DNA from: Aquificaceae bacterium
Lineage (GTDB): Bacteria > Aquificota > Aquificia > Aquificales > Aquificaceae
DNA length: 64,000 bases
Assembly: GCA_026981975.1 (NCBI GenBank)
Contig: JALSHV010000010.1
Coordinates: 1 to 64,000 of the forward strand
Direction: 5' to 3'
The notes beneath the pieces are model-generated. The model was given only the letters and a program-made list of their open reading frames with translations, had not been told where the DNA came from and did not search any database. Positions 1 to 64,000 of the stretch are shown in pieces; the stretch's first letter is position 1; the number at the start of each line of letters is the position of its first letter. The translations under genes and the position numbers were made by a program.

Positions 1-2314
1 CAACCCCGATCCATTTTCTCCTTAACTTGTGTGCTACTGCTGTTGTTGTGCCTGAACCAAGGAAGAAGTCTAAAATAATATCTCCTTCGTTGGAGGTGGA
101 TTCTATTACTCTTTTTAAAAGGATTTCGGAGTTTTCTGTGGGAAAATGCTGAGATTGCGAATATCCAGGGATATCCGTCCAATTGGAATCCAAAAGCTCT
201 TCTTCCCCAGTTAGATATTGAGGCATTCCCTTGACTTTATTTCCCAACATATCTACATATTCTACATCTTCGTTTATTCTTATCCTTCCCTGCTTTTCTA
301 ATTCGTAAATTTTCTCTTGAACAAATGTCCAATGCCTTCCTTTTGGTGGGTAAAGAAGTCTTCCTAGAATAATTCGCTCAGGAGGTTTTCTTTCTCCAGG
401 AGAGTGCATGTTTAGCCATTTTTGCTCTTTTTCTCTTTTCTTATAAATTGGTATAAAAGTAAATTTATTTGTTTTAGAATAGAAAAATAAATTATCATTT
501 GCAATATTATATCCTTGAACTCCCGTAAATATCTTTTTCGTTCTGCTTATTACAATCTCATTCCTAAAATTTTCCTTCCCAAAAATCTCATTTAAAAGCA
601 TTCTTACATACATATTCCCGTTGTAATCACATCTTACAAAAATACTACCTCTATCATTTAACAATTCCCTTCCCAACCTTATCCTATTTTCAAGCATCGT
701 TATCCATGTAGCATCTTTGTAGCCAACTTTGTAAAGATAATCTGCTTCCTGCTCTTTGTTAAACGGCGGATCAATATAAATCGTCTGCACCTTTTCGTAG
801 TATTTATTCAAAAGCAAATTCAAAGCCTGAAAGTTTTCACTCTTTATCAAAACACCATCTAAAATCTCATCTAAATCGTTGTTTTTAGATAAAGCAACCA
901 ATAACTTCCACTTAAATTCTTCATCAAAATATTTAGTATCAATTGGCAACTTCTTCCATTCTTTTCCGTTTAATTGCGACTGTCCATTATTCAAAATCAA
1001 ATCCTCTTTACTATTGACCTCAATCCAGAATAACTCCCTCCACTCTTCTAATTGCTTTTCATTGCTCAAAATCTCATCTAAAATGCTCTCTAAAAACTCT
1101 TCTCCTGCATATTCTTTAATTTTGTCCAGTGTAATTACATAATGCGTATCAATAACAAACTTCTTCTTTTCCCAGATTTTTTTCTGGAAGTTTTCAATCT
1201 GTGCTAAAAATTCAATGATTTTCAAAGCAATGTTTCTGAATGCTCTAACTCCGATCAGATAAAGCCTTAACTTGTCAAAATAACCACTTTGTTCCAAAAC
1301 CTGCAAATCTTCTAATTGTAAAAACTCGTTTTTGATGTAAAAGTCAAGCTCTCTTTCCAGAAATCCCTTCAAGTCTTTGTGAATGAAGTAATCTGTCGTG
1401 TTCCTTCTTGTGTATCTGTAAAGGTGCTTTTCAATTATTGTTTTCTCCCCCTCCTTTTCAAATATAAGCCTTGCTAAGCTGTTCTGCGGGATTTTTTCTT
1501 CTAAAATTCTTACAATCTCTTCGTTAATTTTATCCTGTGATGCTGATTGTCCGTGTTTGTATTTTTCCTCCTCTTCCTCAGTTAAGCCTCTATACTCAAA
1601 GTAAATATTAAGCTCTCTTCTATCTTCGTCAAAATCAAAAACTTTTTCATTCAAAACAAAAAACTTCCTTTCTTGTGCCTTTGCGTTTCCTTTCTCTTCT
1701 TCTGCTTCAATAACTCTGAAATTGACGGTTAATCCTTTAATTCTGAAGGTGTATTTTCTGAAATACTCCGTTGTCTTTATGTAATACTGATCTTTGTTTG
1801 CCCAGTAGAGTAAAACCTCTTCTCCGTTATAGGGAACAACATACTTTTCATTTTTGCCATATCTTCTTTTGCTTATGAAATCTCCTTTATCGTAGTATCT
1901 TGAAAAGAAATTAATGAGGTGATTGTAAATCTCCCTTTCCAAATCCTCTGAAATCTTTATTTCCTCTAATTGCTTTTTTAATCTTTCATATTCATCAATC
2001 TCCTCTTTAAAATCCTCTCTGTAAATTCTTGCTCTTGCTTCATCTCTTTTTTTTAAAGCTTCCAGATATTTTTTAACACCATTTTTAGAAGAGATTCCTT
2101 TCAGTTTTTCCTCTATCTCTTTTTTTTCCTCTTCACTCAATAATTGCAATTGCTTTTTTATTTCATCTATCAGCTCTTTTTCAATAAATTCCTCAATCTC
2201 TTTTCGTTTGTAATTTAGTATTCTGTAAATCCCAAAATCCAAATCTTCATTTTCAAACCGGAAAACTTCTTTGAGTTTTTCTTTAAGTTCCAATTTCAAC
2301 TTTTCTGCTTCCAT
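1..2314 (-). CDS. Beta-class N6-adenine DNA methyltransferase, type III Mod-like (3' end outside window)
   Basis: The minus-strand frame is open from an ATG at 2314 to the left edge (771 codons), so the C-terminus is missing. It carries the adenine-methyltransferase motif DPPF at about residue 513 and the SAM-binding motif FLGSGTTAVAH at about residue 750. Motif IV before motif I is the beta-class order of type III Mod subunits. The first ~500 residues are rich in Lys and Glu and hold no domain I recognise; this long N-terminus exceeds classic Mod proteins. It starts 12 nt after the stop of the PLD-HerA gene on the same strand, so the two are probably co-transcribed. Methylation of host DNA in a defence or restriction system is the likely role; the target site cannot be read. 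Confidence in methyltransferase is high, in the exact class moderate. Confidence 0.85.
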   Translation of the reverse strand, partial: MEAEKLKLELKEKLKEVFRFENEDLDFGIYRILNYKRKEIEEFIEKELIDEIKKQLQLLSEEEKKEIEEKLKGISSKNGVKKYLEALKKRDEARARIYREDFKEEIDEYERLKKQLEEIKISEDLEREIYNHLINFFSRYYDKGDFISKRRYGKNEKYVVPYNGEEVLLYWANKDQYYIKTTEYFRKYTFRIKGLTVNFRVIEAEEEKGNAKAQERKFFVLNEKVFDFDEDRRELNIYFEYRGLTEEEEEKYKHGQSASQDKINEEIVRILEEKIPQNSLARLIFEKEGEKTIIEKHLYRYTRRNTTDYFIHKDLKGFLERELDFYIKNEFLQLEDLQVLEQSGYFDKLRLYLIGVRAFRNIALKIIEFLAQIENFQKKIWEKKKFVIDTHYVITLDKIKEYAGEEFLESILDEILSNEKQLEEWRELFWIEVNSKEDLILNNGQSQLNGKEWKKLPIDTKYFDEEFKWKLLVALSKNNDLDEILDGVLIKSENFQALNLLLNKYYEKVQTIYIDPPFNKEQEADYLYKVGYKDATWITMLENRIRLGRELLNDRGSIFVRCDYNGNMYVRMLLNEIFGKENFRNEIVISRTKKIFTGVQGYNIANDNLFFYSKTNKFTFIPIYKKREKEQKWLNMHSPGERKPPERIILGRLLYPPKGRHWTFVQEKIYELEKQGRIRINEDVEYVDMLGNKVKGMPQYLTGEEELLDSNWTDIPGYSQSQHFPTENSEILLKRVIESTSNEGDIILDFFLGSGTTTAVAHKLRRKWIGV

Positions 2315-2326
2315 TGATTAGATATT

Positions 2327-4264
2327 TTATCCCACGCCGACTACCATAGGAAAAGGGACGGCAGTTCCCGAGATTATGCCTTTACCCGTAGGCAGGGAAG
2401 GTAGGAAATTGATAATGTTCTTCCCTACATGTTCCACATAGGTGGATATGGTATCAAGGTCCGCACTGTTCATTGTTCGGAACATAGCCTGCGTATTCAT
2501 CTGAGAGAGGATATACTTACTTACCTGTGCGGGTCTTTGGGTTATCACAACAAGTCCGAGATTGAACTTTCTTCCCTCCGAAGCCAGTTTTCGTGCACAG
2601 GTAAGAGCCAAGTTGTCTTTACCGGCTGATACATCACCGTAACCTCTCTCAGGTGCAAAGTTGTGAGCTTCTTCAAGGACTACAAGCCTTTTATTGCTGT
2701 CTTCTTTACTCCTGTTAAAGATCTCCTGCATAATAAGCCCAGCCAAGTTTACCCTTGTTTGGGAGTCTGTAATTCCTTTGAAATCGTATATTACTATGCT
2801 GTGACTGTAGTTAAGGGATTCCTCTATTTCCTTTATTATCCGAGGCTGATTGGTTAATGCTTCCTCTCCGTATATGCTTTTTAAATAATCAACCGCTTCG
2901 CGGTGTTCGGAAATATTAAAATCCTCAAGGGATTCTATAAGAGAAAGTAAACCTTCACGCTTTAAAGAGGTCAGGTTAAGAGCAGGTTTTATTTTTCTCT
3001 GTATAAGAGAAGAGTTATTCTTCGCTGTATTTGAATTACCGCTTATTAACTTGCCAAATCCAGCCCTTTTTAAAAGATCAAGGACTTCTTCAGCTTCTAC
3101 GGGTATGAAAGTATCCCTGAATTTTACATGCTTTATAAATTCTCCTTTTTCTAAAAGATTTTCAACAACTTCCCTATACTCACCGTGAGGATCCATTACA
3201 AATATCTGAATATCATCAAGCGATTGAAAGAGTCTTGTAACAAGTCTTTTGACAAAATAACTCTTTCCCGAACCGGTTGTTCCTACTACAAGAAGGTGTC
3301 TTCTAATTATCTCCTCTGCATCTATGAATGCTTCAACTTTTGAACCTTCAATTAGTCCAACTTTAACTTTTTTTCCGTAGTCAGAAAAAAGATCACTAAA
3401 GGTTTCATTTAAAACCCTATACACACCCTCTCCAACCTTAAAGGGTTTTCTTAAAGGTTCAACTTTTCCTTCCTTTACTACACCCACAATATCTGCAGTT
3501 GCTATTTTGATACGATTACCGTTCTCTGAAAGATAAGCAAAGACAGCCGCCTTTTTCCAGTCTTTATCTTTACCATCGGAAAAGATCTTTTTAAAGTCCT
3601 CCAAAGGAGCAAAAACAAAGGATTCTCTTGAAGTAAAGGGGTTCGCAAAAAAACCTATATCGTATGAGTAAATACTTGAGACCCTTCCCAATACCTTTCC
3701 TTCATGAAGTCTCACTTCCACATAGGAAAGCTCTTCTACATCGTCTATGAGTATAAATTCAAAGGAGGAAGATTTTACAGGATTAAGGGTAAAACCTAAG
3801 AGATCCTTACCGAATTCCGCGGAGTGATCTCTTTTTATGCTTTCAAAGTAGTCTATGAGTTCTTCTACTTCCCTTTCGGAATCGCTAACTTCGTAAAATA
3901 CTCCCGCCTCTATATTTCCTTTGGACAGATCGGAAAGCCCTGGTTCTGTAAAGTTTGCGGATCCGAGGACTACCTTTTTATTGTCCGAAATTATGAACTT
4001 TGCGTGCAGTCTACTACAGAGATATACCTTTCCACCCACTTCGTTTATCTTTTTAAAAACCCTCTCATCTGTTATAAGCAGATCCCTGAATTCAGAAGCC
4101 CTGAGGATTATCTCCAGTTCCAAGTTTTTGTCTTTTACCGTATCAAGTATATCTTCAAAAGGTTTACCCTTTATCCAAGCGGAAGCTATCTTTATACTTT
4201 CTTTTGCCTCTTCCACAATTTCCCTTATCTTCGGAAATATTCCGTCACTTGTAAGAAACTCCAC
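2327..4264 (-). CDS. PLD-nuclease / HerA-type ATPase fusion protein
   Basis: A 645-residue two-domain protein. Residues 1-145 form a phospholipase-D-type nuclease domain with one HxK motif (H87, K89, D94, then GSAN at 101-104). One copy per chain suggests dimerisation, as in Nuc and BfiI. After a beta-rich stretch resembling the HAS barrel (about 175-315) comes a HerA/FtsK-type motor: Walker A GTTGSGKS at 328-335, Walker B VVLEEAHNF at 528-536, sensor ITQRP at 574-578. Inferred role: DNA translocation coupled to cleavage, most likely anti-phage defence together with the methyltransferase 12 nt downstream. The start is GTG with a GGAGGG ribosome site. I know of HerA paired with NurA, SIR2 or DUF4297 partners; a PLD fusion is less familiar. 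Confidence 0.85.
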   Translation of the reverse strand: MEFLTSDGIFPKIREIVEEAKESIKIASAWIKGKPFEDILDTVKDKNLELEIILRASEFRDLLITDERVFKKINEVGGKVYLCSRLHAKFIISDNKKVVLGSANFTEPGLSDLSKGNIEAGVFYEVSDSEREVEELIDYFESIKRDHSAEFGKDLLGFTLNPVKSSSFEFILIDDVEELSYVEVRLHEGKVLGRVSSIYSYDIGFFANPFTSRESFVFAPLEDFKKIFSDGKDKDWKKAAVFAYLSENGNRIKIATADIVGVVKEGKVEPLRKPFKVGEGVYRVLNETFSDLFSDYGKKVKVGLIEGSKVEAFIDAEEIIRRHLLVVGTTGSGKSYFVKRLVTRLFQSLDDIQIFVMDPHGEYREVVENLLEKGEFIKHVKFRDTFIPVEAEEVLDLLKRAGFGKLISGNSNTAKNNSSLIQRKIKPALNLTSLKREGLLSLIESLEDFNISEHREAVDYLKSIYGEEALTNQPRIIKEIEESLNYSHSIVIYDFKGITDSQTRVNLAGLIMQEIFNRSKEDSNKRLVVLEEAHNFAPERGYGDVSAGKDNLALTCARKLASEGRKFNLGLVVITQRPAQVSKYILSQMNTQAMFRTMNSADLDTISTYVEHVGKNIINFLPSLPTGKGIISGTAVPFPMVVGVG

Positions 4265-4311
4265 CTTGTCCCTCCTTAACCGCTAAATTATCTAACTCCT
4301 ATACCGTATAG

Positions 4312-4317
4312 TATAAT
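4312..4317 (+). promoter_or_regulatory. Sigma70-like -10 box TATAAT of the OmpA-like gene
   Basis: A perfect TATAAT lies in the divergent gap between the PLD-HerA gene and the OmpA-like gene. A transcript starting about 7 nt later would exclude the ATG at 4319, so the ATG at 4337 with its GGGAGG site must be the start. No clear -35 box is visible. Confidence 0.6.
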
Positions 4318-4336
4318 CATGAAGGGAGGGACAAGA

Positions 4337-5392
4337 ATGTTTAAGGTGTTACTCATCATGTTGTGTCTTTTCCTGCTTACAACGGAAAGTTATTCCTTTA
4401 GGGTAACTCAGGGAATAGATGAAGCTCAAAGAGCTGTTATAAAAGCTTTTAACGCAGGAGCAAAAGAAAAGGCGCCTTATTTATACGCAAAGACAAGAGG
4501 ATATAAGGAAGTGTCTTATATACTTGCTTCCGAAGCAGATGATATAGGATCAAGAATTTTCGCTATACGCACCATGAACTACGCTTCAAAAGCTATAAGT
4601 GCAGCTTTTAAGGGAGTAGAAGAGCTTACTCCTATAGAATCCCTACCAACGGAAAAGGAAGAGGAAAAGGAAGAGGAAAACTTCCATATAGTAGATGTTA
4701 AAGATATAAAAAGCAGATTAGATTTTATCAGAGAAAATAAAGGAAAAGACTGTTCTCCCAAGGAGTTAGGAAGAGCAGAAGCCTTTTACGATGCTCTCGT
4801 ATATGAGCTGGCAAAAGAAGAACCTAACTCCGCCTTGGTTTTAAGATTTTACAATGAAGTGAGCACAGAAAGCAAAATAGCCGAAAGTAAATTAAGAGTG
4901 GCTATGACAAACGAGCTGGAGTGTTATACAGGAAGAAAATTCATATTTAAACCGCCCGTAGAAGAGAAGAAGAAAGAACCCGCTGAAGTAAAACCAACAC
5001 CCAAACAACCCCCCACCGAAAGGAAACCCACCGTTGTAGAAGAACCCTTAAAGATCACTGCAAGAATACATTTTGACTTTGATCGTTACAATATAAGACG
5101 GGAGTATATTCCTATTTTGAATGAAGTAGTTAAAACACTTAAAGAAAATCCCTTCATAAAAGTAAGAATAGAAGGTTTTACGGATATAATCGGTTCTAAG
5201 GAGTATAACGTGAAATTAGCACGTAAAAGAGCGGAAGCTGTTAAGAATTACCTCGTAAAAAAGGGAATCCCAGAAGATAAAATAGAAATTGTGGGTTTTG
5301 GAAAAGAACGTTTCATCGCCACTAATGAAACCGCTTTAGGTAGACTTACAAACCGCCGTGTGGAGTTCATAGTTATAAAGGTAGAGGAGTAA
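4337..5392 (+). CDS. OmpA-family peptidoglycan-binding envelope protein
   Basis: A 351-residue exported protein. The N-terminus is a signal peptide (MFKVLLIMLCLFLLTTESYS). An alpha-helical region of about 200 residues follows, interrupted by an acidic EEKEEE stretch, then a Pro/Lys-rich linker, then a C-terminal OmpA domain over about the last 115 residues (HFDFDRYNIRREY, EGFTDIIGS, NRRVEFIV). The OmpA domain binds peptidoglycan, so the protein probably anchors outer membrane or periplasmic parts to the wall. The start at 4337 is chosen because GGGAGG sits 7 nt upstream and the earlier ATG at 4319 overlaps the -10 box. argJ follows after 6 nt. The helical domain is not recognised. Confidence 0.8.
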   Translation: MFKVLLIMLCLFLLTTESYSFRVTQGIDEAQRAVIKAFNAGAKEKAPYLYAKTRGYKEVSYILASEADDIGSRIFAIRTMNYASKAISAAFKGVEELTPIESLPTEKEEEKEEENFHIVDVKDIKSRLDFIRENKGKDCSPKELGRAEAFYDALVYELAKEEPNSALVLRFYNEVSTESKIAESKLRVAMTNELECYTGRKFIFKPPVEEKKKEPAEVKPTPKQPPTERKPTVVEEPLKITARIHFDFDRYNIRREYIPILNEVVKTLKENPFIKVRIEGFTDIIGSKEYNVKLARKRAEAVKNYLVKKGIPEDKIEIVGFGKERFIATNETALGRLTNRRVEFIVIKVEE

Positions 5393-5398
5393 CTCTGC

Positions 5399-6538
5399 AT
5401 GCCCGATGTTCTTATGGGCATAGCTAAAGCGGGATTAAAACAATCTCCTGAACCGGATTTATTGGTTGTCCTTCTTCCTGTTAGAAGTATTGCTTCTTTC
5501 CTTTTCACAGATAATTTTTTTAAATCTGGTTCTGTTATTTACTCAGAAGAGACTTTTAAAAAAAATAGGAATATTAGAGCTTTTGTTGTAAACAGCGGAA
5601 ACGCCAACTGCGGAACTGGCAAAGAAGGAATTAAACACGCTCGCCAGATAGCGGAGAGAACCGCTTTAAAGCTTAAGTTAAAACCGGAGGAAGTGCTTGT
5701 TTTCTCAACGGGAATTATTGGCAAACCTTTGCCAATAGAGAAAGTTCTCATTGCTGTAGACAAAGCCTGTAGTTCCCTTGAACCCCTGGATTTAAAAAAA
5801 GCTTCTCAAGTTATAACAACAACCGATAGTTTTCCTAAGTTTGACTTTATTGAAAAAAGAAAAGTAAAAACCTTCGGTTTTGCTAAGGGAGCAGGCATGA
5901 TAGCACCTTCAATGGCTACAATGCTTGCCTTTGTATTCACAGAAGCTTTTGTAGAATTTGAAAAGTTAAGAGTAATCCATAAAAAAATCAATGAAAAAAC
6001 TTTTAATTCTATTACTGTAGATGGTTGTAAAAGCACCAACGACAGTTTTGCCCTTATATGTATAGGGAATAAAAAAGCTCCCCTTTCTTCTGTAGAAAAG
6101 GATATACTGCAGATAGCGGAAAGCCTTGCTAAGAAAATAGTTGAAGACGGAGAAGGAGCTTCCAGAGTGATAAAGATAACCGTTAAAGGTGCTGATTCTT
6201 CTAAAAAAGCCAAGGAAATAGCCAAAGCGGTTGCGAACTCTTTACTTGTAAAAACAGCTGTTTACGGTAAAGATCCTAACTGGGGAAGGATAGCTGCAGC
6301 AGCAGGAAGCACTACTTTTCCCATAGATCCTTTTAAACTGGAAATACGTATAGGAGAATATACCCTATATGAAGGGAAACCTCTTCCTTTTTCAGAAGAA
6401 TCTGTAAGAAGATACCTTCAGGAAGAAAAAGAAGTGGAGATTATACTAGATTTAAAAGAAGGAAAAAACGACTGGACTTACTACTCCTCTGACTTAGGTT
6501 ATGAATATGTCAAAATCAATGCGGAGTATAGCACGTGA
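5399..6538 (+). CDS. argJ: Glutamate N-acetyltransferase / ornithine acetyltransferase
   Basis: ArgJ moves the acetyl group from N-acetylornithine to glutamate in the cyclic arginine pathway; some versions also use acetyl-CoA. The self-cleavage site is visible as APSMATML with the nucleophilic Thr at 174, preceded by KGAGMI. The expected [10 protein letters not shown] (65-74) and CKSTNDSF stretches are present. Length (379) is a little short of the usual ~400, with a compact N-terminus. In the cell the precursor cleaves itself into alpha and beta chains at T174. It starts 6 nt after the OmpA-like gene and is followed directly by the stomatin gene. Whether it is mono- or bifunctional cannot be told from sequence. 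Confidence 0.95.
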
Positions 6539-6546
6539 GGTGGGCT

Positions 6547-7416
6547 ATGAGAGGTTTCCTTGAAGCTTTACCTTTTCTGATATTTGTAGCTGTATTCATA
6601 GCTATCACCTTAGGAGGTAATGTGTTTAAACACATAGGAGGTCTTGCAATGTCTTTTTCCCCGATAATTTTTCTCCTTATACTCGGTATTATTTTTCTCC
6701 TTGCAGCGATAAAGATAATTCCCGAATACGAAAGGGCTGTTGTTTTCCGTCTGGGACGGGTTATAGGTTCAAAAGGTCCCGGTTTGATTATCATAATTCC
6801 TTTTATAGATCGTATAGTTAAAGTTTCTTTAAGAACAGTTACCCTTGATGTTCCTACTCAAGATATAATTACAAAAGATAACGTATCAGTTCAAGTAGAT
6901 GCCGTTGTTTATTTCAGGGTAGTAGATCCTTCCAAGGCAATAGTTGAAGTAGAAGACTACCTTTATGCCACTTCCCAAATAGCTCAAACAACACTCCGTA
7001 GTGTTTGCGGAGAGGCAGAGTTAGATGAGCTTCTCTCAAAAAGGGAAAAGATAAATATAAAACTTCAAGAAATAATAGACAGGCAAACAGATCCTTGGGG
7101 TGTAAAGGTGGTGGCGGTAGAGCTGAAAAAAATAGATCTACCTGATGATTTACGCAAAGCTATAGCACGCCAAGCGGAAGCTGAAAGGGAAAGAAGAGCT
7201 AAAATAATTTCAGCGGAAGCGGAATTTCAAGCTGCTCAAAAGCTCTTAGACGCTGCAAAAATATTAGCCACCGAACCCATAGCTATACAGCTCAGATATT
7301 TGGAAACCCTTCATACAATAGGGTTGCAGAATGCCAAGATGGTCGTGTTTCCCTTTCCTTTTGAGTTTATGGAACTTATGAAGCGAAAGATAACTGAGGA
7401 TAAAGAAAAATCCTAA
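6547..7416 (+). CDS. SPFH/stomatin-family membrane protein (slipin)
   Basis: An integral membrane protein with two N-terminal hydrophobic segments (roughly residues 5-25 and 36-58) followed by a prohibitin/stomatin domain ([50 protein letters not shown]) and a coiled coil rich in AEAER repeats. Stomatins form membrane rings and often regulate membrane proteases. No NfeD-type partner or protease lies beside it here. I place the start at ATG 6547 because GAGGTG lies 5 nt upstream; a GTG at 6535 overlapping the argJ stop is the alternative. It sits between argJ and rimI in a tightly spaced run. Confidence 0.88.
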
Positions 7417-7430
7417 AGCAGTGACTTTTT

Positions 7431-7943
7431 ATGACGGTTCGTATAAGGGAAATGACAGAAAGAGATGTGGACGAGGTATATGAAATAAACATAAGATCTT
7501 TTAAGAAAGACGCTTGGAGCAAAGAAGCAATAGAAAGGGAATTTAAACTTCCTTACTCTTTTAGATACGTAATTGAAGTTGAAGGTAAAGTGGTGGGTTA
7601 CAGTTTTATATGGATTTTAAGGAAAGAAGCACTTATAATGACATTTGCAATAGATCCTCCTTTCAGAAATAAAGGTTTAGGAAAAAGGTTTCTACTGGAA
7701 ATTTTGGAAAATTTAAAAAACAAAGCAGATATTTTCACCTTAGACGTCAGAAAGTCTAATTTGCCCGCTATCAAGCTCTACCGTTCCTTAGGATTTTCTG
7801 TAGTTAAAGAAAGACCGCGCTTTTACTCAGATGGAGAAAACGCTCTGGTAATGGAACTCAAAGTTGATAAAATAAAAAGCCGTGAAGGATATAAGAGGGA
7901 GAAAATTAACCTTACTTTTGAGGAAAGAGGAGATAAATCGTAG
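7431..7943 (+). CDS. rimI: GNAT acetyltransferase, RimI-like
   Basis: A GNAT-fold N-acetyltransferase of 170 residues. The acetyl-CoA loop RNKGLGKRF follows the IDPPF strand, and the late motif LDVRKSNLPAIKLYRSLGF is characteristic of RimI-type protein N-terminal acetyltransferases, which modify ribosomal protein S18 in bacteria. The last ~20 residues (charged, KREKINLTFEERGDKS) overlap the next gene by 62 nt and are probably dispensable. The symbol rests on motif similarity; other GNAT specificities are possible. Confidence 0.75.
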   Translation: MTVRIREMTERDVDEVYEINIRSFKKDAWSKEAIEREFKLPYSFRYVIEVEGKVVGYSFIWILRKEALIMTFAIDPPFRNKGLGKRFLLEILENLKNKADIFTLDVRKSNLPAIKLYRSLGFSVVKERPRFYSDGENALVMELKVDKIKSREGYKREKINLTFEERGDKS

Positions 7944-8421
7944 AGTTCTAGAGTTAGCAAAGAAAATAGAGAAGGATTTTAAAGAATCACCGAACTTTTT
8001 GATAATAGGACTCCTTAAAGGTGGTTTTGTTTTTACTGCCGATCTTGTAAGGAATATAAACCTTCCCCTACAAGTGGATTTTCTCTGGGTTTCCAGCTAC
8101 GGACTGTCAATGGAAAGCTCTGGCAGTATTAAAATTTTAAAAGATATTGATACAGATATAACAAACAGAGATGTTCTTATAGTTGATGATATTTTAGATA
8201 CTGGAATAACATTAAGATGTATATACGAATTCCTTAAAATGAAAAATCCTTCAAAGTTGAAAACTTGTGTGCTTTTAGATAAAAAAGGACGTAGGAAAGT
8301 TGATTTCAAAGCAGATTATGTAGGTTTTGAAGTTCCAGACAAATTCTTGGTGGGATACGGCTTAGACTGGGGAGAACTGGGAAGAAATCTACCAGAAATT
8401 TACGCCGTAGAAAATCAGTAA
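7882..8421 (+). CDS. hpt: Hypoxanthine phosphoribosyltransferase
   Basis: A type I phosphoribosyltransferase of purine salvage (hypoxanthine/guanine + PRPP to IMP/GMP). The PRPP loop reads VLIVDDILDTGITL, and LLKGGFVFTADL plus WVSSYG match the HPRT core. The GTG start at 7882 overlaps rimI by 62 nt; the family's N-terminus needs the segment encoded there (LLLRKEEINRRVLELA), so the overlap seems real. Its stop overlaps the convergent FIST-GGDEF gene by 7 nt. Confidence 0.88.
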   Translation: MKDIRGRKLTLLLRKEEINRRVLELAKKIEKDFKESPNFLIIGLLKGGFVFTADLVRNINLPLQVDFLWVSSYGLSMESSGSIKILKDIDTDITNRDVLIVDDILDTGITLRCIYEFLKMKNPSKLKTCVLLDKKGRRKVDFKADYVGFEVPDKFLVGYGLDWGELGRNLPEIYAVENQ

Positions 8422-10130
8422 GACATCACTGTATCCTTTCCTCTTTGCTTTGCAAAATACATAGCCATATCAGCTCTTCTGATTATAGAATTTACTGTAT
8501 CTCCTTCCCTGAAAGAGGTTACACCTATACTTAGGCTAATCCTTTCATCGTATTTATCCTGAAAATGATCCCTTATCGCATTTTTTATCTTCTGTCCTAC
8601 AAACATTCCTTCTGTAAGATTCGTCTCTCTCATCAAAACTATAAACTCTTCACCTCCCCATCTTGCAAGTGCGTCGGCTTCTCTAAGTTCACGTTGTAAC
8701 AGATGAGCTATTTCTTTAAGAACTTCGTCTCCTGTTTGATGTCCATACATATCGTTTATGCTTTTAAAGTTATCAACGTCTGCTAAAATAAGAGAAAAGG
8801 GTCTTGCGTATCTCTCCGCTCTTGATATCTCTTCTTCTAAGAGTTCTACTATTTTACGTCTATTATACAAGCCAGTAAGGGGATCCCTTTCCGCAAGCTG
8901 TTTAAGTTCCCTATTAGCTCTTACAAGTTCTTGTGTTATTGAGTTTACTAAGGAAACTAAAGCACGAAAACGTATAGGTTCTCTGTTCTTTTCTTCACCC
9001 AATTCTTCTGTTAGGACAGCTCTACTTTCCCTATTCTCTGAAAGGGAAACAGCTGTTAGAGTGTAATTAAGAAAACCGTTTTTGTTTCCAAAGTTGTAGA
9101 ATTCTCCGTAAGTTAAAAATCCGCTGGTAGGAGCTATATTTTGTAGATGCTTTGTTTCCACTTCCACTTCCCTACCCATTAAATACTTCCTAGCCGCACA
9201 GGTATAGACAAAAATGGTTTCTGAAGGAGAACTGCGAAATTTCTTTAAAGCTTGAGCTGTGGATTCTAACATTATGCCTGTATCCCATATACTGAATCTC
9301 ACCTTCTCACCGGGTTTAAAAGCTCCTTCGTAAATCATTGCTCCGTCCTTATCTATACCAAGGCAGGCACGTGCTATGAGAATACCGTCTCTTTCAAAAA
9401 CTAAGGGGAATTCTATGGCTATATGAGGTAAAAGCTCCTGCGCAGCACTTCCCAAGTATTCCTTATAGATTTCAACAGCGGATTTTCCTTCAATTTCATA
9501 AAGCCTATTTCCTTCCGCGCGTGTTACTTTCATTTCTTTACCTATAGGAATCCACGCTAAGTTGTAGTGTTTTGTTATATAAAGTTCCTTAGAAAGAATA
9601 GCTACCCCTACACCTCCGTGGGGTAATATTTCATCGGTTGTAAAAGTAAAAGTGCCTTTAAAGGAAAAACCGTCCCCCGCAAGTCCTCCTACCAGTGGAA
9701 CGTTCGGACATATACGGTTAAAAGCGGAGACAATGTCATCACCGTTGGAATTAAGACCATCTGCAAATACGATCGTTAACTTAGATTCTCTTTCGGAAAG
9801 TGTTTGTGCTAACTTTTCTGCCATTAGAGCGGAAGTTTTTTCTTCCGATAAGGCAAGCTTTACCCTACTTCTCTCAAAAACAGAAACTGATATTACCGTA
9901 GAACCTTCAAATACGTTACCGTTGTAAATCTCTCCTCCCGTAGTTGTTCCTATGAGAACTGCTTTACTAAAACACCTTTTAACTTCTTTTTGAACTTCTC
10001 TTATATGATTTGTATCCGTTATTCCCGTGAATACTTGAATAAGAATATTTTCAGAATCTTCTATTTCTTTTGTTTCTACTAATCTTTCAAAGTCCCCTGC
10101 TTGTCTGTAAAACAAATTATAGGTTCTCAC
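8415..10130 (-). CDS. FIST-domain diguanylate cyclase
   Basis: A 571-residue soluble signalling protein. Residues 1-~370 hold FIST N and FIST C sensory domains (LIGTTTGGEIYNGNV, LVGGLAGDG, FPLVFERDG, CAARKYLMG), predicted to bind small ligands such as amino acids. A short helix leads to a GGDEF domain with an intact GGEEF site at 492-496 and an RxxD inhibitory site at 483-486 five residues before it. It should therefore make cyclic-di-GMP and be feedback-inhibited. It is the last gene behind the HTH regulator and the rod gene (20 nt gap), tying it to motility control. The start is GTG without a clear ribosome site. Confidence 0.92.
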   Translation of the reverse strand: MRTYNLFYRQAGDFERLVETKEIEDSENILIQVFTGITDTNHIREVQKEVKRCFSKAVLIGTTTGGEIYNGNVFEGSTVISVSVFERSRVKLALSEEKTSALMAEKLAQTLSERESKLTIVFADGLNSNGDDIVSAFNRICPNVPLVGGLAGDGFSFKGTFTFTTDEILPHGGVGVAILSKELYITKHYNLAWIPIGKEMKVTRAEGNRLYEIEGKSAVEIYKEYLGSAAQELLPHIAIEFPLVFERDGILIARACLGIDKDGAMIYEGAFKPGEKVRFSIWDTGIMLESTAQALKKFRSSPSETIFVYTCAARKYLMGREVEVETKHLQNIAPTSGFLTYGEFYNFGNKNGFLNYTLTAVSLSENRESRAVLTEELGEEKNREPIRFRALVSLVNSITQELVRANRELKQLAERDPLTGLYNRRKIVELLEEEISRAERYARPFSLILADVDNFKSINDMYGHQTGDEVLKEIAHLLQRELREADALARWGGEEFIVLMRETNLTEGMFVGQKIKNAIRDHFQDKYDERISLSIGVTSFREGDTVNSIIRRADMAMYFAKQRGKDTVMSY

Positions 10131-10150
10131 AGAAATAGTTTAGTTCATTT

Positions 10151-10879
10151 TTAGCGGATAAGTGTATTGACTTTTCCTTGAATTTCATCAACTGTTTGAA
10201 TAAGACGGGTGTAAACTTCATGGGCACGGGACGTTTCTATTAACCTAACCATTTCTTCCACTGGATTAACATTAGATTCCTCAAGGAATCCTTGCAATAC
10301 ACGATAGTTGTTAGCAGGTTGAGCTATTCCCGTAAAGAAATCAAAACCCTCCTTACGGATATCAGTAAGATCCCATACACCTATTTTTTCCGTTAACTCC
10401 CCTTCTACGTATATATTTCCCTCCGAGTCTAATCTTATATTTCCTTGTGGTATTCTTATGTCTTTCAAATTATCACTTAAAACTCTGTAACCTTCCTCCG
10501 TAACTAAGAAACCTTGCCTATCAAGTGAGAAGTTTCCCTTACGGGTATACCTTATACCTTCTGGAGTTCTCACCGCAAAGAAGCCTTCTCCTTCTATAGC
10601 AAAGTCAAGGGGATTTGAAGTTTCTCTTAGAGATCCTTGAGAAAAGACAGTGTAAATAGAAGATATCATCGGATATACGAAGTTGTTGGAAGGATTTTCA
10701 GGAGAGCTGTTCCTAATTTGATTTCCGCTCTCTGTAAACCAGCTTTCCACTATAAGGAGATCTCTTTTGAAAGAAGGTGTATCAGTATTTGCTATGTTAT
10801 TTGCAATAACCCCTAACTTCCTTTCCTGTAAAAGCATTCCGCTCCCTAAAATATACAGAGGTTGATAGTCTAATGCCAA
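10151..10879 (-). CDS. flgF: Flagellar basal-body rod protein, FlgF/FlgG family
   Basis: A 242-residue rod/hook family protein. The N-terminal rod motif (GVIANNIANTDTPSFKRD), the middle IEGEGFFAVRTPEG...RYTRKGNF region and the C-terminal helix (VRLIETSRAHEVYTRLIQTVDE) define the family. Length and the absence of longer FlgG inserts favour FlgF (proximal rod), but FlgG cannot be excluded. The start codon is TTG at 10879 with AAGGAGGG 8 nt upstream. It lies 14 nt after the HTH regulator gene and 20 nt before the FIST-GGDEF gene; no other flagellar structural gene is in the window. Confidence 0.75.
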   Translation of the reverse strand: MALDYQPLYILGSGMLLQERKLGVIANNIANTDTPSFKRDLLIVESWFTESGNQIRNSSPENPSNNFVYPMISSIYTVFSQGSLRETSNPLDFAIEGEGFFAVRTPEGIRYTRKGNFSLDRQGFLVTEEGYRVLSDNLKDIRIPQGNIRLDSEGNIYVEGELTEKIGVWDLTDIRKEGFDFFTGIAQPANNYRVLQGFLEESNVNPVEEMVRLIETSRAHEVYTRLIQTVDEIQGKVNTLIR

Positions 10880-10893
10880 AGTATTAACCCTCC

Positions 10894-11460
10894 TTATATA
10901 GATATATCGACTCTTTGTCCTATTTTCATAAGCTCTTCCATTTTAAGAGTTGCTTCACCAAAATCTAAAACGTAACCCCCGAAACCTTTGGCAAATCTCT
11001 CTGCGTGTTCTCTTTCCGCGAAAACAAAAGCAGGTGGTTTACAACAAGGTGATACTGTCCCTCCTACTACAAAGGAACTGGTAAAGATATTAACAGGATT
11101 GTTGGTGATAAAATCCCTTGTTATTCCTATTTCAATACTGTCCTGATTTATATTCCTATAGGCTATCAATCCACAATGCGCACAGCAAGCGTGTATTTTC
11201 TTCCCGCCTTTCAATATGTATATAAAAGCAAGTCTTAAATCTGTATCCTTTTTACAAACAGCACATACATTCTCTTTAAACTCTTCTTCTCTCTTTATCT
11301 CCACATTTCCATGTCTGCGGATTATTTTCCCTTCCTCTTCCAGCTCTCTTAGATCTCTGTATATAGTCATAAGAGAAACATTGAAGTATCTGGCAAGCTC
11401 CTTAGCGGTAGAATAACCTTCTTCTATAAGTTTAAGTATTTCCTCTTTTCTATTAACCAT
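10894..11460 (-). CDS. DeoR-type HTH regulator with a Cys-rich NosL-like domain
   Basis: Residues 1-55 are a winged helix of DeoR type (STAKELARYFNVSLMTIYRDLRELEEEGKI). Residues 62-188 form a different domain with CxxC (66, 69), H90, CC at 92-93, H95, C96 and CC at 139-140, followed by FVFAEREHAERFAKGFGG, which resembles the NosL/MerB-like fold that binds copper. I infer a transcription factor sensing a metal or its redox state. It heads a minus-strand run with the rod gene and the diguanylate cyclase and is divergent from the aerotaxis-type receptor. No ribosome site is visible before ATG 11460. The metal and the targets are unknown. Confidence 0.7.
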   Translation of the reverse strand: MVNRKEEILKLIEEGYSTAKELARYFNVSLMTIYRDLRELEEEGKIIRRHGNVEIKREEEFKENVCAVCKKDTDLRLAFIYILKGGKKIHACCAHCGLIAYRNINQDSIEIGITRDFITNNPVNIFTSSFVVGGTVSPCCKPPAFVFAEREHAERFAKGFGGYVLDFGEATLKMEELMKIGQRVDISI

Positions 11461-11578
11461 TTCAAATAAATATTAATATCTTTCCAAAATCTAATCAATC
11501 GTTTTGTATTCTTATTCTTCAAGAAGTGTTCCGATACTCAGTTAAAATAAGTATTACCTAAAGGGAGGTGATAAGGGC

Positions 11579-13570
11579 ATGGGAACTTACGGTATTACAG
11601 AAGAAAACCTCAAACTAAGAAGAGAATTCATGAAATTAACAAATGAGGAAATTTCCATCTTAGCACAACTCTATCCGTGGGCAAAAAAATACGGACCTAC
11701 CATTGTAAAGAGATTCTACGATATTCAATTTTCCTATCCTCCTACTAAGGAATTCTTAAAAGGTATAGCAGACAGAAAAGGCATATCCATGAAAGAACTC
11801 AGAAAGGCTTTGGAGAAAACCCAGCTTCAGTATTTCTTGGATATATTTGAAGAAGCGAAAAAAGGCGGTAACTTTGGAGTTTCTTATTTTGATAGGAGAT
11901 TGAAAATAGGAAGTGTTCACAATGTTCTTAATTTACCTATGAAATGGTATATCGGAAGTTACGGTATATACACGGAATTAGCTATAAGGTATTTAAAAGA
12001 ATCTTTCAAATTCAGGCCCGGTTTTAGAGAAAGAGCTGTAAATGCTCTATGTAAAGTTTTTATATACGATATGCAAAGTGTATTTGATGCTTTTTTCTTT
12101 GACTTTCTTAAAGACGTTGATGTGGATATTGAAAGCATAGAAATTTCGGATCCTGAAAAAGATTTATCGGACTTTTACGAAGAGCTTAAAAAACTCGTAA
12201 AAAGAAAAATGGAAGAGAGAACAAAGAAACTTGAGAGTGTTATAAGAGATCTATCAGAAGCCATGGCTAAGCTTAGTGAAGGAGACTTAACTGTAAGAGT
12301 TGAAGAGAATGAAGGAGAGTATGAAAAGCTTTATAAAAACTTCAACAGTATGGTGGTAAAACTTAGAGGAATTCTTGACAGAACCTATACAAGCTCCAGT
12401 GATCTAACCGATAAAGCTATAGATTTAACAGATATAGCCTACGGCATGGAAAGAAACATAAAAAGCTTGTATGAGCATATCAACTCAATATCCACCTCTT
12501 CAGAAGAATTTTCTATGATAGTAAAGCAAAATGCGGAGAATATAGTTGAAGCGAAAAACCTTGTGGAGACTATGTATTCTACTTTTACGGAAAGCCATAG
12601 AACTCTTGAAGAACTTATAAATAAAATGAAAGATATTTACAGCTCTGTTCAAACCTATTCTGAGGTTATAAAAAAACTCAGTCGTTCCGTTGATCGCATA
12701 GGTGAAATAACAGGAACAATAAACTCCATAGCGGAGCAAACAAGTCTCCTTTCTCTTAACGCAGCTATAGAAGCTGCCAGAGCGGGTGAAGCAGGAAGAG
12801 GGTTTGCTGTTGTAGCAGATGAAGTCAGGAAACTTGCAGAAAGAACTTCTGAATCCGCAAAGGATATTATAGAAATAATAGAAGGTATAGACGAATCTAC
12901 CTCAAGAGCGGTGGAATTAGTCTACAAGATTCTGGAAGCGGTGGAAAAAGGAATGGAAGTTTCCGATAAAGCAAGTGAAGCCATATCAGCACTTGCGGAT
13001 AAAATGAAAGCTGTAGAAGAGAGAATATCCGCCCTAACCGCCGCAGGAGAAGAGGAGTCTAGCACCGCTAATCAGTTAGCTCAATCTGTATTTGAGGTAA
13101 ATTCCTTAGCCGATGAAGACAAGCAAAGGGCGCAAGAACTCAGAAAAATAGCAGGAGAGACTATGGAAAAACTCAAATTAATGCTTGAGGACCTTCAAAG
13201 GTTTAAACTTGACATTTTCAGTATAGAGAAGGCTAAAGTGGCTCACAATATGTGGAAGCTAAGGCTGATAAAGTTTTTAGAAGGGGAGCAGGATATAGAT
13301 CCTACCGAATTTGTAGATCATACCCAATGTTACCTGGGCAAATGGTATTACTCAGTAGGTAGAGAACACTGTGGACACCTGCAGAGCTTTAGAGAAATAG
13401 AATCTCCTCATATAGAACTTCACAGACTCGCAAGGGAAATATACGAACTCAAAAAAGAGGGAAACGCAGAAGAAGCCAAGGAAAAACTCCTGAGAATGAA
13501 AGATTTAGCAAGAATAATAGTTTATAACTTAGACAAACTAAAGATTGAATGTTCCCGTTCCGATAATTAA
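11579..13570 (+). CDS. Globin-coupled soluble chemoreceptor with C-terminal CZB zinc domain
   Basis: A 663-residue cytoplasmic receptor with no membrane segment. Residues 1-~180 are a protoglobin/HemAT-type haem domain: proximal His is H114 in [20 protein letters not shown]-like linker ([10 protein letters not shown]) and a long methyl-accepting coiled coil follow, with the signalling tip [38 protein letters not shown] written in pieces around residues 385-425. The C-terminus is a CZB domain with H556, C584, H611 and H615 at the spacing of known zinc ligands. It should sense oxygen (haem) plus zinc or oxidants (CZB) and signal to CheA. A strong GGGAGGTG precedes the ATG; CCGATA at 11531 faintly resembles a sigma28 -10. 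Confidence 0.93.
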
Positions 13571-13586
13571 ATAAGGGAGGATCATA

Positions 13587-13868
13587 ATGGCTAAGGAAAA
13601 GATAGCAGAATGTAGCAAGTATATGGAAGAGCTTGCCAAATTAACAGAAAGTCTTATGAAAATAGCTAAGCAATCAAATCTCCTTGCTCTGAATGCTGCC
13701 ATAGAAGCGGCAAGAGTGGGTGAATCGGGAAAAGGTTTTGCGGTTGTGGCTTCCGAATTCAGAAAGTTGGCAGACAACACTTCTAAACTGTCTAAGGAAA
13801 TTAAAAATATAGTAGAACAGTTATCAGAAACATTAAAAACGGAGGAAGAAGATGAATCCTCAGGATAA
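13587..13868 (+). CDS. Orphan mini chemoreceptor: signalling-tip hairpin only
   Basis: A 93-residue protein that consists only of the chemoreceptor hairpin tip: [18 protein letters not shown], then [19 protein letters not shown], with short helices either side and an acidic tail. There is no sensor, HAMP or membrane segment. It is a real gene: AGGGAGGA sits 6 nt before ATG, it follows the globin receptor by 16 nt, and its end overlaps cheV by 17 nt, implying translational coupling. The tip is the part that binds CheA and CheW. It could compete with or organise receptor arrays; a decaying receptor remnant is the alternative, but the intact frame and ribosome site argue against it. Confidence 0.85.
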
Positions 13869-14814
13869 AAGCGGAGCATTACCGGATATATTAGAGACTG
13901 GGAAAAACGAACTTGAAATAGTGGACTTTCGCATATACGAAGACAACACTGAAGACACCTACGAGTGGATTTTCGGTGTTAACGTAGCAAAAGTAAGAGA
14001 AGTCCTCAGAATGCCATCTATAACTAAAATACCCAATATGCCTCCCCAAGTAGAGGGAATGGCTGAAATCCGCGGAAAGCTAATCCCTGTTGTAAGCCTT
14101 GCAAAATGGATGGGTATAGAAGAACCTCAAGAGAGAAAGAAGTTTTTACTTCACCTAGAATTCTTAAGGGAGAACGTAGGTATAGTAGTCCACGACGCCA
14201 AAAGAATTAGGAGAATATCATGGAAAGATATTAAAAAAGCACCTGATACTTTAAATGTGAAAATGGGAGGTAGAATAACCGGTGTTGTAGAAACGGAAGA
14301 TGGACTGCTGATAATCCTTGACTTTGAAGGCATACTCCATGACATAGGTCTTTTAAAGATATTCCATGAAGCGGAAGCTTACGAAAAGGCAAAAGAAATA
14401 AAGAAAACCCATACCATTCTCATAGCGGAAGACTCAGCTGTAGCTCGTAAGATAATAAAAGATCTTCTTGAAGCGGCGGGACACAAAGTTATAACCGCTG
14501 AAGATGGCTTACAAGCGTGGAATCTCTTAAACGATTATTTAAAAAAGGCTCAAAGTGAAGGTAAATCTTTAAAGGACTATATCCAGCTGGTTATAACTGA
14601 TATAGAGATGCCCAACATGGACGGACTAACTTTAACAAAGAGGATAAAAGAAACAGTTGGACTCATGGGATTGCCAGTTATAGTAAATACTACGTTAAGT
14701 GATGATTCCAACAGACAAAGAGCTTTTAGAGTGAACGCTGACGGTTTTATTGTTAAATTTGACGCTGAAGAGTTACTTAGCATGGTAACCAAATTAGCAG
14801 AAAAAGGAGAGTAA
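13852..14814 (+). CDS. cheV: Chemotaxis coupling protein CheV
   Basis: A CheW-type coupling domain (residues ~20-170; [20 protein letters not shown]) fused to a response-regulator receiver (185-320). The phosphoacceptor is D250 in [13 protein letters not shown], with acidic pocket residues at IAEDS (192-194) and the late Lys in GFIVKFD. CheV links receptors to CheA and dampens signalling when phosphorylated. It starts inside the mini-receptor gene and cheA starts 4 nt after its stop. Confidence 0.93.
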
Positions 14815-14817
14815 AAG

Positions 14818-16710
14818 ATGATCAACGATGAAATGAAAGAAATATTTAATGAATTTGTTATTGAATCAGAGGAAAATCTCCAAAGGATAGAAGAGAACCT
14901 CCTTCAACTTGAAAAAGATCCCCAGAATGAAGAAATACTCAATGCAACTTTTAGAGCAATGCACACCCTAAAAGGTGGAGCTGGTTTTTTGGGATTACAG
15001 GCAATTGTTGAAACTGCTCATGCGGCAGAAGATGTTTTAGGAAAGTTAAGGAGCAAAGAATTAAAGCTCAGCCCTGAAGTAAACGATCTTATCCTTGAAG
15101 CAGTTGATTTTATAAGAAACGCTCTTCAGAAATACGAAGAAGGAGAAGAAGTAGAAGTTCCGCAGGATCTTGTTGCAAGACTGAGAGAATTAGAAAGAAG
15201 TGCAAAACCTTCAGAAACATCACAACCTCCTACCATAGATGAACTCCTTGACAAATACGGATTTTCCCATCTTAAAGGAAAACCTCTTGAAGAAATCCTA
15301 GAGGAACTTATTTTACTTCCGCCAGATGAAAGACCAGCCGAACTTATAGATCAACTTGATAAGATAGTCGCCGCTTCAGAATCAACTTCTAAAGAAGAAA
15401 AAGAATCACAACCACCTCCTAAGGTGGAAGAAAAAGCCATAGAAAAAGCAAAGGAAACTCAAGAAGAAAGCCAAGAACAAGAAAGGGAAGAAAAAAAGCC
15501 ACCCAAACTTTCTACCCAACAAGAAGGAGAAAAAGTCCTGCGCATAGATGTAAAAAAGATAGAAGATCTCATGAATTTAGTGGGTGAATTAGTCCTTGAA
15601 AGAAATAGGCTTCTGAGGGTATTTCAAAAACTGTATGAGGAATATCAGTCCAAAACCATAGATGAGTTTGAAACCGTTATGTCTTCTCTTGATCGTATAG
15701 TTGGAGATCTACAACTGGCGGTAATGAAAACAAGAATGCAACCTGTTAAAAGACTTTTCCAAAAGTTTCCCCGCGTAGTAAGAGACTTGGCACGTATGTT
15801 AGGCAAAGAAGTAGATCTTGTTCTTGAAGGAGAAGATGCAGAAATGGATAAAACTGTTCTTGAAAAACTGGAAGAACCTTTGATCCACCTTATAAGAAAC
15901 GCTGTTGATCACGGCATAGAATTTCCAGAAGAGAGAACAAAAATGGGTAAACCCCCGAAAGGAACTGTAAAACTAAGTGCTTACTATCACGGAGATAGGA
16001 TATTCATAGAAGTCTCCGATGATGGTAGAGGAATTGATGTGGAAAAAGTTAAGAAAAAAGCTCTTGAAAGGGGACTTATTACCTCCGATAGAGCTGAAAA
16101 GATGACAGAAAAAGACATTTTATTCCTTATTTTCCACCCAGGATTTTCTACTGCGGAAGGAGTTTCCCAAGTATCTGGAAGAGGAGTGGGAATGGACGTT
16201 GTAATGAACACAGTCTCAGCTTTTAGAGGAACCATAGATATAGAGACAGAAAGAGGGAAAGGAACTAAAATTACTCTATCATTCCCGCTCACAGTAGGAA
16301 TAATAAGATCTCTTCTTGTATCTGTTAACGGTAGGCTTTTTGCTATACCTATTTACTCTGTTTTAGAAATAATTCAAGGAGAAGACGCTCAGATAACAAC
16401 GGTTTCTGGTAAGGAGGTTCTAATTTTAAGGGAACTCACAATCCCTCTTATAAATCTCGGGGAAGCTCTGGAAATGGGTGGAGGAGCTGTAGGATACGTT
16501 ATAGTTTCACAGGTAGGTAGTCAAAAAATAGCCTTTACAGTAGAAGATCTCTTTGGAGATGAAGAAGTAGTAGTCAAACCGCTTGGCAAAATAATAGGAG
16601 AAGTTCAGGGTATATCAGGAGCTACAATAACCGGAGATGGTAAAGTGGTTTTAATCTTAGATTTAGATGGTATTTTGAAAAGAGAAATGAAAACCTTAAC
16701 TCTTGTATGA
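14818..16710 (+). CDS. cheA: Chemotaxis histidine kinase CheA
   Basis: A 630-residue kinase with the domains in order: HPt domain with phospho-His 49 in FRAMHTLKGGAGFLG; a linker with a small helical module (DELLDKYGFSHLKGK) and a long Glu/Lys-rich stretch (about 185-235) where P2 usually sits; dimerisation helices (MNLVGELVLERNRLL); an ATPase with N box HLIRNAVDHGIEFPEER, G1 DDGRGID and G2 GRGVGMDVV; and a C-terminal CheW-like domain. The classic P2 CheY-docking fold is not obvious. No cheY, cheB or cheR lies in the window. Confidence 0.95.
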   Translation: MINDEMKEIFNEFVIESEENLQRIEENLLQLEKDPQNEEILNATFRAMHTLKGGAGFLGLQAIVETAHAAEDVLGKLRSKELKLSPEVNDLILEAVDFIRNALQKYEEGEEVEVPQDLVARLRELERSAKPSETSQPPTIDELLDKYGFSHLKGKPLEEILEELILLPPDERPAELIDQLDKIVAASESTSKEEKESQPPPKVEEKAIEKAKETQEESQEQEREEKKPPKLSTQQEGEKVLRIDVKKIEDLMNLVGELVLERNRLLRVFQKLYEEYQSKTIDEFETVMSSLDRIVGDLQLAVMKTRMQPVKRLFQKFPRVVRDLARMLGKEVDLVLEGEDAEMDKTVLEKLEEPLIHLIRNAVDHGIEFPEERTKMGKPPKGTVKLSAYYHGDRIFIEVSDDGRGIDVEKVKKKALERGLITSDRAEKMTEKDILFLIFHPGFSTAEGVSQVSGRGVGMDVVMNTVSAFRGTIDIETERGKGTKITLSFPLTVGIIRSLLVSVNGRLFAIPIYSVLEIIQGEDAQITTVSGKEVLILRELTIPLINLGEALEMGGGAVGYVIVSQVGSQKIAFTVEDLFGDEEVVVKPLGKIIGEVQGISGATITGDGKVVLILDLDGILKREMKTLTLV

Positions 16711-16720
16711 GGTGAGTATT

Positions 16721-17194
16721 ATGTCAGAGATAGTGCCTGTAGGAGAAACAAAACCAGAAAAGGTAGTAACGGACGTAGAGGAATTCTTAGGAATTTCCTT
16801 AGAAAAAGAACTTATAGGAATATCCCTTAGAAAGATATTAACCATTTCAAAAGTTCTGGATATCGTAAAAGTTCCCTACACTCCTTCCTTTGTAGTAGGT
16901 GTAATAAATTTAAGGGGAGAAATAATTCCCATACTGTCTTTAAAACAGATATTGAATCTTTCAGAAACTCAAGAACCTACACGTATAGTGGTTTTGGATT
17001 CCAGTCACGGAAAAGCGGGTGTTTTGGTAGACAGTATTGTAGGAGTGGTTCGCGTTCCTCAAGAGAAGTTTGAGCCCAATCCCCTGATAGGACGTTACAG
17101 TGTTTACGTAAGTCATGTAGCTCAAACAGAATTCGGATTGATGGAAATCCTTGATGTTGAAAGGATAATGAATTCTGTAGTTTCCAAAGAATAA
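16721..17194 (+). CDS. cheW: Chemotaxis coupling protein CheW
   Basis: A single CheW domain that bridges receptors and CheA (VKVPYTPSFVVGVINLRGEIIPILSL, GVLVDSIVGVVRVP). I choose ATG 16721 because GAGGTG lies 7 nt upstream, starting inside the end of cheA; a TTG at 16703 is the in-frame alternative. It is the last clear chemotaxis gene of the operon and yqhA follows after 21 nt. Confidence 0.92.
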   Translation: MSEIVPVGETKPEKVVTDVEEFLGISLEKELIGISLRKILTISKVLDIVKVPYTPSFVVGVINLRGEIIPILSLKQILNLSETQEPTRIVVLDSSHGKAGVLVDSIVGVVRVPQEKFEPNPLIGRYSVYVSHVAQTEFGLMEILDVERIMNSVVSKE

Positions 17195-17215
17195 TTCTCC
17201 TTCCCTTAAAGGATT

Positions 17216-17725
17216 ATGAAAAAAGTAGAGCTTTTATTTGAAAGCTTCCTTTGGAGATCTAGATTACTTGTTATACTAGCTGTTCTAAGCTCTCTACTGG
17301 GTTCCTTAGCTCTTTTTCTTGCAGGACTTGTAGAAGTTATCACTCCTTTGATTAAATTTTTTAAAACCTTTGATTACGAAATTCTCTCAAAGAAGCTTGT
17401 AGCTTCCGCAATTGCTTCTATTGATATGTTTTTAATAGCAACCTTTTTGCTTATATTCTCCTTAGGACTTTATGAGCTTTTTATATCCAAAATAGACATA
17501 GCTCAAGAAGATCCAAAAAGTTCAAAGGTTCTTTTTATAACAAATTTAGAAGATCTAAAGACAAAACTGGGAAGAGTGGTAATCATGGTTCTCATAGTTA
17601 CCTTCTTTAAAGAAGCTCTGGAAATGGAATACAAAACTCCTCTAGATATTTTATTTCTTTCAGCAGGAGCATTAGGAATTTCTCTTGCACTTTACTTTAC
17701 ACGTAAGGAATACTATGAAAAATAA
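17216..17725 (+). CDS. yqhA: YqhA/UPF0114 family inner-membrane protein
   Basis: A 169-residue membrane protein with about four hydrophobic segments (22-44, 63-85, 120-135, 140-160) and the family's ESFLWRSRLLVILAVLSSLLGS start and ISKIDIAQED loop. Molecular function of the family is not established. It follows cheW by 21 nt and its end overlaps the convergent alcohol dehydrogenase gene by 13 nt. Confidence 0.8.
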   Translation: MKKVELLFESFLWRSRLLVILAVLSSLLGSLALFLAGLVEVITPLIKFFKTFDYEILSKKLVASAIASIDMFLIATFLLIFSLGLYELFISKIDIAQEDPKSSKVLFITNLEDLKTKLGRVVIMVLIVTFFKEALEMEYKTPLDILFLSAGALGISLALYFTRKEYYEK

Positions 17726-18870
17726 GCTCTTTTGTATATCTGTAATATATCCTTTTCAGTAACTTCCACCGGATTTACTCTCAAAGATCTATCCGAAAGT
17801 CTTACAACATCTTTTGCGAGTATTTCTAAACTGTCCTCTTTCAATCCTAAGCTCTTAAGATTTTTCGGCAATTTTAAAAACTCTATAAAATCCTCAAGCG
17901 CTTTTATTGCTCCCGAGGGGGTATTTTCATATCCCATCAGTCGTGAGAAAAGAGCATAGCCTTCGGGATTTCCTCTAACATTAAATTCTGTAACTGCAAC
18001 CGCTAAAGCGGAAAGCCCTTTTCCGTGGGGGATTTCAGGAAAGTGTCCAGAAATCGGATGTTCCATAGCGTGAATCAAAGCAACACCCATCTGATCTATA
18101 GCGATTCCTGCTAACATACTTGCATAGGACATTTTCTCCCTTGCTTCCAGATTTTGAGGATCAAATACTGCTATAGGAAGCCAGCGCCCTATTAGTTTTA
18201 TAGCCTTTACTGCAAACTCCTGCGCTATTTTATTCGTAACCCGATTTGTTAAAGCTTCAAGAGCGTGTATAAGTGCATCAAACCCTGTAATTGCTGTGAG
18301 TTCCCTACTCATACTTAAAGTCAAAAGCGGATCTATAACGGCTATTTTTGGATAACAAAGTGAATGGGAGATAACCATCTTTTCTCTTTTTTCCGGATTA
18401 TTTATAACTGCGTATCTGTTAACTTCACTTCCTGTTCCCGCAGTGGTAGGAATACATACTAAAGGTTTACTTTTTTCCGGTTTTCTCACAGAGCCTTCAG
18501 GATAGTTAACGTAGTCCCAACTGCTTCCCCTACTTGCGGAAACAAGAGCTATTGCCTTAGCTGCATCAAGGGAACTGCCTCCTCCGATACCTACTATAAG
18601 ATCAACGTTTTGTTTATGTGCTATTTCAGCTCCAGCGTCAACAACCTTATAAGAAGGATTTGGAAAGATTTTATCGTATAGGAGTATTTCCTCAATTCCT
18701 GACTCAATCATAGAATCGGTAAGGCTTTGTAATGCACCACTTTTTTTCGTGCTTTCCCTTCCGGTTACTATTAGAGCTTTTGAACCCGTATTTGCTATAA
18801 GTTTACCTGCCTCGTTTAACATTCCCCTTCCGAAGTAAATTTCTACAGGCATAGAGAATTTAAAAGTCAT
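17713..18870 (-). CDS. Iron-containing alcohol dehydrogenase
   Basis: A 385-residue group III alcohol dehydrogenase using NAD(P)H and a divalent metal. Cofactor-binding GIGGGSSLDAAKAI lies near 93-106, PTTAGTGSEVN follows, and metal ligands are seen in GFDALIHALEA and HAMEHPISGHFPEIPHGKG. The substrate (short alcohols, butanol-type or lactaldehyde-type) cannot be told. TATAAT with a CCCCGCGGGG palindrome upstream of it (18888-18897) marks its promoter region. Confidence 0.9.
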   Translation of the reverse strand: MTFKFSMPVEIYFGRGMLNEAGKLIANTGSKALIVTGRESTKKSGALQSLTDSMIESGIEEILLYDKIFPNPSYKVVDAGAEIAHKQNVDLIVGIGGGSSLDAAKAIALVSASRGSSWDYVNYPEGSVRKPEKSKPLVCIPTTAGTGSEVNRYAVINNPEKREKMVISHSLCYPKIAVIDPLLTLSMSRELTAITGFDALIHALEALTNRVTNKIAQEFAVKAIKLIGRWLPIAVFDPQNLEAREKMSYASMLAGIAIDQMGVALIHAMEHPISGHFPEIPHGKGLSALAVAVTEFNVRGNPEGYALFSRLMGYENTPSGAIKALEDFIEFLKLPKNLKSLGLKEDSLEILAKDVVRLSDRSLRVNPVEVTEKDILQIYKRAYFS

Positions 18871-18990
18871 AAGACAGATTATAAATGCACCCCGCGGGGG
18901 CGGAAAAGAGAGGAGGTGGTGTCAGGGGGTGATTAAAATTTAACCTTACGTGGGAAGGTTTTTAAGGTAAAATTCACATTATAGTTTTAG

Positions 18991-19464
18991 ATGATAGTAT
19001 CTCTTCAAGAACTTTTGGAAATTCTTGAAAAGGAACGTAGTAATGGTAAAAAAGTGATTTTCACTAACGGTTGCTTTGATCTTCTTCATGCGGGACATGT
19101 GGATTACTTAGAAAAAGCCAAAACACTTGGTGATATTCTAATAGTAGCTATCAATTCCGATAGCTCCGTAAAACGTATAAAAGGGAATAAAAGGCCTATA
19201 ATATCTCAAGAACAAAGAGCAAAACTCGTAGATTCCTTAAAATTTGTAGATTTCGTTATTCTTTTTGAAGAAGATACACCGGAAAAATTAATAAAAGCTA
19301 TAAAACCCGATATACTGGTTAAAGGTGGAGACTGGAAAATTGAAAAGATTGTAGGTAGGGAATTTGTTGAATCCTACGGGGGCAAAGTTGTAACAATTTC
19401 TTTTAAATACAGTATTTCTACTACTAAGATAGTAGAACGTATTATATCTCTTTATTGTGAGTAG
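18991..19464 (+). CDS. rfaE2: D-beta-D-heptose 1-phosphate adenylyltransferase
   Basis: The nucleotidyltransferase half of HldE as a separate 157-residue protein. GCFDLLHAGHVDYL holds the HxGH catalytic motif; IVAINSDSSVKRIKG and LVKGGDW complete the family pattern. It makes ADP-heptose for the lipopolysaccharide core, so the cell has a heptose-containing outer membrane. No ribosome site precedes ATG 18991 and TATAGT lies only 6 nt upstream, so the mRNA may be leaderless or nearly so. It abuts the convergent ispG gene (1 nt gap). Confidence 0.93.
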   Translation: MIVSLQELLEILEKERSNGKKVIFTNGCFDLLHAGHVDYLEKAKTLGDILIVAINSDSSVKRIKGNKRPIISQEQRAKLVDSLKFVDFVILFEEDTPEKLIKAIKPDILVKGGDWKIEKIVGREFVESYGGKVVTISFKYSISTTKIVERIISLYCE

Positions 19465-19465
19465 G

Positions 19466-20521
19466 TTATGTAAGGGACTTTATCTCTTTAAGTAGTTCTT
19501 GTGTCATTTTATCTTCCTTAACCTTTCTCAAAGGGATTCCTTTTTTAAAAATCCACCCAAATCCTTTCCCACAGGCAAGTCCTACATCTGCTTCCTTGGC
19601 TTCGCCTATTGCGTTAACTACACAACCCATTATGGCTACCTTCAAAGGTTTATTAACTCCTTTAAGTTTGTCTTCTACTTCTTTTACTACTTTCTGCAGA
19701 TCAACTTCTATTCTTCCGCAGGTGGGACAGGAAATTATATCTACTCCGCGATTTCTAAGACCAAGAGATCCCAGAATTTGATAAGCCACTTCTACTTCTT
19801 TTACTGGGTTTTCTGTAAGAGAAACACGGATTGTATCACCTATACCCATATACAAAAGTATTCCTATACCAACGGCGGATTTAACTACCCCTCTTGCTCC
19901 CGCACCTGCTTCCGTTATTCCTATGTGAAGAGGAACATCTGTTCGTTGAGCAAAAATCAGATTTGCTTTTATATTCTGAATTACATCTGATCCTTTGATG
20001 GAAACTTTGTAGTTTGTGAATCCCCATCTTTCAAAACGCTCCGACCACCTGAGCGCACTTTGGGCAAGAGCTTCAGCAGAGGGAAAACCGTGTTTCTCCA
20101 GTAGATCCTTTTCAAGGGATCCAGAGTTTACTCCTATTCTAATAGCTACTCCTTTTACCTTGGCTTCTTCAACTATTTCTCTTACGATTTCCTCTTTACC
20201 TATGTTCCCCGGATTGATTCTTATACCGTGAACACCCTTTTCCATAGAAAGTAAAGCGTAAGAAGGAGCGAAGTGAATGTCCGCTATTATAGGAACAGGT
20301 GAATTTCTTAAGATTTCCTCTAAAGCTTCTAAATCCTCTTTATGAGGAACTGCTACCCTTACTATATCGCAACCGGCTTCTTTTAAGCTTTTTATCTGCT
20401 TAAGTGTATTTTGTATATCGTGTGTTTTTGTAGAAGTCATAGACTGAACCGCAATAGGCGCAGAACCTCCTATTGGAACAGAACCTACCCTTATCTGCCG
20501 ACTTTTTCTTCTGATTATCAT
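19466..20521 (-). CDS. ispG: 4-hydroxy-3-methylbut-2-enyl diphosphate synthase
   Basis: IspG (GcpE), the [4Fe-4S] enzyme of the penultimate step of the MEP isoprenoid pathway. N-terminal barrel (PIAVQSMTSTKTHD, GCDIVRVAVP) and C-terminal cluster domain with ISCPTCGRIEVD and MGCVVNAIGEAKEADVGLACG are intact; 351 residues is usual. Its ATG abuts the stop of the GYD gene with no gap and uses AGGAG at that gene's end, so the two are co-expressed. Confidence 0.96.
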   Translation of the reverse strand: MIIRRKSRQIRVGSVPIGGSAPIAVQSMTSTKTHDIQNTLKQIKSLKEAGCDIVRVAVPHKEDLEALEEILRNSPVPIIADIHFAPSYALLSMEKGVHGIRINPGNIGKEEIVREIVEEAKVKGVAIRIGVNSGSLEKDLLEKHGFPSAEALAQSALRWSERFERWGFTNYKVSIKGSDVIQNIKANLIFAQRTDVPLHIGITEAGAGARGVVKSAVGIGILLYMGIGDTIRVSLTENPVKEVEVAYQILGSLGLRNRGVDIISCPTCGRIEVDLQKVVKEVEDKLKGVNKPLKVAIMGCVVNAIGEAKEADVGLACGKGFGWIFKKGIPLRKVKEDKMTQELLKEIKSLT

Positions 20522-20821
20522 CTATTCTCCTAACTCCTCAAGATCTTTTATTAATTGATCTATCTCTATGGCAGGCATAGTTAAAGTTCTTATAGTTCCT
20601 CTTGAATTCATTTCTATTGCCATTTTAACCACCGTGTCGTTGTCCGGAGCTTCAAGTATATTTACAAAATCATAAGGACCCATAACCGCATACTGCGCAA
20701 GAATTTTAATCCCAAATCTTTCAGTAATTTCCCTATCAACCTCTTTTATCCTTTGAGGCTTGTTTTTAAGTGTTTTTGCACCCTCATCAGTAAGTGTTGT
20801 TAGCATAACAAATACAGGCAT
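20522..20821 (-). CDS. GYD-domain protein
   Basis: A 99-residue ferredoxin-like protein of the GYD family (AVMGPYDFVNILEAPD, motif GPYD here). These small proteins are widespread and poorly understood. The start is ATG 20821 with AAGGAGG 5 nt upstream; in-frame codons further 5' fall in the leader hairpin. It is the first gene of a pair with ispG and lies behind structured element A. Confidence 0.8.
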   Translation of the reverse strand: MPVFVMLTTLTDEGAKTLKNKPQRIKEVDREITERFGIKILAQYAVMGPYDFVNILEAPDNDTVVKMAIEMNSRGTIRTLTMPAIEIDQLIKDLEELGE

Positions 20822-20835
20822 ATTTTCCTCCTTAA

Positions 20836-20919
20836 CCGGACACATATCCGGTGCCGGGGTATTTGTATCCCGCCCACTTAAGGGTATCCTTGTTCCCGGC
20901 AGGCGGTATTAGGATACCC
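20836..20919 (-). promoter_or_regulatory. Structured leader/promoter element, copy A
   Basis: Read towards the GYD gene: arm c GGGTATCC (20919-20912), b CCGCC (20906-20902), a GCCGGG (20900-20895), c' GGATACCC (20889-20882), b' GGCGG (20874-20870), box GATACAAATA, a' CCCGGC (20858-20853). All three pairs are perfect but interleaved. The box contains TACAAA (20867-20862) as a possible -10. A hairpin CCGGA/TCCGG (20851-20836) follows just before the ribosome site. Three similar copies lie at 26 kb, 35 kb and 48 kb. Confidence 0.75.
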
Positions 20920-21037
20920 ATCATAATTAAAAATAATGTAACTTAAAATTAACAATCGGAAGAAAAATGATGGAACCAATTATGGTATTACGGGGAGAAC
21001 AATCACGAACCAAGAGATTAAAACAAAAGGAGAAATA

Positions 21038-22306
21038 ATGTTAGAAAAAGCAGAAAAAATTAGTGGCTTCTGGGCATTCAAAGAGGAACCTTTATCTAAG
21101 GATAAACAATTAGTGCTCTTTGATAATGTGCAATTTATCTATGAACTTGCACTTGCTCAACTTGAATTAAAAGCCTTAGGTGTGGAATTTGAAGTAACAA
21201 ATGGACTTAGAGAATTTAGGCTCCTGAAAGAACCCGAAGATGTAGAAACTCTTAAAAGAAAACTTGCTTATTTCAAATTGATAAAGGGAGAATATACCGA
21301 TTATTTTTACATCGTAAGGAAAAACCGGACGAGATCTGTAAATCAGTATCTGACACATTGGATATACCCTTACAAAGGTAAGTTTCACCCGCAGATGATC
21401 AGAGCGTTGCTTAATATTATAGGATTAAAAAAGGGAGACACTGTGTTAGATCCCTTTATCGGGAGCGGAACAACAGCAGTTGAAGCTCAGCTTTTAGGCA
21501 TCAATTGTGTGGGTATTGATATTTCTCCTTTGTGTGTTCTTCAGAGCAAAGTAAAGACAGAATCCATAGAGGTTTTGCCTGAAATATTAGAATGGAAAGA
21601 CGAAATATTAAGTAAAGTTAGAGTAAATTTATTCAATCTTGATGATAAAGCGCTTGATAAAGTAATAGATGCCATACCAAACGAGAGGGTAAGAAACTTT
21701 TATCTTATGGCAAAACTGGTTGCTGTAAGTGATAACGCAAGGAGAAAAAAAGACTTTACCAAAGCTTTCAGGAAAAATCTGGATTTAATGATTCTTTCAG
21801 TAAAAGATTATGTTGATGTGGTCCAAGAACTTAACTTACAACTTGGAAAAGTGGATATTAGGGTAGGAGATTCCAGAAACTTACCTTTAGATGATAATAG
21901 CATTGATGGAATAGTAACATCTCCTCCTTATTCTATTGCCTTGGACTATGTTTCTAATGACGCTCATGCACTAAAAACATTAGGATATGATTTAAGAGAG
22001 TTAAGAGAAGAATTCATCGGAGTAAGAGGTAAAGGACAGAAAAGAATAGATCTTTACAACGAGGATATGAAAAAAAGTTTAGAGGAGATGTATAGAGTTT
22101 TGAAACCGGGAAAATATGCTGTAATAGTTATTGGAAACGCAACTTATCAAGGAAAAGAAATAAAGACAGTAGAGTTCATTATAGACTATGCAGAGAAAAT
22201 AGGGTTTAGACTCGTGAAAAATATAGATAAGATAATTTTCGGGCTTTATAATGTTATGCAGAAAGAGAACATATTGATATTTAAAAAAGGTGAGAAAAAT
22301 GTATGA
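21038..22306 (+). CDS. N4-cytosine-type DNA methyltransferase
   Basis: A 422-residue SAM-dependent methyltransferase. Motif I FIGSGTTAVEAQ at 140-151 precedes the catalytic motif TSPPY at 294-298; SPPY is typical of N4-methylcytosine enzymes. The fragment KFHPQM before motif I and GKYAVIVIGNATYQG after motif IV also fit. The first ~100 residues may hold target recognition. AGGAG lies 7 nt before the ATG. It overlaps the next, restriction-enzyme-like fragment by 8 nt, the layout of a type II restriction-modification pair. Codons are more A-rich than in neighbours, hinting at transfer. Confidence 0.85.
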   Translation: MLEKAEKISGFWAFKEEPLSKDKQLVLFDNVQFIYELALAQLELKALGVEFEVTNGLREFRLLKEPEDVETLKRKLAYFKLIKGEYTDYFYIVRKNRTRSVNQYLTHWIYPYKGKFHPQMIRALLNIIGLKKGDTVLDPFIGSGTTAVEAQLLGINCVGIDISPLCVLQSKVKTESIEVLPEILEWKDEILSKVRVNLFNLDDKALDKVIDAIPNERVRNFYLMAKLVAVSDNARRKKDFTKAFRKNLDLMILSVKDYVDVVQELNLQLGKVDIRVGDSRNLPLDDNSIDGIVTSPPYSIALDYVSNDAHALKTLGYDLRELREEFIGVRGKGQKRIDLYNEDMKKSLEEMYRVLKPGKYAVIVIGNATYQGKEIKTVEFIIDYAEKIGFRLVKNIDKIIFGLYNVMQKENILIFKKGEKNV

Positions 22307-22646
22307 CCGTGAAGAATACATAAAACAACTTGAAGCAATAATAAGTAAATTTTTAGAGCCTTTAAAAGGGATACCTTATCCCATAGCAATAAAAGCTTTA
22401 ACGGGTTGTGAAGTCTTACCTTTTGATTTATCAAATAAAGAGAATCAAAATCTGTTAGAACTTCTAAAAACTGCTGCACAAATAGCTGGAGATGAAGCAT
22501 ATAAACAAGGAATTTTTACAAGAAGACCAAACGAAGCGGGGAACCATTTAGAAAATCTGAAAGTTCAAGTCAAACATGAGTTTAATGCGAGTAATAAAGA
22601 CCTCTATAAACCAGAATTTCTATTAGCAAGAGGTAAGATAAAATGA
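22299..22646 (+). pseudogene. Probable restriction endonuclease, 3'-truncated
   Basis: A 115-residue product overlapping the methyltransferase. The motif TRRPNEAGNHLE and the position fit the N-terminal part of a type II restriction enzyme; I recall similar RPNE motifs in MjaI/MthZI-type (CTAG) enzymes, but this is a weak memory. Usual enzymes exceed 200 residues, so about half is missing. The frame ends in a short GC-rich stretch (GCCGCCGCGCC, 22648-22658) unlike the surroundings, suggesting a deletion or insertion scar. If so, the methyltransferase is now solitary. A small intact partner protein is the alternative. Confidence 0.5.
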
Positions 22647-22716
22647 CGCCGCCGCGCCGAATTTCTCGCTTACTGATGTTCACTCCGGTGGTATTGCACT
22701 TACTTAACAGGAAAAA

Positions 22717-22730
22717 ATGATCTAAATCAT
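22717..22730. promoter_or_regulatory. FNR/CRP-type palindrome
   Basis: ATGAT-CTAA-ATCAT is a perfect inverted repeat containing TGAT-N4-ATCA, the core of FNR-family operators. It lies 60 nt before the diheme lipoprotein start; a TATTAT at 22763-22768 could be the -10, putting the site near -51. Confidence 0.5.
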
Positions 22731-22790
22731 AGAAAACAATACTGAGATTGTGTTTCAATTTCTATTATCTCCTTATTTAGAGGGAGAAGC

Positions 22791-24305
22791 ATGAAAACAA
22801 GAGTATATTTAATCTTTTTAATCAGCTTTGGTTTATTTGCATGTAAAAATGTTTCAATAGAAGAAATCAATGCGCGGAAACAAGTAAATCCTGAACCTAA
22901 TATTCCCTTAGAATGCTATACGGATACGGGCATAGTAAAGAAAGGAAAAGCTGAAGCAAACCCTTGTTACGTATGCCACACAAAAGCCAATACACCGTAT
23001 GTAAACGAACTTGAGGATATGGGCTTAACACTTGTTTACAGTTTTCCAGAAGATATAGTTGAAAGAGGAAACCCGTGGTTAAATGCTGTAAATCCCGATT
23101 TAGCCATAGGAAATATACCAGAGCCTTATACAGGGGAAAGAACAGGCTGGAGAGCTTTCCGATGGAAACCTTTTCCCGGCTTTTTCCCTACTAACGGAAG
23201 AATAGATTCTACTTTTATAAGACTTCCCGAAAATTTCAGAAAGAAAGAAGGAATAACAGACTGGGAAATTTACAAAAAGAACTTAGCAATCTTAGAATGT
23301 GCTATAAAAGGTAAAGTTCCCGGAGAAATATGTCAGGGGACTGAAGTCGGCGACATAACCGTCCCGACTCATTACGAAGGAGATGCAAAAAATATACCGG
23401 TTATAACTTTCCAATACCCACCGGGAACGGAGTTTGCTCACCCAGTGTATTATCTAGATCCTCTCAATACCTTGTCATTTAAATCCCTCAGATTAAGAGA
23501 GATGAGATATATGAAAAAAATAGCTTATGCGCCCGTGAGAGAAGGAGAAGAAGAGGAAGAGAGCACTTCTTTTTGGGATAACGGAATGGTATTTAACCGT
23601 TCCGGCTTTTGGCTTATGGTCGGATTTATAGAAGACGAAAAGGGAAACTTAAGACCACAGAGTAGGGAAGAAATGAAATTCTGTATAGGTTGCCACGGAG
23701 GGGTAGGAGGAACTGTTGATGGAACATACACTTTTTGGAGAAAAATTCCCGGCATCTTGGGCTGGAAAGATCAGGATTACAATCTTTCAGATACTTCTAT
23801 AAAAGACTACAGCTACTACGAAATCTCTTGCGATAAAATAAGCTATTTACAAGTGGGAGAGGTTATAAAAAAAGCATTACAAACCCACTGTAATAAATAC
23901 GGCTATCCACCGGGAGAATATCTCCTTTACTTTGCACTTACAAAGGGAGGGGATCATTTCAGAAGCAATGCAGAAATCCTAAGTAGAATAAGCACAGATC
24001 CTACTAAGATTTCAATTTTAGAGCGGGAAAATATAATTACCAACAGATCTTTTATAAACTTTTTAAATCCTGACGGCACAGTAAAAGCTTCTTTGTTCAT
24101 ACCTTCGGAGAAAAGAGCTTACGAAATAAATAAACAGTATTATAGAGTAGTCAAAGCTCAAGCGTTTGTTTTTGGTAGAGATCTTTTTGGCAAACCCTTC
24201 GGTTTATCACAAGGAGGTAATTCCATTGAAAAATTGAAAGGATTAAACTACACAGGAGTTTTTGAAAGTGCTTTATGGGTTAGACTCCGAACCCTGCTCC
24301 GGTGA
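22791..24305 (+). CDS. Diheme c-type cytochrome lipoprotein, unknown function
   Basis: A 504-residue exported protein with a lipoprotein signal (GLFAC, lipid-bearing C18) and two haem-c motifs, CYVCH at 59-63 and CIGCH at 298-302. Between and after them the sequence is long and unfamiliar, with Trp/Pro/Gly-rich stretches (GWRAFRWKPFPGFFPTNG) and several further Cys. It should sit in the periplasm tethered to a membrane and carry electrons or act as an enzyme. The RNA start region has an FNR-like palindrome, suggesting control by oxygen or nitric oxide. A GGGAG ribosome site precedes the ATG. I do not recognise the family; it may have come with the restriction genes next to it. Confidence 0.8.
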   Translation: MKTRVYLIFLISFGLFACKNVSIEEINARKQVNPEPNIPLECYTDTGIVKKGKAEANPCYVCHTKANTPYVNELEDMGLTLVYSFPEDIVERGNPWLNAVNPDLAIGNIPEPYTGERTGWRAFRWKPFPGFFPTNGRIDSTFIRLPENFRKKEGITDWEIYKKNLAILECAIKGKVPGEICQGTEVGDITVPTHYEGDAKNIPVITFQYPPGTEFAHPVYYLDPLNTLSFKSLRLREMRYMKKIAYAPVREGEEEEESTSFWDNGMVFNRSGFWLMVGFIEDEKGNLRPQSREEMKFCIGCHGGVGGTVDGTYTFWRKIPGILGWKDQDYNLSDTSIKDYSYYEISCDKISYLQVGEVIKKALQTHCNKYGYPPGEYLLYFALTKGGDHFRSNAEILSRISTDPTKISILERENIITNRSFINFLNPDGTVKASLFIPSEKRAYEINKQYYRVVKAQAFVFGRDLFGKPFGLSQGGNSIEKLKGLNYTGVFESALWVRLRTLLR

Positions 24306-24347
24306 TCCTTTCACCCTCCGCTGTCCTTTTTTAAATTTTTAATAGCT

Positions 24348-25268
24348 ATGATTAAACCCATTATCTTAGGCGGTCCCACCGGTTCAGGAAAATCGGAAGT
24401 AGCTTATCTCCTAGCTAAAAGAATAGGAGGAGAAATAATCAGTGCAGATGCAATGGCTGTTTACAGAGGAATGGATATAGGAACAGCAAAACCCATAGAG
24501 TTTATGAAAGAAGTAAAACACCACCTTATAAGTATAGTAGATCCGGGTGAATTTTTTGATGTTAAGTTGTTTGAAGAGTTGGCTCTTAGAGCTATTGAGG
24601 ATATAACGAACAGGGGGAAAATTCCCATTATAGTAGGTGGAAGTTATCTCTACATTCAAGCAATTCTTTTCGGAATTGCAGATACACCAAAACCTAACAG
24701 AATTTTAAGAACAAAGCTTTACCGCATAGCAAAAAGAAGAGGGAAGGAATTTCTTTATAGGAAACTGCAAGCTATAGATCCTTTATACGCTGAAAAGATC
24801 CACTCTAACGATATAAGAAGAATTGTAAGGGCTTTAGAAGTTTTTATAGAAACGGGAAAACCTTTCTCCTCATTTCATAAATGGCAAAAACCCCGATACG
24901 ACTTTATCGGATTTTATCTGAAAATGAATCGCGAAAGGTTGTTTACCAGAATAAAAAGAAGAGTTATTAAAATGATGGAAAAAGGACTTTTAAAGGAGGT
25001 TCATCATTTATTAGAAAAGGGTTTTGAAGACTTTATTACCGCTCAACAAGCCATAGGTTATAAAGAGCTTATTCCTTATATTAAAGGAGAAATCAGTCTT
25101 AAAGAAGCTGTAAATCAAATAGTGCATAATACCGAAGAATACGCCAAGAGACAAATAAGATGGTTTAGGAAGCAAGGTTGGATTGAAGTAGATATGGATA
25201 AATTATCTCCACCAGAAGCGGTGGATTTTATAACCGAACATCTTCGGAAAACTCCTTTATCCGTATAA
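24348..25268 (+). CDS. miaA: tRNA dimethylallyltransferase
   Basis: MiaA adds the dimethylallyl group to A37 of tRNAs reading UNN codons. P-loop GGPTGSGKS at residues 8-16, SADAMAVYRGMDIGTAKP, and the C-terminal QQAIGYKELIPY and KRQIRWFRKQ motifs are intact; 306 residues is normal. Its 3' end overlaps the convergent rusA gene by 41 nt. Confidence 0.96.
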   Translation: MIKPIILGGPTGSGKSEVAYLLAKRIGGEIISADAMAVYRGMDIGTAKPIEFMKEVKHHLISIVDPGEFFDVKLFEELALRAIEDITNRGKIPIIVGGSYLYIQAILFGIADTPKPNRILRTKLYRIAKRRGKEFLYRKLQAIDPLYAEKIHSNDIRRIVRALEVFIETGKPFSSFHKWQKPRYDFIGFYLKMNRERLFTRIKRRVIKMMEKGLLKEVHHLLEKGFEDFITAQQAIGYKELIPYIKGEISLKEAVNQIVHNTEEYAKRQIRWFRKQGWIEVDMDKLSPPEAVDFITEHLRKTPLSV

Positions 25269-25599
25269 TTACACCTTCTTTATTCTTTTCTATTTTTTTG
25301 AGAGTTCTAACTTCGTATATTAAATTATCGTTTCTTATTACTCCTGCTTTTTCAAGAATATCCCAAAGACTTTTCAACATATTGTCTATATCTCTTTTCC
25401 TATGATTCGGAAGTATAAAAGTTATATCTACTGACACACGTTCCTCTATAGGATTCCCTTTATACTGTTGCTTTATTTCCCAAAGAGCTTTAACTTCCCA
25501 GTTACGAACACGCGGAGGTTTAAAGACTTTCCCTCCCCTTCGCCTTATATATCTGTTAGACTTGGGAACCGGCACTTGTGATAATTTAAGAACCACCAT
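25228..25599 (-). CDS. rusA: RusA-type Holliday junction resolvase
   Basis: A 123-residue RusA-fold endonuclease. The catalytic pattern KRDIDNMLKSLWDILEKAGV...NDNLI matches the RusA aspartates (two in RDIDN, one in NDN), and the N-terminal VPKSNRYI fits. It would resolve four-way junctions in recombination. RusA is often phage-borne, but here it sits in a housekeeping run, overlapping the DUF4149 gene by 14 nt and miaA by 41 nt, so it may be the resident resolvase. Confidence 0.82.
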   Translation of the reverse strand: MVVLKLSQVPVPKSNRYIRRRGGKVFKPPRVRNWEVKALWEIKQQYKGNPIEERVSVDITFILPNHRKRDIDNMLKSLWDILEKAGVIRNDNLIYEVRTLKKIEKNKEGVIIRIKEFSEDVRL

Positions 25600-26002
25600 C
25601 TTTTGTTCGCACTATAAGGTAAATTATGGCAGAAAAGGTAAAAAATAGGGATATAACACTCATTATAACTGATAGCAAGTGTAACTTAACAAAAGCAGGA
25701 GAATCCGCTACCTTAAGGTTATGAACTTTGGGAACTATGTAAAACTGTAAAGTTAAAAGGACCGCCATATTGGCAGTTAAAAGAAGTATTAAAAGCTTAC
25801 TCATGCGCGAAGAAATAGCTATGAGCAGGGATAAAACAACCGCACCTAATCCTGCTCCGAAGTAAAAGGGAAATATCTTTTCCACAACGCTTCCCGCAAC
25901 TGTCCTTTCAAGGGTTTTAAAAAGAGTTGGTGCTGTTACTACGCTGAAGAACAAACCCAGTCCGAAGTAAGAGGAGAGAAGGAAGATTAAAACTCTATTC
26001 AC
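25586..26002 (-). CDS. DUF4149 four-helix membrane protein
   Basis: A 138-residue integral membrane protein with four hydrophobic helices (5-27, 45-66, 68-90, 108-130). PTLFKTL and FPFYFGAGLGAV match the DUF4149/TMEM205-like family, whose role is unknown. The start is GTG with GGTGAG just upstream. It is the first gene after structured element B and overlaps rusA, so both are probably made from that leader. Confidence 0.7.
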   Translation of the reverse strand: MNRVLIFLLSSYFGLGLFFSVVTAPTLFKTLERTVAGSVVEKIFPFYFGAGLGAVVLSLLIAISSRMSKLLILLLTANMAVLLTLQFYIVPKVHNLKVADSPAFVKLHLLSVIMSVISLFFTFSAIIYLIVRTKDGGS

Positions 26003-26021
26003 AGCTCACCCTGTAAGCTCC

Positions 26022-26112
26022 GATCCCCTTTAAAGGGATCAGAGGCCGAGGTATTTATACCGCGCCTTTTTCGGGATACCCGTAGCCTCGGCAGGCGCCA
26101 TTCGGATATCCC
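26022..26112 (-). promoter_or_regulatory. Structured leader/promoter element, copy B
   Basis: Read towards DUF4149: c GGGATATCCG (26112-26103), b GCGCC (26098-26094), a GCCGAGG (26092-26086), c' CGGGTATCCC (26082-26073), b' GGCGC (26066-26062), box GGTATAAATA, a' CCTCGGC (26051-26045). Helix a has an A-U where other copies have G-C, and helix b is flipped relative to copies A and C, both compensated. Helix c has one U-G wobble. TATAAA is at 26059-26054. A leader hairpin GATCCC/GGGGATC fills 26040-26022. The element begins exactly at the leuT stop codon. Confidence 0.75.
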
Positions 26113-27662
26113 TACTCCTCAGCTACCCCGACCTCCTGAGCTTTTCTTTTCTCCGCAATGAAAACTAAAAGTGCAAGAAAAAGAAAAAGAGCTATTAAGT
26201 AAAACCTTGTTACCCACACAGTCCAATGAGTTTCCGCGATAATCTTAGGAATATACTCCTTTGCCCATACGGACAGAAGAATAAGAAGAAACAGGGGAGT
26301 TATATACCTCATTATATAGTAGTAGAATCTGGGAATTTTTATAAGACCTCCCCTGTTTATTTCTTCCCAAGCTCGCTCCCCACCAAAGATCCACATAAAA
26401 AGGATCATTTCAAGGAGTCCAAAGAAAACCACACCTATTGTCCCAGCCCAGAAGTCCATTTCATCTAAGGATTTGTTTAAAAAGATTACAAGATGAGCGC
26501 TGAAAAAAACAATTCCACCCGTTATCAAAACGGAGTTTTTTCTGGAGAGACCAAATTCATCTTCAAAAAAAGCAATTAAGGGTTGCATTAGAGCAAGAGA
26601 GGAAGTTAATCCCGCAAAGAACAAAAGAAAAAACCACAGAAATCCCAAGAAAGTTCCCGCAGGCATATTAGCAAATATAGCGGGAAGACTTATAAAACCC
26701 AGATTGAATGCACCAGATTGAGCTATTGCAACTGCATTTGCTACACCGAAAAAAGCAACAGCAGCGGGAATAGCAAGAGAGCCTCCTAAAACTACTTCAG
26801 CTGTCTCGTTTAATGTAGAGGCGGTAAGTCCGCTTAATGTTATATCTTGATTTCTCTTTATATAAGAAGCATAAGTTATAATGGCTCCAAATCCCAAGGA
26901 TAGAGTAAAAAATATCTGACCTGATGCTGCAATCCACACTCCCGGATCACCGAGTTTTGAAAAGTCCGGTTTCCATAGAAAATTAAGCCCTTGTATGGCA
27001 CTGCCGTTGGGTGTCTCCAGTAGCAGAACTCTTATTACCAGTATAAGTGCAAGAATAAAGAGAGTAGGCATTGCTATTTTCGCAAAGGCTTCTATTCCTT
27101 TTGAAACCCCCCTACTTAATATCCATAAATTTATTGCCATAGTAAGAATAAATATTCCGTAAGCATAGACGGAAGGTTTTAAGAAATCCTGGCCTGAACC
27201 AATATAACTGCTGAGAAACTCCCTAAAAGGTTGAAGGTAGGAATCAGAATCCCCCACTTGAGTTGGAATTTCCGGAACAAGACCCAATAGAAAACGCAGT
27301 GCGTATCCTAACGTCCAAGATTCTATGTAAATGTAATAAACAATAACAACCAATGGTATCCAAAGACCGAAGACCCCTATGATTTTTGAAAAATTGTGCT
27401 TCCAAAGCAGGTAAAATATTGCGGGCGTTGTGCCGTGTCCCTTTGAACCACCGTATCTACCTATTGCCCATTCTATCCACATTAAAGGAATACCTATCAG
27501 TATAAAAGCCACTATGTATGGGATCATAAAAGCTCCGCCACCATTTTCCGCTGCTTGAACTGGAAAGCGAAGAAAATTGCCTAAGCCTACCGCATTTCCT
27601 GCCATGGCTAGAATAAGACCTATACGGGTTGCCCATTTCTCCCTCCTGTAGATTTCTGCCAT
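26112..27662 (-). CDS. leuT: Sodium-dependent amino acid transporter, LeuT orthologue
   Basis: A neurotransmitter:sodium symporter that imports small hydrophobic amino acids with Na+. It follows the Aquifex LeuT sequence closely along its whole length: [12 protein letters not shown] (unwound TM1 with the substrate and Na+ sites, ~23-34), [29 protein letters not shown] (TM6), [15 protein letters not shown] (TM8) and the C-terminal EETHWTVW-type end. About twelve membrane segments, 516 residues. TATAAT overlaps the FUN14 stop 11 nt upstream and no ribosome site is seen, so a near-leaderless mRNA of its own is possible besides read-through. Confidence 0.96.
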
Positions 27663-27673
27663 GGCGGAAATTA

Positions 27674-27973
27674 TTATACTTTCATACCAAGGGCAAATCC
27701 TATAATAAAACTACCTCCGAAGGAAAGCGTTTTAAAGAGAGTCTTTATAAAACTGTCAAAAGATAAAAAAATAGTATTTACAGAACTGGCAAGTTTTTCC
27801 CAGTTAACACTTATCAAACCCAAATCCGCTAACCATACAAGGGAGATTATATAAACCCCAACAACAAATAAAGCTAATTTAAATATTCTTTTAAAGGTAA
27901 AACCTATGAGAAATCCCATTGAAGCTCCGAATCCTAATTGCTTGAAAATTTCCGGGGAAAGGGTTTCCTGCAT
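27674..27973 (-). CDS. FUN14-family membrane protein
   Basis: A 99-residue protein with two or three hydrophobic segments, glycine-rich ([21 protein letters not shown] and [11 protein letters not shown]), as in the FUN14 family. Bacterial function is unknown. Its ATG overlaps the mtnP stop by 1 nt (TAATG), so it is translationally coupled. Confidence 0.7.
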
Positions 27974-28806
27974 TAAACTTCAGCTCCCTCAAGAGTTTCT
28001 TTACAAGAACAGGATCTACTCTTAGGAAGCAGTTTAACAAATTCGCGCACTATAAGCCCTATTTCCTTTTCTTTTAAAGACATCATTTCTATTACTTCTT
28101 CACTTGTAAGCTTCTTTCCCGAAATACCCGCAGCAGGATTAGCCACTACACAGATGGAAACGTAGCACATAGTAAGTTCTCGTGCTAAAACAACTTCTGG
28201 ATAACCTGTCATACCTACTACGTCTGCACCCAAAACTTTCAACATTTTTATCTCCGCCACACTTTCAAATCTAGGTCCTTCTGTGCAAGCGTAGACACCT
28301 CCGTAGTGGTATGGAATACTTAATCTTGTCATTACCTCTTTAAGGATCTTCCTCATTTCCGGACAGTAAGGATCGGAAACATCTACGTGAACCACCTTTC
28401 CGTTTCTCAAAAGCTCGGATACTTTGTCTTTTCCTTCAATCCTACAGGAAAACTTTCCTTCGTAATAAGTGTTATCTCTCTTCTTTGTAAAATCTAAGAA
28501 ATCATTTATAATCACAAAATCACCAGCCCTTAGGGTATTCTTTATTCCTCCAACTGCCGATATAGCCAAAACTCTACTTACACCTACTTCTTTAAAAGCC
28601 CAAAAATTGGCTCTGTAAGGAACAAGATGCGGTGGAAGAGAGTGATCTTTCCCGTGTCTGGACATAAAAGCGACTTCTTTCTCTTCTAATTTTCCTATTA
28701 CTATAGGAGAAGAAGGTTTTCCAAAAGGTGTGTTTATTTCAATTTCCTTTAGAATAGTAAGGTTTTCCAGGCTGTATAAACCACTGCCCCCTATAATTCC
28801 CAACAT
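27973..28806 (-). CDS. mtnP: S-methyl-5'-thioadenosine phosphorylase
   Basis: Cleaves methylthioadenosine to adenine and methylthioribose-1-phosphate in methionine salvage. IIGGSGLY at the N-terminus, [18 protein letters not shown], and [15 protein letters not shown] are the family's phosphate and substrate motifs. CSCKE near the end recalls the CXC disulfide motifs that stabilise hyperthermophilic versions. It abuts leuC with no gap. Confidence 0.93.
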
Positions 28807-30105
28807 TTAAGTTCTTACAAGATCCTGTGCTTTTACTACTTCCTCAGGATGTGCTATTCTTCCTAAAATAGCACTTGCAGCAACAACAGCAGGGTTCGCT
28901 AAGTAGGATTCAGATTTCGGGTGACCCATTCTACCGGGAAAATTTCTATTAGAGGTGGATATACATTTTTCCCCTTCCGCCAAAACTCCCATATGTCCTC
29001 CCAAACAAGGTCCACAGGTTGGTGTTGATACAACGCAACCTGCTTCTAAAAATACATCTATAAGTCCTTCACGGAGTGCCTGTTGATATACTTCCTTTGA
29101 TGCGGGTATGACTATACATCTGACATAGGGATGAACTTTTTTCCCTCTTTTTAAGGCGGCTTTAAAAACCGCTCCTGCTAATCTGAGATCTTCTATTCTC
29201 CCGTTAGTGCAAGATCCTATAAAAGCCTGATCTATCTTTATATGGGAAGATTCACCAACAGTATGCACGTTGGAAGGAAGATAGGGCCAGGCTACTAAAG
29301 GTTCTAAGGAGTTGGCATTCCACTCGTAAACGGAATGATACTCTGCATCAGGATCGCTGTGATAAATCTTAATTTCTCTGTTACTTCTGTTCTTTACATA
29401 CTCTAAGGTTTTTTCATCGGGAGCTATTATTCCGCTTTTACCACCTGCTTCTATAGCCATATTTGTAATGGTTAACCTTTGCTCTACCGATAGGTTTTTA
29501 ATAGCCTCTCCTTCAAACTCCATGGCTTTGTAAAGCGCTCCATCAACTCCTATTTCACCTATAACATGGAGAATGAAATCCTTTCCTGTTACCCACGGTT
29601 TTGCTTTTCCGTAAAAGATAAATTTCATGGATTCTGGAACCCTCAGCCATATTTCGCCAGTAGCAATAGCATAGGCAATGTCCGTTGATCCTACACCCGT
29701 TGCAAAAGCTCCTATACCTCCATAAGTGCAGGTATGAGAGTCCGCACCAACAACCAGATCTCCGGGAACAACTATTCCTTTTTCAGGAAGAAGGGCATGC
29801 TCTATTCCTTCTCCTTCTTCAAAAAACCACTTTATGTTGTGTTTACGAGCAAAATCCCTTACCAACTTCGCCTGCTGGGCAGACTTTATATCCTTGGCGG
29901 GGACAAAGTGAGACAGAACAAGAGCTATTTTTTCCGAATCAAAAACACCGTTAAGATTGTGATTTTCAAGTATTTTAATAGCAAGAGGAGCGGTGACGTC
30001 GTTAGCCATAGCTAAGTCTATCTTCGCGGTTATGAGATCACCGGGATATACTTCTTTTCTTCCAGCGTGATCTGCTAGAATTTTCTGGGTTATAGTCATT
30101 CCCAT
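28807..30105 (-). CDS. leuC: 3-isopropylmalate dehydratase large subunit
   Basis: An aconitase-family [4Fe-4S] enzyme of leucine synthesis. ADSHTCTYGGIGAFATGVGSTD, GSCTNGRIEDL and TPTCGPCLGGHMG carry the cluster cysteines. At 432 residues it is the shorter archaeal/thermophile type, which overlaps homoaconitase. No small subunit (leuD) lies nearby. It is coupled to ftsH (stop and start share one base, TAATG, after GAGGAGG) and to mtnP. Confidence 0.92.
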   Translation of the reverse strand: MGMTITQKILADHAGRKEVYPGDLITAKIDLAMANDVTAPLAIKILENHNLNGVFDSEKIALVLSHFVPAKDIKSAQQAKLVRDFARKHNIKWFFEEGEGIEHALLPEKGIVVPGDLVVGADSHTCTYGGIGAFATGVGSTDIAYAIATGEIWLRVPESMKFIFYGKAKPWVTGKDFILHVIGEIGVDGALYKAMEFEGEAIKNLSVEQRLTITNMAIEAGGKSGIIAPDEKTLEYVKNRSNREIKIYHSDPDAEYHSVYEWNANSLEPLVAWPYLPSNVHTVGESSHIKIDQAFIGSCTNGRIEDLRLAGAVFKAALKRGKKVHPYVRCIVIPASKEVYQQALREGLIDVFLEAGCVVSTPTCGPCLGGHMGVLAEGEKCISTSNRNFPGRMGHPKSESYLANPAVVAASAILGRIAHPEEVVKAQDLVRT

Positions 30106-31994
30106 TAAACAACCTCCTCTCTTTTCTCCGCTCTATCGGACTCAAAGGTTTTCAGCTCTTCTTTCTTACATTTTGTTTTTACTTCAACACCGTAAAGGTT
30201 AAGAATTTCCACAAATTCTTCACAGGTTATTGATTCCTGCTCCAAAAGTTTTTTAACTACCGCCTGCAGTGGTTCTTTGTGAGCTTCTATAGTATTCTTA
30301 GCAATTTCATAAGCTGTAGTAAGTATCTTTTTAACTTCCTCATCTATTTCTCTGAGAAGCTCCGGACTGGTTTCTATACTATTTGTCATTCCCCCTAAGA
30401 AAGGATTAGAAACTCTCTTAATAGCCAAGGGACCTACTTTGTCACTCATACCCCACATAGATACCATTTTGTAAGCAAGCTCGGTAGCTCTCTGAAGATC
30501 GTTTTCCGCTCCTGTAGTGATCCCCTCTTTTCCGTAAAAGACTTCCTCCGCTGCTCTTCCTCCCATCATTATCAGGATCTTTCCAAAAAGATTCTTTCTG
30601 TCATAGATGTGCTTATCATCTATGGGTAACTGTTGAGTAACTCCCAATGCCATTCCGCGCGGGATTATAGAAACTTTGTGAACCGGATCAGAGTCTTCCG
30701 TCATAAATCCCATTAAAGCGTGTCCTGCTTCGTGATAAGCTATTTTTTCCTTCTCTTTGTTGGATATAACCATTCCTTTTCTTTCAAGTCCCATAGTTAT
30801 TCTGTCTATAGCTTCTTCTACTTCTTCCATACTTATAACGTCTTTGTTCTTTCTTGCCGCTAGAAGAGCTGCTTCGTTAAGTAGATTTTCAAGATCCGCT
30901 CCTGTAAAGCCGGGAGTAGCTCTTGCTACAAGTTCAAGATCAACATCAGGTCCCAGCTTTTTGTTTTTTGCGTGAACTTTGAGAATTTCATATCTTCCTT
31001 TAACGTCAGGTCTGGGCAGGAATATCTGTCTGTCAAATCTTCCCGGTCTGAGAAGTGCAGGATCAAGTATATCAGGACGGTTTGTTGCAGCTATCACTAT
31101 TATTCCTTCTGAAGTGTCAAATCCGTCCATCTCTACCAGTAGTTGGTTTAACGTCTGTTCCCGTTCATCATGCCCACCACCTACGTTTAAAGCTCCACGG
31201 GTTCTACCAACGGCGTCTATTTCATCTATGAAGATAATACAAGGCGCGTGTTTTTTTGCTGTTTCAAAAAGATCTCTTACTCTTGCAGCTCCTACTCCTA
31301 CAAACATTTCCACGAAATCGGATCCAGATATGGATATAAAGGGAACATGAGCTTCACCCGCTATAGCTTTTGCTAAAAGTGTTTTTCCTACACCCGGTTC
31401 CCCGTAAAGTAAAACACCCTTGGGAGGTCTTCCGCCGAGTTTTTGAAACTTAACGGGATCTTTTAAATACTCTATTATCTCTCTGACTTCATCTTTTACT
31501 TCTTCTATACCCGCAACGTCTTCAAAGGTAACTTTGGGTTTTTCCTCTATGTAAACCTTTGCTCTACTTTTACCAAAGGAAAAAGCTTTACCCGGACCGT
31601 TGCCCGGTCCTCCCCCGCTCATCTGACGCATGAGAGCTATCCAAATGCCTATAAACAAGAGAATAGGGAGCCAAGAGATAAACAGGTTGAGTAGCCAGCC
31701 TGCACCGGATTCCCCTGTGTCAACTTCTACTCTTACACCTTTTTTAACTAAATCATCAACTATACGGGATCCGGGAGGTATGACGGTTTCTATTTTCTGT
31801 CCGTCCTTTGTAGTAGCTACGATTACCTTTCCTTTAACCTGCACGTGTTCTATTTTTTCTTCATCAACAAGCTGTATAAGACTGTTCAAAGGAACTTTTG
31901 TAGCGGGTTCATGCCTTTGCTCAAAGATATTAAAGGCAACAATAGTTGCTCCTATTATCAGTATCCAGACAAAGAAGCTCTTAAACATCTGCAC
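30105..31994 (-). CDS. ftsH: ATP-dependent zinc metalloprotease FtsH
   Basis: A membrane-anchored AAA+ protease that degrades membrane and soluble proteins. Two N-terminal membrane helices (about 4-22 and 104-122) flank a periplasmic domain; then Walker A GEPGVGKT, Walker [12 protein letters not shown], the second region of homology ([12 protein letters not shown]) and zinc motif HEAGH. 629 residues is normal. GTG 31994 fits GGAGGAGG best (7 nt); ATG 31988 is the alternative. It follows tilS by 46 nt, an order shared by many bacteria. Confidence 0.97.
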
Positions 31995-32040
31995 TGCAGA
32001 TCCTCCTCCGATACACTCGTTAGATTTAGAAGATAGGCTT

Positions 32041-32994
32041 TTACTCCACTTTTTTCAAGCACAGGTATTCTCCCTTCCTTACTACTTTTAGTCCATCGCC
32101 GAGTTTTATCTGCCCGCCTTTGTAAAGTAATCTTCTCATTTGCTCTATTTTTGAGAAAGATTTTACACGGCTAAATTCCATTAAAATTCTTCTTTGAAGA
32201 GCGGTATGTTCTTTCCCTAAGTCTCTTGCTTTAAGACAGTCTCCTACTTTCAACTGTTTTAATAAATCGCTACTTATCCTGTGTAATAAGTCGTTTTCTT
32301 CCTTAAGTATTTCCCTCATACGTAGGAAAGTTTCCTCTACAGAGGGATTAAGCTCTCTTAGTATAGGTATAACTTCATGTCTGAGTCTGTTTCTATAAAA
32401 ACGTAAGTCTCTGTTAGTGGGATCTTCTATCCATTGCAGTTTATACGCTTTTGCGTAATTTTCTATTTCTTGTCGTGTTACCCTGTAAAGAGGTCTAACT
32501 ACGTCTCCTTCTTTCGGTTCAAATCCTAACAATCCTTCAAATCCAGCACCTCTAATGAGCCACAAGAGAACAGTTTCTACAAGATCGCTTAAGTGATGTC
32601 CTGTTGCTATAAGATCGTATCCCTTTTCCGATTTAAGGCTTCTGAGGAAAGAGTATCTAAGATCCCTTGCGGTTTCCTCAACATTTCTTCCTGATTTCTT
32701 TGCTATTTCTCCTACTTTCTCTCTACCTATGAATATCTCAATGCCGTTCTTTACAGCGAAATCCTTAGCGAATTCCTCGTCTTGCAGAGAGTTTTTCCTT
32801 AACATGTGATTAAAATGAGCAACCGCAATAGATTTCAGTTTTAAGAAAGATTTTAACTGAAGGAGAGCATGGGTAAGGACCACAGAATCTATTCCTCCTG
32901 AAAAGGCTATTAAGATGGAACTGCCGGGAGGAATTAAAGCTTCCTCACGTTGAAGTCTTATTATCTTCCTGAGAAGTTTACTTACACTCTTCAC
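32041..32994 (-). CDS. tilS: tRNA(Ile)-lysidine synthetase
   Basis: TilS converts C34 of the CAU-anticodon tRNA-Ile to lysidine. PP-loop [25 protein letters not shown] and the C-terminal substrate-binding region are present. I place the start at GTG 32994: it has AGGGAG 9 nt upstream and gives the same distance to the PP-loop as the Aquifex enzyme. ATG 33024 lacks a ribosome site. It overlaps the TPR gene by 17 nt. Confidence 0.93.
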
Positions 32995-33562
32995 CGAGTT
33001 TATCTCCCTGCGGGATTCCTTCATTACACATATAATTTCTTAAATCTTGAGCTTCTTTGTATTTACCTTCTTTTTCTAAAATATAGATATAAATTTCAAA
33101 AGAGGGGATAAAAGGTAATTTTCCTCTATTCTTTCTTTTTAATTCTTCCTTATACGCAGGAAAAAGTTCTATATCCCTTTTACAGATTTGTTTAATATCC
33201 TCTATTCTTCCTTGCTTTCTATAAAGAACCAAAAGATCCATCAAAATAAGATGCTCTTCGTAGGCTGTTCCTTCCATCTTAAGAGCTTCTTTGTATATCC
33301 ACTGAGCTGTATCATAGTAACCTTCCAAGAGAGAAGCTTGAGCCAGTGTTCCTAAAAACGTGCGTTTAGTGTAAGGTGTTCTTTCTATATTTCCTTGTAA
33401 AAGTTGTTGTATTTTATAGGGAAAACGCATATCTCTGACTACTTTAAGGGAATAGGCTCTTTTAAAGTCTTTTTGTCTGTCGGGAGATAGAGACTTAAAC
33501 CAATCCCATAAATTTAGGGTTTTTAACAGTCCCCCTTCTCTACGAAAGGGGTTACCTATCAT
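32978..33562 (-). CDS. TPR-like helical protein, unknown
   Basis: A 194-residue soluble protein with helical pairs resembling tetratricopeptide repeats ([55 protein letters not shown]). No signal peptide. Function unknown; probably a scaffold. It is locked between trpB2 (4 nt overlap) and tilS (17 nt overlap). Confidence 0.6.
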
Positions 33563-34890
33563 TTAACTTCCAATTCTCCCTTTAAGTATTTATTATAGGC
33601 GCTCAGATCAAAGTAACCGTGCCCAGATAGATTAAAGAGAATTACCTTCTCTTCTCTATTATCCCTACACTTTACAGCTTCATCTATGGCTTTTTTTACA
33701 GCGTGGGCGGATTCCGGAGCTGGAATTATCCCTTCCGTTCTTGCAAAGGTGACTGCAGCTTCAAATACTTCGGTTTGATCATAGGCTACCGCTGAAATGT
33801 AACCTAAATCGTATAACTTACATACAAGAGGTGCATCTCCATGATAGCGAAGACCACCCGCATGTATAGGAGGAGGAACAAAATCGTGACCGAGAGTATA
33901 CATTTTTAAAAGGGGAGTAAAACCTGCAGTATCTCCGAAGTCGTATTTATACTCTCCTTTTGTCAAAGTAGGACACGCTGTAGGTTCCACTGCATACACT
34001 TCCAGCCTTTTCCTTTCTCCTTTTAGAACATCAGCTATAAAGGGAAAGGACAAGCCTGCAAAATTACTTCCACCACCTACCGCTCCTATTACAATATCAG
34101 GATAAAAACCCGCTTCCTCCATTTGCTTTTTAGCTTCCAATCCTATTATTGTCTGATGAAGCAAAACGTGATTTAAAACACTTCCCAGTGAGTAGTTGGT
34201 ATCCTTCCTTTGAACCGCTTCTTCTATAGCTTCACTTATCGCAATACCTAAGCTTCCAGGGTGATCTGGATTTTCCTTGTAAAAACGCCTACCGGCGTTA
34301 GTATTAGGACTTGGAGAAGGAATTACTTCACCTCCCCAAGTTTCTATTAGGATTCTTCTGTAAGGCTTTTGATTGTAGCTTACCCTTACCATATAAACCC
34401 TGCACTCAAGATTAAAGAATTGAGTCGCGAAGGAAAGAGCACTCCCCCACTGACCTGCTCCTGTTTCTGTTGTTAATCTTTTTATGCCAGAAATTTTATT
34501 ATAGTAGGCTTGAGCGACAGCTGTATTGGGCTTGTGACTGCCCGGTGGCGAAAGACTCTCATTTTTGTAAAAAATCTTAGCAGGGGTTTTAAGGTATTCT
34601 TCAAGATTCCTAGCTCTGTGCAGAGGAGTGGGTCTCCATAAAGAAAGGACTTCCAGAATCTCCGGCGGTATATCAATCCATTCCTTATCCGAAACTTCCT
34701 GTTCTATCAACGGTTCAGGAAAAATTGCTAAGAGTTTTTCCACAGAGACTGGCTTCCCTGTTTCAGGATCTAACGGTGGATCAAGAGATTCCGGCAGAAG
34801 GGGTATTATGTTCAGCCATTTTTTAGGAATTTCCGTTTCTGGAAGAATCCACTTTCTCACCCTTTTCTCTGAGTCCGGGTTGGCATACAT
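33559..34890 (-). CDS. trpB2: Tryptophan synthase beta chain, TrpB2 type
   Basis: A PLP enzyme of the TrpB2 branch, which often works without TrpA. PLP lysine in [23 protein letters not shown], phosphate loop [11 protein letters not shown]. The start is ATG 34890 (443 residues): an in-frame ORF runs further upstream, but that part is encoded by the structured element, so it is not protein. A -10-like TATAAA at 34915-34910 would leave a leader of only ~13 nt with no clear ribosome site. No trpA is near; the alternative role is serine deamination or indole salvage. Confidence 0.93.
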
Positions 34891-34894
34891 CAAA

Positions 34895-34966
34895 CCCGGA
34901 ACCGGGGTATTTATATCCCGCCTACTTGAGAGTGTCCCTATCCCCGGCAGGCGGTATTGGGACACT
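34895..34966 (-). promoter_or_regulatory. Structured leader/promoter element, copy C
   Basis: Read towards trpB2: c AGTGTCCC (34966-34959), b CCGCC (34954-34950), a GCCGGGG (34948-34942), c' GGGACACT (34938-34931), b' GGCGG (34922-34918), box GATATAAATA, a' CCCCGGT (34907-34901). Helix a has a terminal G-U. A short hairpin CCCGG/CCGGG (34906-34895) uses part of a', so the two pairings exclude each other. The other side faces folC. Confidence 0.75.
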
Positions 34967-35025
34967 GCATTAAATTATAACTTCATACTTGAAAATTTCG
35001 GAATAGTTTGTATCTTTCACTTCTG

Positions 35026-36249
35026 GTGAAGCTCTGGGATATTTACAAAGGAAAGGAGAACAAGATAATTCCCACCTTAGATAGAATTAAATCCGCTGTA
35101 AAATACATAGGTAATCCGCAGAAGGATTTTCCCTCAATTCTTATAGGGGGGACTAACGGAAAAGGATCAACTTGTGCTTTTCTTGAAAAGATACTCAGAT
35201 ATCACGGTTTTAAAACAGGGTGGTTTGTTTCCCCGCATCTTGTAGAAGAAAACGAGAGATGGCGCATTAACGGCACTCCTATGGAGAAGGAAATTCTTAC
35301 AGCTTATATAAAGGATCTAAGAAAAATCGCGGAGCGATTTGAGCTTACTTATTTTGAATTTGCTACTCTGATAGCTCTTGTTTATTTCAAGGATAACGGA
35401 GTGGATATAGCCGTTATGGAAGTGGGTATGGGAGGCAGATGGGATGCTACAAAGGTAGCCAATACCGTTGCAATAGGCATTACAAATGCAGAAAGGGATC
35501 ATACCCGTTGGCTGGGAAAAACAGTAGAAGAAATAGCTCAAGAAAAACTTCAGTTGTATGTGAAAGGTAAACCTCTTGTATTGGGAAGCTGTCGCTATCC
35601 TCTTTATACTAAAGCATTAGAACTGGGATACAAAGATCTTATAACGGCAGGGATAGATTTCACTTATAAAAGTGAAATTAAAGGAGTTCGGACCTTACTT
35701 GTAGATTACGTTTTCTCCGACTTTAATATAAACAAAGCTGAGTTGGGATTGATGGGGAAATGGCAAGCAGACAATGCCGCCTTGGCAATAACTTTATCCT
35801 CTCTGTTTGTTGAACTTAATAAAAAACTGCTTTTTTCAGCTCTTTCAGAAACCCGATGGGAAGGAAGAATGGAAATCGTCAGGGAAAAACCTCTTCTCTT
35901 AGTAGATGGTTCTCACAATCCTTATGCAATAAATAAAGTTGTTAAAGAAGTAAATAAACTTTTTGAAAATATAGATTTTGTCTTTACAGGACTATCAGAA
36001 AAGGACTGGAGGCTTTCCATGGAAATCATAAGGAGATACAAAGATAAAATTTACCTTGTTCAAATAAGTCATCCACGTGGAGAATCAGTAAAAACCCTTA
36101 AGGAATACGCGGAGAAGTTAGGGTTTAGAGATATACAACTTTTAAAATCTCCAGAGGAAATTTGGTTTATAGATAGAGATCTGTGTGCTTTAGGTTCTCT
36201 TTATCTTGTAGGCGAAATTAAAGAAGCTAAAAGATTCTCCGTTATATAA
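35026..36249 (+). CDS. folC: Folylpolyglutamate synthase / dihydrofolate synthase
   Basis: An ATP-dependent ligase adding glutamate to (di)hydrofolate. LIGGTNGKGSTCAFLE is the P-loop, VAVMEVGMGGRWDATKV-like and DGSHNPYA motifs follow. About 407 residues. The start is uncertain: GTG 35026 or TTG 35008, neither with a ribosome site. TATAAC at 34974-34979 may be the -10, divergent from element C. The EAL-HDOD gene follows after 10 nt. Confidence 0.9.
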   Translation: MKLWDIYKGKENKIIPTLDRIKSAVKYIGNPQKDFPSILIGGTNGKGSTCAFLEKILRYHGFKTGWFVSPHLVEENERWRINGTPMEKEILTAYIKDLRKIAERFELTYFEFATLIALVYFKDNGVDIAVMEVGMGGRWDATKVANTVAIGITNAERDHTRWLGKTVEEIAQEKLQLYVKGKPLVLGSCRYPLYTKALELGYKDLITAGIDFTYKSEIKGVRTLLVDYVFSDFNINKAELGLMGKWQADNAALAITLSSLFVELNKKLLFSALSETRWEGRMEIVREKPLLLVDGSHNPYAINKVVKEVNKLFENIDFVFTGLSEKDWRLSMEIIRRYKDKIYLVQISHPRGESVKTLKEYAEKLGFRDIQLLKSPEEIWFIDRDLCALGSLYLVGEIKEAKRFSVI

Positions 36250-36259
36250 AATTAGGGTT

Positions 36260-37498
36260 ATGTATGTGCTTTTCAAACAACCCATTTTTGACAGGGAGGG
36301 AAATATAGCTTTTTATGAAGTAACTCTAAAGGATATTAAAACAAAAAAATTTCCAAAAAATCTTGATCCCCTCAAGGCAACCTCTATAACTGTTAACATA
36401 ATGGCAGATGTAGGTCCTGAAAAAATAGGTAACGGAAAAAGAGTGTTCGTAAACGTTCCCTCCCTATTTTTAGAAGCTACTATGTTTGAACTTCTCCCTT
36501 CGGAACTTGTGGGTATAGAGCTTGTTGAAAACAGAAGTATAACAGACGAGCTTTTGAAAGCTGTGAATGAACTGGTGGATAGAGGTTTTATCTTCTGTAT
36601 AGACGATTTCGGTTTTGAAAAAGTTAACTATCTACCTCTACTTAATAAATGTCATATGGTTAAGATAAACTGGAAAGATCTTGTTTATAGTGAGGAAGAA
36701 CTCAGAGAAGTATTAGGAATTCTCAAAGAGCTTAACAAAGGTATTATTGCAAAGAATCTGGAGACGGAGAGAGATTACGATAAAGCCAAACGTGCGGGAG
36801 CAGATTACTTTCAGGGATTCTATCTGTCCAAACCTATACCACTTAGAGATATAAGAAGTTTGTATTTTATGAAAGGAACAGTTATAAAACTGTATGAAGC
36901 TCTTAAAAAACGGGATATGGGAAGAGTAGCAGAAGTTATAGAACAAGACGTAGGAGCCACCTATCGTCTTTTGAGATTTGTTAAATCTCTTTACAGAGAA
37001 CGTGCGCAGGATATAAACTCTGTGGAAGATGCTATATCCTTTTTGAGCTTAAACAACGTGGCAAACTTTACTTTAGCACTTGCCATAACGGAACTTTTTG
37101 CGGGACATGAAGAAGAGGAAATTATCAAAAGATCTCTCTTCAGAGCAAGCCTTGCTGAGGAGCTTGCTAAGTTATACTCCCCCACTCTGGAAGAAAAAGC
37201 TTATATAACGGGATTGTTTTCTCTTACGGACGAGCTTATGGGTGAACATCCCCAAGAAATAGCGAAGGAGCTGGAATTAGATGAGGATATAGCGGAAGCT
37301 TACGAGAGCAGGTATAATGAATTAGGCTTGATACTATCTCTTGTAGAATTGCTTGAGGAAGATATAAACAACGAGGAGGTGGCTACAAAAGTAGCAAAGA
37401 TTTTGAAAGTTAATAAATCAAAGGTAAAAAAAGCTATAAAAAACGCTTTTAAAATAACTGCTCAAATGACTTATTCTAAAAAGAAGACCAGTTCTTAA
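36260..37498 (+). CDS. Degenerate EAL domain + HDOD domain protein
   Basis: A 412-residue YuxH-type protein. The N-terminal EAL fold (1-~200) has lost catalytic signature: the EAL site reads YEVTL and the usual metal ligands are not conserved (IDDFGF remains), so it probably does not cleave cyclic-di-GMP. The HDOD domain (about 205-380; QDVGATYRLLRFVKS, FLSLNNVANFTLALA) is a degenerate HD fold found in signalling proteins. CdgJ-type relatives affect motility. It likely relays cyclic-di-GMP or stress signals, and could work with the diguanylate cyclase at 8.4-10.1 kb. Its stop abuts the convergent rplI. Confidence 0.85.
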   Translation: MYVLFKQPIFDREGNIAFYEVTLKDIKTKKFPKNLDPLKATSITVNIMADVGPEKIGNGKRVFVNVPSLFLEATMFELLPSELVGIELVENRSITDELLKAVNELVDRGFIFCIDDFGFEKVNYLPLLNKCHMVKINWKDLVYSEEELREVLGILKELNKGIIAKNLETERDYDKAKRAGADYFQGFYLSKPIPLRDIRSLYFMKGTVIKLYEALKKRDMGRVAEVIEQDVGATYRLLRFVKSLYRERAQDINSVEDAISFLSLNNVANFTLALAITELFAGHEEEEIIKRSLFRASLAEELAKLYSPTLEEKAYITGLFSLTDELMGEHPQEIAKELELDEDIAEAYESRYNELGLILSLVELLEEDINNEEVATKVAKILKVNKSKVKKAIKNAFKITAQMTYSKKKTSS

Positions 37499-37948
37499 CT
37501 AAGTCTTCGCCGGTTTTATTTCTATTTTTATCTGTGTTGTTACTTCTCTATGCAGTCTTACCGGTAAAGTAAAAAGACCTATTTCACGAATGGGACGATT
37601 GAGAATTAGATTTTTTCTGTTTATTTCAATACCTTTTTCTTTCAATGCTTTTACTATTTCTGAAGCGGTAACTGAACCGAATAGTTTTCCTCCTTCACCT
37701 ATGGGTTTGATAATTTCCACGGTGACTCCTTCCAATTTCTTAGCTAATTCTTTAGCTTTACGTTTTTCCCTTTCAAGTTTTTTTCTCTTTTGCTTCAGGA
37801 TTTCCTGCACGTGTTTTACATTGTTGTCCGTTGCCGGAAGAGCGTATCCCCTTGGAATTAAATAGTTATTCGCAAATCCTCTTTTAACTTCCACTATATC
37901 ACCTAAGAAACCGTAACCTTCTATATCCTTAGTAAGGATTACTTTCAT
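37499..37948 (-). CDS. rplI: 50S ribosomal protein L9
   Basis: L9 with the N-terminal RNA-binding domain (MKVILTKDIEGYGFLGDIVEVKRGFANNYLIP, in parts), the long central helix of Lys/Glu repeats and the C-terminal domain (GKLFGSVTASEIV). 149 residues from ATG 37948, which has AGGAGG 6 nt upstream. It ends the rpsF-ssb-rpsR-rplI operon, 11 nt after rpsR. Confidence 0.97.
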   Translation of the reverse strand: MKVILTKDIEGYGFLGDIVEVKRGFANNYLIPRGYALPATDNNVKHVQEILKQKRKKLEREKRKAKELAKKLEGVTVEIIKPIGEGGKLFGSVTASEIVKALKEKGIEINRKNLILNRPIREIGLFTLPVRLHREVTTQIKIEIKPAKT

Positions 37949-37959
37949 CTTAAACCTCC

Positions 37960-38181
37960 TTATACCACTACGTAGGGTAATAGGGCAAGTTGTCTTGCTC
38001 TTTTTATATGAATAGCTAATTTTCTTTGGTGTTTGTTGCACAAATTGGTTTGTCTTCTGGACTTTATTCTCGCTCTTTCTGTTAAAAACTGTCTCAGCTC
38101 TTCGTAGTTTTTATAGCTCGGTTCTGTTCCCTTTTCACAAAAATAGCAAACTTTTCTTCTTGCTGGTCTTTTTATAGCCAT
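37960..38181 (-). CDS. rpsR: 30S ribosomal protein S18
   Basis: S18, 73 residues. RKVCYFCEKG is a CxxC pair retained in some thermophiles; FLTERARIKSRRQT and NKHQRKLAIHIKRARQLALLPY are the conserved RNA-binding core. A typical S18 partner of S6, encoded in the same operon. RimI, which acetylates S18 elsewhere, is at 7.4 kb. Confidence 0.97.
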   Translation of the reverse strand: MAIKRPARRKVCYFCEKGTEPSYKNYEELRQFLTERARIKSRRQTNLCNKHQRKLAIHIKRARQLALLPYVVV

Positions 38182-38193
38182 TTGTAAAACCTC

Positions 38194-38634
38194 CTAAAAA
38201 GGTATTTCGTCATCTTCGTCAAAAGGCGGTTTTTCTTTATTAAACTCCTTAAGCTCTTCTTCTATATCTATTCCTTTAGTAAGTAATTCTTCCTCTTCTA
38301 CTTCATCTATTCTGGGTTTTCTTATTATTCTTACAGCTTCAGCTATTATCCTGACTCTGCTTCTTGTATTTCCTTCTTGATCAGTCCATCTTTCTTGAGC
38401 CAGTCTACCTTCCACTACAACCGTATATCCCTTAGAAAGTTTGGAAGACAAATTCTCCGCAAGTGAACCGTAAGCTTTTACATCAAAGAAATGACTTTCT
38501 TCTTTCCATTCTTCTTCTACTTTGTAACGTCTATTCCAAACCAAACCGAATTCCGTAGTGGGAGTGCCAGATGGAAGATATCTTATAATTGGATCTCTCA
38601 CAAGCCTTCCTATTATAAGAACTTTATTTAGCAC
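38194..38634 (-). CDS. ssb: Single-stranded DNA-binding protein
   Basis: An OB-fold SSB of 146 residues (LIIGRLVRDPIIRYLPSG, FFDVKAYGSLAENL) with an acidic tail ending DDEIPF, the peptide that recruits repair and replication partners. The start is GTG 38634, overlapping the end of rpsF by 11 nt, with GGTGAGG upstream. Confidence 0.96.
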   Translation of the reverse strand: MLNKVLIIGRLVRDPIIRYLPSGTPTTEFGLVWNRRYKVEEEWKEESHFFDVKAYGSLAENLSSKLSKGYTVVVEGRLAQERWTDQEGNTRSRVRIIAEAVRIIRKPRIDEVEEEELLTKGIDIEEELKEFNKEKPPFDEDDEIPF

Positions 38635-38965
38635 TTTTTATTACCTCACCTTCCTTTATCTGAAAATTTAACCATCTGATAATGTTTTCTCCTATCCTGA
38701 AGTAAAAGTCAAGTTCATTCGGAAGTTGTGGATTTGAAGTTTTGTATTGTATTAAAAAGTATCTACCATGATTGAAATTATCTATTCTGTAAGCTAAGGT
38801 TTTGCTTCCCCAATCCTGAAAACTTAAAATTTCCCCGCCTTTTAATTTTATAAACTTCTTGACTTCCTCTGTTTGCTGTTTTATCTCTTCTTCACTGAGT
38901 GTTGGCTTGAGAACAAAAACACTTTCATAAAACCTTGTGGTTTTGTAATGTCTCTGTTTTGGCAT
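38624..38965 (-). CDS. rpsF: 30S ribosomal protein S6
   Basis: S6, 113 residues, binding the S18-S6 site of 16S rRNA. YESVFVLKPTLSEEEI, WGSKTLAYRIDNFNHGRYFLIQY and the C-terminal ENIIRWLNFQI are typical; a ~12 residue N-terminal extension is Lys/Arg-rich. First gene of the operon, preceded by AGGAGG and by a short leader hairpin. Confidence 0.95.
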   Translation of the reverse strand: MPKQRHYKTTRFYESVFVLKPTLSEEEIKQQTEEVKKFIKLKGGEILSFQDWGSKTLAYRIDNFNHGRYFLIQYKTSNPQLPNELDFYFRIGENIIRWLNFQIKEGEVIKSAK

Positions 38966-38989
38966 CTTATAACCTCCTGGTCCTTAAGG

Positions 38990-39006
38990 GTTCCCTTCAA
39001 GGGAAC
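38990..39006 (-). promoter_or_regulatory. Leader hairpin before rpsF
   Basis: GTTCCC-ttgaa-GGGAAC forms a 6-bp stem 25 nt before the rpsF start, just after a weak -10 region (AACTATACC). S6-S18 autoregulation in other bacteria uses a leader RNA, but this hairpin lacks the known motif as far as I can see. Comparable leader hairpins follow elements A-D. Confidence 0.45.
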
Positions 39007-39031
39007 GAGGTATAGTTATTTTAACATACAG

Positions 39032-39658
39032 TTAATCAAGCATATTTAGTATTTCACGTGCTTCTTTTTCCACCCTATCCACTATATCATTACCGAGATT
39101 TCTAAATATCCAGTAAGCAAAGAGAGCAGGTATCGCCACTATTAAACCGGTCGCTGCTGCGGTAAGAGCTTCTCCTATACCAGCTGCAAGCAGTCTCATT
39201 GCTTCTTCTGTTTGAACGGAAGCGTAAGCTGAGAAAACTTTTATAAGCCCCGTTATAGTTCCAAAAAGTCCCAACAAAGGAGCTATAGAAGCTATAGCGG
39301 ATAAAAGCATAAGATTTCTTTCCACTGCGGGAACAATTGCTGATAGCTCACTCTCCATCAGAGAGGAGAGATCCGCTTTACTTCTGTTACCTTTGAGATA
39401 TTCTTCTAAAACCAGTGCTAATGCCTTTGAAAATATATCCCTGTTAAGGGATAAAACCTTATAAGCTGAATCTATATCTGTTTTTTGAAGAAGAAGTTTT
39501 ACTTCGTTGAGATTGGAAGGAAGAAATTGAGATACTCTGAGGTTCATAATTCTCTCCACTATAAAAACCCATGAGATTATAGATAAGATTATAAGGGGAT
39601 ACATTACTATACCGCCTTTCCTTATAAGATCCAGAATCTGATTTAGGGATCCCTCCAT
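39032..39658 (-). CDS. MotA/TolQ/ExbB-type proton channel protein
   Basis: A 208-residue inner-membrane protein with three hydrophobic helices (~18-36, 115-140, 158-182). APLLGLFGTITGLIKVF and GIGEALTAAATGLIVAIPAL are the ExbB/TolQ channel signatures. The start is ATG 39658 with GAGGTG upstream. The expected ExbD/TolR partner is not adjacent. It overlaps the TPR protein gene at one base, so together they may energise an outer-membrane process. Confidence 0.88.
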   Translation of the reverse strand: MEGSLNQILDLIRKGGIVMYPLIILSIISWVFIVERIMNLRVSQFLPSNLNEVKLLLQKTDIDSAYKVLSLNRDIFSKALALVLEEYLKGNRSKADLSSLMESELSAIVPAVERNLMLLSAIASIAPLLGLFGTITGLIKVFSAYASVQTEEAMRLLAAGIGEALTAAATGLIVAIPALFAYWIFRNLGNDIVDRVEKEAREILNMLD

Positions 39659-42204
39659 CACTTTTTCACCTCACATTTAGGAAGCTTTTCCTTCAAGATT
39701 TTAACCTTTTTGAGTTCTTCTTCTGAAAGAAATTTTCTTTCTAATCTTTCCAAAAGACAGCTGGCGTCCTTGCGAGCTTTCAAAGATACAAGTATATCTG
39801 ATGCTCTGAGAATACTTTTGTTATAGTAAGGTTGAATCCCTTCCGCAGAAAGAATTAGTTCAATGTAATACTCCAAAGCTTTTCTTTTGTTTTTATTTTC
39901 TGATAGTTTTCCCAATATGTAAAGAGCCTCGGCTCTTACTCTCGGACTGATACTGTCTCGTGCTATGAGTAAGTATTTCTTTTCCTCAGTTTTCTTAAAC
40001 AGTTCAAGAGCTAAGGCTCTTATCTCTTCATCTATATGCTCTTTAATAATATTCTCAAAAAGATCTTTTGCTTTCTGCGGATTTTCTGACAAATATATAG
40101 AAACTGCTCTTTTTTTGTCTTCAATTGATCCCTCCGATAAAAGATCCGCCAGTTTTTCAAAATCCTTACCTTTAAGGTATAGATCCACAAGCATATCGGT
40201 AGCCTTCTCCTTCTCCTGCGGAGAACCTAAGGCTATAGCTTTTTTAAGTAATTTTTCCTTTTCAGAAGGATTTTTAGTTATTTCAGCGAGCTTTATTAAA
40301 GCTTTAACTTTATAGATCTTTGTATTCTTCAACTCTTCCAGCACTTTACGGGCTTTAGCGATGCTACCTTCCTTTATGTATAGATTTGCTAACTGATACT
40401 TTAAATCCTTTACAAGGGGGGAAGAAGGAAATTTTGCCATAAAGTCCTTTATTATTTCCTTTAAATCATCGGTGGGTCTTTGGAGTTCTATTTGAGCCAA
40501 AGCTAATGTTGCATCGTAGGCTTCTTGGGAATCAGGATAAAGTAGCATTATTCTTTTATAAAGCTCCTTTGCCTTTGTATAGTTACCTAAGTTGTAAAAG
40601 GAGTCAGCTATTCTTAAAAAGGCTTTACTGCGGAAATCGTCGTATTCTGATAGCTTTTCAAAATACTCCACAGCCGTAGTGTAATTACCTTCTATGAAAT
40701 GACTCATTCCTATCAGATATATTTCCGAAGGTGATTCCTCCGTCAAGAACTCTCTTGCGAGTTTACCTTTTCCAAGGGATATAGCTGCTTTAGCTTTAAG
40801 TAATCTTTCCTTATAGGAACTTTTATTTTTCAGCAGTTTTAAAATATCCCTGTATTTACCCGCATTGTATAGAGCTAAAGCTTTGTGATAGGGATCTTTA
40901 AAATACTCGTAAGCCTTTAGCCATTTTCCTCTACGGAACAAAAGCCAACCCTTGTATTCTCCGTAAAGAGCTGGAAACTCTGTTTTTATCTTCCTTAAAG
41001 TTTCTTCCATTATAGGATCTTTACCAAGCCAATACAAAGTTTCTAAAATCCATAAATAATAATCTCTATCTTTTCTTGTTACCTTTTTAAGAGATTTATA
41101 TGCGTTCAAATAGTCTCCCTTTCTTATAGCAGCCCATGCTGCTAATATAAACTCTCCTGCTTTTTCAAAATTCGCATAAGCTAAATCGTATTTCTTTCTG
41201 TTATAGGCTATTATCCCTGCGTATTTTAAAGCCTTTAAATCTCCCGTTAGTTTATAAGCTATCTTTGAAAAAATTATATCTTTTTGTGAAATAAGTAGTA
41301 GTAAATTTTCAGAATAATCCGGTTTGCTAATTTCAAGCAGAGAAGCTATTTTATAAACTTTTTCTTTGTTCCCTTCAAGATAGGCTATTACCCCCAAATA
41401 GTAAAGAGCTATATCCCTATACTTACTTAAGGGTCTTGAGTGCCTTTTTAGAATCTCCTTTGCTTTTGAAAGATTTCCGTTTCCTACAAGCACTATGGCT
41501 CTTCTCACTTCTGTGCTTTCACGATAGGCGGGGTTTATATTTCCTTCAACGAAGTCTTTTACATAAGCGCAATAGCTTTTAAAAACAGTTTTATCACAAG
41601 ACGGACTGCTCAGTATACCGTTTTTTATTTCATAAACCACTCTCCACAAAGAAGGGTTTTCTGTCCTTACAGGTTTTCTTTCTTTTTTAAATTTCAAAGC
41701 GTAATAAGCTTCGCATGCAGCTTGCTTGTAAGGGTGCTGAGCAAGGCAAGAACTTTTAAAAAACTCTATAGCTTTTTCTTCCTTTCCCTTTTGGACGTAT
41801 ACAAGTCCTAATATGTATTCTGATTGAGGAATAAAAGCGGAGTTTTGCATAGCTAAAATATCTAAAAGTCTTGTTTCTGCTTTTTTCAGATTACCTTTAA
41901 GATAAGAAAGGACTGCTGCCCTATAATAAGCTTTATCCTTAGGTTCTCCGCAGGCTTTACCCTTAGAAGGTGGAACTGGGGATAAGCTCTCTATATACTT
42001 TGGTGGAACCAATAAGTGTTTTGAAAGATTGAGATACCTTTTATCTTCCTTTTGTTTAAGCTTGGCGGGTGGTATGAGTTTTGGTTTTTCTTCTAAAATT
42101 TTACCTACAACTTTTACTCTGAGGCTTATACTCTCGCTCAGCGGTTCACTTGCTGCTACAGTAGATATTGTAAAAATTAAACTAAAGAGCTTTATGAGTT
42201 TCAA
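39658..42204 (-). CDS. Large exported TPR-repeat protein
   Basis: An 848-residue protein with a signal peptide (MKLIKLFSLIFTISTVAAS) and tetratricopeptide-like repeats through most of its length (AYFEKAGEFILAAWAAIRKGDYLNAYKSL in parts, SFYNLGNYTKAKELYKRIMLLYPDSQEAY, QLANLYIKEGSIAKARKVLEELKN). Likely periplasmic scaffold or outer-membrane assembly factor. Starts with TTG (GGGGGA 8 nt upstream), overlapping pspA by 23 nt. The link to the ExbB-like gene suggests a shared machine. Function unknown. Confidence 0.8.
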   Translation of the reverse strand: MKLIKLFSLIFTISTVAASEPLSESISLRVKVVGKILEEKPKLIPPAKLKQKEDKRYLNLSKHLLVPPKYIESLSPVPPSKGKACGEPKDKAYYRAAVLSYLKGNLKKAETRLLDILAMQNSAFIPQSEYILGLVYVQKGKEEKAIEFFKSSCLAQHPYKQAACEAYYALKFKKERKPVRTENPSLWRVVYEIKNGILSSPSCDKTVFKSYCAYVKDFVEGNINPAYRESTEVRRAIVLVGNGNLSKAKEILKRHSRPLSKYRDIALYYLGVIAYLEGNKEKVYKIASLLEISKPDYSENLLLLISQKDIIFSKIAYKLTGDLKALKYAGIIAYNRKKYDLAYANFEKAGEFILAAWAAIRKGDYLNAYKSLKKVTRKDRDYYLWILETLYWLGKDPIMEETLRKIKTEFPALYGEYKGWLLFRRGKWLKAYEYFKDPYHKALALYNAGKYRDILKLLKNKSSYKERLLKAKAAISLGKGKLAREFLTEESPSEIYLIGMSHFIEGNYTTAVEYFEKLSEYDDFRSKAFLRIADSFYNLGNYTKAKELYKRIMLLYPDSQEAYDATLALAQIELQRPTDDLKEIIKDFMAKFPSSPLVKDLKYQLANLYIKEGSIAKARKVLEELKNTKIYKVKALIKLAEITKNPSEKEKLLKKAIALGSPQEKEKATDMLVDLYLKGKDFEKLADLLSEGSIEDKKRAVSIYLSENPQKAKDLFENIIKEHIDEEIRALALELFKKTEEKKYLLIARDSISPRVRAEALYILGKLSENKNKRKALEYYIELILSAEGIQPYYNKSILRASDILVSLKARKDASCLLERLERKFLSEEELKKVKILKEKLPKCEVKK

Positions 42205-42817
42205 CGTATAAATCCCCCAGATGACAGGTTATATTGAGCTTTTGAAGAACATTTCTCTCTTCTTCTATTAATATTACTGAGTAAGAAGCATTATCACAGC
42301 CAAAGCTCCAAAACTTTGTAAGTTCTAATCCCAAAACATAACAATACATACACCTTATAGGAACAGTATGGGAAACAACAGCTACTGTTTCTCCAGTATG
42401 TTTCCTTTTTAAGGAATCAAGAAAATCCTTCACTCTTTCGTAAACGGTTCTTAGATCTTCCCCTCCTTCAAAGTTTGCCTTATGGGGTTCATTGATCCAT
42501 CTTTTAAATTCCGTTGGAAATTTCTCCTTTACTTCTTCCACAAGCAAACCAGACCACTTTCCGTGATCTATTTCCGTTATTCTCTTATCTGTGTAAAGAG
42601 GTATTCCTGCATAGGAAGCTATTTCTTCTGCTGTTTGAAGAGTTCTACGTAAAGGAGAAGAATAAACAACAGAAGGATTTAATTTTCCAATTTCCTTAGC
42701 TAAAAGAAGTGCTTGATTCCTTCCTCTTTTACTCAGCGGCGGATCAAGAAGCCCTTGATAACGCCCTTCCAGATTCCACTCGCTTTCCGCGTGTCTTATT
42801 ACAACAAGTTTAAGCAT
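42182..42817 (-). CDS. pspA: Metal-independent phosphoserine phosphatase
   Basis: A histidine-phosphatase-superfamily enzyme of 211 residues. RHAESEWNLEGRYQG holds the phospho-His; EIDHGKWSG, VVSHTVP and the C-terminal FWSFGCDNASYSVI...LNITCHLG match what I remember of the Hydrogenobacter thermophilus iPSP PspA almost throughout. That enzyme completes serine synthesis without metal, replacing classic SerB. Phosphoglycerate mutase activity is the alternative. Confidence 0.85.
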   Translation of the reverse strand: MLKLVVIRHAESEWNLEGRYQGLLDPPLSKRGRNQALLLAKEIGKLNPSVVYSSPLRRTLQTAEEIASYAGIPLYTDKRITEIDHGKWSGLLVEEVKEKFPTEFKRWINEPHKANFEGGEDLRTVYERVKDFLDSLKRKHTGETVAVVSHTVPIRCMYCYVLGLELTKFWSFGCDNASYSVILIEEERNVLQKLNITCHLGDLYVETHKAL

Positions 42818-42836
42818 TTACGAAAGCAGTATTTTA

Positions 42837-43703
42837 TCATAGCCCCTGTCCCATACGGCGTGCCATCTCCATAAGTCTGGCTATTCTTTTCTCCGTAGAA
42901 GGATGAGTGGAGAAAAGTTCCCATAGTCCTTCTCCTTTAAGGGGATTTTCTATAAAAAGATGAGCGGTTCCTTCATTAACCTTTGCAGGAACTTGCATAG
43001 CGTAATTGTGGATTTTTTCCAAAGCTCTTGCTAAAGAAAGAGGGCAACCACATAGTTTTGCGCCCGTTTCGTCCGCCAGATACTCCCGCGAGCGAGATAT
43101 TGCCATCTGAATTATAGCAGCTATTATAGGGGTGATTATTATCAGCAGAATACTTCCCACTATTGATAAAGGGTTATTATTTTCCTCATCTCTACCCCAA
43201 CCGAATATCAATGCCCACTGGAGCCAGTTAACTATCATAGATATGGCTCCCGCAATCGTAGCTGCAATAGAAGCTATAAGAACATCTCTGTTTTTGATAT
43301 GAGCTATCTCGTGAGCTAGAACTCCTTTGAGCTCGTCCTCATCTAAAATCTCAAGGATACCTCTTGTAACTGCTACTACCGCTTTTCCCGGGCCTCTGCC
43401 AGTAGCAAAGGCATTTGGCTGTTCCATAGGGACTAAGTATATGGGGGGTTTCGGCATATTTGCCTTACGGGCAAGTTCTTCAACCATGGAGTGCAGTTTC
43501 GGAGCTTCTTCCGGTGTTATCTGTCGCGCTCTGTACATGGAAAGAACAATCTTGTCCGAAAACCAGTAAGAAAGGAAGTTCATAAGTGCTGCTATTATAA
43601 AGGCTATAAGCATACCCGTTTGTCCTGCGATAACATTACCTAAGAACAGCAGAAGACCTGTAAGCACTCCTAAAAGTAGAGCAGTCCTTAACATGTATCC
43701 CAT
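42837..43703 (-). CDS. htpX: Membrane zinc metalloprotease HtpX
   Basis: An M48 protease of 288 residues for membrane protein quality control, complementing FtsH. Zinc motif HEIAH at 131-135, downstream ligand in RSREYLADETGA, membrane helices near 5-45, ~140-160 and ~175-200. PNAFATGRGP is the substrate strand. GGAGG precedes the ATG. Confidence 0.95.
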   Translation of the reverse strand: MGYMLRTALLLGVLTGLLLFLGNVIAGQTGMLIAFIIAALMNFLSYWFSDKIVLSMYRARQITPEEAPKLHSMVEELARKANMPKPPIYLVPMEQPNAFATGRGPGKAVVAVTRGILEILDEDELKGVLAHEIAHIKNRDVLIASIAATIAGAISMIVNWLQWALIFGWGRDEENNNPLSIVGSILLIIITPIIAAIIQMAISRSREYLADETGAKLCGCPLSLARALEKIHNYAMQVPAKVNEGTAHLFIENPLKGEGLWELFSTHPSTEKRIARLMEMARRMGQGL

Positions 43704-43786
43704 GTTTTAAACCTCCTTACACAAGCTTGTATTTTCTTTTCTGGGATTTTATATTTATCCTTAACGAGCTGAAAAGTCAAGTGAGA

Positions 43787-44806
43787 ATGATCAGTAAAAC
43801 TGCTGTTGAAGAGAGAGTAGAACTGGGACGATACGATGAAAAGTTCTACGCCATAGTTGGCAGAGCTGATGAGAACATACGTTACTTCTCTAAGGTTTTT
43901 GATATTAGAATAGTTCCACGGGGAACAGAGCTGATAATTAAGGGAGAAGAGGGAAAGGTAAGAAAATTTCTTGCTTTCTTGAGCGCAGTAATTAAAAGAC
44001 TTGAAAGAGAGTCTCTCACCGCTGCTGAAGTGAAGGAATACGCAAAAAATTTCCTTGAAGAAACAGGAGAGCTTGAAAGAACAGAAGAGGAAATAATTCT
44101 CATAACTCACAGAAGGAGAGCTATAACCCCCAGAACAGTAACACAAAGGCGCTATGTAGAAGCGATAAGGAAAAATGACGTTGTTTTCGGTATAGGACCC
44201 GCAGGAACAGGAAAAACGTATTTAGCAATGGCAATGGCTCTTGCCCATCTTAAAGAGCAAAAGGTAAACAAGATAATTCTCACGAGACCTGCTGTTGAAG
44301 CAGGTGAGAAACTGGGATTCCTACCAGGAACCATAGCCGAAAAGGTAGATCCGTATCTCAGACCGCTATACGATGCTCTTTACGATATGATTGATTACGA
44401 CAAGGCTATGTATATGCTTGAAAGAAATATAATAGAAATAGCTCCCTTAGCCTTCATGAGAGGTAGAACTCTTAACGATGCCTTTATAATCCTTGATGAA
44501 GCTCAAAACGCCACCCGTGAGCAAATGAAGATGTTTCTTACCCGTATAGGTTTTGGATCAAAAGTAGTTGTCACTGGAGATATAACGCAGATAGATCTTC
44601 CCAAGAAGGAACATTCGGGTCTTTTGGAAGCTTTACATATCCTTAAGGGATTGGAGGGAATAGACTTTGTATGGTTCTCCCAAGAAGACGTTGTTAGACA
44701 TCCCATAGTGGCAAAAATCATATCTGCTTACGAAGCTTATGAGCGGGATTCAGATAAAGTTCAAAAGAAGAAAGTTCAAGAAGAAGTTTCTCAACAAGAG
44801 GATTAA
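43787..44806 (+). CDS. phoH: PhoH-family ATPase (YbeZ)
   Basis: A 339-residue P-loop ATPase (GIGPAGTGKTYLAMA; Walker B AFIILDEAQNA; sensor VVTGDITQIDLP) with an N-terminal KH-like RNA-binding part. YbeZ works with the YbeY RNase, whose gene follows. I start at ATG 43787 because TATATT at ~43750 is the likely -10 and the upstream in-frame ATG (43727) precedes it. Overlaps ybeY by 68 nt. Confidence 0.93.
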   Translation: MISKTAVEERVELGRYDEKFYAIVGRADENIRYFSKVFDIRIVPRGTELIIKGEEGKVRKFLAFLSAVIKRLERESLTAAEVKEYAKNFLEETGELERTEEEIILITHRRRAITPRTVTQRRYVEAIRKNDVVFGIGPAGTGKTYLAMAMALAHLKEQKVNKIILTRPAVEAGEKLGFLPGTIAEKVDPYLRPLYDALYDMIDYDKAMYMLERNIIEIAPLAFMRGRTLNDAFIILDEAQNATREQMKMFLTRIGFGSKVVVTGDITQIDLPKKEHSGLLEALHILKGLEGIDFVWFSQEDVVRHPIVAKIISAYEAYERDSDKVQKKKVQEEVSQQED

Positions 44807-45167
44807 AGAAATACTAGACTTCCTTAACTTGAGAAATGCTGAGCTGAGTGTGTTGATTACCGATGATACTACAGTAAAGGAGCTGAATAAAATCTATAGA
44901 GGAAAAGATAAACCTACAGATGTTCTTTCCTTTCCCATGGGAGATGAGATAGAAGGTAGATTGCTTCTTGGAGATGTAGTAATTTCAGCAGACACAGCTT
45001 ACCGTCAAGCAGTTGAAGAAGGCATTACTGTGGAAGAAAAAATCCTACAATTACTTATACACGGAATACTTCACCTTATAGGTTATGATCACGAAAAAGG
45101 TAAAGAGGAAGAGAAAGAATTTTTTAATCTTGAAAGAAGGATCCGTGCTGAACTCGGAATCAGTTAG
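44739..45167 (+). CDS. ybeY: Endoribonuclease YbeY
   Basis: A zinc-dependent RNase in 16S rRNA maturation and ribosome quality control. HGILHLIGYDHEKGKE is the HxxxHxxxDH zinc motif; PTDVLSFPMGDE and LGDVVIS are family marks. 142 residues; the N-terminus aligns with the Aquifex structure only if the start lies inside phoH (ATG 44739), so the 68-nt overlap appears real. Confidence 0.94.
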   Translation: MSGIQIKFKRRKFKKKFLNKRIKEILDFLNLRNAELSVLITDDTTVKELNKIYRGKDKPTDVLSFPMGDEIEGRLLLGDVVISADTAYRQAVEEGITVEEKILQLLIHGILHLIGYDHEKGKEEEKEFFNLERRIRAELGIS

Positions 45168-45735
45168 AGAGCTTATCGCCTTAGGCAGAAAAGCGGTAGA
45201 AGCGTTTTTAGAAGGAAAAGAGTTAAAGGTAAGGAATTACATAAAAAGTGAGTATTCCTTTAAAAGGGGAATCTTTACAACCCTTCTAATCTACCCGCAA
45301 AAAGAACTACGCGGTTGCGTGGGTATACCGTATCCAAGCTATCCTCTGTGGGAAGCTGTTATTCGCACTTCTATTTCTTCCGCTTTTGAAGATCCCAGAT
45401 TTAAACCTCTTATAAGATCAGAGTTAAGTAACGTTATATGGGAAATTTCTCTGCTCGGATCCCTTGAGGAAGTAAAAGAGAACCCCGAAGACTCCATAAA
45501 GGTAGGAAAACACGGAGTTTTAGTAGAATACGGTCAAAGAAAAGGCTTGTTACTTCCACAAGTTGCTGTAGAATACACTTTAACATCAGAAGAGTTCCTC
45601 AACAGAGCTTGCCTTAAAGCAGGATTAGAAGAAAACTTGTGGAAAAGGGAAAAAGTTAAAATCTTTAGATTTGAAGCGGATATTTATAGAGAGGTGGAAC
45701 CTTGTGGGGAAGTGGTGAAAGTGGAACTAATATAG
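45145..45735 (+). CDS. AMMECR1-domain protein
   Basis: A 196-residue AMMECR1 protein (family signature LRGCVG in [20 protein letters not shown]; later [23 protein letters not shown]). Function of the family is unsettled; roles in RNA or nucleotide metabolism and radical-SAM/MEMO partnership have been proposed. The start at GTG 45145 has AAGG 5 nt upstream and overlaps ybeY by 23 nt. Confidence 0.87.
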
Positions 45736-46382
45736 AGAAGTTAAAAGAAATTCAGAAAAACTGCGCACTTAAAGTCATTAAAAAAGATGATTTTAAAGAA
45801 GTCAAAACAGTAGGTGGTATGGATCTTACCTTTGAAAAATTGGATAAAAATCCCACAAGAGCTTGGGCAAGTCTTGTAATAATAGAGCTTAATACCCTTA
45901 AACCTATTTACGATTTAGTAATAGAAGAAGAGGTAAGCTTTCCCTATATACCTACATTTTTAGCTTTCAGGGAGATGCCTCTTCTTCTTAAGCTTTACGA
46001 AAAGGCAAAGGTTAAGCCTGATATATTCTTCATAGATGGACAGGGAATTGCTCACCCGCGTAGGTGTGGTATAGCTTCCCATTTCGGTGTGGAAACCGGA
46101 CAGGTGAGTATAGGAGTTGCCAAAACGAAACTTTTTGGATATTACAAAGAACCGCCGGATAGCAGGGGAAGCTTTACTTACCTTAAATACAGAGATGAAA
46201 TTCTCGGGGCTGTGGTAAGGACAAAGGAAAAGAGTGCACCTATCTTTGTTTCTATTGGTCACAGAATAAGTCTGAGAACAGCTATAAGCTTGGTTCTTCA
46301 GACCTCAAGATTCAGAATTCCTGAGCCTACCAGGCTTGCTCACAATCTTCTTCAACAGGTAAGGAGGAAATCGCTCTTTTGA
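45702..46382 (+). CDS. nfi: Endonuclease V
   Basis: Cleaves next to deaminated bases (inosine/hypoxanthine) in DNA, a heat-driven lesion. Catalytic pattern [19 protein letters not shown] (wedge motif) and [18 protein letters not shown]. 226 residues. It starts with TTG 45702, GAGGTGG 6 nt upstream, overlapping AMMECR1 by 34 nt; no other in-frame start fits. Confidence 0.93.
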
Positions 46383-46430
46383 ATATTATAAGGAATTTAG
46401 AATATATTTATATAATTAGGAGGTGAAGAG

Positions 46431-47102
46431 ATGCTGTTGGGACTTGATGTAAGAAGTCAACTAAGAGACGTTTTTGAAAAGGAATTTGAAAATCCAATAT
46501 CGCTTAAACTTTTTTCCCAGTCAATAGGTTGCGAAAATTGTCAAACCGCTGAGATACTCCTAAGGGAGTTGGTTGAAGTGGTTGGAAAAGAAAAGGTAAA
46601 CTACGAGATTTTAAGTCCTTTTATAGACAAAGAAAAAGCTCAGAAATACGGAATTGACAGAGTTCCCACTCTTGTAATAGAGGGAGATAAAGATTACGGT
46701 ATAAGGTATATAGGCTTACCTGCAGGTCTTGAGTTCGGTTCTCTTGTAAAAGGTATTATTCAAGTTTCTAAGAGAAAACCGAATCTGTCGGAGAAAACCC
46801 TTGAAATCCTAAAAAAAATAGATCTTCCTATTGATATTAAAGTGTTTGTTACTACTTCCTGTGGCTATTGCCCTTCCGCTGTTTATACCGCTTGGAACTT
46901 CGCTCTTGGAAGTGACTACATAAAGGCGACTGCTATAGATTCTACGGAAAATCCGGATATGGCAGAAAAATTTCAGGTTATAGGAGTTCCCAAAATAGTT
47001 ATAAATGATGGTTTGGTAGAGTTTGTAGGATCTCAACCGGAAGAATCCTTTCTTGGCTATATTATCTCCGCTTATGAAAAACTGAAAGAGAAGGAAAAGT
47101 GA
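46431..47102 (+). CDS. Protein disulfide oxidoreductase (double glutaredoxin/thioredoxin fold)
   Basis: A 223-residue PDO with two thioredoxin-like units and two redox motifs, CENC at 34-37 and CGYC at 144-147, with cis-Pro motifs GIDRVPT and VIGVPKI. This protein makes and reshuffles intracellular disulfides in hyperthermophiles. It overlaps the flavin reductase gene by 4 nt (GTGA), so that reductase is a candidate electron partner. AGGAGG precedes the ATG. Confidence 0.92.
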   Translation: MLLGLDVRSQLRDVFEKEFENPISLKLFSQSIGCENCQTAEILLRELVEVVGKEKVNYEILSPFIDKEKAQKYGIDRVPTLVIEGDKDYGIRYIGLPAGLEFGSLVKGIIQVSKRKPNLSEKTLEILKKIDLPIDIKVFVTTSCGYCPSAVYTAWNFALGSDYIKATAIDSTENPDMAEKFQVIGVPKIVINDGLVEFVGSQPEESFLGYIISAYEKLKEKEK

Positions 47103-47809
47103 AGAGGATAACCGCTCCTGTTATAGGGATTCGGCAGGAAACACCAACGGTTAAAACCCTAATCTTTGGACTTGAAAATGAAAGCTTTGAGTTTTACGCG
47201 GGACAGTATGTAATTCTGGAAGTTCCTTATAAGGATAAAGTTCTAAAACGCGCCTATTCTATTGCTTCACCTCCTACGGTAAAGGATAGAATAGAACTTA
47301 CCGTTAAAAGGATAAAGGGAGGTAAAGCCTCTGTTTATCTGACCTCCGCCGTTAAAGAGGGAGATGTATTCTCCTTTACAGGACCATACGGTAAATTCTA
47401 CTGGACTGAAGAAATGGGGAAAAACCTTGTTCTCATAGGCGCAGGGAGCGGTATAGTGCCTCTTATGTCTATTCTCAGATATATAAAGGATAAAAGGTTA
47501 AGGGATACGGAAGTTATCCTACTGGGATCTTTTACTTCCTATGAGGAAATTATCTACAGAAAAGAACTTTTCAATATGGGAAGGCGTGCTAAAGTTAATG
47601 TGATTCTCACCCTTACAAGGGAAATACCACCTTTTTGGAAAGGGTATGTGGGAAGATTCAATAAAAGTATCCTTTTAAGAGAGCTTTCAAAGCTTGTAAA
47701 CTTTCTCTACTATATCTGTGGACCTCCAGCTTTTGTAAATACTGTTAAAGAAATACTTCAGAATGCAGGAGTTCCCGCAACTTCCATAAAAGTTGAGAAA
47801 TACAGATAA
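47099..47809 (+). CDS. FAD/NAD(P)-binding oxidoreductase, ferredoxin reductase type
   Basis: A 236-residue ferredoxin-NADP reductase-like flavoprotein. FAD motif RAYSIAS, NAD(P) motif GAGSGIVPLMSIL, YYICGPPAFV near the C-terminus. No iron-sulfur domain is fused. Coupled to the disulfide oxidoreductase gene through a 4-nt overlap. It could reduce that protein or a ferredoxin/flavodoxin. Specificity unknown. Confidence 0.85.
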   Translation: MKRITAPVIGIRQETPTVKTLIFGLENESFEFYAGQYVILEVPYKDKVLKRAYSIASPPTVKDRIELTVKRIKGGKASVYLTSAVKEGDVFSFTGPYGKFYWTEEMGKNLVLIGAGSGIVPLMSILRYIKDKRLRDTEVILLGSFTSYEEIIYRKELFNMGRRAKVNVILTLTREIPPFWKGYVGRFNKSILLRELSKLVNFLYYICGPPAFVNTVKEILQNAGVPATSIKVEKYR

Positions 47810-47829
47810 ATAGATTTAAATAAAAATTC

Positions 47830-47914
47830 GGGTGTCCAAATGGCGCCTGCCGGGTTCATGGACACCCAAAGGGGCGCGGTATAAATAGCCCGGCACTCAG
47901 GGTTTTATCCTGAG
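47830..47914 (+). promoter_or_regulatory. Structured leader/promoter element, copy D
   Basis: Read towards ppa: c GGGTGTCC (47830-47837), b GCGCC (47843-47847), a GCCGGG (47849-47854), c' GGACACCC (47860-47867), b' GGCGC (47873-47877), box GGTATAAATA, a' CCCGGC (47889-47894). Possible promoter: TGGACA (47859-47864) and TATAAA (47880-47885), 15 nt apart. Leader hairpin CTCAGG/CCTGAG at 47896-47914. This is the only copy on the plus strand, and the gene it faces is also on the plus strand. Confidence 0.75.
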
Positions 47915-47931
47915 TATTGTAGAATTGGAAG

Positions 47932-48456
47932 ATGGGTTTGAAAGATCTACCACCGGGAAAAAACCCACCGGAGGATATATATGTAGTGATTGAAATACCT
48001 CAAGGAAGCGGTATTAAATACGAAGTGGATAAGGAGTCGGGTATTTTGTTTGTGGACAGATTCCTTTTTACAGCCATGTATTACCCGTTTAATTACGGTT
48101 TCATACCTAGCACCCTTGCGGAGGACGGAGATCCTATAGATGTTCTTGTAATCTCACGTGAACCAGTTGCTCCCGGATCCGTTATGAGGTGTAGACCAAT
48201 AGGTATGTTGGAAATGAGAGATGAAGAAGGAATAGATACAAAACTTATCGCAGTTCCCCATTCCAAGTTAGATCCTTCCTATGAGAGTATAAAGACCGTA
48301 GACAATCTTCCTTCAATAGTGAAGGAAAAAATAAAACACTTTTTTGAACACTACAAAGAACTTGAACCCGGTAAGTGGGTTAAGGTGGAAAACTGGAAAG
48401 GCTTACAAAGTGCAATAGAAGAAATAAAAAAGGGAATAAAGAATTACGGATCCTAA
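47932..48456 (+). CDS. ppa: Inorganic pyrophosphatase
   Basis: A soluble family I pyrophosphatase of 174 residues (PP to 2 Pi), pulling biosynthetic reactions forward. [22 protein letters not shown] and [10 protein letters not shown] carry the metal-binding acids; [17 protein letters not shown] is the typical C-terminus. It follows structured element D; kdsD starts 1 nt after the stop. Confidence 0.97.
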
Positions 48457-48457
48457 A

Positions 48458-49429
48458 ATGGAAGCGGAGGAAATACTCAAACGCGCGAAGCGCGTTATTG
48501 ATGAGGAAATAGAGGGTATTAAAAAACTCAAAGACACTATAGGAGAGAGCTTTGTAAAAGCAGTTAAGCTGTTGTTTAGCTGTAAGGGAAAGGTAATCGT
48601 AACAGGTATAGGGAAATCTGGTCACATAGCTCGTAAGATAGCTTCTACCCTTTCCAGCACTGGAACACCAGCACATTATCTTCACCCGTCTGAAGCTCTT
48701 CACGGAGATTTAGGAGTCATTGACAGTGGTGATATTCTTATGGCTATTTCTAACAGTGGAGAATCTGCGGAAGTTTTGGAGCTTATTCCCTACGTAAAAA
48801 TGCTGGGAGTTCCTTTGATAGCGATAACTAACAGAAAAAATTCTACTTTGGCAAAATACAGCGATGTGCATCTATTCCTTAATGTTGAAAAAGAAGCATG
48901 TCCCCTTAAACTTGCACCCACCACAACTTCTACTGTTACCCTTGTTCTCGGAGACGCTCTTGCTATGACCCTTTTAGAGCTGCGGGGGTTTACCGCCAGA
49001 GATTTTGCCATAAGACACCCTGCGGGTGCATTAGGAAGAAAACTGAAACTCGTAAGAGATCTGCACCACACAGGAGAGGAAGTTCCCTTAGTGAGGGAAG
49101 AAGATCCAATGCGGGAGGTTATCCTTGAAATGACTTCCAAAGGATTCGGAGCAACCGCTGTTGTAAATTCCCAAGGTAAGCTAACGGGAATTATAACAGA
49201 CGGTGATCTCAGAAGATTTATAAGGAGAGGTGGAAATATTGACAAAAGCATAGCTAAGGACGTTATGACAACAAATCCCAAAACCGCCAAACCAGAAGAA
49301 ATGGCTATGGAAGCTCTCAGGCGAATGGAAGAGCATAAAATAACTGTTCTTATAGTAGTTGATAAGTCCCACAAACCTATAGGAATTATCCACCTACACG
49401 ATATACTCAGAGCTGAGATAAATCTTTAA
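48458..49429 (+). CDS. kdsD: D-arabinose 5-phosphate isomerase
   Basis: Converts ribulose-5-phosphate to arabinose-5-phosphate for Kdo synthesis. SIS domain ([35 protein letters not shown]) followed by two CBS domains (from ~205; [19 protein letters not shown]). 323 residues. Together with rfaE2 it indicates a lipopolysaccharide outer membrane. Confidence 0.95.
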
Positions 49430-49436
49430 GATGTGA

Positions 49437-49442
49437 TATAAT
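49437..49442 (+). promoter_or_regulatory. Extended -10 promoter of atpB
   Basis: TGATATAAT gives a perfect TATAAT with an upstream TG. Transcription would start near 49449, leaving a ~17-nt leader with GGGAAG before atpB. No good -35 is seen, as expected of extended -10 promoters. Confidence 0.6.
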
Positions 49443-49465
49443 CTTTCAGCCGAAAAGGGAAGAAA

Positions 49466-50125
49466 ATGGAAGGAATCAGTTTAAATCACGTTTTCTTTGG
49501 ACTCATAGCTATGGGTATAGCCTTAGGACTTGTTTTTGCAGGCGGAAAACCTGCTGTGAAACCTACAAAATTTCAAGCTCTTCTTGAAGGATACCTACGT
49601 TTTGTAAGAAATATGTTGCTGGACAACATAGGATCAGCTGGATTAAAATACACTCCTCTTATAGCCTCCATAGGACTTTTTATTTTCTTTTCAAATTTGC
49701 TGGGTATGATACCGGGTTTTGAAGCACCGACTGGAAATATAAACACAAATCTCGCTATGGCGCTTATAGTTTTCCTCTATTACAACTACGAAGGTATAAG
49801 ACAGCACGGTATAGGTTATTTTAAGCACTTTACAGGACCGGTAATATGGCTTGCTCCTTTTTTTGTAGTAGTTGAGATAATATCCCACATAGCAAGACCT
49901 ATAACTTTATCTCTGAGATTGTTCGCTAACATGAAAGGAGGAGCTATCCTACTCCTTGCACTTTTAGGACTTGCAATCAAAAATCCCTTCACTATGGCTT
50001 TATCCCCCATAGCGCTTGTTTTTATAATAGCAATTAAGTTTTTAGCAGTTTTTATACAAACTTACGTTTTTATGATCCTGTCTGTTGTATATTTGGCAGG
50101 AGCAGTAGTTCACGAGGAGCATTAA
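49466..50125 (+). CDS. atpB: ATP synthase subunit a
   Basis: The proton-channel subunit of FO, 219 residues with about five or six membrane helices. The essential arginine is R151 in PITLSLRLFANMKGG; GLIKYTP-like and LGMIPGF stretches are conserved. Only the a and c subunit genes occur here; F1, b and delta genes must lie elsewhere. Confidence 0.96.
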   Translation: MEGISLNHVFFGLIAMGIALGLVFAGGKPAVKPTKFQALLEGYLRFVRNMLLDNIGSAGLKYTPLIASIGLFIFFSNLLGMIPGFEAPTGNINTNLAMALIVFLYYNYEGIRQHGIGYFKHFTGPVIWLAPFFVVVEIISHIARPITLSLRLFANMKGGAILLLALLGLAIKNPFTMALSPIALVFIIAIKFLAVFIQTYVFMILSVVYLAGAVVHEEH

Positions 50126-50127
50126 TA

Positions 50128-50624
<497 letters not shown>

Positions 50625-50649
50625 ATCCCGCCTTTGAGGAGGTATTCTG

Positions 50650-50793
50650 ATGGCAACGGAAGCTCTTAAGCCTCATATATCCATTCGGAAAAAAAAGAGA
50701 AGAAGCGGTTTCCTCGCAAGAATGAGAACTTCCGCCGGTAGAAAGATAATAAACAGGAGGAGAAGGAAAGGAAGAAAGAGGCTTGCACCTTAA
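50650..50793 (+). CDS. rpmH: 50S ribosomal protein L34
   Basis: A 47-residue basic protein: core RKKKRRSGFLARMRTSAGRK then RRRRKGRKRLAP, preceded by an 8-10 residue extension (MATEALKPHIS). GAGGAGG lies before the ATG. The stop TAA shares its last base with the ATG of yidD, so there is no room for rnpA, which normally comes next. Confidence 0.95.
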   Translation: MATEALKPHISIRKKKRRSGFLARMRTSAGRKIINRRRRKGRKRLAP

Positions 50794-50999
50794 TGAAGCG
50801 GTTAACCGTAAAACTACTGCGTTTTTGGCAGATCTTTGTGTCTCCTTTATATCCACCTGCCTGTAGGTATTATCCTACCTGTTCTCACTACGCTATTTTA
50901 TCCGTTGAAAAATACGGTATTTTAAAAGGAATACTTAAGACGATATGGAGGATAATAAGGTGTAATCCTTGGAGTAAAGGAGGTGTAGATTTCCCTTGA
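50793..50999 (+). CDS. yidD: Membrane protein insertion efficiency factor YidD
   Basis: A 68-residue membrane-associated protein. SPLYPPACRYYPTCSHYA and RCNPWSKGG are the family signature. Overlaps rpmH and yidC by one base each, giving a strictly coupled rpmH-yidD-yidC run. Confidence 0.94.
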   Translation: MKRLTVKLLRFWQIFVSPLYPPACRYYPTCSHYAILSVEKYGILKGILKTIWRIIRCNPWSKGGVDFP

Positions 51000-52516
51000 T
51001 GCCCGATAAGAAAGAAGCAGAAGCAAAGAGAATACTTATAGCAATGATCGTTGTAGGTATTTTAATTCTTATCTTTGATTACTTTTTCATAAAGTTCATA
51101 CCAGAACCCCCACCCCATATAGGAGACGGCACTATAAAAGCTGAACAAAAAAAAGAAGAGAAAGAAGAGGGAATTCCTACCTTAATGCTTGGAACAACAA
51201 GAGAAAAACAGGAAGTTTCGGAAAAACTGACTTACGATTTTGGTAGTTTTTCTCTTGATGTTACCCCTAAGGGTGGAAGAATAGTTAGGTTTATAGATAA
51301 AAAATTCGGATTTGATCTTATAACAGATATAGAAAGGAAACTTAATGTATTTCCTTTAGAAATATATACAGGAGATCCTTCCATTGATCAGCAGCTTAAC
51401 TTCGGTGTTTACAAAATAAAAAAAGAAGGTAATAAGCTTTTGATGATTTACGAAGAAAAGGATTTAAAACTTATTAAAGAGCTTGAATTTAAAGACTTTT
51501 ACTTTGTATTAAGAATCAACAGTAATATAGGAAAAAGACTCTATGTATTAGTAGGAACTTATCCTTATGAGAAATCCTTTTACACCCATGAAGGTCCTGT
51601 TATAGGTATAGGAGATAGTATTCTCAGAATAGATATAGATGAAATTCAAGGCAAGCAAAGCTATGAAGGAGATATTTTCTTTGCAGGAGAAGAAAGCCGG
51701 TATTTTTTCAAGGGACTCAAGGGAAAAATAGCAAAGGTAATTATAGACAAAATAAGTTATTCGGAAGCAGGAGAGGAAAAGTATACAACTTTTACATATG
51801 TAAGCTATACAGAACCTCTGATTTTATATATGGGAGCTAAATACTACTCAAGACTAAGGGAAGTTAACTTAGGAGATCTGCTTGATTACGGAATGTTAAA
51901 GATCTTTGTCAAACCTTTGTTCCTCTTTATGTATTGGGTATTTGAATATACCGGTAGCTGGATTGTATCAATAGTTTTCCTTACCTTAATACTACGCATA
52001 ATCTTTTTCCCTTTGAATTACAAAAGCACCACTTCTATGATGAAGTTTCAGGAACTAGCTCCGAAAATGGAAAAGCTTCGGAAGAAATACAAAAACGATC
52101 CCGTTAAACTTCAGCAAGAGATGATGAAGCTGTATTCGGAAGCCGGTGTTAATCCGATGAGCGGTTGCCTTCCGATACTTGTCCAAATCCCCATATTCTT
52201 TGCTCTTTACAAAGTTCTCATAATAACAGTTGATCTCAAACTATCGGGTCTTCTATGGATACCGAGTCTTGCCGATAAAGATCCTTTTTATCTTTTGCCT
52301 GTAATAATGGGACTTACCATGATACTGCAACAAAAACTAATGCCCAGTCCCGATCCCAAGCAGAATTTGATTATGTATATATCAGCGGTAGCTTTTACTT
52401 TTCTCTTTGCCAGTTTTCCTTCAGGATTGGTTCTTTACTGGACTGTAAACAATATATTAAGCATAGCTCAGAATTACCTTATAAAGAATGTAATTTTAAA
52501 AAGAAAGAAACACTAG
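50999..52516 (+). CDS. yidC: Membrane protein insertase YidC
   Basis: A 505-residue insertase for Sec-dependent and independent membrane proteins such as ATP synthase subunits a and c, encoded just upstream. An N-terminal anchor (ILIAMIVVGILILIFDYFF), a large periplasmic beta domain and the C-terminal five-helix core (MYWVFEYTGSWIVSIVFLTLILR; NPMSGCLPILVQIPIFFALY) are present. ATG 50999 is preferred over TTG 50996; AGGAGG lies upstream. Confidence 0.95.
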   Translation: MPDKKEAEAKRILIAMIVVGILILIFDYFFIKFIPEPPPHIGDGTIKAEQKKEEKEEGIPTLMLGTTREKQEVSEKLTYDFGSFSLDVTPKGGRIVRFIDKKFGFDLITDIERKLNVFPLEIYTGDPSIDQQLNFGVYKIKKEGNKLLMIYEEKDLKLIKELEFKDFYFVLRINSNIGKRLYVLVGTYPYEKSFYTHEGPVIGIGDSILRIDIDEIQGKQSYEGDIFFAGEESRYFFKGLKGKIAKVIIDKISYSEAGEEKYTTFTYVSYTEPLILYMGAKYYSRLREVNLGDLLDYGMLKIFVKPLFLFMYWVFEYTGSWIVSIVFLTLILRIIFFPLNYKSTTSMMKFQELAPKMEKLRKKYKNDPVKLQQEMMKLYSEAGVNPMSGCLPILVQIPIFFALYKVLIITVDLKLSGLLWIPSLADKDPFYLLPVIMGLTMILQQKLMPSPDPKQNLIMYISAVAFTFLFASFPSGLVLYWTVNNILSIAQNYLIKNVILKRKKH

Positions 52517-53164
52517 CTATTTCTCACGACATAAAAAGTAAAAATAAACCCTATTCACTCCTGAAGATAGTAAAGTATTAGCAACAGAGGAAGCGGTTGC
52601 TCCTGTTGTTAAAATATCATCAAAAACAAGGATATCTTTACCTTTTACAGAGCTTCTTACACTTTCGGGAATGTAAAAAGCACCTGCAACTCTTCTGAAG
52701 CGTTCCTCTTTCCCGTAAAGGTATAAAGGTTTTGAATTTTTCCTTCGTAAGATCAAATACTGAAATGTTCCTTCACAAGCTTTTAGTATTTCTTCGTTAT
52801 GATCAAAGCCCCTTTTCCATTTTCTGAAAAAGTGAACAGGGACAAAAGTAAGATAATCCGCTCCTACGGATTTCCTAAAGTTTAAAAGATCTTCTGATAT
52901 ACATTTACCTAAGAACTCCGCCAGGGGTTTTACTCTTTTAAACTTTAACAGCCTCAGAGCCTCCGCTGTTGCCCCTTCATAAAGGGTAAATACCTTATAG
53001 GAGGTTACATAAGGTATAGGTTCATACACAACGGTATGATAGGGTTTTATACTCTCAAGACAGGAAGAACATAAATAACCTTGAGATTCTCCAAGGATAG
53101 ACATTCCACATACAGAACAATTATCAAAAACTAATTTGAGTTTTATCAGTATATCCTTAAGCAC
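52517..53164 (-). CDS. comF: ComF-family phosphoribosyltransferase-like protein
   Basis: A 215-residue ComF: an N-terminal zinc finger (CSVCG, CSSCL) and a phosphoribosyltransferase domain with ILVFDDILTTGATASS; RKWKRGFDHNE is also typical. ComF helps single-stranded DNA handling during natural transformation. Convergent with yidC (0 nt), divergent from carB. Confidence 0.9.
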   Translation of the reverse strand: MLKDILIKLKLVFDNCSVCGMSILGESQGYLCSSCLESIKPYHTVVYEPIPYVTSYKVFTLYEGATAEALRLLKFKRVKPLAEFLGKCISEDLLNFRKSVGADYLTFVPVHFFRKWKRGFDHNEEILKACEGTFQYLILRRKNSKPLYLYGKEERFRRVAGAFYIPESVRSSVKGKDILVFDDILTTGATASSVANTLLSSGVNRVYFYFLCREK

Positions 53165-53189
53165 CCTCAGTTAAAATATACGCTGAGTT

Positions 53190-54800
53190 ATGAAAGAAAA
53201 AGTGCTGATTCTCGGTAGCGGTCCCAATAGAATAGGTCAGGGAATAGAATTTGACTACGCTTGTGTTCATGCTGTTTTCGCTGTTCAGGAAGAAGGGTTC
53301 AAAGCTGTAATGGTAAACTGCAATCCAGAAACCGTTTCCACAGATTACGACACGGCGGATAAACTTTACTTTGAACCTGTAGTGCTTGAGCACGTTCTTG
53401 ATATAGTAGAAAGAGAAAAACCTTTCGGAGTTCTCCTTCAATTCGGAGGGCAAACACCTCTTAAGTTGGCTCTAAGCCTCAAAGAAGAAGGTGTAAACAT
53501 TCTTGGCACTCCGCCGGAAAGTATAGATAGGGCGGAAGACAGAGAGCTTTTCAGAAGGCTCATTCTCTCCTTAGAATTAAAACAGCCGGAAAGTGGGACA
53601 GCTATAAGTAGAGAAGAAGCACTCGTAGTAGCAAATACCATAGGCTATCCCGTTCTCGTTAGACCTTCTTATGTGCTTGGCGGAAGAGCTATGAGAATAG
53701 TTTACGATGAAGAAGACTTACTGGCATATCTTGATGAAGCGGTAAGTGTAAGCTATGAAAGACCTATTCTTATAGATAAATTCTTGTATGACAGTGTGGA
53801 GCTTGATGTAGATGCGGTTGCAGACGGAGAAGACGTTTTAATAGGTGCGGTTATGGAACACATAGAAGAAGCAGGAGTTCATTCAGGAGACAGTGCTGCT
53901 TCAATACCTCCCTATTCTCTTAAAGAAGAAATCATTGAAAAAGTAAAGGAGTGGTCTCGTAAAATTGCCCTGAGTCTTGAAGTAAAGGGTTTGATAAACT
54001 TACAGTTTGCCGTCTCGGGGCAGGACGTATATGTTCTTGAGGTTAATCCAAGAGCATCAAGAACTGTTCCTTTTGTAAGTAAAACTATAGGCTATCCGTT
54101 GGCAAAGATAGCGGCAAAGATTGCCTTGGGAAGAAAGTTAAGAGATTTAGTGCCGGAGGTTTTTGAAAGACTTGAAAAAGGAGAAAATCACATTGCTTCC
54201 GACTTTATGAGCAGGAATTGCAAGCTCTTTTCCGTTAAAGAAGTAGTATTTCCGTGGAATAGATTTCCGGAAGTAGATCCCCTCTTAGGTCCGGAAATGA
54301 AATCCACAGGAGAGGTTATGGGGATTGATGAAGATTTTGGCTTGGCTTTTTATAAATCTCAACTCTCAGCGGGAAACAGGTTGCCGGAAAAAGGAAACGT
54401 TTTTATAAGTGTAGCGGATAGGGACAAAGAGAAAATAACAGAATTAGCTAAGGAGTTTTTAAAATTAGGCTTTAAAATATTTGCCACTACCGGAACATAC
54501 AAATTTCTTAAGAGCAAGGGAATTACCGCCGAGCATGTTTTAAAGATATCAGAAGGAAGACCACATGTAGTTGATCTTATGACTAACGGACAGATACACC
54601 TTATTATAAACACACCCTCAGGTAGGAGAGAAGTAAGTGATGCTTACTTTATAAGGAGAGCTGCGGTTCAGCACAACATTCCCTATACTACTACTGTAAG
54701 AGGAGGATATGCAATACTAACCGCTATAAAGAGTTTTCTCAAAAGTAAGGAAAAAGGTTTCAGGATATACGCTTTGCAGGATCTTCATAGAAATTGTTGA
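53190..54800 (+). CDS. carB: Carbamoyl-phosphate synthase large chain, C-terminal half
   Basis: Only the second half of CarB, 536 residues against ~1070 for the fused form. It holds the carbamate-phosphorylating ATP-grasp domain (SGPNRIGQGIEFDYACVHA, NCNPETVSTDYDTADKLYFE, RPSYVLGGRAM, LEVNPRASRTVPF) and the allosteric MGS domain (last ~140). The other half must be a separate gene, as in Aquifex and methanogens. Its 3' end overlaps lipA by 41 nt, convergently. Confidence 0.94.
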   Translation: MKEKVLILGSGPNRIGQGIEFDYACVHAVFAVQEEGFKAVMVNCNPETVSTDYDTADKLYFEPVVLEHVLDIVEREKPFGVLLQFGGQTPLKLALSLKEEGVNILGTPPESIDRAEDRELFRRLILSLELKQPESGTAISREEALVVANTIGYPVLVRPSYVLGGRAMRIVYDEEDLLAYLDEAVSVSYERPILIDKFLYDSVELDVDAVADGEDVLIGAVMEHIEEAGVHSGDSAASIPPYSLKEEIIEKVKEWSRKIALSLEVKGLINLQFAVSGQDVYVLEVNPRASRTVPFVSKTIGYPLAKIAAKIALGRKLRDLVPEVFERLEKGENHIASDFMSRNCKLFSVKEVVFPWNRFPEVDPLLGPEMKSTGEVMGIDEDFGLAFYKSQLSAGNRLPEKGNVFISVADRDKEKITELAKEFLKLGFKIFATTGTYKFLKSKGITAEHVLKISEGRPHVVDLMTNGQIHLIINTPSGRREVSDAYFIRRAAVQHNIPYTTTVRGGYAILTAIKSFLKSKEKGFRIYALQDLHRNC

Positions 54801-55623
54801 AATCTTTCGCTAAGTAGGAACTCCTTGCGGTAGGCTTACTTATAACAAATTTGAATCCCATTGATAAAGCTATTTTTTCTATATCTTTAAACTCCTCTTC
54901 ACTGTAATATTTAACAACAGGATAGTGTTTAAGAGAGGGTTGATAATATTGACCTATGACTAAGAAATCACAGTTCACTTCGCGTAAATCCTCAAGAACT
55001 TGCACTATCTCCTCTTTTTTTTCTCCGAGTCCGAGGATTAAAGCTGATTTGGTAAGTATATTAGGAGCTAATTCTTTGCTTTTTTTTAAAATACCAAGGC
55101 TTCTGATGTAATCAGCTCCTTTTCTTACCTTAGGGTAGAGACGATGAACTGTCTCAATGTTATGATTAAGCACATAGGGATTTTCCTCAAGAACCATTTT
55201 CAGAGACTTTTCATTTCCCCGAAAATCCGGTATAAGAACTTCCACCTTTACAGAAGGTATGTTTTCTCTAAGTAGCCGAATACATCTTGCAAACTGCTGA
55301 GCTCCTCCGTCTGGAAGATCATCTCTGGTAACGGAAGTTATAACCACATATTTAAGATTAAGACTTTTTACAACTTTTAGTATCCTGAAGGGTTCAAGAG
55401 GATCTAAAGGCAAAGGTTTTTTCCTTTCTATGTTGCAAAAAGCACAGTTTCTTGTGCAGTTATCTCCTAGAATTAGGAAAGTAGCTGTGCCTTTACTAAA
55501 GCACTCCGACTGGTTAGGACAGCGGGATTCTTCACAAACTGTTCTCACACCGTATTTTCTGAAAATTCTTTTAAGCTTAGTAGTTTCGGATAGCTTTATA
55601 ATGGGTTTTGAAGCTCTTTTCAT
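54760..55623 (-). CDS. lipA: Lipoyl synthase
   Basis: A radical-SAM enzyme inserting sulfur into octanoyl chains. Auxiliary cluster C30, C35, C41 and SAM cluster C56, C60, C63 (CTRNCAFCN); VVITSVTRDDLPDGGA and C-terminal ARSSYLA (RSxSS-type motif) present. 287 residues. Overlaps the nuoG end by 4 nt. Confidence 0.95.
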   Translation of the reverse strand: MKRASKPIIKLSETTKLKRIFRKYGVRTVCEESRCPNQSECFSKGTATFLILGDNCTRNCAFCNIERKKPLPLDPLEPFRILKVVKSLNLKYVVITSVTRDDLPDGGAQQFARCIRLLRENIPSVKVEVLIPDFRGNEKSLKMVLEENPYVLNHNIETVHRLYPKVRKGADYIRSLGILKKSKELAPNILTKSALILGLGEKKEEIVQVLEDLREVNCDFLVIGQYYQPSLKHYPVVKYYSEEEFKDIEKIALSMGFKFVISKPTARSSYLAKDFNNFYEDPAKRIS

Positions 55624-57512
55624 ATCTTGTAAGTGTTTATATGCATGTTCTTTTTAAAAAGAAGAGACAGGTTTTCACTGCGCTTAGTTATCCAACTGTT
55701 TCTGTAAAGATGGATCTTCGGTTTCTTAGGAGGAAAGTTGTTTATTCTTATTTGTTTAATAGAACTCTCTTCTGACTTTAAACTGTCCGCTAAGTTTTTC
55801 CAAAAAGAAATAGCATCAAAGGACCAGGGAAGGAATCTTTTTCCTTTAACTTCACCAAGAAGAGTTACAAAAGTGCCTTCAGTTTCTCCCAGCAACGGAA
55901 GAGGGATTCTAAAGGAGGACTTTTCAACAAGTCCGTCTGAAAAGGGGGAAGCCACTATCAAGTGTTCAACTTTGCTTAGTATTTCGGAAAGCATTTCTTC
56001 TTCGTAATACTCTGTTATATCTTCTCCTAAGATAACAAGGGTTGTTATTTCTCCTCCCATTGCCATACCAAGAACAGCTTCCAGATCAGAATACACATCT
56101 TTAAGCTCCTTAAAAAGCCCAAGAGTATTCCCGTCCTTAGGTAGAACAAAAACTCTGTATCCCCGTTTTTTCCATATCCCCAGCTTCTGAACTATTTTAC
56201 GGAGTGTTTCTTCTTCAAGAGAGACGGAGTTTACTATTACGGTAACTTTTCCCTCAAGTTTTTCGGTTTGCTCCCAATCTATATACTGGAATCCAAGTTT
56301 TCCGTCTCTTACAGAAGATCCTATTTTGTAAACTTTCCCTTTGAGATAGTAACTCAGCACAGGAACAGTGGAGGTTATATCCTCTCCTATGAGAAGAAAG
56401 GTTTCTGTGTTTTTTATATCCTCAAGGGTTAAAATGTCAAAATCCTTTACAGCTTCGGCAATTTTGAAAAAGTCCGCTGTCTGAGGAGCTGTAATGTAAG
56501 CTTCTGTTTTAGCAGCTATTCTTACTACGTTCTTTAATATCTCTTGGGGAATACTGGCAGATAGAATAAAAGCTATTTTACCTTTTTGAGAGATTAAAAG
56601 TGTTTTCAACAGATTCACAAGATCCGAAGCGTTTTCCTCCTTCCCATGAACATAGGGGTTTAAAAGCCTTTCTGTGTTCAAAATATCGTATCCAAAGAAT
56701 GCTCTGGCGCATATATTAAGTTCTTCAGTGGGCATTATTCTGTAAACTTTTCTTTCAGATTTCCAATCTCCTTTTCCGTATTCCACTGTAACCTCACAAC
56801 CTACAGGACAAAGGGTGCAAATTGTATTTTCCTTTTCAAGAAGCCAGCTCCGTGTCCAAAACCTGAAGGGTTTTGAGAGTATAGCACCTACAGGGCATAC
56901 GTAAACACAAATACCACACATTTCACAGACAGAAGTATCCATAGGACGCTCTGTAGGCACAATATTTGAATGAAAACCTCTTTCTTCTACATAAAGAGCG
57001 TGGGCGGAAACCACTTCGTTACAAGCTCTTATACATCTGTAACATACTATACACCGATTTGAATGGTATTCTAAAAAGTCGCTTTCCCAGTCAAGTTCAT
57101 GTCGTTCTTTTTCCAAAGCGGATATTGGAACAATTTGCCTTTGTGGACCGTAAACAGCTCCGTAATTTTGGAGATCGCATTCCCCTGCTTTATCACAAAT
57201 GGGACAATCAAGAGGATGCCTTGTCATTAAGGCTTGAAGCAGATACTTCTGATTTTCCCTCACCACCTCGCTGGTATGGTGAGTTCTTATTATCATACCT
57301 TCTTGAACAGGGGTATTACAGGATATTACCAATCTTTTTATGTTCTCCCAGTAAACTATACACATTCTACAAGAGCCGGCAATTGACAAACGGGGGTGAT
57401 AACAGAAGTAAGGAATGTCTATTCCTTTTTCTAAAGCTACTTGAAGTATTGTTTTTCCTTTCTCTACTTCGTATTCTTTATCGTCTATAACTATTTTTAC
57501 TCTTTCCTCCAT
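55620..57512 (-). CDS. nuoG: NADH-quinone oxidoreductase subunit G
   Basis: The large iron-sulfur subunit of complex I, 630 residues. N-terminal ferredoxin domain (CYHPRLSIAGSCRMC), the HxxxCxxCxxxxxC cluster motif in MTRHPLDCPICDKAGECDL, two 4Fe clusters (CIVCYRCIRAC, CEMCGICVYVCPVGA), an extra CTLCPVGC cluster and a molybdopterin-like C-domain (degenerate). Other nuo genes are not adjacent; this is a solitary copy beside lipA. Confidence 0.93.
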   Translation of the reverse strand: MEERVKIVIDDKEYEVEKGKTILQVALEKGIDIPYFCYHPRLSIAGSCRMCIVYWENIKRLVISCNTPVQEGMIIRTHHTSEVVRENQKYLLQALMTRHPLDCPICDKAGECDLQNYGAVYGPQRQIVPISALEKERHELDWESDFLEYHSNRCIVCYRCIRACNEVVSAHALYVEERGFHSNIVPTERPMDTSVCEMCGICVYVCPVGAILSKPFRFWTRSWLLEKENTICTLCPVGCEVTVEYGKGDWKSERKVYRIMPTEELNICARAFFGYDILNTERLLNPYVHGKEENASDLVNLLKTLLISQKGKIAFILSASIPQEILKNVVRIAAKTEAYITAPQTADFFKIAEAVKDFDILTLEDIKNTETFLLIGEDITSTVPVLSYYLKGKVYKIGSSVRDGKLGFQYIDWEQTEKLEGKVTVIVNSVSLEEETLRKIVQKLGIWKKRGYRVFVLPKDGNTLGLFKELKDVYSDLEAVLGMAMGGEITTLVILGEDITEYYEEEMLSEILSKVEHLIVASPFSDGLVEKSSFRIPLPLLGETEGTFVTLLGEVKGKRFLPWSFDAISFWKNLADSLKSEESSIKQIRINNFPPKKPKIHLYRNSWITKRSENLSLLFKKNMHINTYKI

Positions 57513-57561
57513 GGCTCACCTCCAGTCCCTTAAGCCTTAATAATAACTCATAATTTTATAT

Positions 57562-58119
57562 ATGAAATCTCTAATTTTGGCATCTTCATCTCCGAGACGT
57601 AAGGAGGTAATGTCTCTATTTGGCATTCCCTTCAAAGTTATTCCCCCACGGATAAAGGAGAACCCTGTAGGGAATCCCGTGCTTACAGCTCGTAAACTTG
57701 CAAAGGAAAAGGCAATCAGTGTTTGGAAGAAGCACAAATCCTCCCTTGTAGTAGGAGCAGATACTCTCGTATACGTAGGGGAAAAAGTTATAGGAAAACC
57801 CTATGATGAAAGAGAAGCCTTCAGAACACTCAAGTTTCTATCTGGCAGATACCATAAAGTAGTAACAGCTGTTTCCTTTGTAGGAAAGGGTATAAGAAGA
57901 ACTTTTCATGATGTCGCGCGTGTTAAATTTAGAAAGCTTACTGATGAGGAGATTCTGTTTTACATTTCCACAGGAGAACCTATGGATAAAGCTGGAGCTT
58001 ACGGTGTTCAAGGTTTTGGGGCTACCTTTATAGAAAGGATAGAAGGTGATTTCTATACAGTTATGGGATTACCCGCTGTTAAGGTTTACAGTTTTCTACG
58101 TAAATTTCTTCCTCTGTAG
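57562..58119 (+). CDS. maf: Maf-type nucleotide pyrophosphatase
   Basis: A 185-residue Maf protein (ILASSSPRRKEVM, GADTLVY, KPYDEREAF, KAGAYGVQGFG). These hydrolyse dTTP/UTP or modified nucleotides for housekeeping. Its end overlaps the convergent fusion gene by 24 nt. Confidence 0.93.
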   Translation: MKSLILASSSPRRKEVMSLFGIPFKVIPPRIKENPVGNPVLTARKLAKEKAISVWKKHKSSLVVGADTLVYVGEKVIGKPYDEREAFRTLKFLSGRYHKVVTAVSFVGKGIRRTFHDVARVKFRKLTDEEILFYISTGEPMDKAGAYGVQGFGATFIERIEGDFYTVMGLPAVKVYSFLRKFLPL

Positions 58120-60564
58120 TAAATTCTCTACTTCCTTTTTCAGAATATCTGTTATAGTTTCGTAGTCTTTACCTTCAGGGTATACAGCTTTACCTATTAA
58201 AATTTTTATTTTCACAGGTTTTGGGAAAAAGCTTCCTATGGGAAGAGATGAATAAGTTCCTACAATAGCAACCGGGACTATGGGAACTCCTAATTCTTTG
58301 CTTAAAATTGACACACCTTTTTTGAATTCCATAAGTTCTCCTGTTCTTGTTCTGGCACCTTCGGGAAATACAACTACTACCTTTCCTTTCCTTAGGATTT
58401 GGGCTGTTTTTTGTAGAGATTCCCTGAGCTTGCTGTTTATATTTACCGTAATTACATGAGCTAATTTTGCGAACAAAGAAGTAACAGGATTGTGGAAGTA
58501 AGCTTCTTCACCTAAGAAAAAAGTATCCTTTGCAACTTCTTCTGGTAAAACAGCTGCAAGCACAAAAGCGTCTAAGTAACTTGCATGATTAGGGGCTATT
58601 ATAAAAGGCTTGGGAGGAAAATTGGAAATTCCTTCTATTTCTACCTTATTGTAAAAACGGAAGAAAATCCTAAGAATACTCCTACCTATCTTAAAAATCA
58701 GTGGGAAGTCTTTAAGTTCATAATAAGGTGTCTGTGTGAGTATCTCCTTCCAACTTACTTCTTCGGAGGATATTTTACTTCTTTTTTTAGAAACAAAATT
58801 CACCAGATCTTTTACAGTGCTGTTATTTGAAAGTTCCTCCTCAGTTAAAGCAATCCCAAAGGATTTTTCTATAAAACTTACCAGCTCTACTTTTCCTAAG
58901 GAATCAAGTCCTAAATCTAGTTCTAAATGAGAAGATGGTAATACTTTTTTACCTGTTTCTTTTTCAAGGAACTTTTTTATCAGAGAGCCTTCAACGGTAT
59001 TAAAAATAGAACTATCTTCTTTCCTCTGATGTTCCATTTCAGATTTTTCATACAGTTTCGGAAGTAGAAATCTCCTGAGCTTTCCCAGTCTCGTTTTTGG
59101 TAGTTCTTCTTCGGTAACTTTGAAACCTGTTATTCTTTTCCACTCCGGAAGCTTGCGATTCACCTTATCTATAATTTCCCACTTAACTGTTTCTGAAATA
59201 TTCAAGATTCCTTTCTCTCTTACTTTTCGTGGATCAATGCAAAGGATAGCTTTTAGTTTACCTCCTAATTCAAAGACTCCCGCCTCCTTTATGAGATCAC
59301 TTTCCCTCAGAATAAGGGATTCTATTTCCTCTGGATTTACGTTTTTTCCTGTTCCCAACACTATAATTTCTTTTCTTCTACCTATTATATAAAGGTATCC
59401 TTCCTCATCTGTATAACCGAGATCTCCCGTATGAAGCCAGCCGTGCTTTACAACCTCCTCAGTTTCCCTTTGCCCTTTCCAATATCCTTTCATTACATTG
59501 GGTCCCTTTACAAGGATTTCTCCTTCCTGAGATATTCTTACCGATACATCTTTTATAGGAATACCTACAGATCCAAGCTTTATCCTTTCCGGCGGGTTAA
59601 AAGTTACTATCGGAGAAGTTTCCGTTAACCCATAACCTTCTATTACTGTAAAACCTAAGGTAGTTAAATCTTCTGCTATTTGCGGATCAAGTTTGGCACC
59701 ACCGCTGACCATATACTTTATATTTCCTCCAAAAGCTTCATGAACCTTAGAGAATACTTTTTTTCTCAAAGTTATTGAGCTTATTCTTTTCATAAGATAA
59801 AAAAGAGCTAAAGCTACAAAGTTACTTTCTATTTTTTCCTTAATTTTCTTGTGAAACAAAGTATAAAGCCTTGGAACACCTACTAAAATGGATATCCTGT
59901 ATTTTTTCAGCTTTTCCATAATATCTTCTGGTGTCAGCTGATCTAAAAAAACCACTGTAGCACCCAAGAAAAGGGGCACTAGTAGTGTAACCATTAAAGG
60001 ATAAGAGTGATGGAAGGGAAGAATAGCTAATGTGGAATCTCCTCTTTCAGCTATCCTTGTTTGAACCACACCTTCAATATTAGAAAGTAAATTTCCGAAA
60101 CTGAGAATTACACCCTTCGGATTTCCCGTTGTGCCGGAAGTGTATAAAATAAGGGCTATATCTTCCTTATCTCTACTTACCGACTTATTCAGAGGCTTAG
60201 GAAGGGTTAAGGCATCGTAGTTGAGGATTTCCGGGGAAGAATTTGACAGTTTAAGGGCTTTTTTCACAGTAGTAAGAGTTTTTTCTGAACAAAACACTAA
60301 CTTAGGTTCAGAATCTCCTATAATGTAAGCAAGCTCTTCAGGAGAAGACATAAAGTCCACAGGAACAGCTATAGCTCCCTTTTGCCATATACCGAAGAGA
60401 GAATACACCCATTCTGGTCTGTTTTCGGAGACAATAAGGACTCTTTCTGCGGGAAGAACGTCTACAAGAGATGCAAAGGAGTTTACATTCTCAATCACTT
60501 GAGCGTAGCTTATTTCCCTCCCTTTGTATATGAGAGCTGTTTTTCCGTGATCTTTTAACTTCAT
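58096..60564 (-). CDS. Acyl-activating enzyme / acyl carrier / acyltransferase fusion
   Basis: An 822-residue three-module protein. Residues 1-~510 are an AMP-forming acyl-CoA/acyl-ACP synthetase (YTSGTTGNPKG at 141-151; GYGLTETSPI; WLHTGDLGY; RRKEIIVLGTGKNVNP). Residues ~525-595 are an acyl carrier domain with phosphopantetheine Ser 555 in LGLDSLGK. Residues ~620-822 are a PlsC-type acyltransferase (NHASYLD at 659-665, FPEGARTR at 733-740). It could activate a fatty acid, carry it on its own ACP and place it on a lysophospholipid, as Aas does with separate ACP. Confidence 0.93.
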   Translation of the reverse strand: MKLKDHGKTALIYKGREISYAQVIENVNSFASLVDVLPAERVLIVSENRPEWVYSLFGIWQKGAIAVPVDFMSSPEELAYIIGDSEPKLVFCSEKTLTTVKKALKLSNSSPEILNYDALTLPKPLNKSVSRDKEDIALILYTSGTTGNPKGVILSFGNLLSNIEGVVQTRIAERGDSTLAILPFHHSYPLMVTLLVPLFLGATVVFLDQLTPEDIMEKLKKYRISILVGVPRLYTLFHKKIKEKIESNFVALALFYLMKRISSITLRKKVFSKVHEAFGGNIKYMVSGGAKLDPQIAEDLTTLGFTVIEGYGLTETSPIVTFNPPERIKLGSVGIPIKDVSVRISQEGEILVKGPNVMKGYWKGQRETEEVVKHGWLHTGDLGYTDEEGYLYIIGRRKEIIVLGTGKNVNPEEIESLILRESDLIKEAGVFELGGKLKAILCIDPRKVREKGILNISETVKWEIIDKVNRKLPEWKRITGFKVTEEELPKTRLGKLRRFLLPKLYEKSEMEHQRKEDSSIFNTVEGSLIKKFLEKETGKKVLPSSHLELDLGLDSLGKVELVSFIEKSFGIALTEEELSNNSTVKDLVNFVSKKRSKISSEEVSWKEILTQTPYYELKDFPLIFKIGRSILRIFFRFYNKVEIEGISNFPPKPFIIAPNHASYLDAFVLAAVLPEEVAKDTFFLGEEAYFHNPVTSLFAKLAHVITVNINSKLRESLQKTAQILRKGKVVVVFPEGARTRTGELMEFKKGVSILSKELGVPIVPVAIVGTYSSLPIGSFFPKPVKIKILIGKAVYPEGKDYETITDILKKEVENLLQRKKFT

Positions 60565-60605
60565 ACGGTTAAAATCTATTCTAACCGTATTTATCTGATG
60601 TTGAG

Positions 60606-61841
60606 ATGAGAAAAGAACTGCTTGGTTTTAAAGTTAAATTAACTGTGCTGTTTTCTTTTCTTTTAAGTCTGGCTCTGATAGTCTTTGCTTCCGATCATAT
60701 GGAAAAAGGAGAAGTTCTTGAAGTTTTTGAGAAATTCCTTAAGGGTAAGGCAAATAAAGAAGATCTTATGTTGATAAAAAGCTTAGCGGAATCCATAGAC
60801 ATAAAACCTCTACCCTATATAAGATTTTATGCAAAGGGGCTTATAGAAGAAAAAAAGGGAAATTTTAAAAAAGCTATAGAAAATTATTTAAAGTCTATTG
60901 AGTTAAAGTCGGATTACAATCCTTCATATTTCAGATTTAATGAACTCATAAGAAAGGTTGAAAATCCTTATATTTTTAGAGAAAAGTTAACCGAAATATT
61001 AAAAAGAAGATTTGCCAAAGCACCCCCTGTTATAGTGGAAAATCCCCAGAATAGATACGTGTTTCTTGTAGAAAAAATGTCTCAGTATCTTCTTATTTAC
61101 AAAGGTAAAAAGCTTAAAGCTTTATATCCTGTAACCACAGGAAAAGACTGGGAAGATAAGGAAAGGGAAGGAGACATGAGAACTCCTGAAGGTATATACT
61201 ACTTTACAGAATTTATACCACCGCACAGACTGCCGAAAATATACGGAGGTATAGCTGTTGTTCTTAACTATCCCAATCCCGTTGATAAGCTCTTAGGTAA
61301 AGGAGGAAGTGGTATATGGCTTCACGGTAGTGACAAATCGGATAGAGAAAACATACCCTTCAGCACAAGGGGGTGTGTTGTAGCGGATAATAAAAGTCTC
61401 GCTGCTATAGTGCCTAAAATAAAAAAAGGAAATACACTTATAGCCATATACAAAGAAATACCTTCTACTCTTAAAACAGCGGATATAAAGAGATTTCTTA
61501 ACAGTTGGAAGAAAAGTTGGGAAAGCAAAAATCTTGAAAGTTATATTTCTCATTACTCTGAGAAATTTCAGTGGAAAAGAGGAGGTTTGCGGGAGTGGAA
61601 AGCATATAAAAAGAGGGTAATACTGAACAAGAAACACATAAATATAGAGATAAGAGACTTATCTGTAGTAGCCTTTCGGAGAGAGCTTTCCCAAGAAGCA
61701 GAATACTATCTTGTTGAATTTACCCAAGTTTACACATCGGATATCTATAAAGATAAAGGTGTAAAACGACTTTATATAATAAAAGAAGGAGATAATTTAA
61801 AAATACTGGCGGAGGAATTTTACCGGGAGGTTGGGCAATGA
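60606..61841 (+). CDS. L,D-transpeptidase (YkuD) with TPR-like and NTF2-like regions
   Basis: A 411-residue exported enzyme for peptidoglycan cross-linking or lipoprotein attachment. Signal anchor near 10-29, a TPR-like pair (69-105), a YkuD domain with H240 and catalytic C257 (HGSDKSDR, STRGCVV), then a C-terminal ~110-residue domain resembling SnoaL/NTF2 (LNSWKKSWESKNLESYISHYSEKFQ). Overlaps the next gene by 4 nt. Confidence 0.9.
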   Translation: MRKELLGFKVKLTVLFSFLLSLALIVFASDHMEKGEVLEVFEKFLKGKANKEDLMLIKSLAESIDIKPLPYIRFYAKGLIEEKKGNFKKAIENYLKSIELKSDYNPSYFRFNELIRKVENPYIFREKLTEILKRRFAKAPPVIVENPQNRYVFLVEKMSQYLLIYKGKKLKALYPVTTGKDWEDKEREGDMRTPEGIYYFTEFIPPHRLPKIYGGIAVVLNYPNPVDKLLGKGGSGIWLHGSDKSDRENIPFSTRGCVVADNKSLAAIVPKIKKGNTLIAIYKEIPSTLKTADIKRFLNSWKKSWESKNLESYISHYSEKFQWKRGGLREWKAYKKRVILNKKHINIEIRDLSVVAFRRELSQEAEYYLVEFTQVYTSDIYKDKGVKRLYIIKEGDNLKILAEEFYREVGQ

Positions 61842-62650
61842 TTTTAATGTTTATATTTTTAAGTTTCGGTATTTCCTTAGCTACCTGCCCACCCAGTATA
61901 GGAGTCCTTCTTGATATTTACACCAAAACTGTGAAAAGTAAAGGTAAAGAACACAGAAGAGCTGATGTCCTCGTATTTATCCCCATAAAGAAAGATCTTG
62001 TAGAAAAAGAAACGGATCTCATTCAGAAGAAGATAAACGTAAACCGTATAGAGAAGAATTTGTATGAAATAAATCTGCATTTGAAAAATATCTCCGATAA
62101 AGAGTTAAAAGAACTGCACCTTGAACAAAAGGTAAAGGATTCATTCCCTCAAAGCATAGAAGGAATTAAAGTTCTTTCACGAACCCCCTTTATTTTTGAA
62201 TATCTAATCTTGTATGTTACAGATGTAACTGATGGTAAGATGATTGTTAAACTACCACCACTGTCTTCCGGAGAGGAACTTGAATTAACTTACAGAATAA
62301 GCTCCTTAGAGAAACCGGAAGTTCCAAGAATTGTAGGAAATACTTTTTACATTAAAGAAGAAAGAAAAGAAGTTTACATTCTTGTTGCAAAATACACTTT
62401 CCTATTCGGATACGGAAAAACAAAAACAAAAAATCCAAATATTAAAAATCTGAAAGAGGTAATAGAAGGTTTTAGAAAAATAGGAATAAAACCTGTTGTT
62501 AAGATAACAGGTGTAGCAGATGGAAAGACAAAAAATCCTAAGAGGAATGAAGAAATAGCAAGCGAAAGAGCTAAATTTATAGCTACACAGATAATAGGAG
62601 AAAACTACGCCTGCTTTTTACGACGTAGTTTTGCAGTAGAATTCAAATAA
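61838..62650 (+). CDS. Exported protein with OmpA-like C-terminal end, unknown
   Basis: A 270-residue protein with a signal peptide ([15 protein letters not shown]). The middle is beta-rich with no match I recognise. The C-terminus [13 protein letters not shown]...[17 protein letters not shown] recalls the OmpA fold's last part. Coupled to the L,D-transpeptidase gene (4 nt overlap), so it probably acts on the cell wall. Its end overlaps hisF by 8 nt. Confidence 0.6.
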
Positions 62651-63401
62651 CCCTTATGGGTAATCCTCTTTTAGAGAGAAACCTTTTAAGATCCGGAATA
62701 CTTATCTCTCCAAAATGAAAAAGAGACGCAGCTAAAGCTGCATCTGCTAAACCTTCTGTAAAAACTTTATAAAAATGCTCCTTATTACCCGCACCGCCAC
62801 TGGCTATTACAGGAATGTTTACCGCTTGTGCTACCGCTTTGCAAAGCTCTAGGTCATAACCTTTTTTTGTGCCGTCCCTATCCATTGAAGTGAGGAGAAT
62901 TTCACCTGCTCCCAGTTCTTCTACTTTTTTAGCCCATTCAACTGCACATAGTTCTGTGGGTTTTCTTCCTCCATGGGTGTAAACTCTCCAACCTTCCTTA
63001 TCTCTCTTAGCATCTATAGCCACCACTATGCACTGAGAACCGAAAAGTTCCGCTCCTTCTTTTATAAGTTGGGGATTCAAAACTGCAGCTGTGTTTATTG
63101 AAACTTTGTCTGCTCCCGCTTCAAGAAGTCTTCTCATATCCTTTACAGTTCTTATTCCCCCTCCTACTGTGAAGGGCATGAAAACAGTTTCGGCAACTTT
63201 TTTAACCACGTCTATCATAATGCTCCTTTGCTCCGCTGAAGCGGTTATATCTAAGAAGACTAATTCATCGGCTCCTTCTTCCTCGTATCTCTTAGCCGTT
63301 TCCACTGGATCTCCCGCGTCCCTAAGGTTGAGAAATTTTATACCTTTTACAACTCTACCGCGATCCACATCAAGACAAGGAATAATCCTTTTAGCAAGCA
63401 T
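62643..63401 (-). CDS. hisF: Imidazole glycerol phosphate synthase subunit HisF
   Basis: The cyclase barrel of histidine synthesis, 252 residues. Catalytic Asp in [15 protein letters not shown] (D11) and [10 protein letters not shown] (D130); phosphate loops VGGGIRT and ASGGAG. HisH must be elsewhere. No other his gene is in the window. Confidence 0.96.
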
Positions 63402-63412
63402 AGGAATTAAGT

Positions 63413-63418
63413 TATATT
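63413..63418 (+). promoter_or_regulatory. -10 box TATATT of the tRNA-Arg/smpB transcript
   Basis: TATATT lies 9 nt before the tRNA, with TTAGCA (63391-63396) as a possible -35 at 16-nt spacing, inside the start of hisF. Confidence 0.5.
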
Positions 63419-63427
63419 ATTAAAAAA

Positions 63428-63501
63428 CGGGGCGTAGCTCAACAGGATAGAGCGCGGGACTACGGATCCCGAGGTTGTGGGTTCGACTCCCACCGCCCCG
63501 G
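63428..63501 (+). tRNA. tRNA-Arg(ACG)
   Basis: A 74-nt cloverleaf: acceptor CGGGGCG/CGCCCCG, D stem GCTC/GAGC, anticodon stem CGGGA/TCCCG with anticodon ACG at 63462-63464, T arm GTGGG-TTCGACT-CCCAC. CCA is not encoded. A34 should be edited to inosine to read CGN codons. smpB begins 8 nt downstream, so the pair is probably one transcript. Confidence 0.97.
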
Positions 63502-63509
63502 AGAGGATT

Positions 63510-63980
63510 ATGAGGAAAACTCAAACAGTTTTGATAGCAGAGAACAAAGAAGCACGTGCGAGATACGAAATAGCGGAAAGATACGAAGCAGGAGTTTCCT
63601 TAGAGGGATCAGAAGTAAAATCTCTTAGAAGCAGAGGAAATGTTTCCTTCAAAGACAGCTTTGTAAGGGTGGAAAACGGAGAAGCATGGCTGTATAACCT
63701 TTACATCGCACCCTATAGGTATGCTACACTAAAGCCACCTGATCCTCTCAGAAAGAGAAAACTTCTCCTTCACAAAAGGGAAATAATAAGGTTGTTTGGA
63801 AAAGTCAAAGAAAAAGGCTATACGATTATTCCCCTTAAGCTTTACTGGAAAAATGGTTGGATTAAAGTGGAAATAGCTCTTGCAAAAGGCAAAAAATTAC
63901 ACGATAGAAGAGAGGAGCTTAAAGAAAGAGCTATAAAAAGGGAACTGGAAAGGGAGTTAAAAGGAAAGCTTAAACTCTGA
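63510..63980 (+). CDS. smpB: SsrA-binding protein SmpB
   Basis: The tmRNA partner of trans-translation, 156 residues. RARYEIAERYEAGVSLEGSEVKSLR and the C-terminal KKLHDRREELKERAIKRE are the signature. The start is ATG 63510 with AGAGGA upstream; codons before it lie in the tRNA. The tmRNA gene is not seen in the last bases of the window. Confidence 0.96.
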   Translation: MRKTQTVLIAENKEARARYEIAERYEAGVSLEGSEVKSLRSRGNVSFKDSFVRVENGEAWLYNLYIAPYRYATLKPPDPLRKRKLLLHKREIIRLFGKVKEKGYTIIPLKLYWKNGWIKVEIALAKGKKLHDRREELKERAIKRELERELKGKLKL

Positions 63981-64000
63981 TTAAGGAATTCCAAGAAATT

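Follow-up and report, generated by a model that had tools for sequence, protein, structure and literature searches.

Genes and signals at the locus

The window, a stretch of 64,000 nt from a member of the Aquificaceae, carries on its forward strand a chemotaxis operon in which a short gene encoding a stand-alone chemoreceptor tip, referred to here as the mini-receptor, resides between a full-length receptor gene and cheV. The genes and signals are as follows.

11579..13570, forward strand: full-length receptor, 663 aa, with protoglobin, HAMP, MCPsignal and CZB domains, ending 16 nt upstream of the mini-receptor
13576..13580, forward strand: GGAGG, ribosome-binding site of the mini-receptor, 6 nt ahead of its ATG
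13587..13868, forward strand: mini-receptor, 93 aa, ATG start, MCP signalling hairpin
13841..13845, forward strand: GGAGG, cheV ribosome site, located within the mini-receptor gene near its 3′ end
13852..13868, forward strand: 17-nt overlap of the mini-receptor gene and cheV
13852..14814, forward strand: cheV, 320 aa, CheW-like and receiver domains
14818..16710, forward strand: cheA, 630 aa, Hpt, H-kinase_dim, HATPase_c and CheW-like domains
16703..17194, forward strand: cheW, 163 aa

A first-pass annotation of this DNA had described a 93-residue receptor tip standing alone in the che operon, with a ribosome site of its own and coupled to cheV by a 17-nt overlap, and each element of that description is borne out by the reading frame and signals listed above and by the match to the MCP signalling domain. 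This domain (MCPsignal, PF00015) is the only one that Pfam identifies in the protein, where residues 5-84 align with model positions 24-103 of 172 at 90 bits, against a cut-off of 34.6. Its architecture is that of two helical arms of about six heptads each flanking the hairpin, followed by an acidic C-terminal tail that is in part the translated ribosome site of cheV. Among homologues, the two genes overlap by up to 20 nt or lie up to 190 nt apart, mostly within about 16 nt either way. The open reading frame is not a chance one, because a start codon and an upstream Shine-Dalgarno-like motif are present in 35 of 36 homologues, the lone exception coming from a decayed operon. Wherever the locus is intact, the mini-receptor gene points the same way as cheV, and a search for a promoter of its own found none beyond chance.

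The tip of the upstream receptor is 49% identical to the mini-receptor. The C-terminal CZB domain of this receptor is zinc-binding, and since it is combined with a protoglobin domain in one protein, the receptor may sense a heme ligand as well as zinc or oxidants. Also near the operon, on the reverse strand, is a GGDEF diguanylate cyclase fused to FIST N and FIST C sensor domains (8415-10130), and immediately 3′ to cheW is a UPF0114 membrane protein (17216-17725, forward strand). Many related operons have an unannotated reading frame of about 155-160 aa after cheW, and a cassette of cheY and a short receptor (about 250-310 aa) recurs near operons of the mini-receptor type (L183, 5413-6617; L216, 11217-12546; and similar loci).

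Predicted fold and diagnostic residues

The AlphaFold2 model of the mini-receptor is helical throughout (mean pLDDT 90.9) and superposes on the receptor tips 6s1k, 3g6b, 2ch7 and 1qu7 at TM scores of 0.8-0.9. The sensor, transmembrane and HAMP modules are missing, as there is no further Pfam domain and the predicted helix leaves no room for them. The methylation (adaptation) helices are likewise missing, the match being confined to the central part of the domain model, and intact homologues of 77-121 aa are too short to accommodate them. Heptad periodicity runs through both arms (P≤0.0002) and is compatible with a homodimer, the predictions being of monomers only. At about 12-13 heptads in all, the mini-receptor falls outside the known receptor length classes (24H or longer), of which 24H is, to our knowledge, the shortest.

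Residues were compared in Tsr numbering between 31 mini-receptors and 40 full-length Aquificota tips. All 31 retain the equivalents of N381, E385, R388, V398, E402 and R404, with lysine at R394, and the first four of these positions are trimer contacts. Simulations of the E. coli core unit single out three residues as strong CheW contacts, namely E402, R404 and R394 (PMC6954272).

Other positions set the mini-receptors apart. The substitutions A389V and V403F each occur in 31/31 mini-receptors and 0/40 full-length tips. At position 401 the D/E of full receptors is replaced by S, G, T or A, at 373 E/D is replaced by K, and at 370 a residue that is mostly E, S or D is replaced by K or R, in every mini-receptor in all three cases; at 413, mostly S or A in full receptors, 28 of the 31 have L or I. 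From the heptad register, positions 389, 403 and 413, at which the mini-receptors have bulkier residues, probably lie in the core and 370, 373 and 401 on the surface, and the mean net charge of the 74-column region shifts from -1.9 in full receptors to +0.9 in mini-receptors. We read these changes as a core repacked for a hairpin that is stable alone, combined with an altered outer face. Tar A411V, at the 413 position, is presumably a kinase-activating change.

Distribution among Aquificota

Among 136 Aquificota genomes, 36 carry a stand-alone tip beside cheV, and these belong to genera of the Aquificaceae (family f1) and to three genera of a second family of the order Aquificales (f3). The first-pass annotation had proposed looking for conserved mini-receptors next to cheV in the Aquificaceae; they are there, and in f3 as well, directly upstream of cheV in all 36 operons with one of two cheV types (type A; 34 strong matches, G052 and the broken locus of G092). 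In G016 the contig begins inside the mini-receptor gene, the end of which overlaps cheV as usual. The 44 Aquificota genomes with the other cheV type (type B), which have a different operon order, lack the mini-receptor without exception. Types A and B of CheV were also compared for changes that might compensate for the mini-receptor; they differ at several clade-specific positions, which are indistinguishable from plain lineage divergence.

Loss or breakage of the mini-receptor is confined to genomes whose che operon has itself broken down or disappeared. In G092, cheA, cheV and the mini-receptor are all disrupted, and in G110 the mini-receptor is cut after 58 residues and cheA and cheV were not found. 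G051, a close relative of mini-receptor carriers, is without cheA, cheV and the mini-receptor and has broken cheR and cheB; four genomes with fragmented assemblies (G005, G006, G010 and G012) are without cheV and the mini-receptor.

To look beyond the phylum, the GTDB species collection was scanned with patterns biased toward the mini-receptor clade; among the best 80 loci listed, the only stand-alone tips were four from Aquificales. No stand-alone tip neighbors cheV at 25 cheV loci of other phyla, and 25, 398 and 398 genomes from three other phyla (about 820) yielded no tip resembling the clade, in a search that independently evolved tips could escape. A Kiloniellaceae contig (L144) has, near position 6001, a 197-residue open frame with a short receptor signalling domain.

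Origin and selection

In trees built on 74 tip columns, all mini-receptors fall on one side of a single branch (support 99/93 and 100/99), which indicates that they form one clade of a single origin. With only 74 columns, the trees cannot pick the parent receptor: descent from the protoglobin receptor (p-AU 0.34) and from a receptor that directly precedes cheV in family f5 (p-AU 0.29) are each neither supported nor rejected. This f5 receptor is a full-length protein of about 623-638 aa encoded between cheW and cheV (L200-L202, L206-L209, L212 and L213), and its tip has the best score to the mini-receptor profile among full receptors. A phage or prophage source was considered and set aside; none of the phage matches reaches 60% identity, and the annotated ones fall in receptor genes.

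Within the genus, dN/dS is about 0.035 for the mini-receptor, 0.037 for cheV and 0.046 for the tip of the upstream receptor, values that are approximate because synonymous sites are near saturation. The dN/dS of the gene, a check that the first-pass annotation had suggested, is thus very low, and by this measure the mini-receptor is under strong purifying selection, the same as cheV. Across 19 orthologues, 30 columns are invariant.

These data bear on the idea that the mini-receptor is a dead or decaying duplicate of the receptor that precedes it, which absence or frameshifts in close relatives would have indicated. The gene does lie right behind a receptor gene with the same domain, and the tip tree is compatible with an origin in the protoglobin receptor lineage. 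Yet the gene is intact wherever an assembly holds an intact operon. Of the marks of a degenerate fragment, relaxed selection is not seen, and frameshifts or missing start signals are limited to G092 and G110, whose operons have decayed or been lost. The low dN/dS, the presence of a single clade in two families whatever gene lies upstream, the intact starts and ribosome sites, and the finding that the upstream tip and the mini-receptor have no common DNA repeat all argue against decay, as do G023 and G079, in which the operon begins with the mini-receptor and no receptor gene precedes it. Decay is rejected on these grounds and is hardly credible as an account of the gene, although its remote ancestor was undoubtedly some full receptor.

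Possible functions of the mini-receptor

The first-pass annotation had offered three roles: competitor, array filler and activator that works without a ligand domain. Comparative data support the element common to them, a component of the array that would bind CheW and CheV, and sequence alone separates none of the three, although a filler or activator is favored over a competitor. The reading preferred here, to which we give about an even chance, is that the mini-receptor is a dedicated receptor tip, soluble and blind to ligand, with both a structural and a tuning part in the chemotaxis array. It would form dimers, bind CheV, CheW and CheA, and enter mixed trimers, thereby occupying receptor positions with a tip that neither ligand nor methylation can switch; in so doing it would seat CheV and fix part of the basal CheA activity, either as a kinase-on element or as a neutral filler. 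The pairing with type-A cheV (36/36, against 0/44 for other cheV genomes) supports this assignment, as do the purifying selection, the invariant columns, the retained CheW and trimer contacts, the heptad pattern, the clade-specific substitutions and the loss of the gene together with its operon. In length the protein is sufficient for docking, since the receptors crystallized with CheA P4-P5 and CheW (3ur1, 4jpb) are artificial tips of 85-90 residues. Binding of CheV to the mini-receptor may depend on phosphorylation, because P. aeruginosa CheV has to be in phosphomimetic form to bind some receptors (PMC12691637).

Against an array component stands mainly the length-matching rule of receptors: as cited in PMC7534058, E. 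coli receptors that differ in length by one heptad sort into separate arrays. This rule may not hold for an unanchored tip, because it concerns membrane-anchored receptors. Trimer-contact residues face CheW as well (PMC4692393), and their conservation in mini-receptors may come from this alone. In addition, the 44 Aquificota genomes with type-B cheV get by without the mini-receptor.

Conceivably, the free tip could instead act as an inhibitor. It would fill the grooves through which CheW, CheV and CheA P5 bind receptors, fail to activate the kinase, and so reduce the occupancy of the array or the gain of its signal. Such a competitor would need just what is kept, the full set of CheW-contact residues, and could dispense with the stalk, HAMP, sensor and methylation helices that are gone; moreover, the charge swaps at 370 and 373 could weaken trimers of mini-receptors with one another. 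It would not need a conserved trimer face, however, and yet N381, E385, R388 and V398 never vary. That the gene is always paired with cheV, at the dosage of the operon, suits a partner better than an inhibitor, which would need regulated levels, and no separate regulation is seen in a gene that runs with cheV and has no evident promoter. On balance, competition is rather unlikely. The invariant gene order, the overlap or close spacing of the two genes and the location of the cheV ribosome site within the mini-receptor gene would also fit an assembly partner, which binds nascent CheV as a stand-in tip, keeps it soluble or binding-ready at high temperature and delivers it to the array without becoming a lasting member. 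Nothing in the sequence sets this role apart from ordinary array binding, though, and other thermophilic Aquificota, those with type-B cheV, do without the mini-receptor, so that such a role seems improbable. Tls, a chemoreceptor-like E. coli protein that sequesters FlhDC (PMC12623472), provides a precedent for a protein that has left chemotaxis to act on another partner, but linkage to cheV and cheA in every case and conservation of the CheW contacts make this very improbable for the mini-receptor.

A more specific form of the array-component reading is possible, and is put forward tentatively. The mini-receptor may have evolved into an obligate CheV partner. Blind to ligand, proof against methylation and stabilized in its core, the tip would insert in arrays and set basal kinase activity, and it would be kept even where CheR and CheB are undetectable, so that the pair would be the main array tuning that remains. 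Seven near-complete genomes (G024, G030, G036, G038, G040, G059 and G107; L177, L179 and L185-L189) have the mini-receptor, cheV and cheA, and a search of the same genomes for CheR (PF01739) and CheB (PF01339) returned no match; in G107, a stop separates the Hpt part of cheA from its kinase core. The mini-receptor-cheV pair therefore persists without detectable receptor methylation, and chemotaxis in these genomes is probably methylation-independent. Retention of the three genes in this setting points to methylation-independent adaptation.

Comparison with known systems

The mini-receptor appears, from its sequence, to be a new short form of a known receptor family, and the evidence that it matters to the cell is strong. 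The open-access literature, to which the search was limited, yielded no account of a tip-only chemoreceptor in nature or of the Aquificales gene, and this silence is weak evidence of novelty.

The signalling domain of full-length receptors (PF00015; E. coli Tsr and Tar, T. maritima TM1143) has the same hairpin tip, the same CheW- and trimer-contact residues and the same predicted fold. Unlike these receptors, the mini-receptor is without sensor, membrane segments, HAMP and adaptation helices and differs at its clade-specific positions (Tsr 370, 373, 389, 401, 403 and 413). T. maritima Tm14 and B. subtilis YfmS are short soluble natural receptors. Both have the same tip and no large sensor domain, but they keep a long signalling bundle and are two to three times the length of the mini-receptor (3g67, 213 residues, and the 9a72 model, 286 residues, respectively). 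Enterobacterial McpC/COG2 receptors co-occur with CheV, sometimes in adjacent genes (PMC4742279), although they are full-length and their signature lies at Tar 278 and 406 rather than at the positions that mark the mini-receptors. The 278 region is absent from mini-receptors, and the 406 equivalent is D or E in them and mostly E in full receptors. Tls, from E. coli B2 strains, resembles the mini-receptor in being chemoreceptor-like, and does not itself mediate chemotactic signalling (PMC12623472); it differs in being Trg-like, neither tip-only nor paired with cheV.

In extent, the mini-receptor is close to the tips in 3ur1 (85 residues) and 4jpb (90 residues), which cover nearly the same part of the hairpin and align with it almost end to end. 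Those tips are laboratory truncations of T. maritima receptors, whereas the mini-receptor is naturally encoded. It is thus a natural counterpart, of the same size, of the artificial 85-90-residue tips used in structural work on arrays; it comes from a lineage of thermophiles, and 36 genomes carry orthologues. As such, it makes it possible to ask directly if a tip by itself activates, inhibits or just scaffolds CheA, and it offers a defined partner for CheV, the role of which is still debated.
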